From the IMG/VR virus record IMGVR_UViG_3300028025_001299, positions 1 to 39,697 of that record: DNA of 39,697 nucleotides. One strand, written 5' to 3'. The DNA comes from a virus. This document shows positions 1-39,697 of this stretch, one piece after another. Numbering within the stretch: position 1 is the first letter of the stretch; every line of letters starts with the position of its first letter. A program made the position numbers and the translations under genes. The notes under the pieces are model-generated. The model made no database searches. It saw only the letters and a program-made list of their open reading frames with translations, and was not told the DNA's origin.

Positions 1-1
1 A

Positions 2-175
2 TCTGCATTCCGTATTATTAAGATCGTTATTGATAAGGCCGAATTGATGTTAGACATTGACTCTTCAATTCTTAGTTGTTCACGCTGCAATTACAAGGGG
101 CGCGAGATAATCTGCCCTGTATGTTCAAAAGAAGATATTCAATTCTTTATTGACTCATTGAAAGGATCTAATTAA
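2..175 (+). CDS. Small zinc-ribbon protein, possibly cut by the window edge
   Basis: An open frame runs from the first bases of the window to the TAA at 173-175. It encodes a zinc ribbon of the form Cys-x2-Cys-x9-Cys-x2-Cys (CSRC, then CPVC). If the gene is complete, the likely start is ATG at 47, which has AAGG about 8 nt upstream and gives 42 residues; otherwise the gene begins outside the window. Its stop overlaps the next ATG (TAATG), as in the rest of this block. If the genome is circular, the TATAAT box at 39657-39662 would lie roughly 85 bp upstream of the ATG. Function is unknown; zinc ribbons this small usually bind nucleic acid or protein partners. Confidence 0.55.
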   Translation, partial: SAFRIIKIVIDKAELMLDIDSSILSCSRCNYKGREIICPVCSKEDIQFFIDSLKGSN

Positions 176-567
176 TGAACACAATTGACACACTAGGCGC
201 ACAATTGGAAGAGATCAAGGCCAAGAGTTGCGAGGCCCGAATCGAAGGCCAGTTGAAAGATCGCGAGAAGGATCTACGTGATCTCTTCACTATTGCAGAC
301 GATTACGAAGGCGACGAAGATCTATGCGATCAAGCGCGGGAAGAGATCTACGAATTTGCCTACGGTTACGAGACTTACAAGGTGACCCGCCTAACGTGGA
401 GCGGAGGAGGCCCCGCCGATTGGATCGAAGTACAACACGACGACGGCGGGATCCGTCGAATTGATTACGTGTTCCAAGACTGGTACGACGGGGCAAGGCG
501 TGAAGTGCCAGAAGGCTCACCTATCTGGCGTTACGCCTCCATAATGCTAGACGGATTGGAGGCTTAA
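175..567 (+). CDS. Hypothetical acidic protein, 130 aa
   Basis: This is the first complete gene of the rightward small-gene block, with its ATG overlapping the previous stop. The product is acidic with a charged, helix-prone N-terminal half. The C-terminal half is richer in aromatics and has the compact motif GPADWIEV followed by an alternating strand-like segment. There is no signal peptide, membrane segment or Cys cluster. I do not recognise a family. The length, continuous frame, AAAGGATC ribosome-binding region and tight junctions on both sides argue that it is real. The gene is unusually rich in GATC and in the Leu codon CTA compared with the minus-strand genes. Confidence 0.75.
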   Translation: MNTIDTLGAQLEEIKAKSCEARIEGQLKDREKDLRDLFTIADDYEGDEDLCDQAREEIYEFAYGYETYKVTRLTWSGGGPADWIEVQHDDGGIRRIDYVFQDWYDGARREVPEGSPIWRYASIMLDGLEA

Positions 568-569
568 CC

Positions 570-713
570 GTGGAGAATCTAACCAAGCGCGGGGCCTTCG
601 TGTTAGGCGTGGCCTTCGGCCTTCTAATTGTGGCGATCTATTGGATCACGGGCCACGTATGGTGGACGGAATCGGGAATCTGTATAGACACAATGGCCAA
701 TTGTAACTTCTAG
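570..713 (+). CDS. Small single-pass membrane protein, 47 aa
   Basis: The GTG start at 570 has GGATTGGAGG 7-8 nt upstream, which decides the start, and lies 2 nt after the preceding stop. Residues 8-26 form one hydrophobic helix (AFVLGVAFGLLIVAIYW). A short C-terminal tail follows with two Cys and several aromatics. It is too short to assign. Phage proteins of this kind are often inner-membrane modulators, but nothing here shows that. It is the last gene before the first structured leader. Confidence 0.65.
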   Translation: MENLTKRGAFVLGVAFGLLIVAIYWITGHVWWTESGICIDTMANCNF

Positions 714-722
714 GAGCGTATT

Positions 723-773
723 ATCTCGCACGGCGGGAGCCGTGCGGGGTAATCTGCCACTAGGGGCAGAATT
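723..773 (+). promoter_or_regulatory. Tandem RNA hairpins in a 5' leader
   Basis: Two hairpins stand back to back between genes. The first pairs 727-734 with 739-746 perfectly (CGCACGGC/GCCGTGCG) around a GGGA loop, which fits the GNRA tetraloop pattern; allowing G-U pairs it extends to 723-750, 12 bp. The second pairs TCTGCC at 753-758 with GGCAGA at 765-770. No U-tract follows, so a simple intrinsic terminator is unlikely. A leader or processing structure for the gene at 804 fits better. Confidence 0.6.
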
Positions 774-784
774 AAGAGCTTGAA

Positions 785-800
785 ACCTTGGAAGGGGTAA
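785..800 (+). promoter_or_regulatory. Repeated ribosome-binding element ACCTTGGAAGGGGTAA, copy 1
   Basis: These 16 nt recur identically at 1454-1469, in both cases a few bases upstream of an ATG and downstream of hairpins. The GGAAGGGG core is a purine-rich Shine-Dalgarno-like stretch. The element can also fold on itself (ACCTT/GGGGT with a GGAA loop, two of the pairs G-U), which would partly hide the ribosome site. Control of translation by this element is inference. Confidence 0.55.
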
Positions 801-803
801 ATT

Positions 804-959
804 ATGAAATACGAGAAGGAGCGGGTGAGCCTCGTGGATCTATCTACGGGGGAAGAGTTAGTGAGCGCGGATCTAACCGCGCCACGGGTGAAGGCTATCG
901 TGAAGGCTTACGCCTTGGCGGGGATCACACTAGGCGAGAGGGAGCGGGTGAGCGCGTGA
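804..959 (+). CDS. Hypothetical small protein, 51 aa
   Basis: ATG at 804 follows the repeated GGAAGGGG element by about 6 nt, which makes this frame preferable to the overlapping longer frame that opens with TTG at 788. The product is charged, with a likely beta-hairpin (VSLVDLSTGEELVSADL) followed by a helix containing AIVKAYALAGI. No family is recognised. The stop overlaps the next gene in a GTGA junction, so translational coupling is likely. This is the first gene downstream of the tandem hairpins. Confidence 0.6.
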   Translation: MKYEKERVSLVDLSTGEELVSADLTAPRVKAIVKAYALAGITLGERERVSA

Positions 960-1060
960 GTAATCAAGAGCTATTGAAGGCCTTGCAAGAGGCGGGGATC
1001 TTGCAGATTATCCCCGTCGGATCTTATGAGCAAGAGGAGAAGGGTGAGAATAATGAATAA
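956..1060 (+). CDS. Hypothetical small protein, 34 aa
   Basis: GTG at 956 overlaps the preceding TGA (GTGA), the junction style of the whole block. The 34-residue product has one amphipathic helix (NQELLKALQEAGILQIIPV) and an acidic tail. A longer reading of the same frame from TTG at 788 exists, but it would swallow the ribosome-binding element and the gene at 804, so I prefer the short form. The next ATG lies inside its last codons. Confidence 0.45.
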   Translation: MSNQELLKALQEAGILQIIPVGSYEQEEKGENNE

Positions 1061-1244
1061 CGGAGCTTGGACACTTAAGCGTGAGCGTGAGATCCAAGGA
1101 GCTACGCTCCTAGACGATAACGATAGATTCTATCTAGAAGTGGAGGGGGAGAGGAGATACGGCTATCGTACCCACTTCTCGGGCCTCTACGTATGCTATA
1201 CCGACGGCCACTTATGCGAGTGTGGAGAGGAGGGGGAAGAGTGA
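1053..1244 (+). CDS. Hypothetical protein with CxC motif, 63 aa
   Basis: I place the start at ATG 1053, preceded by GAGAAGGGTGAG, rather than at ATG 1026 within the upstream gene. The product looks beta-rich. It has the sequence YGYRTHFSGLYVCYTDGH and ends with an acidic tail after CEC, giving three Cys near the C-terminus that might bind metal. It overlaps the previous gene by 8 nt and the next by 4 nt. No family is recognised. Confidence 0.6.
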   Translation: MNNGAWTLKREREIQGATLLDDNDRFYLEVEGERRYGYRTHFSGLYVCYTDGHLCECGEEGEE

Positions 1245-1366
1245 TAGGAGATACGAAGGAGGAGATCGTTACACAATTGAATGATCTAATCTATGGTAAT
1301 GATCCTTATAGCTTGGCCGACATAGAAGACATAATCGGCGACGGGGATCTATTCGAGTACTTATAG
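1241..1366 (+). CDS. Hypothetical acidic micro-protein, 41 aa
   Basis: GTG at 1241 overlaps the previous TGA (GTGA), with GAGGAGGGGG just upstream as ribosome site. The product is very acidic and probably two short helices (EEIVTQLNDLIYG and SLADIEDIIGDGDLFEYL). Small acidic phage proteins can mimic DNA or inhibit host enzymes, but nothing specific is visible. It ends at the start of the second structured leader. Confidence 0.55.
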   Translation: MIGDTKEEIVTQLNDLIYGNDPYSLADIEDIIGDGDLFEYL

Positions 1367-1380
1367 GGTAAGGTAAGGCA

Positions 1381-1431
1381 ATAGCGGTTAGCTATCTCTT
1401 CTCCTCCACGGGCAGACGTGGAGGGGGAGGG
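1381..1431 (+). promoter_or_regulatory. Second hairpin-bearing leader
   Basis: A small stem (ATAGC at 1381-1385 with GCTAT at 1391-1395) is followed directly by a larger one. CTCCTCCACG at 1401-1410 pairs with 1417-1426 around a GGCAGA loop, and with G-U pairs the stem extends outward to about 1396-1431. The strand is GGGGGAGG-rich on the 3' side. There is no U-run. As in the first leader, the ACCTTGGAAGGGGTAA element and an ATG follow within about 40 nt. Confidence 0.55.
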
Positions 1432-1453
1432 AGGGTGAATCGCCCTAATAAAT

Positions 1454-1469
1454 ACCTTGGAAGGGGTAA
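1454..1469 (+). promoter_or_regulatory. Repeated ribosome-binding element, copy 2
   Basis: Identical over 16 nt to 785-800. It sits 3 nt before ATG 1473, so its AAGGGG core is at normal Shine-Dalgarno distance. The flanking sequence differs between the copies, so conservation is confined to this element. Confidence 0.55.
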
Positions 1470-1472
1470 GTA

Positions 1473-1607
1473 ATGATCGTATGGAAGAGTGAGCTAACGA
1501 GTGAATTGGTAGACGAACACCTATCAACCGACGAATTAGCCGAATTAGCGCACGAATTAGATACTGCAATTATGGAGATCTGCCAGAGCTACGGGATAGG
1601 GGAGTAA
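1473..1607 (+). CDS. Hypothetical small acidic helical protein, 44 aa
   Basis: This is the first gene after the second structured leader, with its start set by the repeated AAGGGG element. The product is acidic and almost wholly helical by eye (SELVDEHLSTDELAELAHEL, then a helix with AIMEICQSYGIG). No family is recognised. It is followed 2 nt later by the next ATG. Confidence 0.6.
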   Translation: MIVWKSELTSELVDEHLSTDELAELAHELDTAIMEICQSYGIGE

Positions 1608-1609
1608 TA

Positions 1610-1954
1610 ATGAATGCCAAGCACGAGAGATTCTTAAATCACGTATCGCGTAAGTGCGTGGACACGTGGACGTTAGATAACAATTACCGCGTGAAGGTGT
1701 ACACCTACCACGATAAGAATAAGAAGGCTTATTGGACGACGATTAAGGAGTGTATCGTGGAGGAGAGTGGCACGACGGGGATTTACTTCGAGAAGCATAG
1801 TCTCCACGTGGACCTTCATAGATTAGCTGGCAAGGTGGAGGCTCTTCGATTCAACGGTGATTCTATGGTGAAGGCGCACGATACCGCTATTGATTCGGTA
1901 CGAGATCTAGTGGATCAACTCTTGGAGATCAACAAGGAGAAGGTGAGCGCATAA
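1610..1954 (+). CDS. Hypothetical protein, 114 aa
   Basis: ATG at 1610 follows the previous stop by 2 nt, with GGATAGGGGAG as ribosome site. The N-terminal half appears to be a series of beta strands with many aromatic and basic residues (YRVKVYTYHDKNKKAYWTTI). The C-terminal 40 residues form a helix (AIDSVRDLVDQLLEINKEK). No Cys pairs or membrane segment are present. No family is recognised. Its TAA overlaps the next ATG by one base. Confidence 0.7.
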   Translation: MNAKHERFLNHVSRKCVDTWTLDNNYRVKVYTYHDKNKKAYWTTIKECIVEESGTTGIYFEKHSLHVDLHRLAGKVEALRFNGDSMVKAHDTAIDSVRDLVDQLLEINKEKVSA

Positions 1955-2106
1955 TGGAGACTATTAATCAGCTAGTCAACGAGATATACGAAGATAACTA
2001 TTCCCATATTGAATTCGATGACAATATGGGAGGGGACTGTGACTGTCATATTCACACCACGCTCAAAACTATCGTTAAATACTGGCACGAAGGAGAGGGA
2101 GAGTAA
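1954..2106 (+). CDS. Small His/Cys protein, 50 aa
   Basis: ATG at 1954 overlaps the previous stop (TAATG); GGAGAAGGTGAG lies upstream. After an acidic N-terminal helix comes GDCDCHIHTTLKTIVKYW, a tight CxCHxH cluster that could ligate a metal. The tail is acidic. Function is unknown. It overlaps the next ATG by one base. Confidence 0.6.
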   Translation: METINQLVNEIYEDNYSHIEFDDNMGGDCDCHIHTTLKTIVKYWHEGEGE

Positions 2107-2246
2107 TGGATCAGGACACTATGTACTGGAGTGAAATAGCACAATTAACCCACACTACCCAAGTGGAGCGGTTTAATTGGTGCTGGTGTGAAGATAATGA
2201 AGGTAATGAAAATCCGTATAGCGACTGCCCGAAGGAGGGTAAATAA
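2106..2246 (+). CDS. Small Cys/Trp protein, 46 aa
   Basis: A one-base stop-start overlap on both sides and a GGAGAGGGAG ribosome site support this frame. The product has FNWCWCEDNEGNENPYSDC, three Cys in a Trp-rich setting resembling a small metal-binding knuckle. No known family is recognised. It is transcribed with its neighbours as part of one rightward operon. Confidence 0.55.
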   Translation: MDQDTMYWSEIAQLTHTTQVERFNWCWCEDNEGNENPYSDCPKEGK

Positions 2247-2488
2247 TGAATGAAGAGACAACAACAACGCACGTGGTAACCGTGGTGATCCAGACGGGAT
2301 CTAAGTGGAATAAGGTAGAGCTATTCGACTTCAGCGGGGGTGAACCCACGCCATTAGCTTCGGGAGAGGGGAGCAATTGGCGAACCGCACTAGGCGAGGC
2401 ACTATCTAAGATCTCACTATCCTCGGATACGCCAGAGAAGAGCGTGAACGACGTGGTGAAGGAGATCCAAGAGGAGGCGGGTGAGTAA
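2246..2488 (+). CDS. Hypothetical protein, 80 aa
   Basis: ATG at 2246 is preceded by GAAGGAGGG at good spacing. The first half contains a strand-like stretch (THVVTVVIQTGSKWNKVELF) leading into DFSGGEP. The second half is a helix with the pattern ALGEALSKISLS and an acidic C-terminus. It may be a small alpha/beta fold. No motif allows a functional name. The stop overlaps the next start by one base. Confidence 0.65.
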   Translation: MNEETTTTHVVTVVIQTGSKWNKVELFDFSGGEPTPLASGEGSNWRTALGEALSKISLSSDTPEKSVNDVVKEIQEEAGE

Positions 2489-2688
2489 TGGGATACGAGC
2501 CAGAGCTTAACGATCCCATCTTCTATGCAGAAGAGAAGGAGGAGGAGATCAAGTGCTTCTCTTGTTCAGATACCTTAGATCAGGACGACATAGTATGGGC
2601 CGACGAAGAGGGCCAGATAGGTAAAGAGGGTAACGATAGTGCGTGGTGCGTATCGTGCTTACCAAGCGAGAAGGAGGGGGAGAGCTAA
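2488..2688 (+). CDS. Zinc-ribbon protein, 66 aa
   Basis: Two Cys pairs are clear: CFSC near residue 23 and CVSC near residue 54, about 28 residues apart, framing DTLDQDDIVWADEEGQ. This is the architecture of a zinc ribbon. The rest is strongly acidic, which argues against direct DNA binding and rather for a protein partner. The gene is tightly coupled to its neighbours (TAATG on both sides). Confidence 0.65.
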   Translation: MGYEPELNDPIFYAEEKEEEIKCFSCSDTLDQDDIVWADEEGQIGKEGNDSAWCVSCLPSEKEGES

Positions 2689-2849
2689 TGAATAAAGAGT
2701 ACTGGCAAGCTAAGGCAGAATTGTGCAGGGATCTAGCCTTGATCCAGATAGAAGACGAAGATACCGAGAAGGAGGCGGGTATGAATCTAATGAGAATGAC
2801 CTACGCCTTATCAATGGTAGAGGCCTACTCAGACGGGACGGGTGAGTAA
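2688..2849 (+). CDS. Hypothetical helical protein, 53 aa
   Basis: I choose ATG 2688, which overlaps the previous stop and follows GAAGGAGGGGGAG, over an in-frame start at 2643. The product is a helical hairpin by eye (EYWQAKAELCRDLALIQIED, then a Met-rich helix). It is acidic, without membrane segment. No family is recognised. The next ATG overlaps its stop by one base. Confidence 0.65.
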   Translation: MNKEYWQAKAELCRDLALIQIEDEDTEKEAGMNLMRMTYALSMVEAYSDGTGE

Positions 2850-3100
2850 TGAGTGAAGTAATTGCATTCCACCCTCGCGTATCCCCGCTTGTGAATCTAT
2901 ACGAGATCGTAGACGAGAAGGGTGAGGCGATCTGGGGTGGCAACGATACGCACGAAGCTATCCATTACCTACGTAATAGCCCTGTCAATTGTAGAATCCT
3001 TGTATCGGGTTGGGAGAGTGACGACGAAGACGCTCACCTTGTAGGCCAACCTATTGACATCACCAAGCTTGTCTATGCTGTGCTGGCGGTGAACCAATGA
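2849..3100 (+). CDS. Hypothetical protein, 83 aa
   Basis: ATG at 2849 has GACGGGTGAG upstream and overlaps the previous stop. The product looks like a small alpha/beta fold: a strand (VNLYEIVDEKGEAIWGG), a helix (DTHEAIHYLRN), another strand (CRILVSGWES) and a hydrophobic C-terminal helix. The strand-helix-strand pattern with paired Trp-Gly is seen in several small phage proteins, but I cannot name it. It overlaps the next gene by 4 nt (ATGA). Confidence 0.65.
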   Translation: MSEVIAFHPRVSPLVNLYEIVDEKGEAIWGGNDTHEAIHYLRNSPVNCRILVSGWESDDEDAHLVGQPIDITKLVYAVLAVNQ

Positions 3101-3180
3101 GTTATGTCTTGGGTTTGCTAGTCATAATGCTGATTGCCTATGCCCTGATTGTATGGGAGGATAGGATCAATGGAGAATGA
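3097..3180 (+). CDS. Single-helix membrane micro-protein, 27 aa
   Basis: An ATGA overlap with the upstream gene places the start. The product is almost only a transmembrane helix (YVLGLLVIMLIAYALIVW) with the short polar tail EDRINGE. The stop overlaps the next gene. Such peptides in phages may modulate membrane enzymes; the sequence gives no further clue. It has a good frame and junctions but is very short, so confidence is moderate. Confidence 0.5.
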   Translation: MSYVLGLLVIMLIAYALIVWEDRINGE

Positions 3181-3454
3181 GAAGAGATTGGCGAGTGCTG
3201 CAAAGCAAGCCGTCTATTACCGCAACTATCGAAGAGCAAGAGATCGTGCCTTGGTAAAGCTGGCGCAAGCCTACCCAGAGGCGTATAAAGAATTGCTGGA
3301 GAAGGAGAAGGTGAGTGATGAGCAAGAAGGCAAGACGTGGATTGATCTTGACGGTTCTACTATCAGTCCTCGTATTACTGCACGTGCAAAGGCTAGGGGA
3401 ATTACCCTTACCCAAACCAATACAGACCAAGGCAACAATGGAGGAGAAGCGTGA
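3170..3454 (+). CDS. Conserved-type phage protein with RNYRRARDRAL helix, 94 aa
   Basis: I use ATG 3170 (upstream GGGAGGATAGG). The N-terminal half is a basic, Tyr- and Arg-rich helix, AAKQAVYYRNYRRARDRAL, followed by YPEAYKELLEKEK. This looks like small basic phage proteins I have seen in other actinophages, but the function is unknown to me. The C-terminal third is polar and low in structure. The last 137 nt also encode, in another frame, the start of the lytic transglycosylase-like gene. The stop overlaps the next gene in a GTGA junction. Confidence 0.7.
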   Translation: MENEKRLASAAKQAVYYRNYRRARDRALVKLAQAYPEAYKELLEKEKVSDEQEGKTWIDLDGSTISPRITARAKARGITLTQTNTDQGNNGGEA

Positions 3455-3743
3455 AAACAAGGCACTTACAATTAGTTACGCACGAGCACTCGGTTACACG
3501 AAAGGTGAGGTCAACTGTCTTGTCACCTTATGGACCCGTGAGGCCAGATTCGACCACCTTGGTTTCCCAAAGAACTCTAAGGGAGAACCAGCTTCGTCAG
3601 CTTTCGGAATTGCTCAACTCCTTAGAGAACGTAGTCGAGAGCCTGAACTACAAATCCTTCACGGCTTACGATACATTGGTCATCGCTACGGAGGGAGTGC
3701 GTGTCGCGCTCTCCAACATAGCGACAGAAGAGGCTGGTACTGA
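3318..3743 (+). CDS. Membrane-anchored lytic transglycosylase-like (SLT) protein
   Basis: The 141-residue product starts with a basic tip and a hydrophobic helix (about residues 8-23) acting as signal anchor, then a Pro-rich linker. From about residue 48 it has an SLT/goose-lysozyme-like domain. LWTREARF carries the presumed catalytic Glu75, where the common pattern is W-x2-ES-x-F. SSAFGIAQLL matches the conserved SxAyGixQ loop, and GGSACRAL plus a terminal GWY match the usual end. It would cut peptidoglycan glycan strands from the outer face of the membrane. The gene has no territory of its own: 137 nt overlap the gene before and 293 nt the gene after. GTG at 3315 is an alternative start. 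Confidence 0.75.
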   Translation: MSKKARRGLILTVLLSVLVLLHVQRLGELPLPKPIQTKATMEEKRENKALTISYARALGYTKGEVNCLVTLWTREARFDHLGFPKNSKGEPASSAFGIAQLLRERSREPELQILHGLRYIGHRYGGSACRALQHSDRRGWY

Positions 3744-3825
3744 GCTGACCTGTCAAGAATGTGGCAACGATATAGTTGCCGAAGGAGAGAGCAAGTGTCT
3801 TGAATGTTTAGAAAGTATGTTATAG
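3451..3825 (+). CDS. Zinc-ribbon protein overlapping the SLT gene, 124 aa
   Basis: GTG at 3451 overlaps the stop of the gene at 3170 (GTGA) and has the strong site GGAGGAGAAG upstream, so the start looks genuine. The C-terminal part carries a zinc ribbon (CQEC and CLEC, 14 residues between the pairs) outside the SLT gene. The first 97 codons lie in a different frame of the SLT gene and have an unusual composition rich in Arg, Ser and Thr. The zinc-ribbon part is credible; whether the whole N-terminal part is translated is open. A later GTG within the frame could give a shorter protein. Confidence 0.5.
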   Translation: MKTRHLQLVTHEHSVTRKVRSTVLSPYGPVRPDSTTLVSQRTLRENQLRQLSELLNSLENVVESLNYKSFTAYDTLVIATEGVRVALSNIATEEAGTELTCQECGNDIVAEGESKCLECLESML

Positions 3826-3853
3826 TTTATCTTGCTCACCTCTTCCGAGTAGC

Positions 3854-3890
3854 AAGAACCTCACCGCTATCCGTTCGCGGTGGGGTTCTT
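3854..3890 (+). terminator. Strong hairpin terminator between converging operons
   Basis: AAGAACCTCACCGC at 3854-3867 pairs with GCGGTGGGGTTCTT at 3877-3890 (14 bp with one G-T pair, 9-nt loop) and is followed by TTTACTT on the plus strand. It sits between the end of the rightward block at 3825 and the end of the leftward replication operon, whose last stop codon touches it. The A-rich 5' flank could make it work in both directions. Confidence 0.8.
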
Positions 3891-4063
3891 TACTTGTCGG
3901 TGGTGTAGAAACCCTTACCTTTGAAGGTGATGGCAGGTGAGTCCCACTTGCGAATCATTGGGATATGGCAATCAAAGCAGGATGGTTCACGTGGTTCCTC
4001 GTGGATGCTGCGCTCAATAGTAAGTTCCGTATTGCAATCAGGGCAACGATAGTCATACTGCAT
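3890..4063 (-). CDS. FmdB-family zinc-ribbon protein, 57 aa
   Basis: The product opens MQYDYRCPDCNTELTIE and has a second Cys pair in PSCFDCHIPMIRKW, then the closing segment FKGKGFYTTDK. This order (YxYxCxxC, a mid Cys pair, and F-x-G-x-GFY-x-TD) is the signature of the FmdB putative regulatory zinc-ribbon family. These are usually 60-110 residues, so the phage copy is minimal. It is the last gene of the leftward replication operon; its ATG overlaps the upstream stop (TGATG) and its own stop abuts the terminator. A regulatory role is inferred from the family name only. Confidence 0.8.
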   Translation of the reverse strand: MQYDYRCPDCNTELTIERSIHEEPREPSCFDCHIPMIRKWDSPAITFKGKGFYTTDK

Positions 4064-4452
4064 CAGAGCTTCACCGCCTCTTCGATAGGTAGATAACCTA
4101 CTAACTTACTGACCTTGTTAGAACGTGAGAACTCTGTAGTTGCTGGCATCCAATGACTAAACCATTCAGGCTCTGGCACTTCCATCAGGTCAAAAGAAAA
4201 GACTCCTTCTGGAGTCGAGTTAATGTAGAACGGAGTGAGATCTCGCTCTGCTGCCTGGGTTATCAGCTTTCGATACTTCATCTCTTCAATCAGTAGCGTG
4301 GGATAGTGGGTGTTGCGACACTTCAACTCTATGTATGCGTTTGAGTCACGGCTAATACAATCGAAAGAGTCGTAGATACCCTCCGACTTTTGCAGGTCAG
4401 GGTACTTGTTATCCAACAAGAATAAGAATAGATCTATCTCTTTCATTGCCAC
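4063..4452 (-). CDS. Putative PD-(D/E)xK-type nuclease-like protein, 129 aa
   Basis: The segment GIYDSFDCISRDSNAYIELK has an acidic residue in a strand, then ExK (Glu42, Lys44), the core of the PD-(D/E)xK nuclease fold. TLLIEEMKYRKLI after it fits the usual helix. The size is that of small phage resolvase- or VRR-like nucleases. It would cut or resolve DNA during replication or packaging, but the match is to a short motif only. The first of two near-adjacent ATGs is at 4452; the second, at 4446, is equally possible. It overlaps the sigma-like gene by 10 nt. Confidence 0.5.
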   Translation of the reverse strand: MAMKEIDLFLFLLDNKYPDLQKSEGIYDSFDCISRDSNAYIELKCRNTHYPTLLIEEMKYRKLITQAAERDLTPFYINSTPEGVFSFDLMEVPEPEWFSHWMPATTEFSRSNKVSKLVGYLPIEEAVKL

Positions 4453-5075
4453 GGGTTGTCACCACCCAAACCATTCTGCACCTTGCGTAATGCGCTGGTG
4501 CATCTACGATCTGCGGTAGATACTGCACACTCTAGTAGGTGTGCCACCTGTTGCAAGGTAAGTCCCTCGTGGTAGCGCATACGAAGTATGGTCTGGTCTT
4601 CCACTTCAAGCTTTAAGTATGAACGCTTCACATCAATCAAGGTAGCAAGCAGGTTGCCGCCTTCTGCTGGAACGCTAGGCTTCTTAGGTGAGCCATCGTT
4701 GATAAGGTTCTGTGCTTGCTCTAGTACCGTGTCATCTACAATGGATGCGATAACGTGAGGCAATACCTGTGCGATCATAGCTGTATCGTAGAAGGCTTCA
4801 TCACCTGTGCGATAGCCAGACTTAGCCGCCTTCTCTTTGCGAGCATAACGCTCAGCGGTGCGCTTCATCTGCCAAGCAATACGCTTCTCATTGATGACAC
4901 GTTGAACCGCGTTGGGTTCATTCAGCATCTCATCGAACTGCCTGCCACGTGTTAATGCCCAAGCAAGGCATTCCTGTAGTACATCGTCTCGCTCTACGTA
5001 GCCACGAAAGCGGCGAGCTATTGCACTAGCAACGCTAGGTGCTATATCGTAGATAGACTTATGTAACTCAGTCAT
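4443..5075 (-). CDS. Sigma-70/ECF-like RNA polymerase sigma factor
   Basis: I start at ATG 5075, which overlaps the upstream gene by 8 nt; an in-frame ATG at 5102 would add nine residues. The roughly 210-aa protein has a region-2-like helix near the N-terminus (ARRFRGYVERDDVLQECL). Its C-terminal region-4-type helix-turn-helix reads VEDQTILRMRYHEGLTLQQV then AHLLECAVSTADRR. The 60-residue linker holds basic helices. This is the ECF-like layout without region 3. It could redirect host RNA polymerase to phage late promoters, or be a sigma-like DNA-binding activator. WhiB is encoded in the same operon. Confidence 0.75.
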   Translation of the reverse strand: MTELHKSIYDIAPSVASAIARRFRGYVERDDVLQECLAWALTRGRQFDEMLNEPNAVQRVINEKRIAWQMKRTAERYARKEKAAKSGYRTGDEAFYDTAMIAQVLPHVIASIVDDTVLEQAQNLINDGSPKKPSVPAEGGNLLATLIDVKRSYLKLEVEDQTILRMRYHEGLTLQQVAHLLECAVSTADRRCTSALRKVQNGLGGDNPWQ

Positions 5076-5463
5076 TGTCCCGCACTTCTGGCCACTTGCC
5101 ATCGAGTACCATCATTGCAATAGCTGAGTAGTTCAATAGATCTAAGAATGAATCACGCAAGGACTCGTTGCTTGGCTTAACGCCAGAGTCAAGAAGGTTA
5201 TTGATGCGAGCTATCTTGTCCCACATACGTACACGCAGACCATTAAGTGGTCCACCTGGTGAGTGAGCAATGTTCTTTGGGCCGTAGTCGTGATGCTTAC
5301 GTACCAATAGGTTGCCTGCTTGGTCCATAATGCGCCAGACATCTGCAATGAACGCTTCATCTACCTTGCTGGTGTCGGACGGACTAACAAAGTCTCGGTT
5401 TCCATATTGATCTCTAGGATCTGGAAGCCCATATGCTGCAAAATCTGTACCATTTGTAGCCAT
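5068..5463 (-). CDS. DUF1599 / nucleotide-modification-associated (Nmad1-like) protein
   Basis: The 131-residue protein contains KHHDYGPKNI, then GLRVRMWDKIARINNLLDSG, SFLDLLNYSAIAMMVLDGKW, the hallmark blocks of the DUF1599 family. That family is found in phages and has been proposed to act in modified-nucleotide metabolism. Several conserved acidic and His residues (HDYG, WDK, DLLNY) would suit a metal-dependent, all-helical NTP-binding fold like MazG relatives. It lies between the primase and sigma-like genes, 6 nt after the TOPRIM gene. The substrate is unknown. Confidence 0.75.
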   Translation of the reverse strand: MATNGTDFAAYGLPDPRDQYGNRDFVSPSDTSKVDEAFIADVWRIMDQAGNLLVRKHHDYGPKNIAHSPGGPLNGLRVRMWDKIARINNLLDSGVKPSNESLRDSFLDLLNYSAIAMMVLDGKWPEVRDND

Positions 5464-5469
5464 TCGTCT

Positions 5470-6120
5470 CTACTCATCCTTCTCACCTAGTAGCAAAGCT
5501 CTAGTTGCATCTACACCATTGGCTAAGTAGTAGTCATTGATGTCCATTGATGGGGGTAATGTTACTATTGTACTATTTGTTACCTCTTGTGCGACACGCT
5601 TGGAGAACTCAGCACCTGGGTTGGTGCCATCTTCCTTGATGTCATTGTCACCGATAACAAAGATGTTGTCATAACCAGCAAAGAGCTTGACAAAGTGTGG
5701 CTTCCAAGCCTGAACTCCTGGCACACCTACTGCTGGTATGCCCACTAGACCAGACAGGATCACAGTATCTAACTCACCCTCGCATACTGCAATGTAAGAG
5801 CTATCAATGGTGATGTCACCTACGTTATATAGGTGTGCCTTCTGCCCCATTGGAGAACCGTACTTAGGTTTGCCTTCATCTAATCGCCTGAACTTAAAGC
5901 CTACGCACAGACCATTGGCTGTGATGTAGGGTATAGAAAGCCAGCCCGTGTGCATTTCGTGGCCGTTGATTGGATCTGTTACCACACCCAATGAATACTG
6001 GTGTGCAACTACATCAGATATTCCACGTCCTTCGAGATAGCTTAGAGCCTCTTCGTTTATTGCCTGACTGTAATGATTGGCCGCTTCCAGCAGTGATCTC
6101 GATTGCACGATTGAGGGCAT
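5470..6120 (-). CDS. DNA primase, TOPRIM catalytic part
   Basis: This 216-residue product is the catalytic half of a DnaG-type primase. YLEGRGISDVVAHQYSLG matches the segment just after the zinc finger in DnaG. The TOPRIM motifs are EGELD (Glu114) and GDND (Asp158 and Asp160), which hold Mg ions for RNA primer synthesis. The ATG at 6120 has TTGGAG 7 nt upstream and lies inside the zinc-finger gene in another frame, so the primase is made as two polypeptides or joined by frameshifting. No helicase domain is attached; the DnaB-like ATPase is encoded at 7151-7987. Confidence 0.85.
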   Translation of the reverse strand: MPSIVQSRSLLEAANHYSQAINEEALSYLEGRGISDVVAHQYSLGVVTDPINGHEMHTGWLSIPYITANGLCVGFKFRRLDEGKPKYGSPMGQKAHLYNVGDITIDSSYIAVCEGELDTVILSGLVGIPAVGVPGVQAWKPHFVKLFAGYDNIFVIGDNDIKEDGTNPGAEFSKRVAQEVTNSTIVTLPPSMDINDYYLANGVDATRALLLGEKDE

Positions 6121-6394
6121 CTTTGAACTCCAAGTTCTCTATTTCCATAACTACATCTACTGCGCTTCCACCCTTACCGCAGGTGTGGCAGTAGTACAAA
6201 TTGTCATAGGTATTTATTACAGCACTGCGTCTACTGTCGTTATGGATGCAACAGCGAACGGATGCTGACTTACCTTCTCGTACCTCACCTCCATAGTGAG
6301 TAACGATTAAACCTATTGGGATGGAGTTAGCTTCGACTCTTCCTCTGCTACCCGCTTTACGTACCCTGGACCAGTCTTGTGCTGGCATACGCAC
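6014..6394 (-). CDS. DNA primase, CHC2 zinc-finger part
   Basis: The 126-residue product has a CHC2-type zinc site: Cys48 and His51 in RCCIHNDSRRS, Cys69 and Cys72 in YYCHTCGKGGSAVD. This matches the template-binding finger of DnaG (C-x2-H ... C-x2-C). The last 35 residues are basic and run out of frame over the start of the TOPRIM gene (107-nt overlap). ATG 6394 is chosen because AAGGGG lies 5 nt upstream; it overlaps the preceding gene by 82 nt. The finger probably pairs with the TOPRIM product to form the active primase. Confidence 0.8.
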   Translation of the reverse strand: MRMPAQDWSRVRKAGSRGRVEANSIPIGLIVTHYGGEVREGKSASVRCCIHNDSRRSAVINTYDNLYYCHTCGKGGSAVDVVMEIENLEFKDALNRAIEITAGSGQSLQSGNKRRGSKLSRRTWNI

Positions 6395-6489
6395 CCCTTA
6401 AAGTCGCACTTATTGTGGAACTTAGCAGCACGTTTGTACTGACCAACTAAGTTCTCTGCACCTGCATTAAGACAGTTCTGGCAGATCAT
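6313..6489 (-). CDS. Small Cys-rich zinc-binding protein, 58 aa
   Basis: I start at ATG 6489, which has GAGG 6 nt upstream, rather than the in-frame ATG at 6519. The product begins MICQNCLNAG and has a second cluster CDFKGCVCQHK, giving a C-x2-C ... C-x4-C-x-C arrangement followed by a basic segment. It looks like a compact zinc-binding protein that may contact nucleic acid. It overlaps both neighbours out of frame (82 nt with the primase finger, 23 nt with the acidic peptide upstream). Confidence 0.6.
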   Translation of the reverse strand: MICQNCLNAGAENLVGQYKRAAKFHNKCDFKGCVCQHKTGPGYVKRVAEEESKLTPSQ

Positions 6490-6583
6490 CTTCATCCTCT
6501 TCGGTAGTTGAAACTTCAACCACTTCTTCTACTACTGGTACTAGAATTTCTGTTGTTGTGATTTCTCCACCTGGTACTGGCAT
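6467..6583 (-). CDS. Acidic micro-protein, 38 aa
   Basis: ATG at 6583 directly abuts the upstream stop (TAA-ATG), with AAGG about 8 nt upstream. The product has a hydrophobic beta-like stretch (TTTEILVPVVEEVVEVSTTE) and ends in a run of Asp and Glu. It is too short to classify. Its 3' end overlaps the zinc-binding gene. The junction logic and acidic composition favour a real peptide, but it could also be a leader for the next gene. Confidence 0.4.
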   Translation of the reverse strand: MPVPGGEITTTEILVPVVEEVVEVSTTEEDEDDLPELS

Positions 6584-6811
6584 TTACTTAACCTTTCTTA
6601 CTACGTATGGTGTTCCACTTACTTGATGGACTTTGGGACCTATATCTGTTGGCTCAATTAAGATACCTGCTTCAATCAGCACATCTGTAAGTTCAGCGAT
6701 CTGAGATCTAATACCCTCAAGTTCACGTCGGTTTACATAATATGAGTTTGAAATCTGTATATCGTGAATGCGTGTCCACAATGCATCAAACCTTGCGTCT
6801 AACTTCTTCAT
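6584..6811 (-). CDS. Hypothetical coiled-coil protein, 75 aa
   Basis: ATG 6811 follows GAAGGAGAAG at good distance and overlaps the nuclease stop, so it is preferred to a start further upstream. The product is a long amphipathic helix, with ARFDALWTRIHDIQISNSYY and RRELEGIRSQIAELTDVLIE in heptad-like spacing. A short C-terminal strand (GTPYVVRKV) follows. It probably oligomerises. No family is recognised. Its position between the resolvase-like and primase genes suggests an accessory role in replication. Confidence 0.6.
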   Translation of the reverse strand: MKKLDARFDALWTRIHDIQISNSYYVNRRELEGIRSQIAELTDVLIEAGILIEPTDIGPKVHQVSGTPYVVRKVK

Positions 6812-7158
6812 TGCTTCTCCTTCAACCACTGTGTCAAGTCTTGGATTACCCAAGCCTGATCTATTGATGCGTTGCGACGCTTAACTACAACGTAAGACAG
6901 AGGGACTTCCCCAAGACCTCTTGCCTTTGCATAGTTAAGCGCCTCAACTTGCGCTTCTCTCCAGAACTCAGGCAGGGAAAGGGTCTGCCTGTTCTTGAGT
7001 TCAAGGATGTAGGTTTCTCCCGCGACAACGGTTACGAGATCACCCTCATCCTTTGCCCCAGCTTTTGTCAGACGCTCTGCAGTTACACCTTTACCGCGTA
7101 ACCACTTCATAACATCTGTCTCGAACTGAGAACCTTTGCGTCCATTCTTGTTAGCCAT
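6808..7158 (-). CDS. Holliday-junction-resolvase-like PD-(D/E)xK nuclease
   Basis: Starting at ATG 7158 (8-nt overlap with the helicase gene), the 116-residue product has RKGSQFETDVMKWL with Glu13, then GDL with Asp40, then YILELKN with Glu53 and Lys55. The order Glu ... Asp ... E-x-K and the basic helix at the start are those of archaeal Hjc/VRR-type resolvases of the PD-(D/E)xK superfamily. A C-terminal helix and strand complete the fold. It would resolve branched DNA arising in replication, recombination or packaging. An ATG 54 nt upstream is in frame but would bury it in the helicase gene. Confidence 0.75.
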   Translation of the reverse strand: MANKNGRKGSQFETDVMKWLRGKGVTAERLTKAGAKDEGDLVTVVAGETYILELKNRQTLSLPEFWREAQVEALNYAKARGLGEVPLSYVVVKRRNASIDQAWVIQDLTQWLKEKQ

Positions 7159-7987
7159 AGACACTGCTTTCTGTATTGGCACGAAGGTAGGCCCTACCCT
7201 GTGCATCATCATCTCCTATTTGACAAGAAGCAAAGTCTACAAATAGCGATGCCCAACTAGAAGCATCAGCAAAGTGTTGACCAAAGCGATTCTTAACTGC
7301 AGCAACACGCAACAGGCCAGTGGGATCATAGCCTAGTGTCAGTATCAACGCTGGTAACTGACTTACCTTTCCGTGGATTGCACGTCTAGGTGGTGGCATC
7401 ATAGGAGAACCATACTCTGATTGTTCTGATACGTGATGGAGTACTAAGACGCAAGCCTCTGTCTTACGTGCCATATCGTGCAGCTCCATCATAATTGCAC
7501 GTAGCCCTGCCCACTCATTGTCTGTCTCAGCAGCAACATTCATTAGGTTATCTATGATGATGAGCTGAGGTGCAATTCCATACAGTTCAAAGTAAGCCTT
7601 AATCTCCATCTCAATATCATCAAGAGACGGACTAGAATCAAAGACCCATTGAATGTGTGAAGTTTTAACCAAGTGAGCGTCATAATAATTTGCTCTTTTT
7701 TCTATGTTCTGTTCCACAGCCATTTGGCTATGGCCCGATAGGTGTGCAGCAGCGCGAATCATTACTGTCGCTGTGTCTGTATCGGCGGAGAAGAACAGCG
7801 TTGGCACCTGTGCTTTGATGGCATAGATCAATGCGAACATTGACTTACCAGCGTTAGGTGCTGCAGCTACCATACATACTTGACCACGACGAAACTTGAT
7901 AGATTGCTTTACTAAGTTCTTCCACACATCAGGCAGCGGTGTGGCCCTAGTGGTCACTCCACTCCAAGCGCGGGAAAGTTTAAGCAC
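7151..7987 (-). CDS. DnaB/RecA-like replicative helicase ATPase
   Basis: The 278-residue protein is a single P-loop ATPase domain. Walker A is AAAPNAGKS (Lys48, Ser49). A glutamate-bearing strand of DnaB type is not obvious, but Walker B is QLIIIDNLMN (Asp146). The sensor-like VLVLHHVSE follows, and AVKNRFG resembles the DnaB C-terminal arginine region. The N-terminal primase-interacting domain of full-length DnaB is absent, as in many phage helicases. GTG at 7987 is the start and overlaps the WhiB stop by 8 nt. It likely unwinds DNA at the fork with the split primase. Confidence 0.8.
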   Translation of the reverse strand: MLKLSRAWSGVTTRATPLPDVWKNLVKQSIKFRRGQVCMVAAAPNAGKSMFALIYAIKAQVPTLFFSADTDTATVMIRAAAHLSGHSQMAVEQNIEKRANYYDAHLVKTSHIQWVFDSSPSLDDIEMEIKAYFELYGIAPQLIIIDNLMNVAAETDNEWAGLRAIMMELHDMARKTEACVLVLHHVSEQSEYGSPMMPPPRRAIHGKVSQLPALILTLGYDPTGLLRVAAVKNRFGQHFADASSWASLFVDFASCQIGDDDAQGRAYLRANTESSVYG

Positions 7988-8249
7988 TCTTATCCTCTTC
8001 TAGTTTAATGTTTCGTTGTCTACGAATCTGTCGTCGTTCGTGTCCTGTTAACCCACCCCAGATGCCGTGTTGCTCCTTGCGGATACCCCACTCTGCACAC
8101 TCAGTGATGTGTTGACAGTTACGACAGATTGATTTTGCTGCTGCGATATTGATGCGAACTAACTTACCTTCGTTTTCCTGGTCAGGAAAGAATAGATCGC
8201 CACCTACTTGAGCACATAAAGGAACCTCAAACTCGTGCGGTTCCCGCAT
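7980..8249 (-). CDS. whiB-like: WhiB-family iron-sulfur regulator
   Basis: The four invariant Cys of WhiB proteins are present at 12, 42, 45 and 51 (LCAQ, then SICRNCQHITEC), set to hold a 4Fe-4S cluster. The G[IV]WGG turn appears as GIWGGLTGHERR, followed by a basic tail (RRQIRRQRN) for DNA contact. At 89 residues it is normal for the family. WhiB proteins are confined to Actinobacteria and their phages and act by binding region 4 of the principal sigma factor. A phage copy may redirect host transcription or dampen host WhiB regulation. It lies between the conserved protein at 8253 and the helicase gene. Confidence 0.92.
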   Translation of the reverse strand: MREPHEFEVPLCAQVGGDLFFPDQENEGKLVRINIAAAKSICRNCQHITECAEWGIRKEQHGIWGGLTGHERRQIRRQRNIKLEEDKSA

Positions 8250-8252
8250 TAG

Positions 8253-8627
8253 CTAAGCCCAGATAGTTGAGCACTTATCTGTTGCACCCTTTGGTGCAGC
8301 ACACATCCAGCCCTTCCAAGGGCCACGAGCAGAAGTACCTGTACGGAAGCTCATCACACCGTGCTTACAGCTTGGTGCCTGACCTTCAACAACAGCAGGT
8401 GCAGCAACTGGTGTTGCGTTAAATGCCTGTGCTACTGAATCAACAGTAGGTGCTGATGCCTTGCCACCGTTTAGTTCAGCATCGGTAGCTTTGATAAGAG
8501 ATGACACCATTGATAGATCAGTAAGACCTGTTTCCAATTCCTTTACATCACTTGCATAAAGATTGATAAGAGTTCCACCGTTTGTCTTGAAGTTAACTTG
8601 GAACTTTGTGTTTTCGTTTGCAGCCAT
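8253..8627 (-). CDS. Conserved-type phage protein with C-terminal Cys motif, 124 aa
   Basis: The N-terminal half is beta-like (KFQVNFKTNGGTLINLYA) followed by a helix. A low-complexity Ala/Pro linker leads to a C-terminal module with SCKHGVMSFR, GPWKGWMCAAPKG and DKCSTIW. Its Cys-His and two further Cys look like a small zinc site. Exonuclease-linked proteins of this shape occur in other actinophages as I recall them, but I know no proven function. Binding of single-stranded DNA is a possibility from position only. It starts one base before the exonuclease stop. Confidence 0.7.
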   Translation of the reverse strand: MAANENTKFQVNFKTNGGTLINLYASDVKELETGLTDLSMVSSLIKATDAELNGGKASAPTVDSVAQAFNATPVAAPAVVEGQAPSCKHGVMSFRTGTSARGPWKGWMCAAPKGATDKCSTIWA

Positions 8628-9569
8628 TTACTTTCCTCCAGATTGTTTGATTGTTAACCTTAATTGCTTTGCACCCTGCCTTGTAGGTACATAGCCTAGT
8701 TTAGCAAGTACTTCATCTTTGTCTACTGATGTTGGTCCAGCTACGCTAAACCACTTGACTTGTATTCCAGTATCAGTAACTCCAGCGATACCTTCAAGAG
8801 CAGACTTTAATGAATCTTTTTCTTTTGTCAACTCTTTGATCTTCTCATCTAACTGTAAGTATTTCATCGCATTAGTTGAAGCATCCTTATCTTGGATTAA
8901 GATATCTTCACTTGCGATACGTTCTTTTTTTAGACCAACGCATCCCATCTGCCCACTTGCGTCATAGAACTTGCAATAGAACTTGCAATAGTTTTCTTCT
9001 CGCTCTGGCTCTGGTGCTACCTCTGATGCCTTGATAGCCTCTAGCCAGCTCAACGCCTCTAGTGCTATCGCCTCATCGTAATCTTCTGTATGTACCTTGA
9101 CATCACGCTCATCACCATCACGTGCAATAGCAACAAGTGATACGCGCTTGACATCGTAACCATTCTTGGCTAGTAGATATCCATAGGTCTGCACCTGCCA
9201 GCGTTGCTGTGTTGATGGGAAGTATGAAAGGTTACGCACCTTGCTTGTCTTCCAGTCAATGACATCGCCAGTACCAGGCACATAGCAGTCAACGTGTGCC
9301 TTCATCCCATTGTGTTCAACTTCTAATTCAATGAGTACGTCTTTGTTATCTGCCAGTGCTTCTTCGATAGCTGCGTGAATAGCAGTACCCATAATGGCAG
9401 CGAGTTTCATCTCGTTCTCATTAGTTTCTGGTTGATCGTTAAGTCTGTACCAGACCTTACGACGACAGCCACCTAACTCTGATGGTCCTATCTGCACCTG
9501 CGTAGAACGTGAACGCTTCGCGTCCCCTGCCTTGAGAGCAGTCAGCAATAGTTCCTTTGGATCTATCAC
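8628..9569 (-). CDS. Cas4/RecB-type exonuclease, PD-(D/E)xK with Fe-S cysteines
   Basis: In the 313-residue product the nuclease core is GTAIHAAIEEAL (His65), HVDCYV (Asp94), VIDWKTSK (Asp105, Lys107) and WQVQTYGYLL, the motif order of RecB/Cas4 nucleases. Cys35 (ELGGCRRKVWY) together with Cys195, Cys199 and Cys210 matches the split iron-sulfur cysteines of AddB/Cas4 enzymes. A coiled helix and a basic C-terminal domain follow. No CRISPR array or other cas gene is visible, so a role in phage recombination or DNA-end processing is more likely. The start is GTG at 9569, overlapping the upstream gene (GTGA). Confidence 0.85.
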   Translation of the reverse strand: MIDPKELLLTALKAGDAKRSRSTQVQIGPSELGGCRRKVWYRLNDQPETNENEMKLAAIMGTAIHAAIEEALADNKDVLIELEVEHNGMKAHVDCYVPGTGDVIDWKTSKVRNLSYFPSTQQRWQVQTYGYLLAKNGYDVKRVSLVAIARDGDERDVKVHTEDYDEAIALEALSWLEAIKASEVAPEPEREENYCKFYCKFYDASGQMGCVGLKKERIASEDILIQDKDASTNAMKYLQLDEKIKELTKEKDSLKSALEGIAGVTDTGIQVKWFSVAGPTSVDKDEVLAKLGYVPTRQGAKQLRLTIKQSGGK

Positions 9570-9757
9570 GTTAACTCCTTCTCAATAATCTGAATAAGTT
9601 TTGCAGAAATATGGTGTTCGACTGGTGGGTTGCCACGGTAATCTGTTTGGGACAACTCTTTAGAGTATTCCATTACTGCACGAAGGGCATCCTTCATAAA
9701 GATTGCATCATTGTTGGTCATTGGCTTTATTAATTCTAGTAATTCATCGTGTGTCAT
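9566..9757 (-). CDS. Hypothetical protein, 63 aa
   Basis: ATG at 9757 lies just downstream of the proteasome-like gene. The product is mostly helical (THDELLELIKPMTNNDAIFM, then a helix with ALRAVMEYSKEL), with PPVEHH in the middle and a last helix with AKLIQIIEKEL. No metal or catalytic motif is evident. It sits second in the operon, between the Ntn hydrolase and the exonuclease, and its stop is coupled to the exonuclease start. Confidence 0.65.
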   Translation of the reverse strand: MTHDELLELIKPMTNNDAIFMKDALRAVMEYSKELSQTDYRGNPPVEHHISAKLIQIIEKELT

Positions 9758-9759
9758 AA

Positions 9760-10317
9760 CTACATCCTTTCCTGGACCACCAACTGTAAAGGCTTGTTAG
9801 TGTTAGCGTCAAGTACCGACGCAATCTCTACAGCTTTACGGGCGTGTCTCTTGGCATAGGCTAGGTCAACGTCAGGTTTGATAACTGAATACAGGTAGCC
9901 AAGAGCAAGCTGACCCCCAGAACCAATGCCATACGTTCCGTGATTTGCTTGGAAAAAAGAGAGATCACAAGCAATACGAAAGATATTGCCGTTAAAAGCA
10001 ATGAGATAATCGAAGCCACCATCTTTGTCCACCTTGTTGTAGTCGTAGTTGTTATCGGTAAATGCTTGGTTGATGCTAGGGATAATCTTGCGTCCCATAA
10101 ATTGGGCTGGATCCTCACCTCGATAGGCAGGCGGCCTCCAGTTATAGGCAAGGATATCTCCAGGGCGTGTGTCCCCTGAGATTCCAATGAGATACTTACC
10201 CACCTCAATAATCTTTGGCGTGGAAGTAGCAATGGTGACTAGGTTGTCTTCGGTGATCTGAGAGTCAGCTACTAGAACAGCGTAGTCAATTCCTTCTACT
10301 CCAACGATTGTGGTCAT
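9760..10317 (-). CDS. Proteasome-beta-like Ntn hydrolase
   Basis: After removal of Met1 the N-terminus would be TTIVGVEGIDYAVLVADSQI, closely matching the mature end of proteasome beta/HslV subunits (TTTVG ... VLAAD). Thr2 would be the nucleophile and Asp18 corresponds to Asp17 of the family. TPKIIEVGKYLIGISGD has the Lys of the Lys33 position, and YGIGSGGQLALGYL matches the Ser129 loop. At 185 residues it has no propeptide. It could act as a self-compartmentalised peptidase or interfere with the host proteasome. It is first in the replication operon; no Shine-Dalgarno site precedes ATG 10317, and a TAGCAT box lies 6 nt upstream, so a leaderless message is likely. Confidence 0.85.
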   Translation of the reverse strand: MTTIVGVEGIDYAVLVADSQITEDNLVTIATSTPKIIEVGKYLIGISGDTRPGDILAYNWRPPAYRGEDPAQFMGRKIIPSINQAFTDNNYDYNKVDKDGGFDYLIAFNGNIFRIACDLSFFQANHGTYGIGSGGQLALGYLYSVIKPDVDLAYAKRHARKAVEIASVLDANTNKPLQLVVQERM

Positions 10318-10323
10318 TGGGCA

Positions 10324-10329
10324 ATGCTA
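10324..10329 (-). promoter_or_regulatory. Leaderless -10 box of the replication operon
   Basis: On the minus strand TAGCAT (TANNNT type) is followed by six bases and then ATG 10317. That spacing puts the transcription start at the A of the ATG, as in actinobacterial leaderless genes. No Shine-Dalgarno sequence is present to offer another explanation. Confidence 0.5.
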
Positions 10330-10332
10330 TAC

Positions 10333-10361
10333 CTAACGGCGTGTCGTCGCGTTAGCGACAC
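10333..10361. promoter_or_regulatory. Interleaved palindromes between divergent promoters
   Basis: GTGTCG (10341-10346) is inverted as CGACAC (10356-10361), centred at 10351. CTAACG (10333-10338) is inverted as CGTTAG (10350-10355). The two sets interleave. The first is centred midway between the candidate start sites at 10317 (minus) and 10385 (plus), covering where both -35 regions would be. An operator for a dimeric regulator is the simplest reading. Confidence 0.5.
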
Positions 10362-10371
10362 CCACTATGGC

Positions 10372-10377
10372 TACCAT
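10372..10377 (+). promoter_or_regulatory. Leaderless -10 box of the lone plus-strand gene
   Basis: TACCAT (TANNNT type) ends 7 nt before GTG 10385. No ribosome-binding sequence is present in between, so transcription probably starts at or next to the GTG. Support is from spacing and from symmetry with the minus-strand box. Confidence 0.4.
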
Positions 10378-10384
10378 ATGAGCC

Positions 10385-10666
10385 GTGAGGCGAATTACTG
10401 TAACGGGGAGCGAAGCTCCTAGCCGTCCGTCTGTGTGGTTCCGTCTACTCACCCTGCCTAAACTCTGGTCTAAACATACCCTTCCTGAGCCTTACGGGGC
10501 CGATCTGCGGGGTTTAGGACCTATCCACGTGTGTACGTGTGGCTCACAAGTCTTTAATGTGATGTGCTCCTTTGAGGATTATGAGCTGGTCTGGTACTTC
10601 CTTGATGCTACCTGTGTTAATTGCGGGAACCTAGTGACCGTGCCTTGCCCTGTTGACGCAGAGTAA
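10385..10666 (+). CDS. Zinc-ribbon protein, 93 aa
   Basis: This is the only plus-strand gene outside the early block. After a basic N-terminal segment it has VCTCGSQVFNVMCSFEDYEL and then TCVNCGNLVTVPCPVD, giving paired Cys motifs CxC and CxxC with further Cys, a zinc-ribbon arrangement. The start is GTG 10385 without a Shine-Dalgarno site, consistent with leaderless initiation. A hairpin (GGAGC/GCTCC, 10407-10419) lies within the first codons. It is transcribed away from the replication operon and toward the late operon's terminator. A regulatory protein is plausible given its place, but unproven. Confidence 0.7.
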   Translation: MRRITVTGSEAPSRPSVWFRLLTLPKLWSKHTLPEPYGADLRGLGPIHVCTCGSQVFNVMCSFEDYELVWYFLDATCVNCGNLVTVPCPVDAE

Positions 10667-10779
10667 ACAAAAGTAAATTGACTTTGAGTTGAAGCCATAT
10701 CTACCCCTGACCCATACAATCACCCTACCCCTTGCTGAAAACGTCCCAACTCCCAGGTTTTCCTGCCTAAAAAGGGCAT

Positions 10780-10816
10780 AAAAAAAGAAGCCCACCCCTT
10801 TCGGGGTGAGCCTCTT
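10780..10816 (-). terminator. Terminator of the late operon
   Basis: On the minus strand, AGAGGCTCACCCC pairs back to GGGGTGGGCTTCT around a GAAA tetraloop and is followed by seven T (10786-10780). This is a canonical intrinsic terminator placed 25 nt after the holin stop codon. The plus-strand gene ending at 10666 runs into it from the other side. Confidence 0.9.
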
Positions 10817-10840
10817 CTGCCTCGCGCTGAGGGTCTATGT

Positions 10841-11029
10841 CTACTTAGACCCACGTCCAAACTCTTTTGCCTTTGGGTCTAGCCACTTGAGGACTGGACC
10901 TGCAACAGCAGCTACTGCTGCCATTGATAGCTTCTTTGGATCTGTTTCTCCTGCAAGGTATAGAGCGATTACCGCTGCAATTCCTGCACGAAGATATGTT
11001 GCGAGTACTGCTTGTGTCTTTGCGTTCAT
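10841..11029 (-). CDS. Probable holin, 62 aa
   Basis: Two hydrophobic segments (about residues 10-27 and 36-50) are separated by a polar turn, GETDPKKLS. The C-terminal tail (WLDPKAKEFGRGSK) is basic, the layout of small class II holins. It is the last gene of the late operon, directly downstream of the M15-type endolysin (4-nt overlap), the usual partner. It would permeabilise the membrane at lysis. The second membrane protein, on the other side of the endolysin gene, may be a co-holin or antiholin. Confidence 0.7.
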   Translation of the reverse strand: MNAKTQAVLATYLRAGIAAVIALYLAGETDPKKLSMAAVAAVAGPVLKWLDPKAKEFGRGSK

Positions 11030-11478
11030 TGGTTCTCCTTCTTCTTAGGTAGAGGCTTTAACTTCGCCTTTACTTTGTTGACAGCCTTTGGTTTTCCCAG
11101 CCAAGGGAACCAAGGGGAAGTGTCATCTCCACATCCGTCTTTGATTGAGATGTGAAGATGCTTGTTGTGTTGATTGATACCGTCATACTTGGATTCACCG
11201 TTCTTTGTAGACCAGATCTTCCCGTGGAAAATTAAATACTTTACGCGCTTGTCATCCTTGAGCTTCTCAAATAGATCAAAGCAATCAATCCCATTGACAG
11301 CATCGTGGGTTAAGTCAACTGCATACCCTGTGTTGTGGTCTGAGTTAGGACTCTGACTGATGTGTGCCTTGCTCGGTAGCAACCCATCTGAGGCTTTCTT
11401 CCGAGAAGGTGATATTGCTGTGGCTTGTCGAAGGACAGCAATAGCGGCAGGCGTGGCTTTCTTGGCAATAGTCGTCAT
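11026..11478 (-). CDS. Endolysin, M15-type peptidase
   Basis: The 150-residue product has a short basic N-terminus, then SDHNTGYAVDLTHD (His48, Asp55) and, later, GINQHNKHLHISI (His107, His109). These are the zinc-binding and catalytic blocks of M15/VanY-like peptidases (SxHxxGxAxD ... HxH). It should cut peptide bonds in peptidoglycan cross-links. The C-terminus (KPKAVNKVKAKLKPLPKKK) is strongly basic and may aid wall binding; there is no separate binding domain. It lies between two small membrane proteins in the lysis cassette. Confidence 0.85.
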   Translation of the reverse strand: MTTIAKKATPAAIAVLRQATAISPSRKKASDGLLPSKAHISQSPNSDHNTGYAVDLTHDAVNGIDCFDLFEKLKDDKRVKYLIFHGKIWSTKNGESKYDGINQHNKHLHISIKDGCGDDTSPWFPWLGKPKAVNKVKAKLKPLPKKKENQ

Positions 11479-11681
11479 TCATTCTTCCCTCTTTGAATCA
11501 TTATTTGGTACAGGATTTCAACCTTTTCCTCTAGTCTGATAACAGAATCTTTGAGGCTTGAGCCAGAGTTTGGCTTAAGTTCTGCTAGGTAGTGCTTAAC
11601 TAACCATCGAACGCCAGTGGCAAAGCCACCTATGATTGTCATTACCGATACGGCAACAGCCGCGTAGTCTTGTGCTTGCAT
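11475..11681 (-). CDS. Small membrane protein of the lysis cassette, 68 aa
   Basis: A hydrophobic segment at about residues 7-27 (AAVAVSVMTIIGGFATGVRW) is followed by a coiled-coil-like helix (SVIRLEEKVEILYQIMIQRG). This one-helix-plus-coil layout is common in phage holin or antiholin-like proteins next to endolysin genes. Its ATG overlaps the HNH gene stop (TAATG), and its stop overlaps the endolysin start. Confidence 0.65.
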   Translation of the reverse strand: MQAQDYAAVAVSVMTIIGGFATGVRWLVKHYLAELKPNSGSSLKDSVIRLEEKVEILYQIMIQRGKNE

Positions 11682-12100
11682 TAGACCGTCCTAATGGTTT
11701 GGTAGGTTTCAAGTATCTCTAAAGCCCACTTGACTTTATCTTCTACTCGTTGCCCATATGGTTGACTGGTTGACCAGAGTTCAAGGTTCTCAATTCGGTT
11801 GTCTGCCCGATCTCCGTTTTTATGATGTACTGATTCGTGTGACAGTAATGGTCTACCTATGTGTTCTTCCATTACTTCTCTGTGTACCTTTATTAACTTA
11901 TTATTTTTCTTGTAAACCATATAGCCATTGGAATCTGGTATAGGTTTATATGCAGGTTCTAATGGTTTCTCTATTTGTAAATCACCAGTAATTCTTAACC
12001 TCTGTAAATGTCCAGTGCAATAACCAAGACCCTTATGTGGTTTACCACATAATTCAATAGAGCAAGTCCTGCCTCTAGGCTTATATCCCCGCGCTCCCAT
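11681..12100 (-). CDS. HNH homing endonuclease 1
   Basis: The 139-residue protein starts with a Cys/His finger (Cys13, Cys18, Cys28, His31). A spacer with [20 protein letters not shown] leads to the HNH core [20 protein letters not shown] (His92, His93, Asn101, Asn104), then the terminal helix of HNH_3-type phage enzymes. These are free-standing homing endonucleases that spread by cutting alleles lacking them. It sits between the large tail gene and the lysis cassette. Its last five residues, TIRTV, repeat the last five residues of the tail protein just upstream, with different codons. Confidence 0.88.
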
Positions 12101-14310
12101 CAGACGGTTCTTATCGTGACCAAGAGCGTTCCACCGTAGCCAGTGAATCGCTTATCCGAAGGTGTGCTATTTCTAAAGTCCAACTCTTCGATGAGTCCAA
12201 TATAGGATTCACCAGTTCTAAAATCTTCAACGCGGATGGTGTCACCTACGTTTTCAATAGATTCAAGCTGGCTCATACGGAAATATGCTGAGCCTTCATA
12301 ACCAACTTCAACGCCAAAGTGATCTGATTCGTGGTCGTAGCAAGACAGTGGATACTGGATAAGTCGCTGACGTGGGATAGCAGGCAGAGCCTTGATCTGG
12401 TAACCAGTAAACAATGGTCCCTTTGATGTATCAGTAGTCGAACGAGTCAATGTAAACTGGAAACCAAGGTATTCTTGAGAGGCTTGAGGGTAGTTGATGT
12501 TAACTTCTGGCACATTTGATTCCTGGGTAAAGGTACCAATGCGATAGAAGTTGTCTGCATAGTCAATGGAATCTACGTACAGACCGCCATTGGTAGTATC
12601 TACACGGGCCTGCATCAACTTAAAGATCTTCAGTTCTAGTGTGTTGTAACGTACATAACCTGTACGCAGTGTGCCTTCTGCTATCAAGGTAGATGCTGAC
12701 TCTATGTATATAGTTCCATCTGCGCCATTGCCAGCGTTACAAAATGCTAGGCGGTTGGTATCTCCTAAGAATGCACAGGCTGTTGTGTAGTGACCTAACG
12801 TATCTGCTGGGTTGTATAAGTCCCAGGCATAAGGGAACAAAAGGTTACCTAGCGGTTGACCCATATCAATACGGGTAACACCAACTTGACCATCAACACC
12901 AGATGCTGCCCAGATATATCTATCGCGGAAAGCAAAGTCATAGACTGGTTGGTCTGACTCAAAGATCAAAGCACCGTAGGTAATAGAACCATCGAGTGAA
13001 TTGACATCTGCCATACGCATACCTTGGTTGGTACCGATAGCCATATTGCCAAGGTAGTAAGCAATCTTAAATGTAATCTCACCTACTGGTAGTTCTGCTG
13101 CAGTGATAGCACTGGTCAGTGTAGGCATAGCACCAGTGCTAGTTGTCAGTGTGAACTTATAGATGTTGGACTGAATGCCACTATAGCCTGCGATATAGAT
13201 AGCTGCACCACTAGATGTGATGCTGGTAAATACGTGGTCAGGATCATTGTGCGTATAGACAGGACTAGGCAGTGATGTCGCGCTACTGGCAAACTCATAG
13301 ATCTTATCGTTGACTGCCATTACAAGACGTTCTTTGGTGTACTCAATAACAGCGTTCTCAACTACAATACCTGTTGCGTTAAACATCAATGTTGGAGATA
13401 CGCTTGCATCATCTGACAATAACTTCTTGTAGACGTGGATCTTGTCAGCTCCACCTGAAGTCTGATTAGTTACCCAATAGGCATAGACACCATCATCGCA
13501 GATTGAATAGACTGGATCATCTGTTCCTGCGTTATAGTCAATGAAGTGGATAACCTCTGCCACACCTGTACCTACTGGAGATACTGCAGTTGATGCCACA
13601 TTAGATGCAGTCTTGGCATAGGTAAAGGTGGTTGTTGTAGGTACACCTGTAATGCGGTACTCACCATTAAAGGTTGCATCCACACCTGAAATAGTAATCT
13701 GCATACCAGTACATAGACCGTGTGCTGCAGTAGTAGTCAGCGTAGCTACGTTAGAGGTCAGCGCCTTGTTATTGATAGAGACTGTGATCTTTGGGAAGAC
13801 CTTATCTACATCGTACTCATCGGCTAATAAAACACCATCATACTTAATACTGTTCTTAGTCCATTGGATAGATCTGGCATACTGCCACGGACGGCCATTG
13901 GCTTGAATGCCACCTGTGATTGTGTGTTGGCTATCTACAGACTTAAGCAGTGTTGCCTGTCCTTTAGTCCAGACATTGACACCCTTAGACTCTGTGTACT
14001 GGAAGCGAAGCGACTCATCCTGGATAGGCTCAAAGAACTTGATGCCTTGTCCATAGTGGAAAGAGCTTTGGCTACGTAGCCACCAACCAGTAAGCGTCTG
14101 CTCACCTGGCTCACGGCTTTGGTCAATCTGTTGCTTGCGATACTGGGCTGTGACACGACGATAAGGTGAATCGTCAGAGTTGAGCAAGAAGAACGGTAAA
14201 CCAGCAATAGCTATATCGTAGGCTTCACCAGTTGCTGAATAATTAGTGGCACCTACTGGGTTAGATAGTACGTAGGGTAAGCCCTCTGTTATGTCGTCGC
14301 CGTATGGCAC
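12100..14310 (-). CDS. Large tail protein, nozzle-like
   Basis: The 736-residue product is beta-rich. After an N-terminal region with many aromatics it carries an Ig-like insert at about residues 175-252 ([20 protein letters not shown] ... FNGEYRI). Repeats reading [15 protein letters not shown] and [10 protein letters not shown] suggest a beta-propeller. Size, place at the end of the tail genes and the absence of tape measure or sheath genes suit a podovirus tail-tube/nozzle protein. I infer this from context; no catalytic motif is visible. The gene starts 10 nt after the small protein at 14321. Confidence 0.6.
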
Positions 14311-14320
14311 GTAGTTGTCC

Positions 14321-14542
14321 TTACGCTAGAAGTAGTTTTGCTTCGTCTGCTGTGATGCCTAACTTTGCAAGTAGCGCAGCCTTAGCCTCAGCATCTGCTG
14401 CTGCCTTAACCTCTGCTGCTGCACGATCTGCTTCTGCCTGTGCTGCTGCCGCTTCATTGGCTGCGATCTCATCGGCTGTCAATGGGCGCTCTGTGACGAT
14501 GCCTGTTTCGCAGTTTATTTCGATTGCTGTTGGTGTTGTCAT
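14321..14542 (-). CDS. Small Ala-rich coiled-coil protein, 73 aa
   Basis: After a beta-like start with EINCETGIVTERPLTADE the protein is a long Ala/Glu-rich helix (AAAAQAEADRAAAEVKAAAD), ending AKLGITADEAKLLLA. This pattern, with 'GI-x-DEAKLLL' at the end, is common in short phage proteins encoded next to tail genes. It may be a tail-assembly helper or minor component. It lies between the HNH gene and the large tail gene and overlaps the HNH stop. Confidence 0.65.
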   Translation of the reverse strand: MTTPTAIEINCETGIVTERPLTADEIAANEAAAAQAEADRAAAEVKAAADAEAKAALLAKLGITADEAKLLLA

Positions 14543-14994
14543 TGTTGCTCCTTTAATAGATGTGGTGCGTATTGATTTAATATCTCTGTGGCGTATTGAA
14601 TCTTGTCTTCTATCTTTTGACCTTTAGGTTGTTTGGTATTCCATAACTCTAGGTTTTCCAAACGATTGTCTAGCCTATTACCGTTCTTATGATGGACATT
14701 CTCACCATCAGTTAACGGTCTTCCTAGATGTTCAGACATAACCAAACGATGTTCTGCTATCCAACCTTTAGTGTCAGAGTTGGGATGACCAAAGGCTGCA
14801 ACATACTTGTATGTTTTCCGTACTCCCTTATGGCCCTTTTCCCTAGCAAACGGATCGTTATATAGTTTAACTCGTTTGTAGTGCATCTGACACATACCAT
14901 TAGCAGTATGTGGCTTTAAGCACTTTCTATTATCTTGTGTAATTATTGTACAGAATTCGTGTTGAACGACCCTGCCGCTACCTTTTCCACCCAT
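14539..14994 (-). CDS. HNH homing endonuclease 2
   Basis: The 151-residue protein parallels HNH 1: an N-terminal Cys/His finger (Cys15, Cys25, Cys35, His38), AEHRLVMSEHLGRPLTDGE, then NVHHKNGNRLDNRLENLELW (His101, His102, Asn104, Asn110) and a closing helix. The two are paralogues with different insertion points. No Shine-Dalgarno site precedes ATG 14994. Instead a perfect TATAAT box lies 6 nt upstream, so this gene appears to carry its own leaderless promoter. It separates the fibre paralogues from the tail gene. Confidence 0.88.
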   Translation of the reverse strand: MGGKGSGRVVQHEFCTIITQDNRKCLKPHTANGMCQMHYKRVKLYNDPFAREKGHKGVRKTYKYVAAFGHPNSDTKGWIAEHRLVMSEHLGRPLTDGENVHHKNGNRLDNRLENLELWNTKQPKGQKIEDKIQYATEILNQYAPHLLKEQQ

Positions 14995-15000
14995 AGCTTT

Positions 15001-15006
15001 ATTATA
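15001..15006 (-). promoter_or_regulatory. TATAAT box for leaderless HNH gene
   Basis: The minus strand reads TATAAT followed by AAAGCT and then ATG 14994. The consensus -10 box at this distance places the start site at the ATG. No clear -35 hexamer is seen at 16-18 bp. The box lies between the stop of the fibre-type gene and the HNH start. Confidence 0.55.
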
Positions 15007-15008
15007 TA

Positions 15009-15518
15009 CTAACTGGACTTGATGCCGTATAGATAGAAAGATGAACCTGAAACAAAGTTAGAACCAGTCTTGCTTAAAACTATTTGATTAAGACTTGCCG
15101 TATTTCTCCAAAGACCCGCCGTGTCGCACATTCTTGCAAGAGTTGCATTATTTTCACTTACTCCAATAATACCAATTGGTTTATTTTGTGAGGCTGTATA
15201 GGAAGGAATATAGATTTCCATACTATTAAAAGTGTTAGCAGTAAATGATGCGTCTTCATCATATAGTGCTATCAAGGAAGTTTGACTTGATTCACGAGCA
15301 CTAACTGCAGCAGAGCCAGTCCCAAGAAGAATTGTTCTTGAATAGTTTGTTGCGCTATCGCCATTCAATGCTAAGATAATTGAGTTTTGAGTTACTGTTT
15401 CACGAGATGTAATGCGTAGCACCAAGTCAGTATAAGTTGCAGGAATGGCAGAAAAGGTAACGCTTGCAGCAGAACTGCTAAGCACATTGCTTGAGATGAG
15501 TGTGTATGTATTTGCCAT
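15009..15518 (-). CDS. Fibre-type beta protein C (paralogue 3)
   Basis: The 169-residue protein is Ser/Thr/Ala-rich and beta-stranded. It shares with the next two genes upstream a start block (SVTFSAIPATYTDLVLRI), a middle block about LNGDSATNYSRTILLG, and an ending in the pattern LYGIK. The three are clearly one family in tandem. Proteins like this serve as tail fibres or receptor-binding modules in short-tailed phages; the role here is inferred from position. The stop is next to the TATAAT box of the HNH gene. Confidence 0.65.
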   Translation of the reverse strand: MANTYTLISSNVLSSSAASVTFSAIPATYTDLVLRITSRETVTQNSIILALNGDSATNYSRTILLGTGSAAVSARESSQTSLIALYDEDASFTANTFNSMEIYIPSYTASQNKPIGIIGVSENNATLARMCDTAGLWRNTASLNQIVLSKTGSNFVSGSSFYLYGIKSS

Positions 15519-15519
15519 T

Positions 15520-16017
15520 TTACGCCTTTAGTATTCCGTAGAGGGTGGCTGTGGTGCCTGTGGCAAAAGTGCTGCTTGCCATAACTGCTGCAACTGTTGT
15601 TATTGCTGAAGTGGAACGATATAAACCTACTGCTCGCTCTATTGCGCCTGAGCCGTTTCTATCAGCCGAAACAGTAGCCAATGAAGATTTATGGGTAGAT
15701 CCAGCATAAGAAAAGACATCTAGTGTCCACATTGAGGGAATTGTGTCAGATAGAAGCGCGTTAATAGTGACCAGTAATCCTGTACCAGCGTTGTTTACTG
15801 AGGATGCTGAAGTTCCATTTCCGCTCAATCTTGTTGTAGAATACAAACTGCTTGAGTCAGAATTGAAACGGAATAAAGGATAGGTGTTATTAGTTGTGCC
15901 AGTACCTACAATGACTAATCTTAAATCTGTGTAAGTCGCAGCAATACTGCTAAAAGTAATAGACGCTGCAGCAGTGCCTAAAGTAGTGGTAGCGATTGGC
16001 TCGTATGTAGTTGCCAT
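15520..16017 (-). CDS. Fibre-type beta protein B (paralogue 2)
   Basis: The 165-residue product belongs to the tandem family: SITFSSIAATYTDLRLVIVG near the start, FNSDSSSLYSTTRLSGNG in the middle, and ATLYGILKA at the end. There is no signal peptide. Between the shared blocks the sequences diverge strongly, as expected for receptor-binding surfaces under host selection. The gene starts 2 nt after its neighbour ends. Confidence 0.65.
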   Translation of the reverse strand: MATTYEPIATTTLGTAAASITFSSIAATYTDLRLVIVGTGTTNNTYPLFRFNSDSSSLYSTTRLSGNGTSASSVNNAGTGLLVTINALLSDTIPSMWTLDVFSYAGSTHKSSLATVSADRNGSGAIERAVGLYRSTSAITTVAAVMASSTFATGTTATLYGILKA

Positions 16018-16575
16018 TTATGCCCCCTTAATTCCGTAAAGCGATACAGTAGTAGAAGTTGTAAAATTTTGGTCGGCAATTAAACTTACGGATGAAACTG
16101 CCGATGTATTTATAAATAATCCCGAAGTCAAATCAATTGCGCCAGTTCCGTTTTTATTTGAGCCAACAAAGTTTCTGATTGTTTTATTTCGGCTTGTTGA
16201 AGTGTAATCGTGTATGTCTATGATGCCAGAAAAAGGATAAGTCGCGCCAACTGTAACATTCCATTGACCTAAACTCATTCTTGTTAAACCAAGACTTGCA
16301 TCGCCAACTGCATAAACTGTGCTTCCGTCACCTTCTAATAAATGTGAATTGTATGAACTCGTTGTGACTCCATTTAATCTAACATAGAAACTTGTATCGA
16401 ATGAAGTTATGGCATTAAATCTAATCTGCAATGATGTGTAAGTGCTAGGGATGGATGAAAAAGTAATTGTTCCCGATGAGCCTGTGCCAGATGCAGATGC
16501 GATGGACTCGTAAGCACCTGCCGCAATTTTACTTTTCGTAATGCCAGATGCAAGTATTCCTAAGATTGGACTCAC
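16018..16575 (-). CDS. Fibre-type beta protein A (paralogue 1)
   Basis: The 185-residue product adds an N-terminal stretch (SPILGILASGITKSKIAAGA) before the family blocks: TITFSSIPSTYTSLQIRFNA, VRLNGVTTSSYNSHLLEGDG and the end VSLYGIKGA. The extra N-terminus resembles the anchor segment of minor tail proteins and may attach the array to the tail. ATG 16575 overlaps the upstream gene stop by 4 nt. Confidence 0.65.
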   Translation of the reverse strand: MSPILGILASGITKSKIAAGAYESIASASGTGSSGTITFSSIPSTYTSLQIRFNAITSFDTSFYVRLNGVTTSSYNSHLLEGDGSTVYAVGDASLGLTRMSLGQWNVTVGATYPFSGIIDIHDYTSTSRNKTIRNFVGSNKNGTGAIDLTSGLFINTSAVSSVSLIADQNFTTSTTVSLYGIKGA

Positions 16576-16940
16576 GCTATATCACCTACTACATACCAAG
16601 TATCTGTTGCTACCTTGATACAGGTGGCAGATGAATACTGGACTCTTAGTTTAGGCGAGGCAGCAGTTGCTCCATTAGAAAGAATAGTCGTTGTACCGCT
16701 AGTTACCGCATTGATTGTTACCTGACCTGCGCCAATTGCAATGATGTTAATTTGGCATCCGATTGGGAATGCCACGTTTGCATTAGTTGGGATTGAGTAA
16801 GTCTGAGCAGATGCGTTACTGGCTGTGACTAACTTGTTGTCAGAATCTGCTAAGACAAATGTATAGGTAGTACCAGTCTGGGCGTTAAGTGTTAGCGCCG
16901 TTGATGGGCTAACACTACCGCCGATAATTGAAACGCTCAT
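16572..16940 (-). CDS. Tail-associated beta domain protein, 122 aa
   Basis: The protein is one beta domain: YTFVLADSDNKLVTASNASA, a strand with GCQINIIAIGAGQVTINAV, and SPKLRVQYSSATCIKVATD ending in YVVGDIA. The same domain forms the C-terminal part of the 267-residue protein at 17260, so the pair arose by duplication. Domains of this kind are common at the tips or knobs of phage tail proteins. Function is inferred from context. Confidence 0.65.
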   Translation of the reverse strand: MSVSIIGGSVSPSTALTLNAQTGTTYTFVLADSDNKLVTASNASAQTYSIPTNANVAFPIGCQINIIAIGAGQVTINAVTSGTTTILSNGATAASPKLRVQYSSATCIKVATDTWYVVGDIA

Positions 16941-17260
16941 TAGTTACCTTCCGATCCAAATGCACTAAAGGATGTATTACCTGTAGTTGAGTACACGGTA
17001 ATAACATCTGTGTTAGCCAAGGTAATTCCACCTTGTAGTGAGAAGACAGCACCTGCTGCAAGTGGTACTCCGTATGCAATGTAGTGTTGGTTAGCCAAGG
17101 CAGCACCTGTTGGTCGCACTGCTACTCGGATAGTATCTTGTGTGCCACCAATGTTTGATGCGTTAAGTGTAGATATAATCGTTGCATTAGTTGCTGTATA
17201 GAGTGTGGTTGCAGTTGCAGCCGTTGGTGCCGACTGCGCTAGAACCTTATATGTTGGCAT
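16940..17260 (-). CDS. Small tail or structural protein, 106 aa
   Basis: The product is beta-rich (TATTLYTATNATIISTLNAS, then TIRVAVRPTG and a strand with VPLAAGAVFSLQGGITL), with no Cys or charged clusters. It resembles small phage virion proteins that decorate capsid or tail. It overlaps its neighbours by one base on each side (TAATG-type junctions), so the three genes from 16572 to 18063 look like one structural unit. Confidence 0.6.
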   Translation of the reverse strand: MPTYKVLAQSAPTAATATTLYTATNATIISTLNASNIGGTQDTIRVAVRPTGAALANQHYIAYGVPLAAGAVFSLQGGITLANTDVITVYSTTGNTSFSAFGSEGN

Positions 17261-18063
17261 TAGGATAGATCCCCAATCACTGTGAAGTTATTACTTGATG
17301 TACAAATAATGGTTGCTGCGCTGTACTGAGCACGTAAGTCAGGGGCAGTAGATGTAGCGCCAGTAGATGTAAGAACGGTAGTTCCATCGTTTCTAATCTG
17401 GACTGCTCCTGCTCCAATGCGCTGTACGTTAATCTGTTGGCCTGCTGTAAAGACTCCGTTAGGAACTGTTAGTGTCAAAGTTCCTGCATCACTCATAGTG
17501 ATGAGCTTGTTAACATCACCTGCTACCAAGGTGTAGTTAGCAGTCTTGGCGCTTAGCGTTAGATCGGCGGTTATAGGTGTTGCCCACTTAACTCCCAGTG
17601 TTGCTGTTGAATCAGCAGTGAGCACCTGTCCATTGGTTCCAACGGCGAGGTTATCTGGTACCGCACTTGCACTTGCTGCGATAATGTCACCCTTGGCTGT
17701 AACTAATGCCTTTGGGATTGCAGCATCTGCTGTGGCTACACCTGTTGTATAAAAGGTTAGGTCGCTACTGGTAAGAACGTGTTTGACTGTAGCTCCACCC
17801 GTATGTGAGATAGCAGAGGTTCCTGCTTGACCACGAACAATGGTAAAGGTATCGGTAGATACTGCGGTGATAAAAACAATTTCTTCATTCTGTGTATCAA
17901 CATCAAGTGCTACCGTAAATTGATCTACGTTACCAGCAGCAAGAGTGACACCCCCCATAAGGGCAGAACCTGTACCAGTAGCAACTGTCATAGTAGTTGC
18001 ACTGTTAGAGATTCCCGAAGCCAGCGTCGTTTCAACGCTGATGGACGAATACTTACGAGTCAT
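17260..18063 (-). CDS. Tail protein with two beta domains, 267 aa
   Basis: The N-terminal domain (to about residue 110) has [38 protein letters not shown] and [20 protein letters not shown]. This is the pattern of a phage structural domain that I have seen in tail and head-tail proteins. A short linker ([20 protein letters not shown] and [12 protein letters not shown], typical of fibre proteins) leads to a C-terminal domain shared with the gene at 16572. A minor tail or fibre-base protein is the likely role. Confidence 0.65.
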
Positions 18064-18076
18064 TGGCTTTCCTTAC

Positions 18077-18979
18077 CTAGCGGGTGTAGTGAATACGGAT
18101 TGGATACTTGTCTGACAACTTCAACGCTTCTTCATTCAGACGCTGTTGATAGAGGGCAAAGATGTAACGAGAGGCTGCAGCACCTGCAGATGATGGCAAC
18201 TTAGAGTCGTTTAGATCTGCTTCAGCACTAGATAGATTGATTCGTCCAGCGTCAAGATAAGACAGTAGTTTGTATGATGCACCGAGGACAACAACATCCT
18301 TACAAGAATCTGGTAAACCAGTAACGTCAGCAAAATCATCTGTGTTTGCGTCAAGAGTGTTTGGCGTGGCTGTATACCAAACCTGAATTGTACGACCAGG
18401 TTGTACGTTCTCATAGATATTAAGTGTATTGTTTGTATTGAAGGTTGCGGCATTTGCCATACCATCTAAGCGCCAGCGATTTACTGGTAGCCATTCTTGG
18501 CTAGAACCTGTTGTCTGCCAAGAGATAAAGAGCACACCTTCGCAGTCATCAGGTAGTGGGTATGTAACCTGAGATGCGTTAAAGGTAAATGTATAAGAGT
18601 TGATAATCCAGAGCTTAGGATAGAAGCTGTTGATCGTATCGTTGATAGCCTTCTTGATGGAGTTACGTGGGAAAGTTGGAGATAGAGTTACTGGTGCATA
18701 CAGCGAGTGAGGCGATGCTGTTGTTCCCTGGTATCCACGGCCAAAGCCTGGGATAACGTTGAGTTGGTTGTTTGACTTATCAAAGGAGTCAATCCAGATT
18801 AGTTCATCATCAATTTCGATGATACCTTTGGCTAGGTTAGAAGATGAGCCAACGGTGATTTCAGTGCTGGTAGTAGTTAAACCAGCAGGGTTAGCAACAT
18901 AAGTGATACGGTCTTGGCGCAGTGCATAACCTTGTAGGTTAGCCTTTACCTCGTCCACCAGTTCGTTCAGTGTTGGCAT
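18077..18979 (-). CDS. Head-tail adaptor or tail-tube-like structural protein, 300 aa
   Basis: The N-terminus TLNELVDEVKANLQGYALRQ is a helix typical of phage adaptor and tail-tubular-A-type proteins. A beta segment carrying VGSSSNLAKGIIEIDDELIW and GFGRGYQGTTASPHS resembles the beta domain of the 267-residue neighbour. The rest alternates helices and strands (IKKAINDTINSFYPKLW, TYPLPDDCEGVLFI). In podoviruses such a protein joins portal and nozzle. The assignment is by pattern and place. Confidence 0.55.
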   Translation of the reverse strand: MPTLNELVDEVKANLQGYALRQDRITYVANPAGLTTTSTEITVGSSSNLAKGIIEIDDELIWIDSFDKSNNQLNVIPGFGRGYQGTTASPHSLYAPVTLSPTFPRNSIKKAINDTINSFYPKLWIINSYTFTFNASQVTYPLPDDCEGVLFISWQTTGSSQEWLPVNRWRLDGMANAATFNTNNTLNIYENVQPGRTIQVWYTATPNTLDANTDDFADVTGLPDSCKDVVVLGASYKLLSYLDAGRINLSSAEADLNDSKLPSSAGAAASRYIFALYQQRLNEEALKLSDKYPIRIHYTR

Positions 18980-20040
18980 TATTTCCTTTCATACCAGCCA
19001 TCTCCCCATAGAGTTAGCAGTCGTGCGAAGTATTGTTCATACTGTGGTGCGATAGCATCCAAGGAATACAAGGACACTGCTCGCTTGTGTATTGCTACTG
19101 GGTCAAGATCCTTTACCCACTCTGTTGCTGCTGCAAACTCCATTGCATTTCTGCAACGGTATCCAGTAACACCATTGGGATTAGTCTCTGTAAAAGCACC
19201 CCAGTCTGTGGTAATCGTTGGAGTTCCACAGGTCTGTGCTTCGATAACAACGTTACCGAAAGGTTCTATGTAGAGCGTTGGAGCAAATAAGGCAGTAGCA
19301 CCGCCCATTAACTTTGCTCTCTCAACAGGTCCTACTGGACCTACCCACTCGCCGTATTCAATCTTTGGGTTATTGCCAGGACCTGCCATAATCAGCTTGA
19401 GTCCTAGTTCCTTACATACGTGCTGAGCAATGACTAGACCTTTACGATCTATCATTCGTCCAACGTATAAGTAGTAATCTTCTTTCTTCTCTTGCAATGG
19501 AAACATCTCAGGCTCTAAGTAACCAGGAATAACTGCATCATAGAAGTTACCATCTACTGCTGTTGGGTTCTTAAACATTGCATAGATGCTGTGCATCCAA
19601 GCGTATGATTCAAACACCTTATACTTGCTAAATACTCCACCGTAACCCACGCCAAACTCTACGGTTATGTGGTTAGGGTAAGCATCTGCAATAGGCTTCT
19701 GAGTAGCACCACCAATAACACAGATAAAGTCTTTTTGTTCTAGGCGCTTGCCTAGTTCCTTGATGGCGTTGCCATTAAAAATCTGCCAGTGCGGAAGGTT
19801 TGTATCAAATGATGCTTCAGTGTAATGACTACCACCCAGAGCCTCTGCTTGCTGCTCTTTAGTGATACAGGTAATCAGTTCATCTACTGGGGCTTCGTTA
19901 TCCTCACCAGCATAGAGATAGACCGTATGGCCTAGCCCTTTCATCATCATACAAAAGCGCCTGACCTTTTCGGTATAGGCGCAGTTGACGTACTCTTTAG
20001 TTGTTTGGGTATGGGGCAGGCTAATAACGTGGAATCTCAT
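18979..20040 (-). CDS. Family-4-like GT-B glycosyltransferase
   Basis: The 353-residue protein has two Rossmann-like halves. The first begins RFHVISLPHTQTT, and the second holds YYLYVGRMIDRKGLVIAQHV and KLIMAGPGN. The donor-site motif is EPFGNVVIEAQ (Glu259 and Glu267, the E-x7-E of GT4 enzymes), then CGTPTITTDWGAFTE. It should transfer a sugar from an activated donor. Lying directly downstream of the collagen-like gene within the virion operon, it may glycosylate that fibre or another virion protein. Alternatives are host wall or DNA modification. Confidence 0.88.
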   Translation of the reverse strand: MRFHVISLPHTQTTKEYVNCAYTEKVRRFCMMMKGLGHTVYLYAGEDNEAPVDELITCITKEQQAEALGGSHYTEASFDTNLPHWQIFNGNAIKELGKRLEQKDFICVIGGATQKPIADAYPNHITVEFGVGYGGVFSKYKVFESYAWMHSIYAMFKNPTAVDGNFYDAVIPGYLEPEMFPLQEKKEDYYLYVGRMIDRKGLVIAQHVCKELGLKLIMAGPGNNPKIEYGEWVGPVGPVERAKLMGGATALFAPTLYIEPFGNVVIEAQTCGTPTITTDWGAFTETNPNGVTGYRCRNAMEFAAATEWVKDLDPVAIHKRAVSLYSLDAIAPQYEQYFARLLTLWGDGWYERK

Positions 20041-20049
20041 AGGAGAATC

Positions 20050-20936
<887 letters not shown>

Positions 20937-20940
<4 letters not shown>

Positions 20941-21278
20941 GTTGTCACCGCTCCTGTCACAATAAATTTACCTTCTAAGATGCGTGTAACAGTTGCACCT
21001 GAATTTAATACTAGATCGTAAGAGTAACGACCTGCTGTAATAGCTGCAGTAGTTGCAGAACTAAGTGTGACGTTAATACGTCCTGTCAATGCGGTAAGGA
21101 CCATAGCGCCATTGGCTGTACTTGCTACTACAGTTGTAGTAGTTGCACCAACGAATGGGCGAACAGTCATAGTTCCGGTATAACCAGTTAAATCCCAAGG
21201 AGTTGAGTCGTTCTTGATCTGGAACTGGAAGTTGAATGTAGTTGCTTGGTCACAGACCAAGTTATATTTAGCACTCAA
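20937..21278 (-). CDS. Beta-sandwich structural protein, 113 aa
   Basis: The product has [20 protein letters not shown] followed by [10 protein letters not shown] and [20 protein letters not shown]. This order is seen in phage BppU-like or Ig-like N-terminal domains that hold fibres. It may provide the base for the collagen-like fibre, whose gene overlaps its stop by 4 nt. The family link is from pattern memory. Confidence 0.6.
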
Positions 21279-21559
21279 GATGACACCGCTCTGAGAGCTT
21301 GCGCTGCAGGTAGTTGAAAAGTACCAGCGATGAGGTTACATACGCCGTTGTAATCAAGACGATTAGTAGTAGACGTACCCGCAATCGCATTTAATACTCC
21401 CACTGTGTCGGTTAAGTTTGTTGTTACTGATCGTTGTGCTGCCCACTGACGGGCAGCCAACGCCTCATCAACCATTTCGCTTGGTGCTCTATAGGTGCCA
21501 CCATTAGCCAGACGATTGAGTTCATCTAATAGCGTTGTGCCGTATTGTCCTAGTGCCAC
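21275..21559 (-). CDS. Hypothetical structural protein, 94 aa
   Basis: The protein is helical at the start (TTLLDELNRLANGGTY, EMVDEALAARQWAAQR) and ends with LNAIAGTSTTNRLDYNGVCN and a short hydrophobic helix. No motif allows a name. It is coupled to the beta-sandwich gene by a 4-nt overlap and so probably belongs to the same virion substructure. Confidence 0.6.
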   Translation of the reverse strand: MALGQYGTTLLDELNRLANGGTYRAPSEMVDEALAARQWAAQRSVTTNLTDTVGVLNAIAGTSTTNRLDYNGVCNLIAGTFQLPAAQALRAVSS

Positions 21560-21568
21560 CTATTTACC

Positions 21569-21733
21569 TCAATTCTTTGTAGATCGTGCTACTGCTGCGT
21601 TGTCTATTAGATTTGGATAAGGCCTACCTGCTGCCTTAGCTCTAGCCTTTGCTGCAGCCTTTTGCTTTGCTGTTAACGTGGTTGATTTCTTTTTAGGATT
21701 CTTTGTATCCCAGAATGCTGCCTTCTTTTTCAT
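21569..21733 (-). CDS. Lys/Ala-rich basic protein, 54 aa
   Basis: ATG at 21733 overlaps the preceding stop (ATGA). The sequence starts MKKKAAFWDTKNPKKKS and continues with a helix of Ala, Lys and Arg (TAKQKAAAKARAKAAGRPYP). It is one of several small basic proteins in this stretch that might bind DNA or act in capsid assembly. No family is recognised. Confidence 0.6.
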   Translation of the reverse strand: MKKKAAFWDTKNPKKKSTTLTAKQKAAAKARAKAAGRPYPNLIDNAAVARSTKN

Positions 21734-22008
21734 TTGCAACTACAATCCCAAGCGCGAAGCGACTTGTTGATTCTTGAGTTCGGATCTCTAGCTGTCTTAC
21801 TAGAAGTGTTCTTTGCCTTCATCCCACACATACGACCACAGAAAGACTTGCGCCTTGCTGCAGACTTGGGAGACTTAGCAGCCTCAGCCTTTTTGACTGG
21901 AGGCTTGAGGTTCATCCCCTGCGCTTTGGCAGAGGCACGACCCTTTGCGTTGAGGCCACCCTTTGGGTTCTTGCCCTCTGCTCTTTGCCACGCTGGAGAT
22001 TTAGCCAT
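21730..22008 (-). CDS. DUF6321-like basic phage protein, 92 aa
   Basis: The order PAWQRAEGKNPKGGLNAKGR, a linker rich in Lys and Pro, RRKSFCGRMCGMKAKN and finally DPNSRINKSLRAWDC matches a small conserved phage protein family that I recall as DUF6321. Four or five Cys sit in the second half. The protein is highly basic. It lies in the late operon just after the capsid genes. Its function is unknown; a capsid-interior or DNA-binding role would suit its charge. Confidence 0.7.
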   Translation of the reverse strand: MAKSPAWQRAEGKNPKGGLNAKGRASAKAQGMNLKPPVKKAEAAKSPKSAARRKSFCGRMCGMKAKNTSSKTARDPNSRINKSLRAWDCSCK

Positions 22009-22182
22009 TTACTTCTTTTTGCCCATTCTCTTCTTGGACATTTTTGCCTGAGACATTGCAATAGCAACTGCCTGTTTACGATTTGTAACTACTGGACCTG
22101 TACTAGATCCTGAGTTCAAAGTACCAGACTTAAACTCTTTCATTACTTTAGCGACTTTCTTTTTCTTGGCAGTCTTCTTCAT
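22009..22182 (-). CDS. DUF6496-like basic protein, 57 aa
   Basis: After a run of Lys the protein reads KVMKEFKSGTLNSGSS, then TNRKQAVAIAMSQAKMSKKR. This order of VM-x-EF-x-x-G-x-L-x-SGS and NRKQAxAIA is the signature of a family of small phage and bacterial proteins, DUF6496 as I recall it. It is basic at both ends. The stop abuts the next ATG directly. The role is unknown. Confidence 0.7.
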   Translation of the reverse strand: MKKTAKKKKVAKVMKEFKSGTLNSGSSTGPVVTNRKQAVAIAMSQAKMSKKRMGKKK

Positions 22183-22250
22183 TAGCACTTACACGCTTTG
22201 TCTGACTTACCACACTTGCGACACTTCATAGCCATTGGCTTCTTCTTCAT
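22182..22250 (-). CDS. Tiny zinc-knuckle peptide, 22 aa
   Basis: The frame gives MKKKPMAMKCRKCGKSDKAC followed by KC, four Cys as C-x2-C-x6-C-x-C in a basic peptide. Its start and stop overlap the neighbours by one base each. It is very short, but the Cys pattern and the continuous packing with the adjacent genes suggest a real, metal-binding peptide. Confidence 0.5.
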   Translation of the reverse strand: MKKKPMAMKCRKCGKSDKACKC

Positions 22251-22393
22251 TATTTTGCGGCCTTTCCCATAGCGCCTGTCTGGATTGATTCATAGGTGCA
22301 GTACTTCATAGCACCTGCGTATTGCTTGTCAGGTGTTGGGTACTTTGTAATGTACTCGTCTGACTCATTTTCCATCTTTGAATAGTTTTCCAT
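22250..22393 (-). CDS. Hypothetical protein, 47 aa
   Basis: ATG at 22393 is preceded by GGAG about 7 nt upstream. The product is acidic at the start and then reads YITKYPTPDKQYAGAMKYCT with a polar tail. It is probably a small helical protein. No family is recognised. It is packed between one-base overlaps, in the run of small post-capsid genes. Confidence 0.55.
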   Translation of the reverse strand: MENYSKMENESDEYITKYPTPDKQYAGAMKYCTYESIQTGAMGKAAK

Positions 22394-22395
22394 TA

Positions 22396-22668
22396 TTACT
22401 CCTTGAACGTCATTGAGATCCCATCGAAAGCTTTACCAGCCTCGTTGGAAAGTTGGACTGCTGCATCTATATCTTTGCTCTTTGTTGAACGTGGTTCTAT
22501 ACCCTGACGTGTTGCGTCATAGTAAGACTGCAGTTCTTTGTCGTGCTGTTTTGCAGTAGGTATGCCTTTGTGGTTGGCCATACCAACGCTTAGTTCTAGC
22601 TCGCCTATCTTGCAGCCAAAGCATCCTTCAACATATTCTGGATGTGTCTGCCTTCTGTGTAGACTCAT
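22396..22668 (-). CDS. Hypothetical protein with HPEYxxGCFGCK motif, 90 aa
   Basis: I start at ATG 22668, which forms an ATGA overlap with the upstream stop; an in-frame ATG at 22683 is less likely. The motif THPEYVEGCFGCKIGELELS has His and two Cys that could hold zinc. It resembles a small phage protein found near structural genes, function unknown to me. The rest is polar and helical (DKELQSYYDATRQG). Confidence 0.65.
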   Translation of the reverse strand: MSLHRRQTHPEYVEGCFGCKIGELELSVGMANHKGIPTAKQHDKELQSYYDATRQGIEPRSTKSKDIDAAVQLSNEAGKAFDGISMTFKE

Positions 22669-22988
22669 ACTGGAGTTAACCAACTTCCATATCCTGCTGC
22701 AGTAAGTACTGCAGCTTGCTGATCTCCGATCACGTAGTCGTGACCTCCGAGGAAGTAATAATCACAGGCGGCTAATTCATCTTGGCTTGGAGTCATACTG
22801 ATAACAACATTGTTTCCAGTAACAAGCAATGATTGGCCACGAGGTATGTCTGTCATACTAGGTGCGATAGAGCCACTGATACTTCCACCATTAAAACGGC
22901 GACCTGCAAGGCGTGAGTACGGAGTGAACTCTGTATAGCTTGCGCCCCAGGTCTGCCACTGGTACGGGGTGTTTAATGTGTATGGCAT
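22665..22988 (-). CDS. Hypothetical structural protein, 107 aa
   Basis: ATG 22988 follows AAAGG by 6 nt; an ATG two codons earlier is possible. The product reads YQWQTWGASYTEFTPYSRLA and later TPSQDELAACDYYFLGG and VLTAAGYGSWLTPV, beta-rich with many aromatics. It is the first gene after the capsid gene and is separated from it by a hairpin, so a capsid decoration or head-completion protein is plausible. I cannot name a family. Confidence 0.6.
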   Translation of the reverse strand: MPYTLNTPYQWQTWGASYTEFTPYSRLAGRRFNGGSISGSIAPSMTDIPRGQSLLVTGNNVVISMTPSQDELAACDYYFLGGHDYVIGDQQAAVLTAAGYGSWLTPV

Positions 22989-23012
22989 ATCCAACCTTTC
23001 ATAAGTGACAGA

Positions 23013-23030
23013 GGGTGGGTCTCCCCACCC
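23013..23030 (-). other. GC-rich hairpin after the capsid gene
   Basis: GGGTGGG pairs perfectly with CCCACCC around a 4-nt loop that reads GAGA (GNRA type) in the minus-strand RNA. It begins 22 nt after the capsid stop. There is no U-tract, so partial termination or protection of the abundant capsid message from 3' decay is more likely than full termination. Confidence 0.6.
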
Positions 23031-23051
23031 CCTGCCGAGCAGTAACGGGAA

Positions 23052-24236
23052 TTATCCGTTTGTTGCTGCTGACTCAATGCGATAGAGAGCAGCTTCACGA
23101 AGGCGAGCAAAGCCTCCGAAGTAGTACCAACCGATTGTGCGGAAACGACGTAGAGCGTCAATCTCTGGACCGATAACGGTTGAGATATCTGCTGCCTGTG
23201 CTTCAGCCAATGCTTCACGACCAGCGACGATTGCGCGGTAGTTGTTGGTGAATGTAACTGTACCTGTTGCTGCAACAGATGAAACTGTCTGAGCAAGAGC
23301 GTACTTGATTGTTGAACCTGTTGTACCAGCGATGGTTGTGAAGGTTCCGTTGAATAGCGCGTTAGATGAAGCGATTGTAACAACCTGTCCAACTCCAACA
23401 CCGTGTGCTGTAGATGTAGTGATTGTTGCGTTAGTTCCATCTGCAGCAACGTTAGTGATTGCAGTTCCAACTGTTGTTGAGATAAGGCCGTTTGACTGTA
23501 CAGCACCGTTTAGGACACGTGGTGTCTCAACGATGAATGCACCTTCGATAACGCCTACTGCACCAGCAACGAACGGTGTACGCTCAACGTACTTTGTTAG
23601 CTCCTGGAATCCACCTGTACCAGTTTCAGCACGAAGATCGGCTGACTGACGTGGGTGTAGGTATGCAGCGTATAGTTCGCCCATACGAGGCAATGCCTTG
23701 TTTGTGCGTAGTGATACAACAGCGTTGCGGATATCTGCAACTGTCATTGTGTCTACTGGTAGAACACCTGTAGATGCAGTTGGAGCAGATCCTGATGGAC
23801 CGTTTGAGTAGATCACGTTAGTTCCTGCGGACAGGACCTGACCTACAACGTTATCAATAGAGTCTGCTGCGTTGTAAGCGATGATGTCAGCAAGAGCTGA
23901 GTCAACATCGTTGAATGAAGTTAGGTTTAACTTCTTTGTTGTTGTAACTGCTGAACCGTATTCGTTCAGAGTTACTGTAACCTGTGATGGGTTACCTAGT
24001 GCAATGCTGGAAACATCAGTAGATTCGTTCAATGTAGATGTAGCCTGAGCCAAATCTGAGTAGATTGAGAATACAACTGATGATCCTGGCATAGCCTGTT
24101 GTACTGGCTTCACGTCAGCAAGTGAACGCATAACAGGAATGGAACGTAGTGCCATTCTTACGTACTGATCGTACGCTGTTCTTACGAGGTTGCTGATTTC
24201 GGAGGTGCCAGTGGGGGTACCTGTTGGTACTGCCAT
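23052..24236 (-). CDS. Major capsid protein, N4-gp56 type
   Basis: The 394-residue protein has the N4-gp56-like segments SSVVFSIYSDLAQATSTLNE, VTVTLNEYGSAVTTT and later GELYAAYLHPRQSADL, and it ends with IGWYYFGGFARLREAALYRI. These indicate the HK97 fold. An Ig-like domain of about 85 residues (about 247-332, with TTSTAHGVGVGQVVTIAS and FNGTFTTI) is inserted before the last part and probably projects from the capsid. The gene follows the scaffold gene directly. AACGAAAGG precedes the ATG. Confidence 0.9.
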   Translation of the reverse strand: MAVPTGTPTGTSEISNLVRTAYDQYVRMALRSIPVMRSLADVKPVQQAMPGSSVVFSIYSDLAQATSTLNESTDVSSIALGNPSQVTVTLNEYGSAVTTTKKLNLTSFNDVDSALADIIAYNAADSIDNVVGQVLSAGTNVIYSNGPSGSAPTASTGVLPVDTMTVADIRNAVVSLRTNKALPRMGELYAAYLHPRQSADLRAETGTGGFQELTKYVERTPFVAGAVGVIEGAFIVETPRVLNGAVQSNGLISTTVGTAITNVAADGTNATITTSTAHGVGVGQVVTIASSNALFNGTFTTIAGTTGSTIKYALAQTVSSVAATGTVTFTNNYRAIVAGREALAEAQAADISTVIGPEIDALRRFRTIGWYYFGGFARLREAALYRIESAATNG

Positions 24237-24262
24237 TTGTCTAGCCTTTCGTTAGGATCGGA

Positions 24263-24730
24263 TTAGAGTCCAGACATCCTAATAATTTCATCCAGTTCTT
24301 CCTTGCTGTTTGCATTTACTAACTTGTGCATAACGCTGTCATTGTGAGCAGGAGATGATCCTGATTCAACAGCATTAGTCATACGTCGGTATGCAGCAGC
24401 TTGGGCTGGATCTACATTAGGTGTTGCCTGGTTTTGATTAGTTTCAATGCCGAATACATCGCCATAGTCTTCTAACCATTTAGATACAGACTCTTCAGTT
24501 GGGTCTATATCCTGTGGAATAAATGAAGCAATCTTGCTATTTATCCCGCGACTTTCGAGGGCATCTTTGATTGTTCGTTCTCTTTGCGCTTTATTTAGAT
24601 TCTCAAACTGTGCCTTTAGTTCGGACAGTTCCTTATCCTTTTGCTTAGTAGCCTTGCGCAGTTGTTTTACGAGATCATTGCTGCTGTCTTCGAAATCGAA
24701 GTCATCATCCTCGTAGTCATAGTTGGACAT
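24263..24730 (-). CDS. Scaffolding protein
   Basis: Starting at ATG 24730 (AAGG 5 nt upstream), the product is about 155 residues. It has a very acidic N-terminus (SNYDYEDDDFDFEDSS) and a coiled coil, LVKQLRKATKQKDKELSELK. A helix pair follows, and a C-terminal helix ends EELDEIIRMSGL. This composition and its place directly upstream of the capsid gene are typical of phage scaffolds. It would guide procapsid assembly and then leave. Confidence 0.8.
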   Translation of the reverse strand: MSNYDYEDDDFDFEDSSNDLVKQLRKATKQKDKELSELKAQFENLNKAQRERTIKDALESRGINSKIASFIPQDIDPTEESVSKWLEDYGDVFGIETNQNQATPNVDPAQAAAYRRMTNAVESGSSPAHNDSVMHKLVNANSKEELDEIIRMSGL

Positions 24731-24745
24731 AGGTCCTTCTCCCAT

Positions 24746-24857
24746 TCTTTGTTAGATTGACGCAGGCCTCACATTCACCTTGGGGCGGGTGGTGTGGCTC
24801 CTACTACTGGTTTTGTTATCACTCCAACGAACCAGTCGTCTCGTTGGCAGGCTTTAT
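24746..24857 (-). other. Gap with remnant-like frame before the scaffold gene
   Basis: No complete gene fits here. One frame reads KACQRDDWFVGVITKPVVGA then TPPAPR and stops; a second frame overlapping its end reads QGECEACVNLTKNGRRT. Joined by a one-base shift near 24760-24790 they would give a small Cys-pair protein. Neither part has a clear start codon. It could be a frameshifted gene, a decayed gene or chance. Confidence 0.3.
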
Positions 24858-26210
24858 TTAGAAAGCGCCAGCACGGTCACGTGCTATTGCGCCTACTCCA
24901 GCTCTTCCGCTAAATGCAGAAGTCTCTAGTTCAGTCAACTTCTTACGCTGCTTTTGTGCTTCTAGTTGACCAGGAAGTTTGAAGATTTCCTGTTCTGCAG
25001 TTGCTTGAGTGTAAGGATTCTGTTTGTAAATCTGTGATAGTTCTGATGCACGTGGAACGATTTGTGCTGCAGTTTCGTATCCCGCTTCTGCCTGTTCCTT
25101 GGTAACGCCATAGCGTTGTAGATATTCAGCATCTGCAACATTAGTGGTTAGGCCAAAACGTGCTGCAGCTCCGCCAATTTCCGCTGCTGTTATCTTGCGC
25201 TTGATGTCTTCGATAGCCTTAGACGGATCGAGTGTGTACGCCAAGATATCTCCCTGAGAGATGCCTGGGTAAAACGCCTTGAGTGCTTGAGCTACCTCTG
25301 GGTTAGCATTGATTACACGCTGTTGTGCAGTAGAGATGCGACTTTCTACTTCAGATGAACTAACATCCCCAGCGATAAACTTCTCAAATCCCTCTTGACG
25401 ACCCATCTCACCACGCTTGTAATAAGATTCTGGTAGTCCATATCGGCGCATAACATCTTGGTACTCGTCTTCAAGACGTATGTACTCTGCCTCTGATAAC
25501 GCACGAAGACCTTTGTTAATGCGTTGAGCGTTAGCTGCAAAGCGCTTTTTATAGGAGTCTGTCTCACGCAAACGAAGTGTGAACTCTGCAGGAGAAATAC
25601 CCTCTTCAATGAAACTTTTAAGTTCTGGCACTAGACCACCGATACCTAAATCATTGAACTGCTTGTATAGCAAATCATAAGCGGATTTATTTGCCGCACT
25701 TTCTGCTCCGCTTTTTGCTAAAACCTTTTTTACTCCATTTTCAAATACTGCTGTTACATCGCCAGTTACTGGATCTGCGTAGGTACTAATAACCTTTCCA
25801 TTAACATCTGCATCTGCACTAACTATATCGCCTGTGTCGGCAGCCATTTCTTCACCATCAAGGCTTGAGTAATCCATCTCGACTGACTTGCCAGTTCCAA
25901 CGCCTGGAACAAACGCACTGACATAAGATGCTCCGCCTTCTCCCTGACGGATAATGACCTGTCCAGTGTTAGGATCAATTGCATAACCAGTTGCATTTGC
26001 AAATGGATCATAACCAGTAAACTTGTCTGCTGTTCCATAGACGAGTTTACGGATATTTTCTGGAAGACTTGCTCCACCTAGACCAGTCTTTACCCAAGGT
26101 ACAGCTACTGAGCCTTCAGCGCCAGCGCCAGTAGGTGACATAGTATAGGCAAAATCTGCTGCAGGCACATCACCTTTTGCGTTGATATAGAATCTATTGT
26201 TAGCAGCCAT
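24858..26210 (-). CDS. Internal-virion-type protein, 450 aa
   Basis: The N-terminal 180 residues are polar with glycine-rich strands (PNTGQVIIRQGEGGASY, DPVTGDVTAVFENGVKKVL). The rest is long helices rich in Glu, Arg and Ala (GLVPELKSFIEEGISPAEFT, RALSEAEYIRLEDEYQDVMR). There is no enzyme motif or signal peptide. Its place between portal and scaffold, with the even larger helical proteins upstream, suggests a virion protein ejected with the DNA, like T7 core proteins. That is inference from layout. Confidence 0.55.
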   Translation of the reverse strand: MAANNRFYINAKGDVPAADFAYTMSPTGAGAEGSVAVPWVKTGLGGASLPENIRKLVYGTADKFTGYDPFANATGYAIDPNTGQVIIRQGEGGASYVSAFVPGVGTGKSVEMDYSSLDGEEMAADTGDIVSADADVNGKVISTYADPVTGDVTAVFENGVKKVLAKSGAESAANKSAYDLLYKQFNDLGIGGLVPELKSFIEEGISPAEFTLRLRETDSYKKRFAANAQRINKGLRALSEAEYIRLEDEYQDVMRRYGLPESYYKRGEMGRQEGFEKFIAGDVSSSEVESRISTAQQRVINANPEVAQALKAFYPGISQGDILAYTLDPSKAIEDIKRKITAAEIGGAAARFGLTTNVADAEYLQRYGVTKEQAEAGYETAAQIVPRASELSQIYKQNPYTQATAEQEIFKLPGQLEAQKQRKKLTELETSAFSGRAGVGAIARDRAGAF

Positions 26211-26212
26211 TG

Positions 26213-29200
26213 TTATCCCTGGAATCCTAACTGTTGTAGAACATTAAGTCCGATACCTGAAACCTCTTGACGAGCTTTGTCTGTGTACTGCCAACGTGCA
26301 TCCTTACGTAATGAACGCTCCCAATCATAGATTGTCATTTCTTTGTCAGGACCAATAGCAGAACGCAACGTCTTGTCATCTAGTCCAATAGTCTCTGGAT
26401 TGATTTCAAGCGTTGAAGCCATAATGTTTCTGTATGGTGAATAGATAGTTTCTAAGTCAACACCAAGATCTAGCAATGAGCCGACCTTTTCAGGTAAACC
26501 TAACTTTGCTGTCTGACGAATGATGTTATTGAATGTATCTGGTGACTCACCTTGAAGAATCTTTGAAAGCCAGGTCTGTGCTTGAGTTCCAAACTGCTTG
26601 TCAAAATCAAGACCATTAGCAGCAGCAGTCTTCTTAAGTTGAGCAAGAGCACCGCCTGCTGCACCACCTAAAGTTTTACCTGGTGTGTATGACAGCTTGG
26701 CACGGATAAGACCATCTACTAAAGATGAACCTGGGGAAATACCCATAGATAAAGCATTGCCTACTATGTCGTCAACTTCAGTATCACCAAGTGCTACACC
26801 TAATGCAAGAGCACGATCTACAATTGATTGACGGAAGTCCTTGGTCTGGCCTTCCATCTTAGTTCCCTTGAAACGATCATCTGCACGTAATAGCGCTTCA
26901 AAGTTTCCAAGAGTCAATGATCCTTTATCAGTAAACACCTTTTGAAGCAATGGATCATTCTCATCAATAGTCTCTGGGTCAACGTTGAAGTACTGAGCCA
27001 TAAGACCGATGTAGTTGCCGTAGATTCCGTTAAGGTTATATCCACTCTTTAGCAAGTCTTGAACATACTTTGAACGGCCTGTGCCAGCCTTATCACGGAT
27101 AGCCTGAGATACTATTTCAGGAGACTCACCATTTCTAATGCGCTCTAGCCAGCCATTGACTTGATCTGGGAAATCAATATCAAGGTCATACCCATTGAGT
27201 TGAGCAATACGAGCAAGTTGCTGACGCGCCTGTGCTTGAACATTACCTTCTGAAATAGCAGTAGGTGTAGCAGCAAATCGGCTGTCGCCTCTTAGAAGGT
27301 TTGTAAACTGAGTAAGGTTGATTGCACCGTTTTCAGTAAAGGCTTTCTTAAGCAATGGGTCATTGATATCAATTGTGTTTGAATCAACGATATTAAATGC
27401 GTTAGCCATCTGAGCAATGAATGGTTGATAGATAGAACGTAAATCATTACCAGCGGCAAGCTGATCTTGTACATACTTAGACTGGCCTAGGGCTGCCTTA
27501 TCACGGATTATCTGCTCATAATCTGCAGGGTCTTTACCGTTGAATATCTTTTTAAGCCAGGTGTCAATGTTTCCACCAGCAGCTTCGTTAAGGTCAACAC
27601 CGTTTGCACGTGCTGTGGCACGAAGTGAACGCAGTATCTTGCCAGTAGGACCTTCTGAAAGACCATTGGCGGTAACAAAACGTGATAGTGCATCTAGTCT
27701 ACTGAGAGTATTGTTCTCATTGTTAAGGTCATATAGACCTGTAGCAATCTTTGTTAACTCATCGTCGGTAACATTAAGACCTTCTTGGTTTACCAATAAT
27801 TTTAATGTACCCGTGGCATCTTTCAAACCGCGAGCATAAACGTTTTCGTTGTTTAGCTTGTCAACTTTTTCTTGATACTTAGGATCATTTTTATCTAATG
27901 CGCCTAAAAGTCTTTGGTACTGACGCTTTTCAAATCCACGCTTAAGTATCTCACTGGCAGATGTTGCCCACCAGGTTGTATTCTTTAGACGAGATAGGAA
28001 CTCTGTGTCCTTCATATCGTCATCAGGACTTGCTACATCTCCAATAGCAGAACGAAGCAGGTCGCCTAGCTCTTTATTGGTAGAGAAGATTTCATCAATG
28101 TCGCCATAGATCTCTTTTGCCTTGGCAAAGATTTGGTCAAATGGAGTTAAAGGAGCAGCACCTGATGGACCTGAACCTGCTGGCCCTGAACCTGCTGGGC
28201 CAGAACCTGCTGGGCCAGAACCTGCTGGACCTGTAGGTCCTGATGGACCAGATGGACCTGATAGGCCAGAACCGCTTGCCTCAAGGATTCCACTAATTGT
28301 AGTTGTATTGACAGTTCCAGTAGGTCCTGTAGGGCCTGTAGGACCTGTACTTGCGGGTCCTGTAGGACCTGTAGGCCCAGTACCTGCGGGTCCCGTTGGA
28401 CCAGTTGCTGTTGGTCCAGTAGCCGCTTTACCTGTTGGTCCAGTAGGAGTGTCAGGAATATCGGCATCCATAGGCATAGACTTTAATGTTTTTGTTGCTC
28501 CTGTTGGAGCACCACTTAAAGTTGTTGAGATCTTAGGACCAGAAGCACCAGTAGGACCAGTAGGAGCACCTGCAGTTTTAGTCGGTGTTACTGTCGTCTT
28601 TGGTTCTACTTTACTCTTAATCATAATGGTAGCAGCAGTGGAAGAGATTGGCTTACCAAGTACGCTTGTGTGAACTTTTCTAAACTTCTCAGTAAGGTCT
28701 TTCATCTTAGTCTTTAGGGATTCAGATGGACGCTTTGCATAAGCCTCAGAGACAAGATTGTATTCCTTCTTGATCTCTTCTAGTTGCTTCTTTCCCTTTG
28801 CCTCATCATAGACAGAAAGACTTGCAGTTGCTTTAGCTTTAACAATTTCTTTTTGTATATCTGAAACTTGCTTTTCAAGACCTTTGACTTCTTTAACCAA
28901 ACTGTCATACTTCTTACCAAATTCAGCACGACGAGCTGGTGTCTCTTTTGGATCGGTAGAGATAGTTAAGGCTCTTTCCATTGAGGCTTTTTTGGTGAGA
29001 AGGTTTGCCTTATTAAAAGCTAGCTTTGCATTAAGAGCTTGCTCTGCCTGCTTAGGTGTAGGAGTGGCCGTTTTAGATGGCTTCTTTGGCTCTGGCTTTG
29101 GCAGCTCTTTGATTGTCTGAATGAACTTGCCATCCTTGACATAACCAACCCGTGACCCGTCAATCCTTGAGAAGACATCATCTCTAAAGCCTTTAAGAGT

Positions 29201-29245
29201 AACTACTTGGCTTACATAGGTATTCGGAGGTAATTTAACTGGCAT
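26213..29245 (-). CDS. Large internal-virion-type protein with collagen-like segment and three repeats
   Basis: The 1010-residue protein has four parts. Residues 1-225 form a Lys/Glu-rich coiled-coil region. Residues 226-362 contain collagen-like stretches (GPTGPTGP, then repeated AGSGP). Residues 363-535 are helical. Residues 540-987 hold three tandem repeats of about 120 residues (about 540-658, 674-793, 867-987). Each has a helix ending NGxDL, a block like [20 protein letters not shown], a block like [18 protein letters not shown] and a close like [11 protein letters not shown]. It probably acts inside the head or during DNA ejection. No catalytic motif is seen. Confidence 0.65.
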
Positions 29246-29272
29246 TAACTGTATCCTCCACGTTTATATTTC

Positions 29273-30013
29273 TCATCCCTGAACACCTAACGCTTGCTTG
29301 AAAATGTCGTAGAATCCAAAGACTTTTCTCGCCTTTGCCTCATCTGTACCTGCAATTTTCTGATACAGGAAATCTTGTATATCTGGACCACCTGTTGTAG
29401 TCGCTTCGGTAGCACCACTTGGCAACTTCTTGTAGCTAGTTGTTGTTGGCATACTCTTAGCACGTTCTAATGCAAGTGTGTAATATCTGTCTAGTTGCTG
29501 CTCAGAAAGCCCACGACCAATAAGATCACGTGCTACCTCATTGGCAATACTGCGAATCTGCAATTTAGTAGGAAGCGTCTTTTGTACATAAGGCTCTGGT
29601 GTCTTCTTTGCAGTACTACCAGCACGTTGTTCACGTGTTAAGAATGTGTTGAAGTCTAATTGCTGACCCAGCATAATCTCTTGGTTGAGATCGTCGTATG
29701 CCTTAATATAAGAATTACGTAAAGATGTTGTTGCTTTTCCAGTTAGCGAACCAACTGGGTAACCAGCAGCCTTGAGACGATTGCCAATACCAATACGTTC
29801 TTGTGGACTCATCTCTAAGAACTTACGGATAAGTTCCTTCTGAGTGGTTCTTTGTACGTTATTTGGATTAGACGCAGTTGGGATAGTGGAAGTGATGTAT
29901 GTGACATCACCGATACCACCAGTATTCCAACTACCAGAAGATGTTGAATCTGCCGTTCCAGCAGTAGGTTGTCTTACAACCTTACTTACGCCGCTACTTT
30001 TACCTACTGGCAC
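29273..30013 (-). CDS. Helical virion-type protein, 246 aa
   Basis: After a Ser/Thr/Gly-rich N-terminal tail the protein is helical (TTQKELIRKFLEMSPQERIG, NSYIKAYDDLNQEIMLG, ANEVARDLIGRGLSEQQLDR). The last helix carries KVFGFYDIFKQALGVQG, close in style to the C-terminus of the 1010-residue protein ([10 protein letters not shown]). The two may share a docking tail. No known family is recognised. It lies between the two largest genes. Confidence 0.55.
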   Translation of the reverse strand: MPVGKSSGVSKVVRQPTAGTADSTSSGSWNTGGIGDVTYITSTIPTASNPNNVQRTTQKELIRKFLEMSPQERIGIGNRLKAAGYPVGSLTGKATTSLRNSYIKAYDDLNQEIMLGQQLDFNTFLTREQRAGSTAKKTPEPYVQKTLPTKLQIRSIANEVARDLIGRGLSEQQLDRYYTLALERAKSMPTTTSYKKLPSGATEATTTGGPDIQDFLYQKIAGTDEAKARKVFGFYDIFKQALGVQG

Positions 30014-30014
30014 G

Positions 30015-33000
30015 TTAGTCTCCGATCAATGATGCGAATAACACATCATAGGCTGATTTAGTATTTGGATTGCTATTAGCTAGTTCTTGTAATTGAGCCT
30101 TAGCTCCTTCTTGAAGAGCGTTCTTACGATCCTGTGCTGCATCTGTTCTATCTGTAATAGATGAGAACTGTGCGCTGAAACTGTCGTAAGCCTGAAGCAT
30201 TTGACGAAGAACAGATACTGTCTTTGTCTTAGGCAGGTTCTTCTCTTTAGTAAGCATATTGCGTAGGTCTGTTATTGCAATCTCACGGCGTACATCTGAT
30301 GCACCGCCTGATGCAAACTCTGTCTGCAACTGTGGACGAACAGACATAAACTGACGTGACCAGCTATCCCACTTCTCGTTAATCATACGCTTTTGATCTA
30401 CTGATGTGGTAGATGCAAGAGTATCCATATAGTCTTTGCGTTGTTGGAAGTAGTACTGCTTGTCAGTTGCAATCTGTGTCTCGCGCAGGAAGTCACCGAC
30501 CTGCTTCTTGTCAAGGAAGCCCTCGTTCATCATTGTCTTGTAAGCGTCATAACTGAACTTACCAATGTTTGGAATCAAGAATGCTGCAGCTTCTGGATAC
30601 TTCTTGAGCAACTCAGTGTTGTTATCTACCCAGTTACCCGCTACTTCACCGTACTTGATGATGGCAACTGTATTCTTCTTAGACTCAGAGACTGTGTATG
30701 GCATCTGCTTTGGGAAGAGTTTGATCCATTCCTCAGTAGCGCGTGTATAGTCATTGTTGTACTCAGTAACTAAGTTAGAAAATACTTGCTTGAAACTTGT
30801 ACGTTCGTTGTCACGAACCCATCCAGCCATCTCAGACTTGAGCTGAACCGATGGTGATGCTGGCAATATCAATGCACTAAAGAAGCGCATACCCAAGATT
30901 GTCTGGGTTGTTGCCTTGAGCTTATCCTGATATTCCTCTAGATCTCCTGGAGATGGTGGAACTTCATTACCTTGCTCATCTTTTGTAATCTTTAATCCGT
31001 GTCCAGTAGCCTCTAAGTAGGTAACTGCCTTACGGAAAGCTGATGCGTACTGTGAATCACGCTCATCCTTGTTCAATGCCGCCATTGCTCTGTTAATGTG
31101 AGCTGGCAGGATAGCGTTAATGATTGGTTGGTCTTCACCGTACTCACCAAAGAGGTACTTCTCTGATTCTTTCAGGGATGGGATCAGTTCGTACATCACC
31201 TTGACTGGCAATGCTGCCAATGGACCAGAGAATGTTGGGAACAATGAGTCTGGATTCATAGATGGCGAAATCATATTAAGCTTTGCACCAAATTCCACTG
31301 GCATAGGTGCAACAAATGCGCCCTTAATACCAAATGCTGTAGCAATCTTAGACATTGCTGCGTAAACTGGCTGCAATCCTGGGTAGATGAAGTAAGCATC
31401 GCCCTGATCGTCCTGTTGTACGAAGCCAGAGTGGGATACACCCTCATAAGTCAACGATAAACGTGCAATTGACTCTGGGTTGTAGCGAACTCCGCGCAAT
31501 GCACGACGATAAAAGTCTTCTGTTGCACGATAGTAGCGAGCAAAGTTACGCATTGTGAATGCTAACTGTGTGCGAACCTCTGGATTATCCACATATGCAA
31601 GCACTCGTTCTTTAGCAAGGTCCTGAGTCATCTCAATAATCTTGACTTTAGCCTTACGCTCAGCGTCTTTGATGAGAATATCCTTCTCGGCAGCGCTCAA
31701 CTTAGGGTTGTTACGTATGCCATCAGTCATCATCTTGAGATAACGGTCTTCTAGACCGCCTGCTTTCCAACGCTTACGCATATCAACAGCAGCAGAGAGA
31801 ACCATTGGCTCACGTGACCAGCGAGCATTCATCTCGCCAACCCATTCCCAGTGCTTTCCTACGATCTTTCCAGCAGGATTACCGTCTGCGATAGGCATAA
31901 TGCTTGGGCCAGATACAAACTGTGGTGCATCTTCTGCCAATGTTGGTAAATCATCAATACCTAAATCGCGTGTATTGATCTTGACTCCACCTTCAGGTGT
32001 GCGAATCGTGACCTTTTTCAACAAGGCTTGATTAACCTTGTCTTGGCTATTGACGAATAGATTGCGAGTTGCTGCATATACATTCTCTGCGTGTACTCGT
32101 ACGTCAGCGTTATTGCCTGGACGATACAACTGGAAACGAGCCTTCTGCTTTGCGTATTGTGGAGAGTCAATAAAAGCTACAATCTGCTTGATAGCAAACT
32201 CTTTAGACTCTGGGCTATCTGACATATATCTCAATGCGATAGAACCTAGAGGATCATTGCCGATTGCAGCAATGTTTGTTATCCAGGCAATCTTACCTTC
32301 TGCTGTGATTGGAGAATACTCACGGTAGTTTCCACCGCTTTGCTTAGCGTATGTGACTCCATCAATCTTGTACTCACGAGATGTGCCGTACTTATCTACA
32401 GTACGAAGGGCATCGGTCCAGTGATCTGCACCAGTAATACCCTTCTTGCCACCTTCTGCAACACCAGCAAGTAGTTCATCAATAGCACCGAACTCTGCCA
32501 TCTCAGCAATAATCTCACGTGCCTGTGGGTCTAGCTTACCAAGATACTTGTCTGTCATTACAGCATCTGCCATAACCTTACGAGCATCTTCTACAGTTTT
32601 TGCTGCTTCTATTTTACCTCTGTATAAATCACGGTCTGAACGCTTAATAAGCTTGTTGATAACACCTAGAGTCTCGCCACCTTGACCAAGGCGTAACTTG
32701 GTAGATAGTCGCTTACTTGCAACCAATCCCCAGGCTGAATCGCCCACTGCAAGGTGAACCATTAGGTCTTCAATAGAGTTACGTACAGCAAAGCGAGGAC
32801 CAGCAAGAGTTAAGAATGACCAAGCAGATGTTAGATTCTCGGCCCACTTAGAGTGTGACCAGTTCATAATCTTACTTGCTACCTGATAGCGGTCAACGAC
32901 TCCATCAAGATCTGTAATCTTAGGAACGCTCATACCTTCTGCTAACTGAAAATCAAAGATAGCAAACTGCTGATCGTTAAAGCTAGATGGTTCAAAGTAA

Positions 33001-34790
33001 CGGTAGGTGCCATCATCATTAAGAACTGGCTTACCCTTAGCGTCACGGACTAGGATACGTGGTGCAAACAATTGCTCACGAGATGATGCAGCTAACTGGT
33101 CAAGGATGTTCTTACCGCCAGGGACTTTGTTAAGTCCACGAATCTCAGCTACTGTGTTGTAAACGCCCATCATAATCTGACGCTTTTGTGCTTCATCTCC
33201 AGCCTTAAATGCTTCTGCAAATAGACGTGAGTTGTAGCGAGTGTTGGCAAGACGTGCTAACTGGTAGACCTTCTCAGCAGAATCTACTGCGTTAGGGTCG
33301 AAGAAGTTATCACGGAAGAATGGAACCTTAGCGAACTTAGATGCGAAGCGATCAATACGATCTTGGACATAATCCAATGGCATACGGAATGCACCATCTG
33401 CTCGTAGCTTTGCAGTCTTACGTTCAATGTCACTAATGAGGTTTGTCTCAACTTGCTTTACAAACTCTTTAGGAGTGTTAGCAGTTGCTGGAAGTTCTGT
33501 GCGTGTGTCAATAAACTTTGTCTGGCGTGTTAACTGAGCCTCAATGCCACCAATAGTGGTCTGGTCACTAAATACTTCACGGCTAATACGCTTGCCTGAC
33601 TTGTCAAAGCGAAGAATCTTATTGCCAGTAGTCAATGCTGCGATACGTGTCTGACGTGCAAGGTCCATACGCGGAAGCAATTGAACCTGACGGCCTGCTT
33701 GTCCTTTAAGAGTACGTAGAGCATCCTCGCTATTGGCAAGAAAGTTCTTCATAGTGCCAGCCTCAACTACGCCCTGCTTGAGCATAGCTTCGATTACATC
33801 ATCACCAAACTCTGGCGCAATACGCTTGAGTTGAATAGATGCCTGAACTAAAGCCTGTGGGTCTACTGTGCCTTCTTTGATTGCCTTGCGAGCTACTGAA
33901 TAGTTCTTCAATGCTCCAACAAAGGCTGTGTCAAATCTTTGTACGCTTGCTACTTCAAATGCTTTTTGAACATTGCCAGCATCTCCAACGATATTATCAA
34001 GTGCATACTTAGAAATATCGTATGCCTTCTTAGCCTTACCTAATGCAAGGGTTGGATCTGCAAACACACGGAATGCTGCATCGCCTAGACCTGAGATAAG
34101 TTTATAGGCTGCCCCTGAACCTTCCCACTTTTGAGGAAGGATAGCGTTAGCAAGAGCACGACCTGGAGAATACTTAGCAGCGTTTGCTGCATCTAGTGCA
34201 TCTTGAAAGAGTGGATCTTTCTTCTGTGCTGCCTTAGATGCAATCTGCTTTTCTTCTTCAGTTCCAGTTGCAATCACTTGGTCTAGAGTCATACCCTCTG
34301 CGACCTTTTGTGCAACGGACATATATCCTGAGCCAAAGATTCTTTGTGCTTCAGCCATACGTGATGGGCTAAAGACCTTATCGCCCTTATCGTTTGCTGT
34401 AGTCCACGCCTTACCAATGTCAACCTTTTGGTCAAGTGCGATAGCAGCGGTGCGATAAGCACGTGTGCTTAAATCTGAAAGTTCTTGAACACCTTTGAAT
34501 GCCAGTTTAACTGGAGCAGAGACTGCAGTAATCAATGGATCTACTGTGTAGTGAAGTGCTGTTCCTAGCCATCCACGCTTTTGCTCAACGTTGCCAAAGT
34601 TATCTTTCAAAGACTTCTGCTGCTCAGGAGTTAATTTTGAGTATTCCTTTTTAGCAACGTCAGATGGAAGAGATGATAACTTCTGGTGCGTGTCTATAGC
34701 CTTGACGTAGCCATTGATCTGCTGCTGTTGTGCAGGAGTTAATCCAGCACGAGTAGATATAGCTTTAATGTTATTGGATGTTGAACCCAC
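30015..34790 (-). CDS. Giant internal-virion-type protein, 1591 aa
   Basis: This is the longest gene in the window. The product is soluble-looking and mainly helical, with short hydrophobic stretches (TVDPLITAVSAPVKLAFKGV, WSFLTLAGPRFAVRNSIEDL, FSGPLAALPVKVMYELIPSL) that could insert in a membrane during ejection. I see no lysozyme, protease or polymerase signature. In T7-like phages the largest internal core protein forms the ejectosome; size and position fit that role but homology is not shown. A tape-measure role is the alternative, although no long-tail sheath or tube genes are present. Confidence 0.6.
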   Translation of the reverse strand: MGSTSNNIKAISTRAGLTPAQQQQINGYVKAIDTHQKLSSLPSDVAKKEYSKLTPEQQKSLKDNFGNVEQKRGWLGTALHYTVDPLITAVSAPVKLAFKGVQELSDLSTRAYRTAAIALDQKVDIGKAWTTANDKGDKVFSPSRMAEAQRIFGSGYMSVAQKVAEGMTLDQVIATGTEEEKQIASKAAQKKDPLFQDALDAANAAKYSPGRALANAILPQKWEGSGAAYKLISGLGDAAFRVFADPTLALGKAKKAYDISKYALDNIVGDAGNVQKAFEVASVQRFDTAFVGALKNYSVARKAIKEGTVDPQALVQASIQLKRIAPEFGDDVIEAMLKQGVVEAGTMKNFLANSEDALRTLKGQAGRQVQLLPRMDLARQTRIAALTTGNKILRFDKSGKRISREVFSDQTTIGGIEAQLTRQTKFIDTRTELPATANTPKEFVKQVETNLISDIERKTAKLRADGAFRMPLDYVQDRIDRFASKFAKVPFFRDNFFDPNAVDSAEKVYQLARLANTRYNSRLFAEAFKAGDEAQKRQIMMGVYNTVAEIRGLNKVPGGKNILDQLAASSREQLFAPRILVRDAKGKPVLNDDGTYRYFEPSSFNDQQFAIFDFQLAEGMSVPKITDLDGVVDRYQVASKIMNWSHSKWAENLTSAWSFLTLAGPRFAVRNSIEDLMVHLAVGDSAWGLVASKRLSTKLRLGQGGETLGVINKLIKRSDRDLYRGKIEAAKTVEDARKVMADAVMTDKYLGKLDPQAREIIAEMAEFGAIDELLAGVAEGGKKGITGADHWTDALRTVDKYGTSREYKIDGVTYAKQSGGNYREYSPITAEGKIAWITNIAAIGNDPLGSIALRYMSDSPESKEFAIKQIVAFIDSPQYAKQKARFQLYRPGNNADVRVHAENVYAATRNLFVNSQDKVNQALLKKVTIRTPEGGVKINTRDLGIDDLPTLAEDAPQFVSGPSIMPIADGNPAGKIVGKHWEWVGEMNARWSREPMVLSAAVDMRKRWKAGGLEDRYLKMMTDGIRNNPKLSAAEKDILIKDAERKAKVKIIEMTQDLAKERVLAYVDNPEVRTQLAFTMRNFARYYRATEDFYRRALRGVRYNPESIARLSLTYEGVSHSGFVQQDDQGDAYFIYPGLQPVYAAMSKIATAFGIKGAFVAPMPVEFGAKLNMISPSMNPDSLFPTFSGPLAALPVKVMYELIPSLKESEKYLFGEYGEDQPIINAILPAHINRAMAALNKDERDSQYASAFRKAVTYLEATGHGLKITKDEQGNEVPPSPGDLEEYQDKLKATTQTILGMRFFSALILPASPSVQLKSEMAGWVRDNERTSFKQVFSNLVTEYNNDYTRATEEWIKLFPKQMPYTVSESKKNTVAIIKYGEVAGNWVDNNTELLKKYPEAAAFLIPNIGKFSYDAYKTMMNEGFLDKKQVGDFLRETQIATDKQYYFQQRKDYMDTLASTTSVDQKRMINEKWDSWSRQFMSVRPQLQTEFASGGASDVRREIAITDLRNMLTKEKNLPKTKTVSVLRQMLQAYDSFSAQFSSITDRTDAAQDRKNALQEGAKAQLQELANSNPNTKSAYDVLFASLIGD

Positions 34791-35155
34791 TATTGACCTC
34801 TAGATAAAGCCATTTGATAGAGAACAGAAATTTCTCCAGTTGTATCGAACGGAAGCAATGTTGCAAGTGTGTCTGACAGTTTGCCCTCTGCTGGTTGTAT
34901 TGGCGCAGGTGGAGTCATAATGTCTTCGTTTGGACGAGTTGAATCAGCAAATAATGGTGTTAATGGTTCTGGCTTTGCAGCAGCGGCGCGAATATCAGCA
35001 GCGGGTGCTGGTTTAGCAGCAGGCTTAGCAGTAGTTGCAGCGCCTGCAATCTGCTCTGCCATTGCCTTGCGATCACCGTAGTTTTGTGACGGTGGCAAAT
35101 CTTCACGTACGGAGAACTTACCTGGACCGCCAATTTGTAATGGGCTATCTACCAT
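34790..35155 (-). CDS. Ala/Pro-rich virion-type protein, 121 aa
   Basis: The start is MVDSPLQIGGPGKFSVREDL, followed by an Ala/Pro/Lys-rich low-complexity linker (AKPAAKPAPAADIRAAAAK) and a C-terminal helix, DTTGEISVLYQMALSRGQ. It could be a linker or decoration protein between portal and core. No family is recognised. Its stop overlaps the giant gene's start by one base. Confidence 0.55.
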   Translation of the reverse strand: MVDSPLQIGGPGKFSVREDLPPSQNYGDRKAMAEQIAGAATTAKPAAKPAPAADIRAAAAKPEPLTPLFADSTRPNEDIMTPPAPIQPAEGKLSDTLATLLPFDTTGEISVLYQMALSRGQ

Positions 35156-35369
35156 CGGTATCCTCCTCTATTGTTTCTAAATCGTTTGAAAATTGTTCCC
35201 ATACTTTGTTTACTTTAGATTGGCGATTAGCGTTGTATACTGCTATTTCCATTATCTCTTCAGTAAGTGTATGTACAGAACTTGCTATGTTGTGTGCAAA
35301 ACCTGAAAGTGCTACAAGAAAATCAGCGAAGTGTACTGGACGCGGAACATCGTTGTTATTGTTATCCAC
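35145..35369 (-). CDS. Small helical protein, 74 aa
   Basis: Two helices are evident (FADFLVALSGFAHNIASSVH, then TLTEEIMEIAVYNANRQSKV), with an acidic C-terminus (NDLETIEEDTDGR). No motif is recognised. It overlaps the next gene by 11 nt and lies in the small run between portal and core genes. Confidence 0.55.
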   Translation of the reverse strand: MDNNNNDVPRPVHFADFLVALSGFAHNIASSVHTLTEEIMEIAVYNANRQSKVNKVWEQFSNDLETIEEDTDGR

Positions 35370-35398
35370 GCCCAGTACCTCCGTTAAGTAAAATTTGT

Positions 35399-35542
35399 TT
35401 AGCCCTTCTTTACAGAAGTTCCTCTACGACCTGCTGGCATCATTGATGGTACCACCTTGCCTGGTCCTGCTGGCTTGGAAGTATCCTTCTTGCCCTCAAC
35501 AGGCTTTGACATTGGTGCTGCTGCACGTGATCCTTGATTCAT
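35399..35542 (-). CDS. Small basic protein, 47 aa
   Basis: The strong site GAGGGAGGTG lies just upstream of ATG 35542. The product is basic, low in structure and rich in Lys, Pro and Gly (KPVEGKKDTSKPAGPGKVV, then MMPAGRRGTSVKKG). Together with the Lys-rich gene at 37326 it brackets the portal gene. It may bind DNA or portal, but this is not shown. Confidence 0.55.
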   Translation of the reverse strand: MNQGSRAAAPMSKPVEGKKDTSKPAGPGKVVPSMMPAGRRGTSVKKG

Positions 35543-35558
35543 TTTACACCTCCCTCGT

Positions 35559-37316
35559 TTATGCTGCGCCGCTAATCGAAGCTAGCAGGGTTGCTATATC
35601 TGGACGTTGTTCTGGACCAGCAGCAGGGGCCGCTCCGCCTTGTTCTGGAGTTGGCTGCGAGGCAGGTACGGGGGCCGCACCTGCTGCTGGAGTTCCTGGT
35701 GCTCCTGGCATCATTGCCATTTCTGGAGCTGCTGGTTGTTCTTTAGGTGCAAATGCTTTGCCGATAATGTTTTCTAACTGGAGACCCTTTTGACGGCCTT
35801 GGATAACTTCTGCAATACGCGAGATGATCTCGCTAGGGTCTTGGCCTTGCGCTGCCAACGCTGGAATGGCCTGAGCATACTGAGCAACAGCCACCCGCAG
35901 AGAATCGCGCATTTCTTCGATATCAACACGTTGTTCCTCCTGCGTCACATTAAGCTCCATTGGAATCTCACGACGTACATAGTCACGAGATACGAGCTTG
36001 TCTGAACGCATTTGTAGTAGAGCGATGATTGCACGGTTTGGATCCATACCAGACATAATGCCGTAACGGACATCTACGCCGTAGTTACCTGCAATCTGTC
36101 GTGATGGAATGTACTTCATATTGAATGGAGTACCGTCATCTACGCCTTTGATTTCCTTGGTCATACTGCCAAAGATCTTCTCGTCTACTTCAAAACATAG
36201 TGATACTAGGTCAGTAAAGAGACGAGCAAACTGTGCTTGTGCTGCTTTGATCTGTGTGTCAAAGCCAGCCTGTAGCGCTTGCACACCACGGCCTGTAACG
36301 ATAGATGCGTCAATGTTACCTGAGCGAGTCTCTGGGTAACGAGCACCTGTACGTAGTTCGCGCTCAAGAACCCCAGACTCTGTAAATACTCCGTTAGGAA
36401 GTTCTAGTGGTACACGACGAATGCCTTGTGGATTTGCAGAACGCATAATCGCATCAGGTCCCAATGCCAACTCTTGCACATCCTGTGGGATAGCAATAGG
36501 TGCTTGGATAGATTTCTCTGCTGCTTGGATCTGCAATACTGCAAAGCGAGCACGTGCAAGCTGAACTGATAGAACATCATCAAACTGTCCACGTGCTTCG
36601 CCATCAATAGATGAACGCATAGCAACACCTGCTAGGCACTTGCCTACTGGGTTAGGAGTATTGGATAGAACTAGGTTCTTACGCTCTGGAAGGAAGATAA
36701 GATCTTGGTCTTTGTCGTGGTAGCGAACTAGAGATACATAAGGTGAGCCTTGACCATATTGGTTCTTAGGCATAATTTCATTTGCGAACTCTGGGTACTG
36801 AGCTGCAAGGCTCTCTGCATCTGTCTCAATTATTTGTGAGATTGAGAGGGTACGACCAAAGCGATCAACTTCAGGATATACACCAAAAGGATTAAGCAGA
36901 CGTATTCTCGGATTGTTACTTTCATAGTCCATCTCAATAATTGCTGGCAACATACCATAGGTGTTGAACCAGTCAGCACCTGTGTACATCTGAATTTGTA
37001 GTTCAGATCCAGTGACAAAGAAGTTTGCAATGCGTGTACGTGTATCTGCAGCTTTACGTGCAGAATCTGAAACCATATTGGTAGCAGCGCAGTTAAAGGA
37101 TGGCAACGGTGCCATTACCTCTGCTAAGTCACGTGCTGCTACATCTACGAAGTTAGCAACGAGAGGCTTTGGGTATTCTTCTGAAAACATCGCAGGGTAA
37201 ACCTTTGAGATGTCTCCTTGGCGCACTGAGAGAACGTCGCGCATTCTCTGGTCACGTGCGGCGTAGCGTGTTTGTAGACGTGCTACTTTAGCTACTACCT
37301 CTTTAGTTGATAACAA
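35559..37316 (-). CDS. Portal protein
   Basis: The 585-residue protein follows the terminase in transcription order. It shows portal-like features: an N-terminal helix pair, YPKPLVANFVDVAARDLAEV, IRLLNPFGVYPEVDRFGRTL, and the long helix with FDTQIKAAQAQFARLFTDLV. A Pro/Ala-rich C-terminal tail (about the last 60 residues) is low complexity. It would form the dodecameric DNA channel at the vertex. The assignment rests on pattern plus position between terminase and head genes. Confidence 0.8.
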   Translation of the reverse strand: MLSTKEVVAKVARLQTRYAARDQRMRDVLSVRQGDISKVYPAMFSEEYPKPLVANFVDVAARDLAEVMAPLPSFNCAATNMVSDSARKAADTRTRIANFFVTGSELQIQMYTGADWFNTYGMLPAIIEMDYESNNPRIRLLNPFGVYPEVDRFGRTLSISQIIETDAESLAAQYPEFANEIMPKNQYGQGSPYVSLVRYHDKDQDLIFLPERKNLVLSNTPNPVGKCLAGVAMRSSIDGEARGQFDDVLSVQLARARFAVLQIQAAEKSIQAPIAIPQDVQELALGPDAIMRSANPQGIRRVPLELPNGVFTESGVLERELRTGARYPETRSGNIDASIVTGRGVQALQAGFDTQIKAAQAQFARLFTDLVSLCFEVDEKIFGSMTKEIKGVDDGTPFNMKYIPSRQIAGNYGVDVRYGIMSGMDPNRAIIALLQMRSDKLVSRDYVRREIPMELNVTQEEQRVDIEEMRDSLRVAVAQYAQAIPALAAQGQDPSEIISRIAEVIQGRQKGLQLENIIGKAFAPKEQPAAPEMAMMPGAPGTPAAGAAPVPASQPTPEQGGAAPAAGPEQRPDIATLLASISGAA

Positions 37317-37325
37317 TGGAGTTCC

Positions 37326-37520
37326 TTACTTCTTGTATAATCCTGGGTACTTCTTCTTGGTAGCCTTCTTAGCATCTGTTTCAGCCTTCTTTACGCCAGC
37401 AGGTGATACACGACGTTGTAGTGCTTCAACTGCTGCAGGTCCTGTAAGTGACATAGGTGTCTTCTTAGCAGGAGCCTTAACTACTGTCTTCTTGACTGCA
37501 GGCTTTTTCATATTTGGCAT
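37326..37520 (-). CDS. Lys-rich basic protein, 64 aa
   Basis: ATG 37520 has TAAGGAGA at correct spacing, so I use it and not starts lying inside the terminase gene. The product has Lys-Lys-Pro-Ala-type repeats (KKPAVKKTVVKAPAKKTPMS), a helix with AAVEALQRRVSP, and ends KKKYPGLYKK. It resembles histone-tail-like DNA-binding proteins. It may help condense or guide DNA at packaging, given its place between terminase and portal. Confidence 0.6.
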   Translation of the reverse strand: MPNMKKPAVKKTVVKAPAKKTPMSLTGPAAVEALQRRVSPAGVKKAETDAKKATKKKYPGLYKK

Positions 37521-37530
37521 TGCTGTCTCC

Positions 37531-39390
37531 TTAGATGAATGTGCGATCTTTTTCTGCAAGCAGTTCATCAATGTTGACAACTGTTCGCTTGCCCTGTTCA
37601 TAACGAGACAGGAATGGATTTTTCATATGGTGGGTAGCGTGGATACCTTGGTTGAGCATCTCACGTGCGCGGATCTCACAGAACCACAGCGCCATCACCA
37701 TATCTGTTTTACCCTTAGTCGTTGGGGACCAGGTAATTAACTGCTCAATCATTGCCTTAATGTTTTCCGTTTGGTCACTAGGCATATGAATTAGATTGTC
37801 GCGGTGGTGCTTTCCATCGTGTTGCTTGGTGCCAAACAATGTTGACATAGACGCAACACCGAAACCCGAGTCCCACTTGTTGTTACCCGTGTGATGCTCT
37901 CGCAGTAACACACCTCTGGAGGCAAGGTTCTGGCGGATGCCTTCGTCTTGTGTAAGGAATGATTGAAACGCATTCTTCTCCACGATCCACTCACTAGGCT
38001 GGTATAGGGAAGTCCAGTCAAAGATTAGCTGACGGATTTGAGCAGGTGTTGGGCGAGTAATTTTAATAGCGTCAACAATATAGCGTTTATGGCTAACCCG
38101 ATCAACAGCGTAGCAAACGGCGGCTGTATCACCAACCATAGCGGGATCAAGACCACAAATAAAACTAAAGCCGTTCGTATCGCGTGGATGACCAGGGTGG
38201 CCAGGAACCAACCTACCTGCTTTACGCATTCCATCAATAGCACCTCTCACACATACTGGGTCAAAGATAGCATCATCTGAAATATCTTGTTGCTGGTAAA
38301 CCAGCGCCCAAGTAGATGCGTCCATCGCTTGACGTTCGTTGTAAAGGTTACGTCCGTTCCATCTAGGATAGAGGCCGTCCTCATTCAAATCTGATTCTTC
38401 TTGCCCATCGAATGGGGCATCGGATGCTGGCCACAGGGTTTCCCATTTGTCAGGGTCTTCATCTGTAGTCAGTAGAGCTGGCATAGCCAGGTACTTCCAA
38501 GGAACAAGACCACCTGGATAGCGGTCTGGGTTACGCAGTTCTCGATAGAGGTCAACTGCTGCAACGCGGGTACCAATGATAATCAATTTACCAGTAGGGT
38601 TTAGACGAGAACGTACGTCCTGGGTCAGCCACTTGATCTGGCGTTCAAACTCATTGGCGTTCTTTAAGGTAACCGCGTCATCTACAATAATCATATCGGC
38701 ACGTTTGCCGTAGATCTGACCGCCGATACCAACGGCCTCAATGTTTGGGTCCTTTTCACTGGACTCACGAAGCTCATCACCAAAGGTGATACGGGTGGCC
38801 TGCCACGAGGCAGACTTAGAGTTAAACCCTACGCCAGCAGCATAAGCATTTTGAAGGTTCTCATACATTGGGTGAGTCAAACGCTGCTTGATGGCGTAGA
38901 GAAAGTCGGCTGCAAGTTGCTGGGTCTGTGAGACTATCAGCACTCTAAAGTTAGGGTTACGGGCTACCTGCCAGGTTACGTAGTCCACCGTGATTGTGAT
39001 GGACTTGGCGTGGTTGGGCGGGATGTTAATAAGGATACGGTTGTTAGCTAGCCCTGGTTCAAACTTCATCGAAGGGTGTAACCAGGAAGGTTCCTTGCCT
39101 TCGATCATATCCACTAGGTTCTGCTGATGAGCAAAGGTCTTAGAGTTAAGAAAGCGTTGGCGGAACTCGGCAAATGAGATGTCGTGGACATCGCCAGAGG
39201 CAAAGGATTTATCCTTGAGACCTAGGCGGGTTCGGTCAATCTTGTCTGTAAAGATCTTGTCGGTACGTCGGTAGTACTCGTATGTCTTCATAGACTTACC
39301 TGCCGATAGGCAGGCTTGTTCAATGGTCATACCCTCAGCTACACATCCTAAGATGATTCGCTTTGCTATATCTGCTGAGTTCTCAGCCAT
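37531..39390 (-). CDS. terL: Terminase large subunit
   Basis: The ATPase domain has Walker A IPPNHAKS (residues 123-130), with PPNHAKS in place of the classic GxGKS, and Walker B MIIVDDAV (233-240). Motif III is KLIIIGTRVA. The RNase-H-like nuclease has CGLDPAMVGDTAAVCYAVD (Asp415), followed by the VEKNAF strand. Residues 1-50 form an extra helix-turn-helix-like region (GMTIEQACLSAGKSMKTYEY), unlike most TerL proteins; no separate small terminase was found. GGAG 6 nt before ATG 39390 sets the start. It is the first gene of the late operon. Confidence 0.9.
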   Translation of the reverse strand: MAENSADIAKRIILGCVAEGMTIEQACLSAGKSMKTYEYYRRTDKIFTDKIDRTRLGLKDKSFASGDVHDISFAEFRQRFLNSKTFAHQQNLVDMIEGKEPSWLHPSMKFEPGLANNRILINIPPNHAKSITITVDYVTWQVARNPNFRVLIVSQTQQLAADFLYAIKQRLTHPMYENLQNAYAAGVGFNSKSASWQATRITFGDELRESSEKDPNIEAVGIGGQIYGKRADMIIVDDAVTLKNANEFERQIKWLTQDVRSRLNPTGKLIIIGTRVAAVDLYRELRNPDRYPGGLVPWKYLAMPALLTTDEDPDKWETLWPASDAPFDGQEESDLNEDGLYPRWNGRNLYNERQAMDASTWALVYQQQDISDDAIFDPVCVRGAIDGMRKAGRLVPGHPGHPRDTNGFSFICGLDPAMVGDTAAVCYAVDRVSHKRYIVDAIKITRPTPAQIRQLIFDWTSLYQPSEWIVEKNAFQSFLTQDEGIRQNLASRGVLLREHHTGNNKWDSGFGVASMSTLFGTKQHDGKHHRDNLIHMPSDQTENIKAMIEQLITWSPTTKGKTDMVMALWFCEIRAREMLNQGIHATHHMKNPFLSRYEQGKRTVVNIDELLAEKDRTFI

Positions 39391-39412
39391 TGGATCTCCA
39401 GTATCTCATTGG

Positions 39413-39418
39413 GTTATA
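39413..39418 (-). promoter_or_regulatory. Candidate -10 box of the late operon
   Basis: The minus strand reads TATAAC 22 nt upstream of the terminase ATG and just downstream of the terminator hairpin. No strong -35 is seen. The place, directly after a terminator and before the first late gene, supports a promoter. Confidence 0.4.
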
Positions 39419-39436
39419 GGTAGACTACACCCGATT

Positions 39437-39457
39437 AAAAGTCGTGCTTGGCACGAC
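39437..39457 (-). terminator. Terminator upstream of the terminase promoter
   Basis: GTCGTGC and GCACGAC form a perfect 7-bp stem with a 3-nt loop. On the minus strand the stem is followed by TTTTAAT, an intrinsic-terminator pattern. It would block leftward read-through into the late operon. The weaker U-tract lowers confidence. Confidence 0.55.
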
Positions 39458-39590
39458 ATCAGTTACCGTAAGCTCCCGAGCAAGCTACAGCGTAGCGAGG
39501 GGTAAGTCAGGGCTCGTCCTAGGGACTCGCGTAGGGTAACCGTAGCGAGACTGTACGGGGCTATCACAATTACCGCCCCTACTGTATATA

Positions 39591-39619
39591 AGGCAGGAAT
39601 AAAAAGCCATTTCCTGCCT
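39591..39619. repeat. Perfect 9-bp inverted repeat
   Basis: AGGCAGGAA (39591-39599) and TTCCTGCCT (39611-39619) are exact inverted repeats separated by 11 nt. No U-run follows on either strand, so it looks like a protein-binding site or RNA stem rather than a terminator. Confidence 0.6.
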
Positions 39620-39642
39620 ATGGTATAAAGTATTTTAATAAT

Positions 39643-39662
39643 GTGACTAACGTCACTATAAT
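39643..39662 (+). promoter_or_regulatory. Rightward promoter with overlapping operator
   Basis: GTGAC-TAAC-GTCAC (39643-39656) is a 14-nt palindrome directly followed by a consensus TATAAT (39657-39662). The palindrome lies in the spacer of the promoter, where a dimeric regulator could repress it; the -35 (TTTAAT-like) is weak. If the ends join, this promoter points at the early block at coordinate 1. Confidence 0.5.
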
Positions 39663-39697
39663 ATCGGTACAAAATAGGACATTAATAAGTGATCTGG

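Follow-up and report, generated by a model that had tools for sequence, protein, structure and literature searches.

Two putative diverging TANNNT promoters around a conserved nine-base box in a widespread group of aquatic phages

The window, by which we mean the whole stretch of DNA that was analysed, comprises 39,697 bases and corresponds to a virus record in IMG/VR; in it, two operons of opposite direction flank a short, putative two-way promoter region at positions 10317-10395. This region forms the border between the replication operon and the late and lysis genes. The replication operon, on the minus strand, begins at 10317 and extends to about 4063; it encodes an HslV-like peptidase, a PD-(D/E)XK exonuclease, a gp49-like protein and WhiB, followed by a DnaB-like ATPase, a RusA-like resolvase, a primase and a sigma-like protein; by gene content, it is the replication operon named in an initial annotation of this DNA. 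The peptidase gene also matches phrog_1040 (peptidase HslV family, E 5e-26), and its ATG at 10315-10317 is kept in relatives. The zinc-ribbon gene stands alone on the plus strand, and the late genes, on the minus strand, run from the right toward it. At 10783-10825 on the minus strand, a GC-rich hairpin (CACCCC-GAAA-GGGGTG) followed by GGCTTCTTTTTTT was missed by a strict terminator scan and is probably the late-operon terminator.

The two flanking proteins, used as queries, recovered 160 loci, and DNA-pattern searches added further, more distant ones; the box described below was required neither by the protein-based searches nor by one of the DNA-pattern searches. After removal of near-duplicates, 113 divergent regions remained, 96 with the box forward (F) and 17 with the box inverted (R), and counts across these relatives do not represent independent events, as shared ancestry overstates their independence. 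No relative of the phage was found among 84,980 bacterial and archaeal genomes; there is thus no sign of lysogeny, and the phage is probably lytic. It carries a WhiB gene and is related to cultured Ca. Planktophila phages; its own host is probably a freshwater actinobacterium. Conservation of its parts in more than 100 related phages marks 10317-10395 as a real control region (Table 1).

Table 1 Features of the control region and its flanks in the window.
Feature	Position	Strand	Remark
HslV/proteasome-like Ntn-hydrolase gene, first in the replication operon	9760..10317	-	PF00227, E 4.7e-11
Putative minus-promoter -10 box, TAGCAT	10324..10329	-	6 nt upstream of ATG 10317
Nine-base box CGGCGTGTC (left palindrome half), proposed binding site of a regulator	10337..10345	+	Fixed distance to plus -10
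Right half CGACAC of the inverted repeat	10356..10361	+	Variable position, often decayed
Putative plus-promoter -10 box, TACCAT	10372..10377	+	34 bp from the box; 7 nt upstream of GTG 10385
Mini-hairpin B, ATGAGCC-GTGA-GGCGAAT	10378..10395	+	Straddles the expected transcription start
Zinc-ribbon ORF, 93 aa	10385..10666	+	GTG in hairpin B loop; conserved core from ~10433
Hairpin C, GGGAGC-GAA-GCTCCT	10406..10420	+	Near the 5' end of the predicted zinc-ribbon transcript
Alternative start GTG (ATG in close relatives)	10433..10435	+	Same position as the ATG of SD-led lineages

The initial annotation had described, at both start codons, a closely spaced TANNNT box and no Shine-Dalgarno (SD) site, and this description stands for each. 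At ATG 10317 there is no SD site in the window, and a TANNNT hexamer lies 5-8 nt before an ATG or GTG in 89 of the 96 non-redundant F regions (6-7 nt in 80 of them), which is beyond chance. Its variants among the relatives include TAGCAT, TATGCT, TAGGAT and TACAAT. In L145 another gene has been inserted after the minus promoter, yet the promoter is still predicted to be leaderless; L145, L148, L154 and L156 carry some 460 extra bases between the minus promoter and the peptidase gene, probably a homing-endonuclease gene, with promoter and box kept. At GTG 10385, likewise without an SD site, the upstream hexamer reads TANNNT at all 221 sites, again beyond chance, and varies only at the three N positions. 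TANNNT was not demanded when the fetched loci were scanned; the DNA patterns fixed at least one base of the hexamer, and none was fixed in the protein-derived loci. A scan for the sigma-70 -35/-10 consensus gave no match at the bidirectional promoter site. Across the window, few other genes have TANNNT beside the start and many have an SD site. Two minus-strand genes, an HNH-like gene at 14994 (TATAAT 6 nt before ATG) and a glycosyltransferase-like gene at 20040 (TAGGAT 6 nt before ATG), are possible leaderless starts inside the late operon.

Between the two hexamers lies the nine-base box CGGCGTGTC, whose sequence is nearly invariant among relatives. In the 96 F regions it is 33-37 bp from the plus -10 (mean 34.4, sd 0.83) and 2-18 bp, mostly 9-11 bp, from the minus -10 (sd 2.5). 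The distance to the plus -10 is fixed while the loop, the right arm of the palindrome and the minus-side distance vary; of the properties of a shared operator, diverging promoters around a conserved site are present, and a conserved distance is found to the plus -10 only and not to both promoters. In the 17 R lineages the inverted box is 42-48 bp from the plus -10 and mostly 12, 24, 36 or 42 bp from the peptidase-side TANNNT, and several of these relatives have an SD site before the peptidase gene, which would be SD-led rather than leaderless. The window holds a single exact copy of the box, with near matches at chance level, on which grounds a regulon of several boxes was rejected. Among 13 related virus records, ten contain one copy, two contain two copies and one has no exact copy, its site reading TGCGTGTC.

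The box forms the left half of an inverted repeat, GTGTCG (10341-10346) and CGACAC (10356-10361), whose centre at 10351 is 34 bp from each start codon. The initial annotation had proposed that one dimer bound to this palindrome would cover the -35 regions of both promoters. The repeat itself is genuine: an inverted repeat of at least 6 bp that includes the left arm occurs in 44 of 66 clusters, whereas shuffled sequences give 3.3%. Its geometry does not support a fixed symmetric dimer site, since among relatives the arms span 5-9 bp, the inter-arm spacing is anywhere between 2 and 10 nt, and many lineages have lost the right arm (L116, L120, L202, L284, L287 and others, with the box-to-plus-promoter spacing unchanged in these five). 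What survives of the proposal is a conserved site between the promoters, through which a bound protein could influence both. Loss of the palindrome with unchanged spacing, which the initial annotation had named as a result that would refute its reading, was found for the right arm, as in L116 and L120, and not for the left. In the distant relatives L405 and L432 the box forms a perfect 9-bp dyad, CGGCGTGTC-N-GACACGCCG, which suggests a binding site of two half-sites, one of which may often be enough. A second, interleaved pair, CTAACG (10333-10338) and CGTTAG (10350-10355), is present in the window as had been noted; it is kept in only 3 of the 96 relatives, as expected by chance, and was rejected as a significant feature, the comparison supporting no role for it. 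The exact 34/34 mirror symmetry is likewise true of the window and not kept across relatives: in GTG-type clusters with a measurable repeat the two start distances differ by -3 to +4 bp, most clusters being off by at most 1 bp and the rest by up to 4 bp. By this comparison, the exact symmetry is a by-product and mostly incidental.

The start codon of the zinc-ribbon gene differs among lineages. In the GTG-type relatives, 124 of 137 distinct sequences read without a stop from the loop GTG into the conserved core, and SD sites are found in none of the 28 GTG-type clusters; GTG 10385 is thus probably a genuine leaderless start in the window's lineage. The in-frame GTG-type leaders have seven different lengths of 57-75 nt, all multiples of three. 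The first 16 codons in the window (10385-10432) keep their frame in relatives and lack a third-position excess, though the core has one, and no selection on the amino-acid sequence of the GTG leader was seen in this codon-position comparison. Four out-of-frame GTG-type clusters have an ATG or GTG at or next to the position equivalent to 10433, and the L011 lineage has lost the leader, its ATG directly following the -10. Among the other-loop clusters with a located core, 29 of 38 have AGGAG-like sites, and most begin with an ATG where the window has GTG 10433. The leaderless plus start of the initial annotation probably holds for the window's lineage; other lineages keep the hairpin with no start codon in it and start downstream, mostly with an SD site; judged from this distribution, GTG 10385 is a lineage-specific use of an older element. 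The SD-led relatives have a structured leader, in which competing base pairings would either sequester the SD region or leave it accessible. Examples are L322:8478-8562, L348:1758-1842, L334:3986-4065 and L335:3464-3541, among others, with pairings GGCCC/GGGCC/GGCCC beside the SD site, or CCTCAC/GTGAGG with paired changes to CCTCGC/GCGAGG. Such leaders are a candidate translational switch without an Rfam family. Starts at a leaderless loop GTG versus downstream, usually SD-led starts offer a natural experiment on the gain or loss of leaderless translation.

The GTG of the window lies within hairpin B, which is composed of outer AT/AT pairs, a tandem GA/AG, a GCC/GGC stem and a GNNA loop. It would straddle the transcription start because the spacing of the minus promoter, applied here, puts that start at the loop G. 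Immediately downstream of the plus -10, relatives have the order AT-GA-GC(C)-loop-(G)GC-GA-AT, with loops GTGA, GTA, GTAA, GAA, GATA, GTTA, GTCA and GGA, and ATA in two clusters. In L025, L037, L051 and L146 the outer AT..AT has become TC..GA, a paired change that is probably one event. We tentatively raise the rather unlikely idea that hairpin B is a functional nucleic-acid element itself, either a DNA hairpin recognised at initiation or the 5' end of a transcript with unusually short spacing, and that in one clade its loop became the start codon. If true, one conserved hairpin would serve leaderless translation in some phages and a structured, SD-led leader in others. Two other interpretations of hairpin B were discarded. 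A hammerhead-like reading of TGA-stem-GAA was rejected because the remaining parts of the catalytic core are missing and there is no Rfam match; the window has none at gathering scores, and nine loci searched with E up to 1 gave one match, far below its gathering score. The pattern was also rejected as a general promoter class, because matches to a 15-base version are estimated to be about as frequent as chance would give for the size of the collection searched; only 30 of 113 of its sites in new loci fall at the same kind of locus. At the place of hairpin C, all 28 GTG-type clusters have a 6-8 bp stem of differing sequence.

The zinc-ribbon protein, a putative regulator in the initial annotation, has a conserved C-x-C / C-x-x-C core. 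It has no family match, DNA-binding families included, and no PDB sequence match, and a fold search with a model of pLDDT 75 gave no significant PDB match; among the weak top matches are zinc ribbons from translation factors and from subunits of RNA polymerase.

On balance, and with moderate confidence, we favour the view that the region is an early promoter acting in both directions, mostly leaderless, whose two sides share one putative regulator-binding box. Two TANNNT promoters would diverge within 10317-10395, the minus promoter starting a leaderless replication-operon mRNA at ATG 10317 and the plus promoter, in the window's lineage, a leaderless zinc-ribbon mRNA at or next to GTG 10385. 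The box occupies roughly positions -47 to -39 of the plus promoter and falls approximately in the -35/spacer region of the minus promoter, so a single protein on CGGCGTGTC could touch both promoters. We infer such binding from the position and conservation of the box, which would act as an operator or activator site coupling both operons. The most likely effect of a bound protein would be to help the plus promoter and cover the minus promoter, and the palindrome would represent a second, weaker half-site, decaying in many lineages. The box-TANNNT geometry, the single-copy box, L145, the kept GTG frame with no SD site in the GTG-type clusters, the L011 type and the dyads of L405 and L432 all count for this shared-box model. 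Against it count the 17 lineages in which the box inverts and shifts, some with SD-led peptidase genes, and the lack of a DNA-binding family match for the zinc-ribbon protein, and the hairpin across the plus start is left unexplained by it.

The strongest alternative, which we hold to be unlikely, is that the two promoters are independent and merely back to back, the box being a plus-only activator site or an upstream contact of RNA polymerase, with no switch. The tight distance of the box to the plus -10 and its loose distance to the minus -10 would follow naturally, and in the cultured phages E7 and F5 the box accompanies a single promoter with no divergent partner. However, the box usually lies 9-11 bp from the minus -10, where a protein bound to it would be unlikely to leave that promoter untouched, and some inverted-type lineages have the box directed at the minus promoter instead. 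It is less probable still that the box, together with the elements beside it, serves to initiate replication and is not a transcription switch. The box does head the replication operon, is usually single-copy and, in E7 and F5, precedes a long AT-rich tract and a GC hairpin, but the window and its close relatives lack the AT-rich tract, there are no repeated initiator sites and no clear skew change at 10351, and the fixed spacing is to a -10 hexamer. Equally improbable is a reading in which the conserved inverted repeats work as hairpins of nucleic acid (a cruciform, or single-stranded DNA or RNA) instead of binding a protein: the palindrome's arm and loop lengths vary freely and the plus-start hairpin keeps its GNA/GNNA loops, tandem GA and paired outer-pair change, but the left arm of the palindrome is invariant while the right is often lost, the site inverts, and the 5' arm of the start hairpin would be untranscribed given the 6-7 nt spacing of the minus promoter.

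Under the shared-box model, the arrangement can be set beside known switches. In switches of the lambda cI/cro type, two early promoters diverge and the site between them can be used by one protein for both. The window is similar in having two diverging promoters with a candidate shared site between; it differs in having one box per genome rather than several operators, and in showing neither a recognisable repressor gene at the site nor any sign of lysogeny. As at leaderless genes of actinobacteria, TANNNT lies about 6-7 nt before the start codon with no SD site. Promoters mapped in Mycobacterium tuberculosis, leaderless ones and others, have TANNNT (Cortes et al. 2013, PMC3898074). In common with the leaderless promoters of that organism, those described here have a TANNNT -10 and no consistent -35, a start codon at the transcription start (here predicted), both ATG and GTG starts, and frequently C at -1 (PMC3898074). 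They differ in belonging to a phage, in diverging as a pair around a shared, conserved box and in having a hairpin across one start.

The closest cultured comparison is with the Ca. Planktophila phages E7 and F5 (OX376640, OX376641; PMC10202952), which have genomes of 39.1 and 38.9 kb with WhiB and sigma-70 genes. They resemble the window phage in genome size, GC content, the WhiB and sigma-70 genes (PMC10202952) and an HslV-like peptidase. In each, one CGGCGTGTC lies in the gap separating the final gene of the lysis region from the exonuclease gene, which is the first of the replication operon, and stands about 37 bp, by manual count on the sequence, before TATACT or TATAAT. Unlike the window phage, they have an AT-rich leader and no divergent pair, the peptidase gene lies within the structural operon and the zinc-ribbon homologue (E 2e-12) is encoded elsewhere in the genome. 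The corresponding loci (L480:295-440 and L482) run from CGGCGTGTC through TATACT/TATAAT and a long AT-rich tract to a GC hairpin whose loop is GGA or GAA. Because E7 and F5 keep the box and -10 without the divergent layout, this pair outlives the divergent arrangement. For a group of aquatic phages that is widespread and has cultured relatives in E7 and F5, the region would offer a control point that is precisely delimited and present in a single copy.
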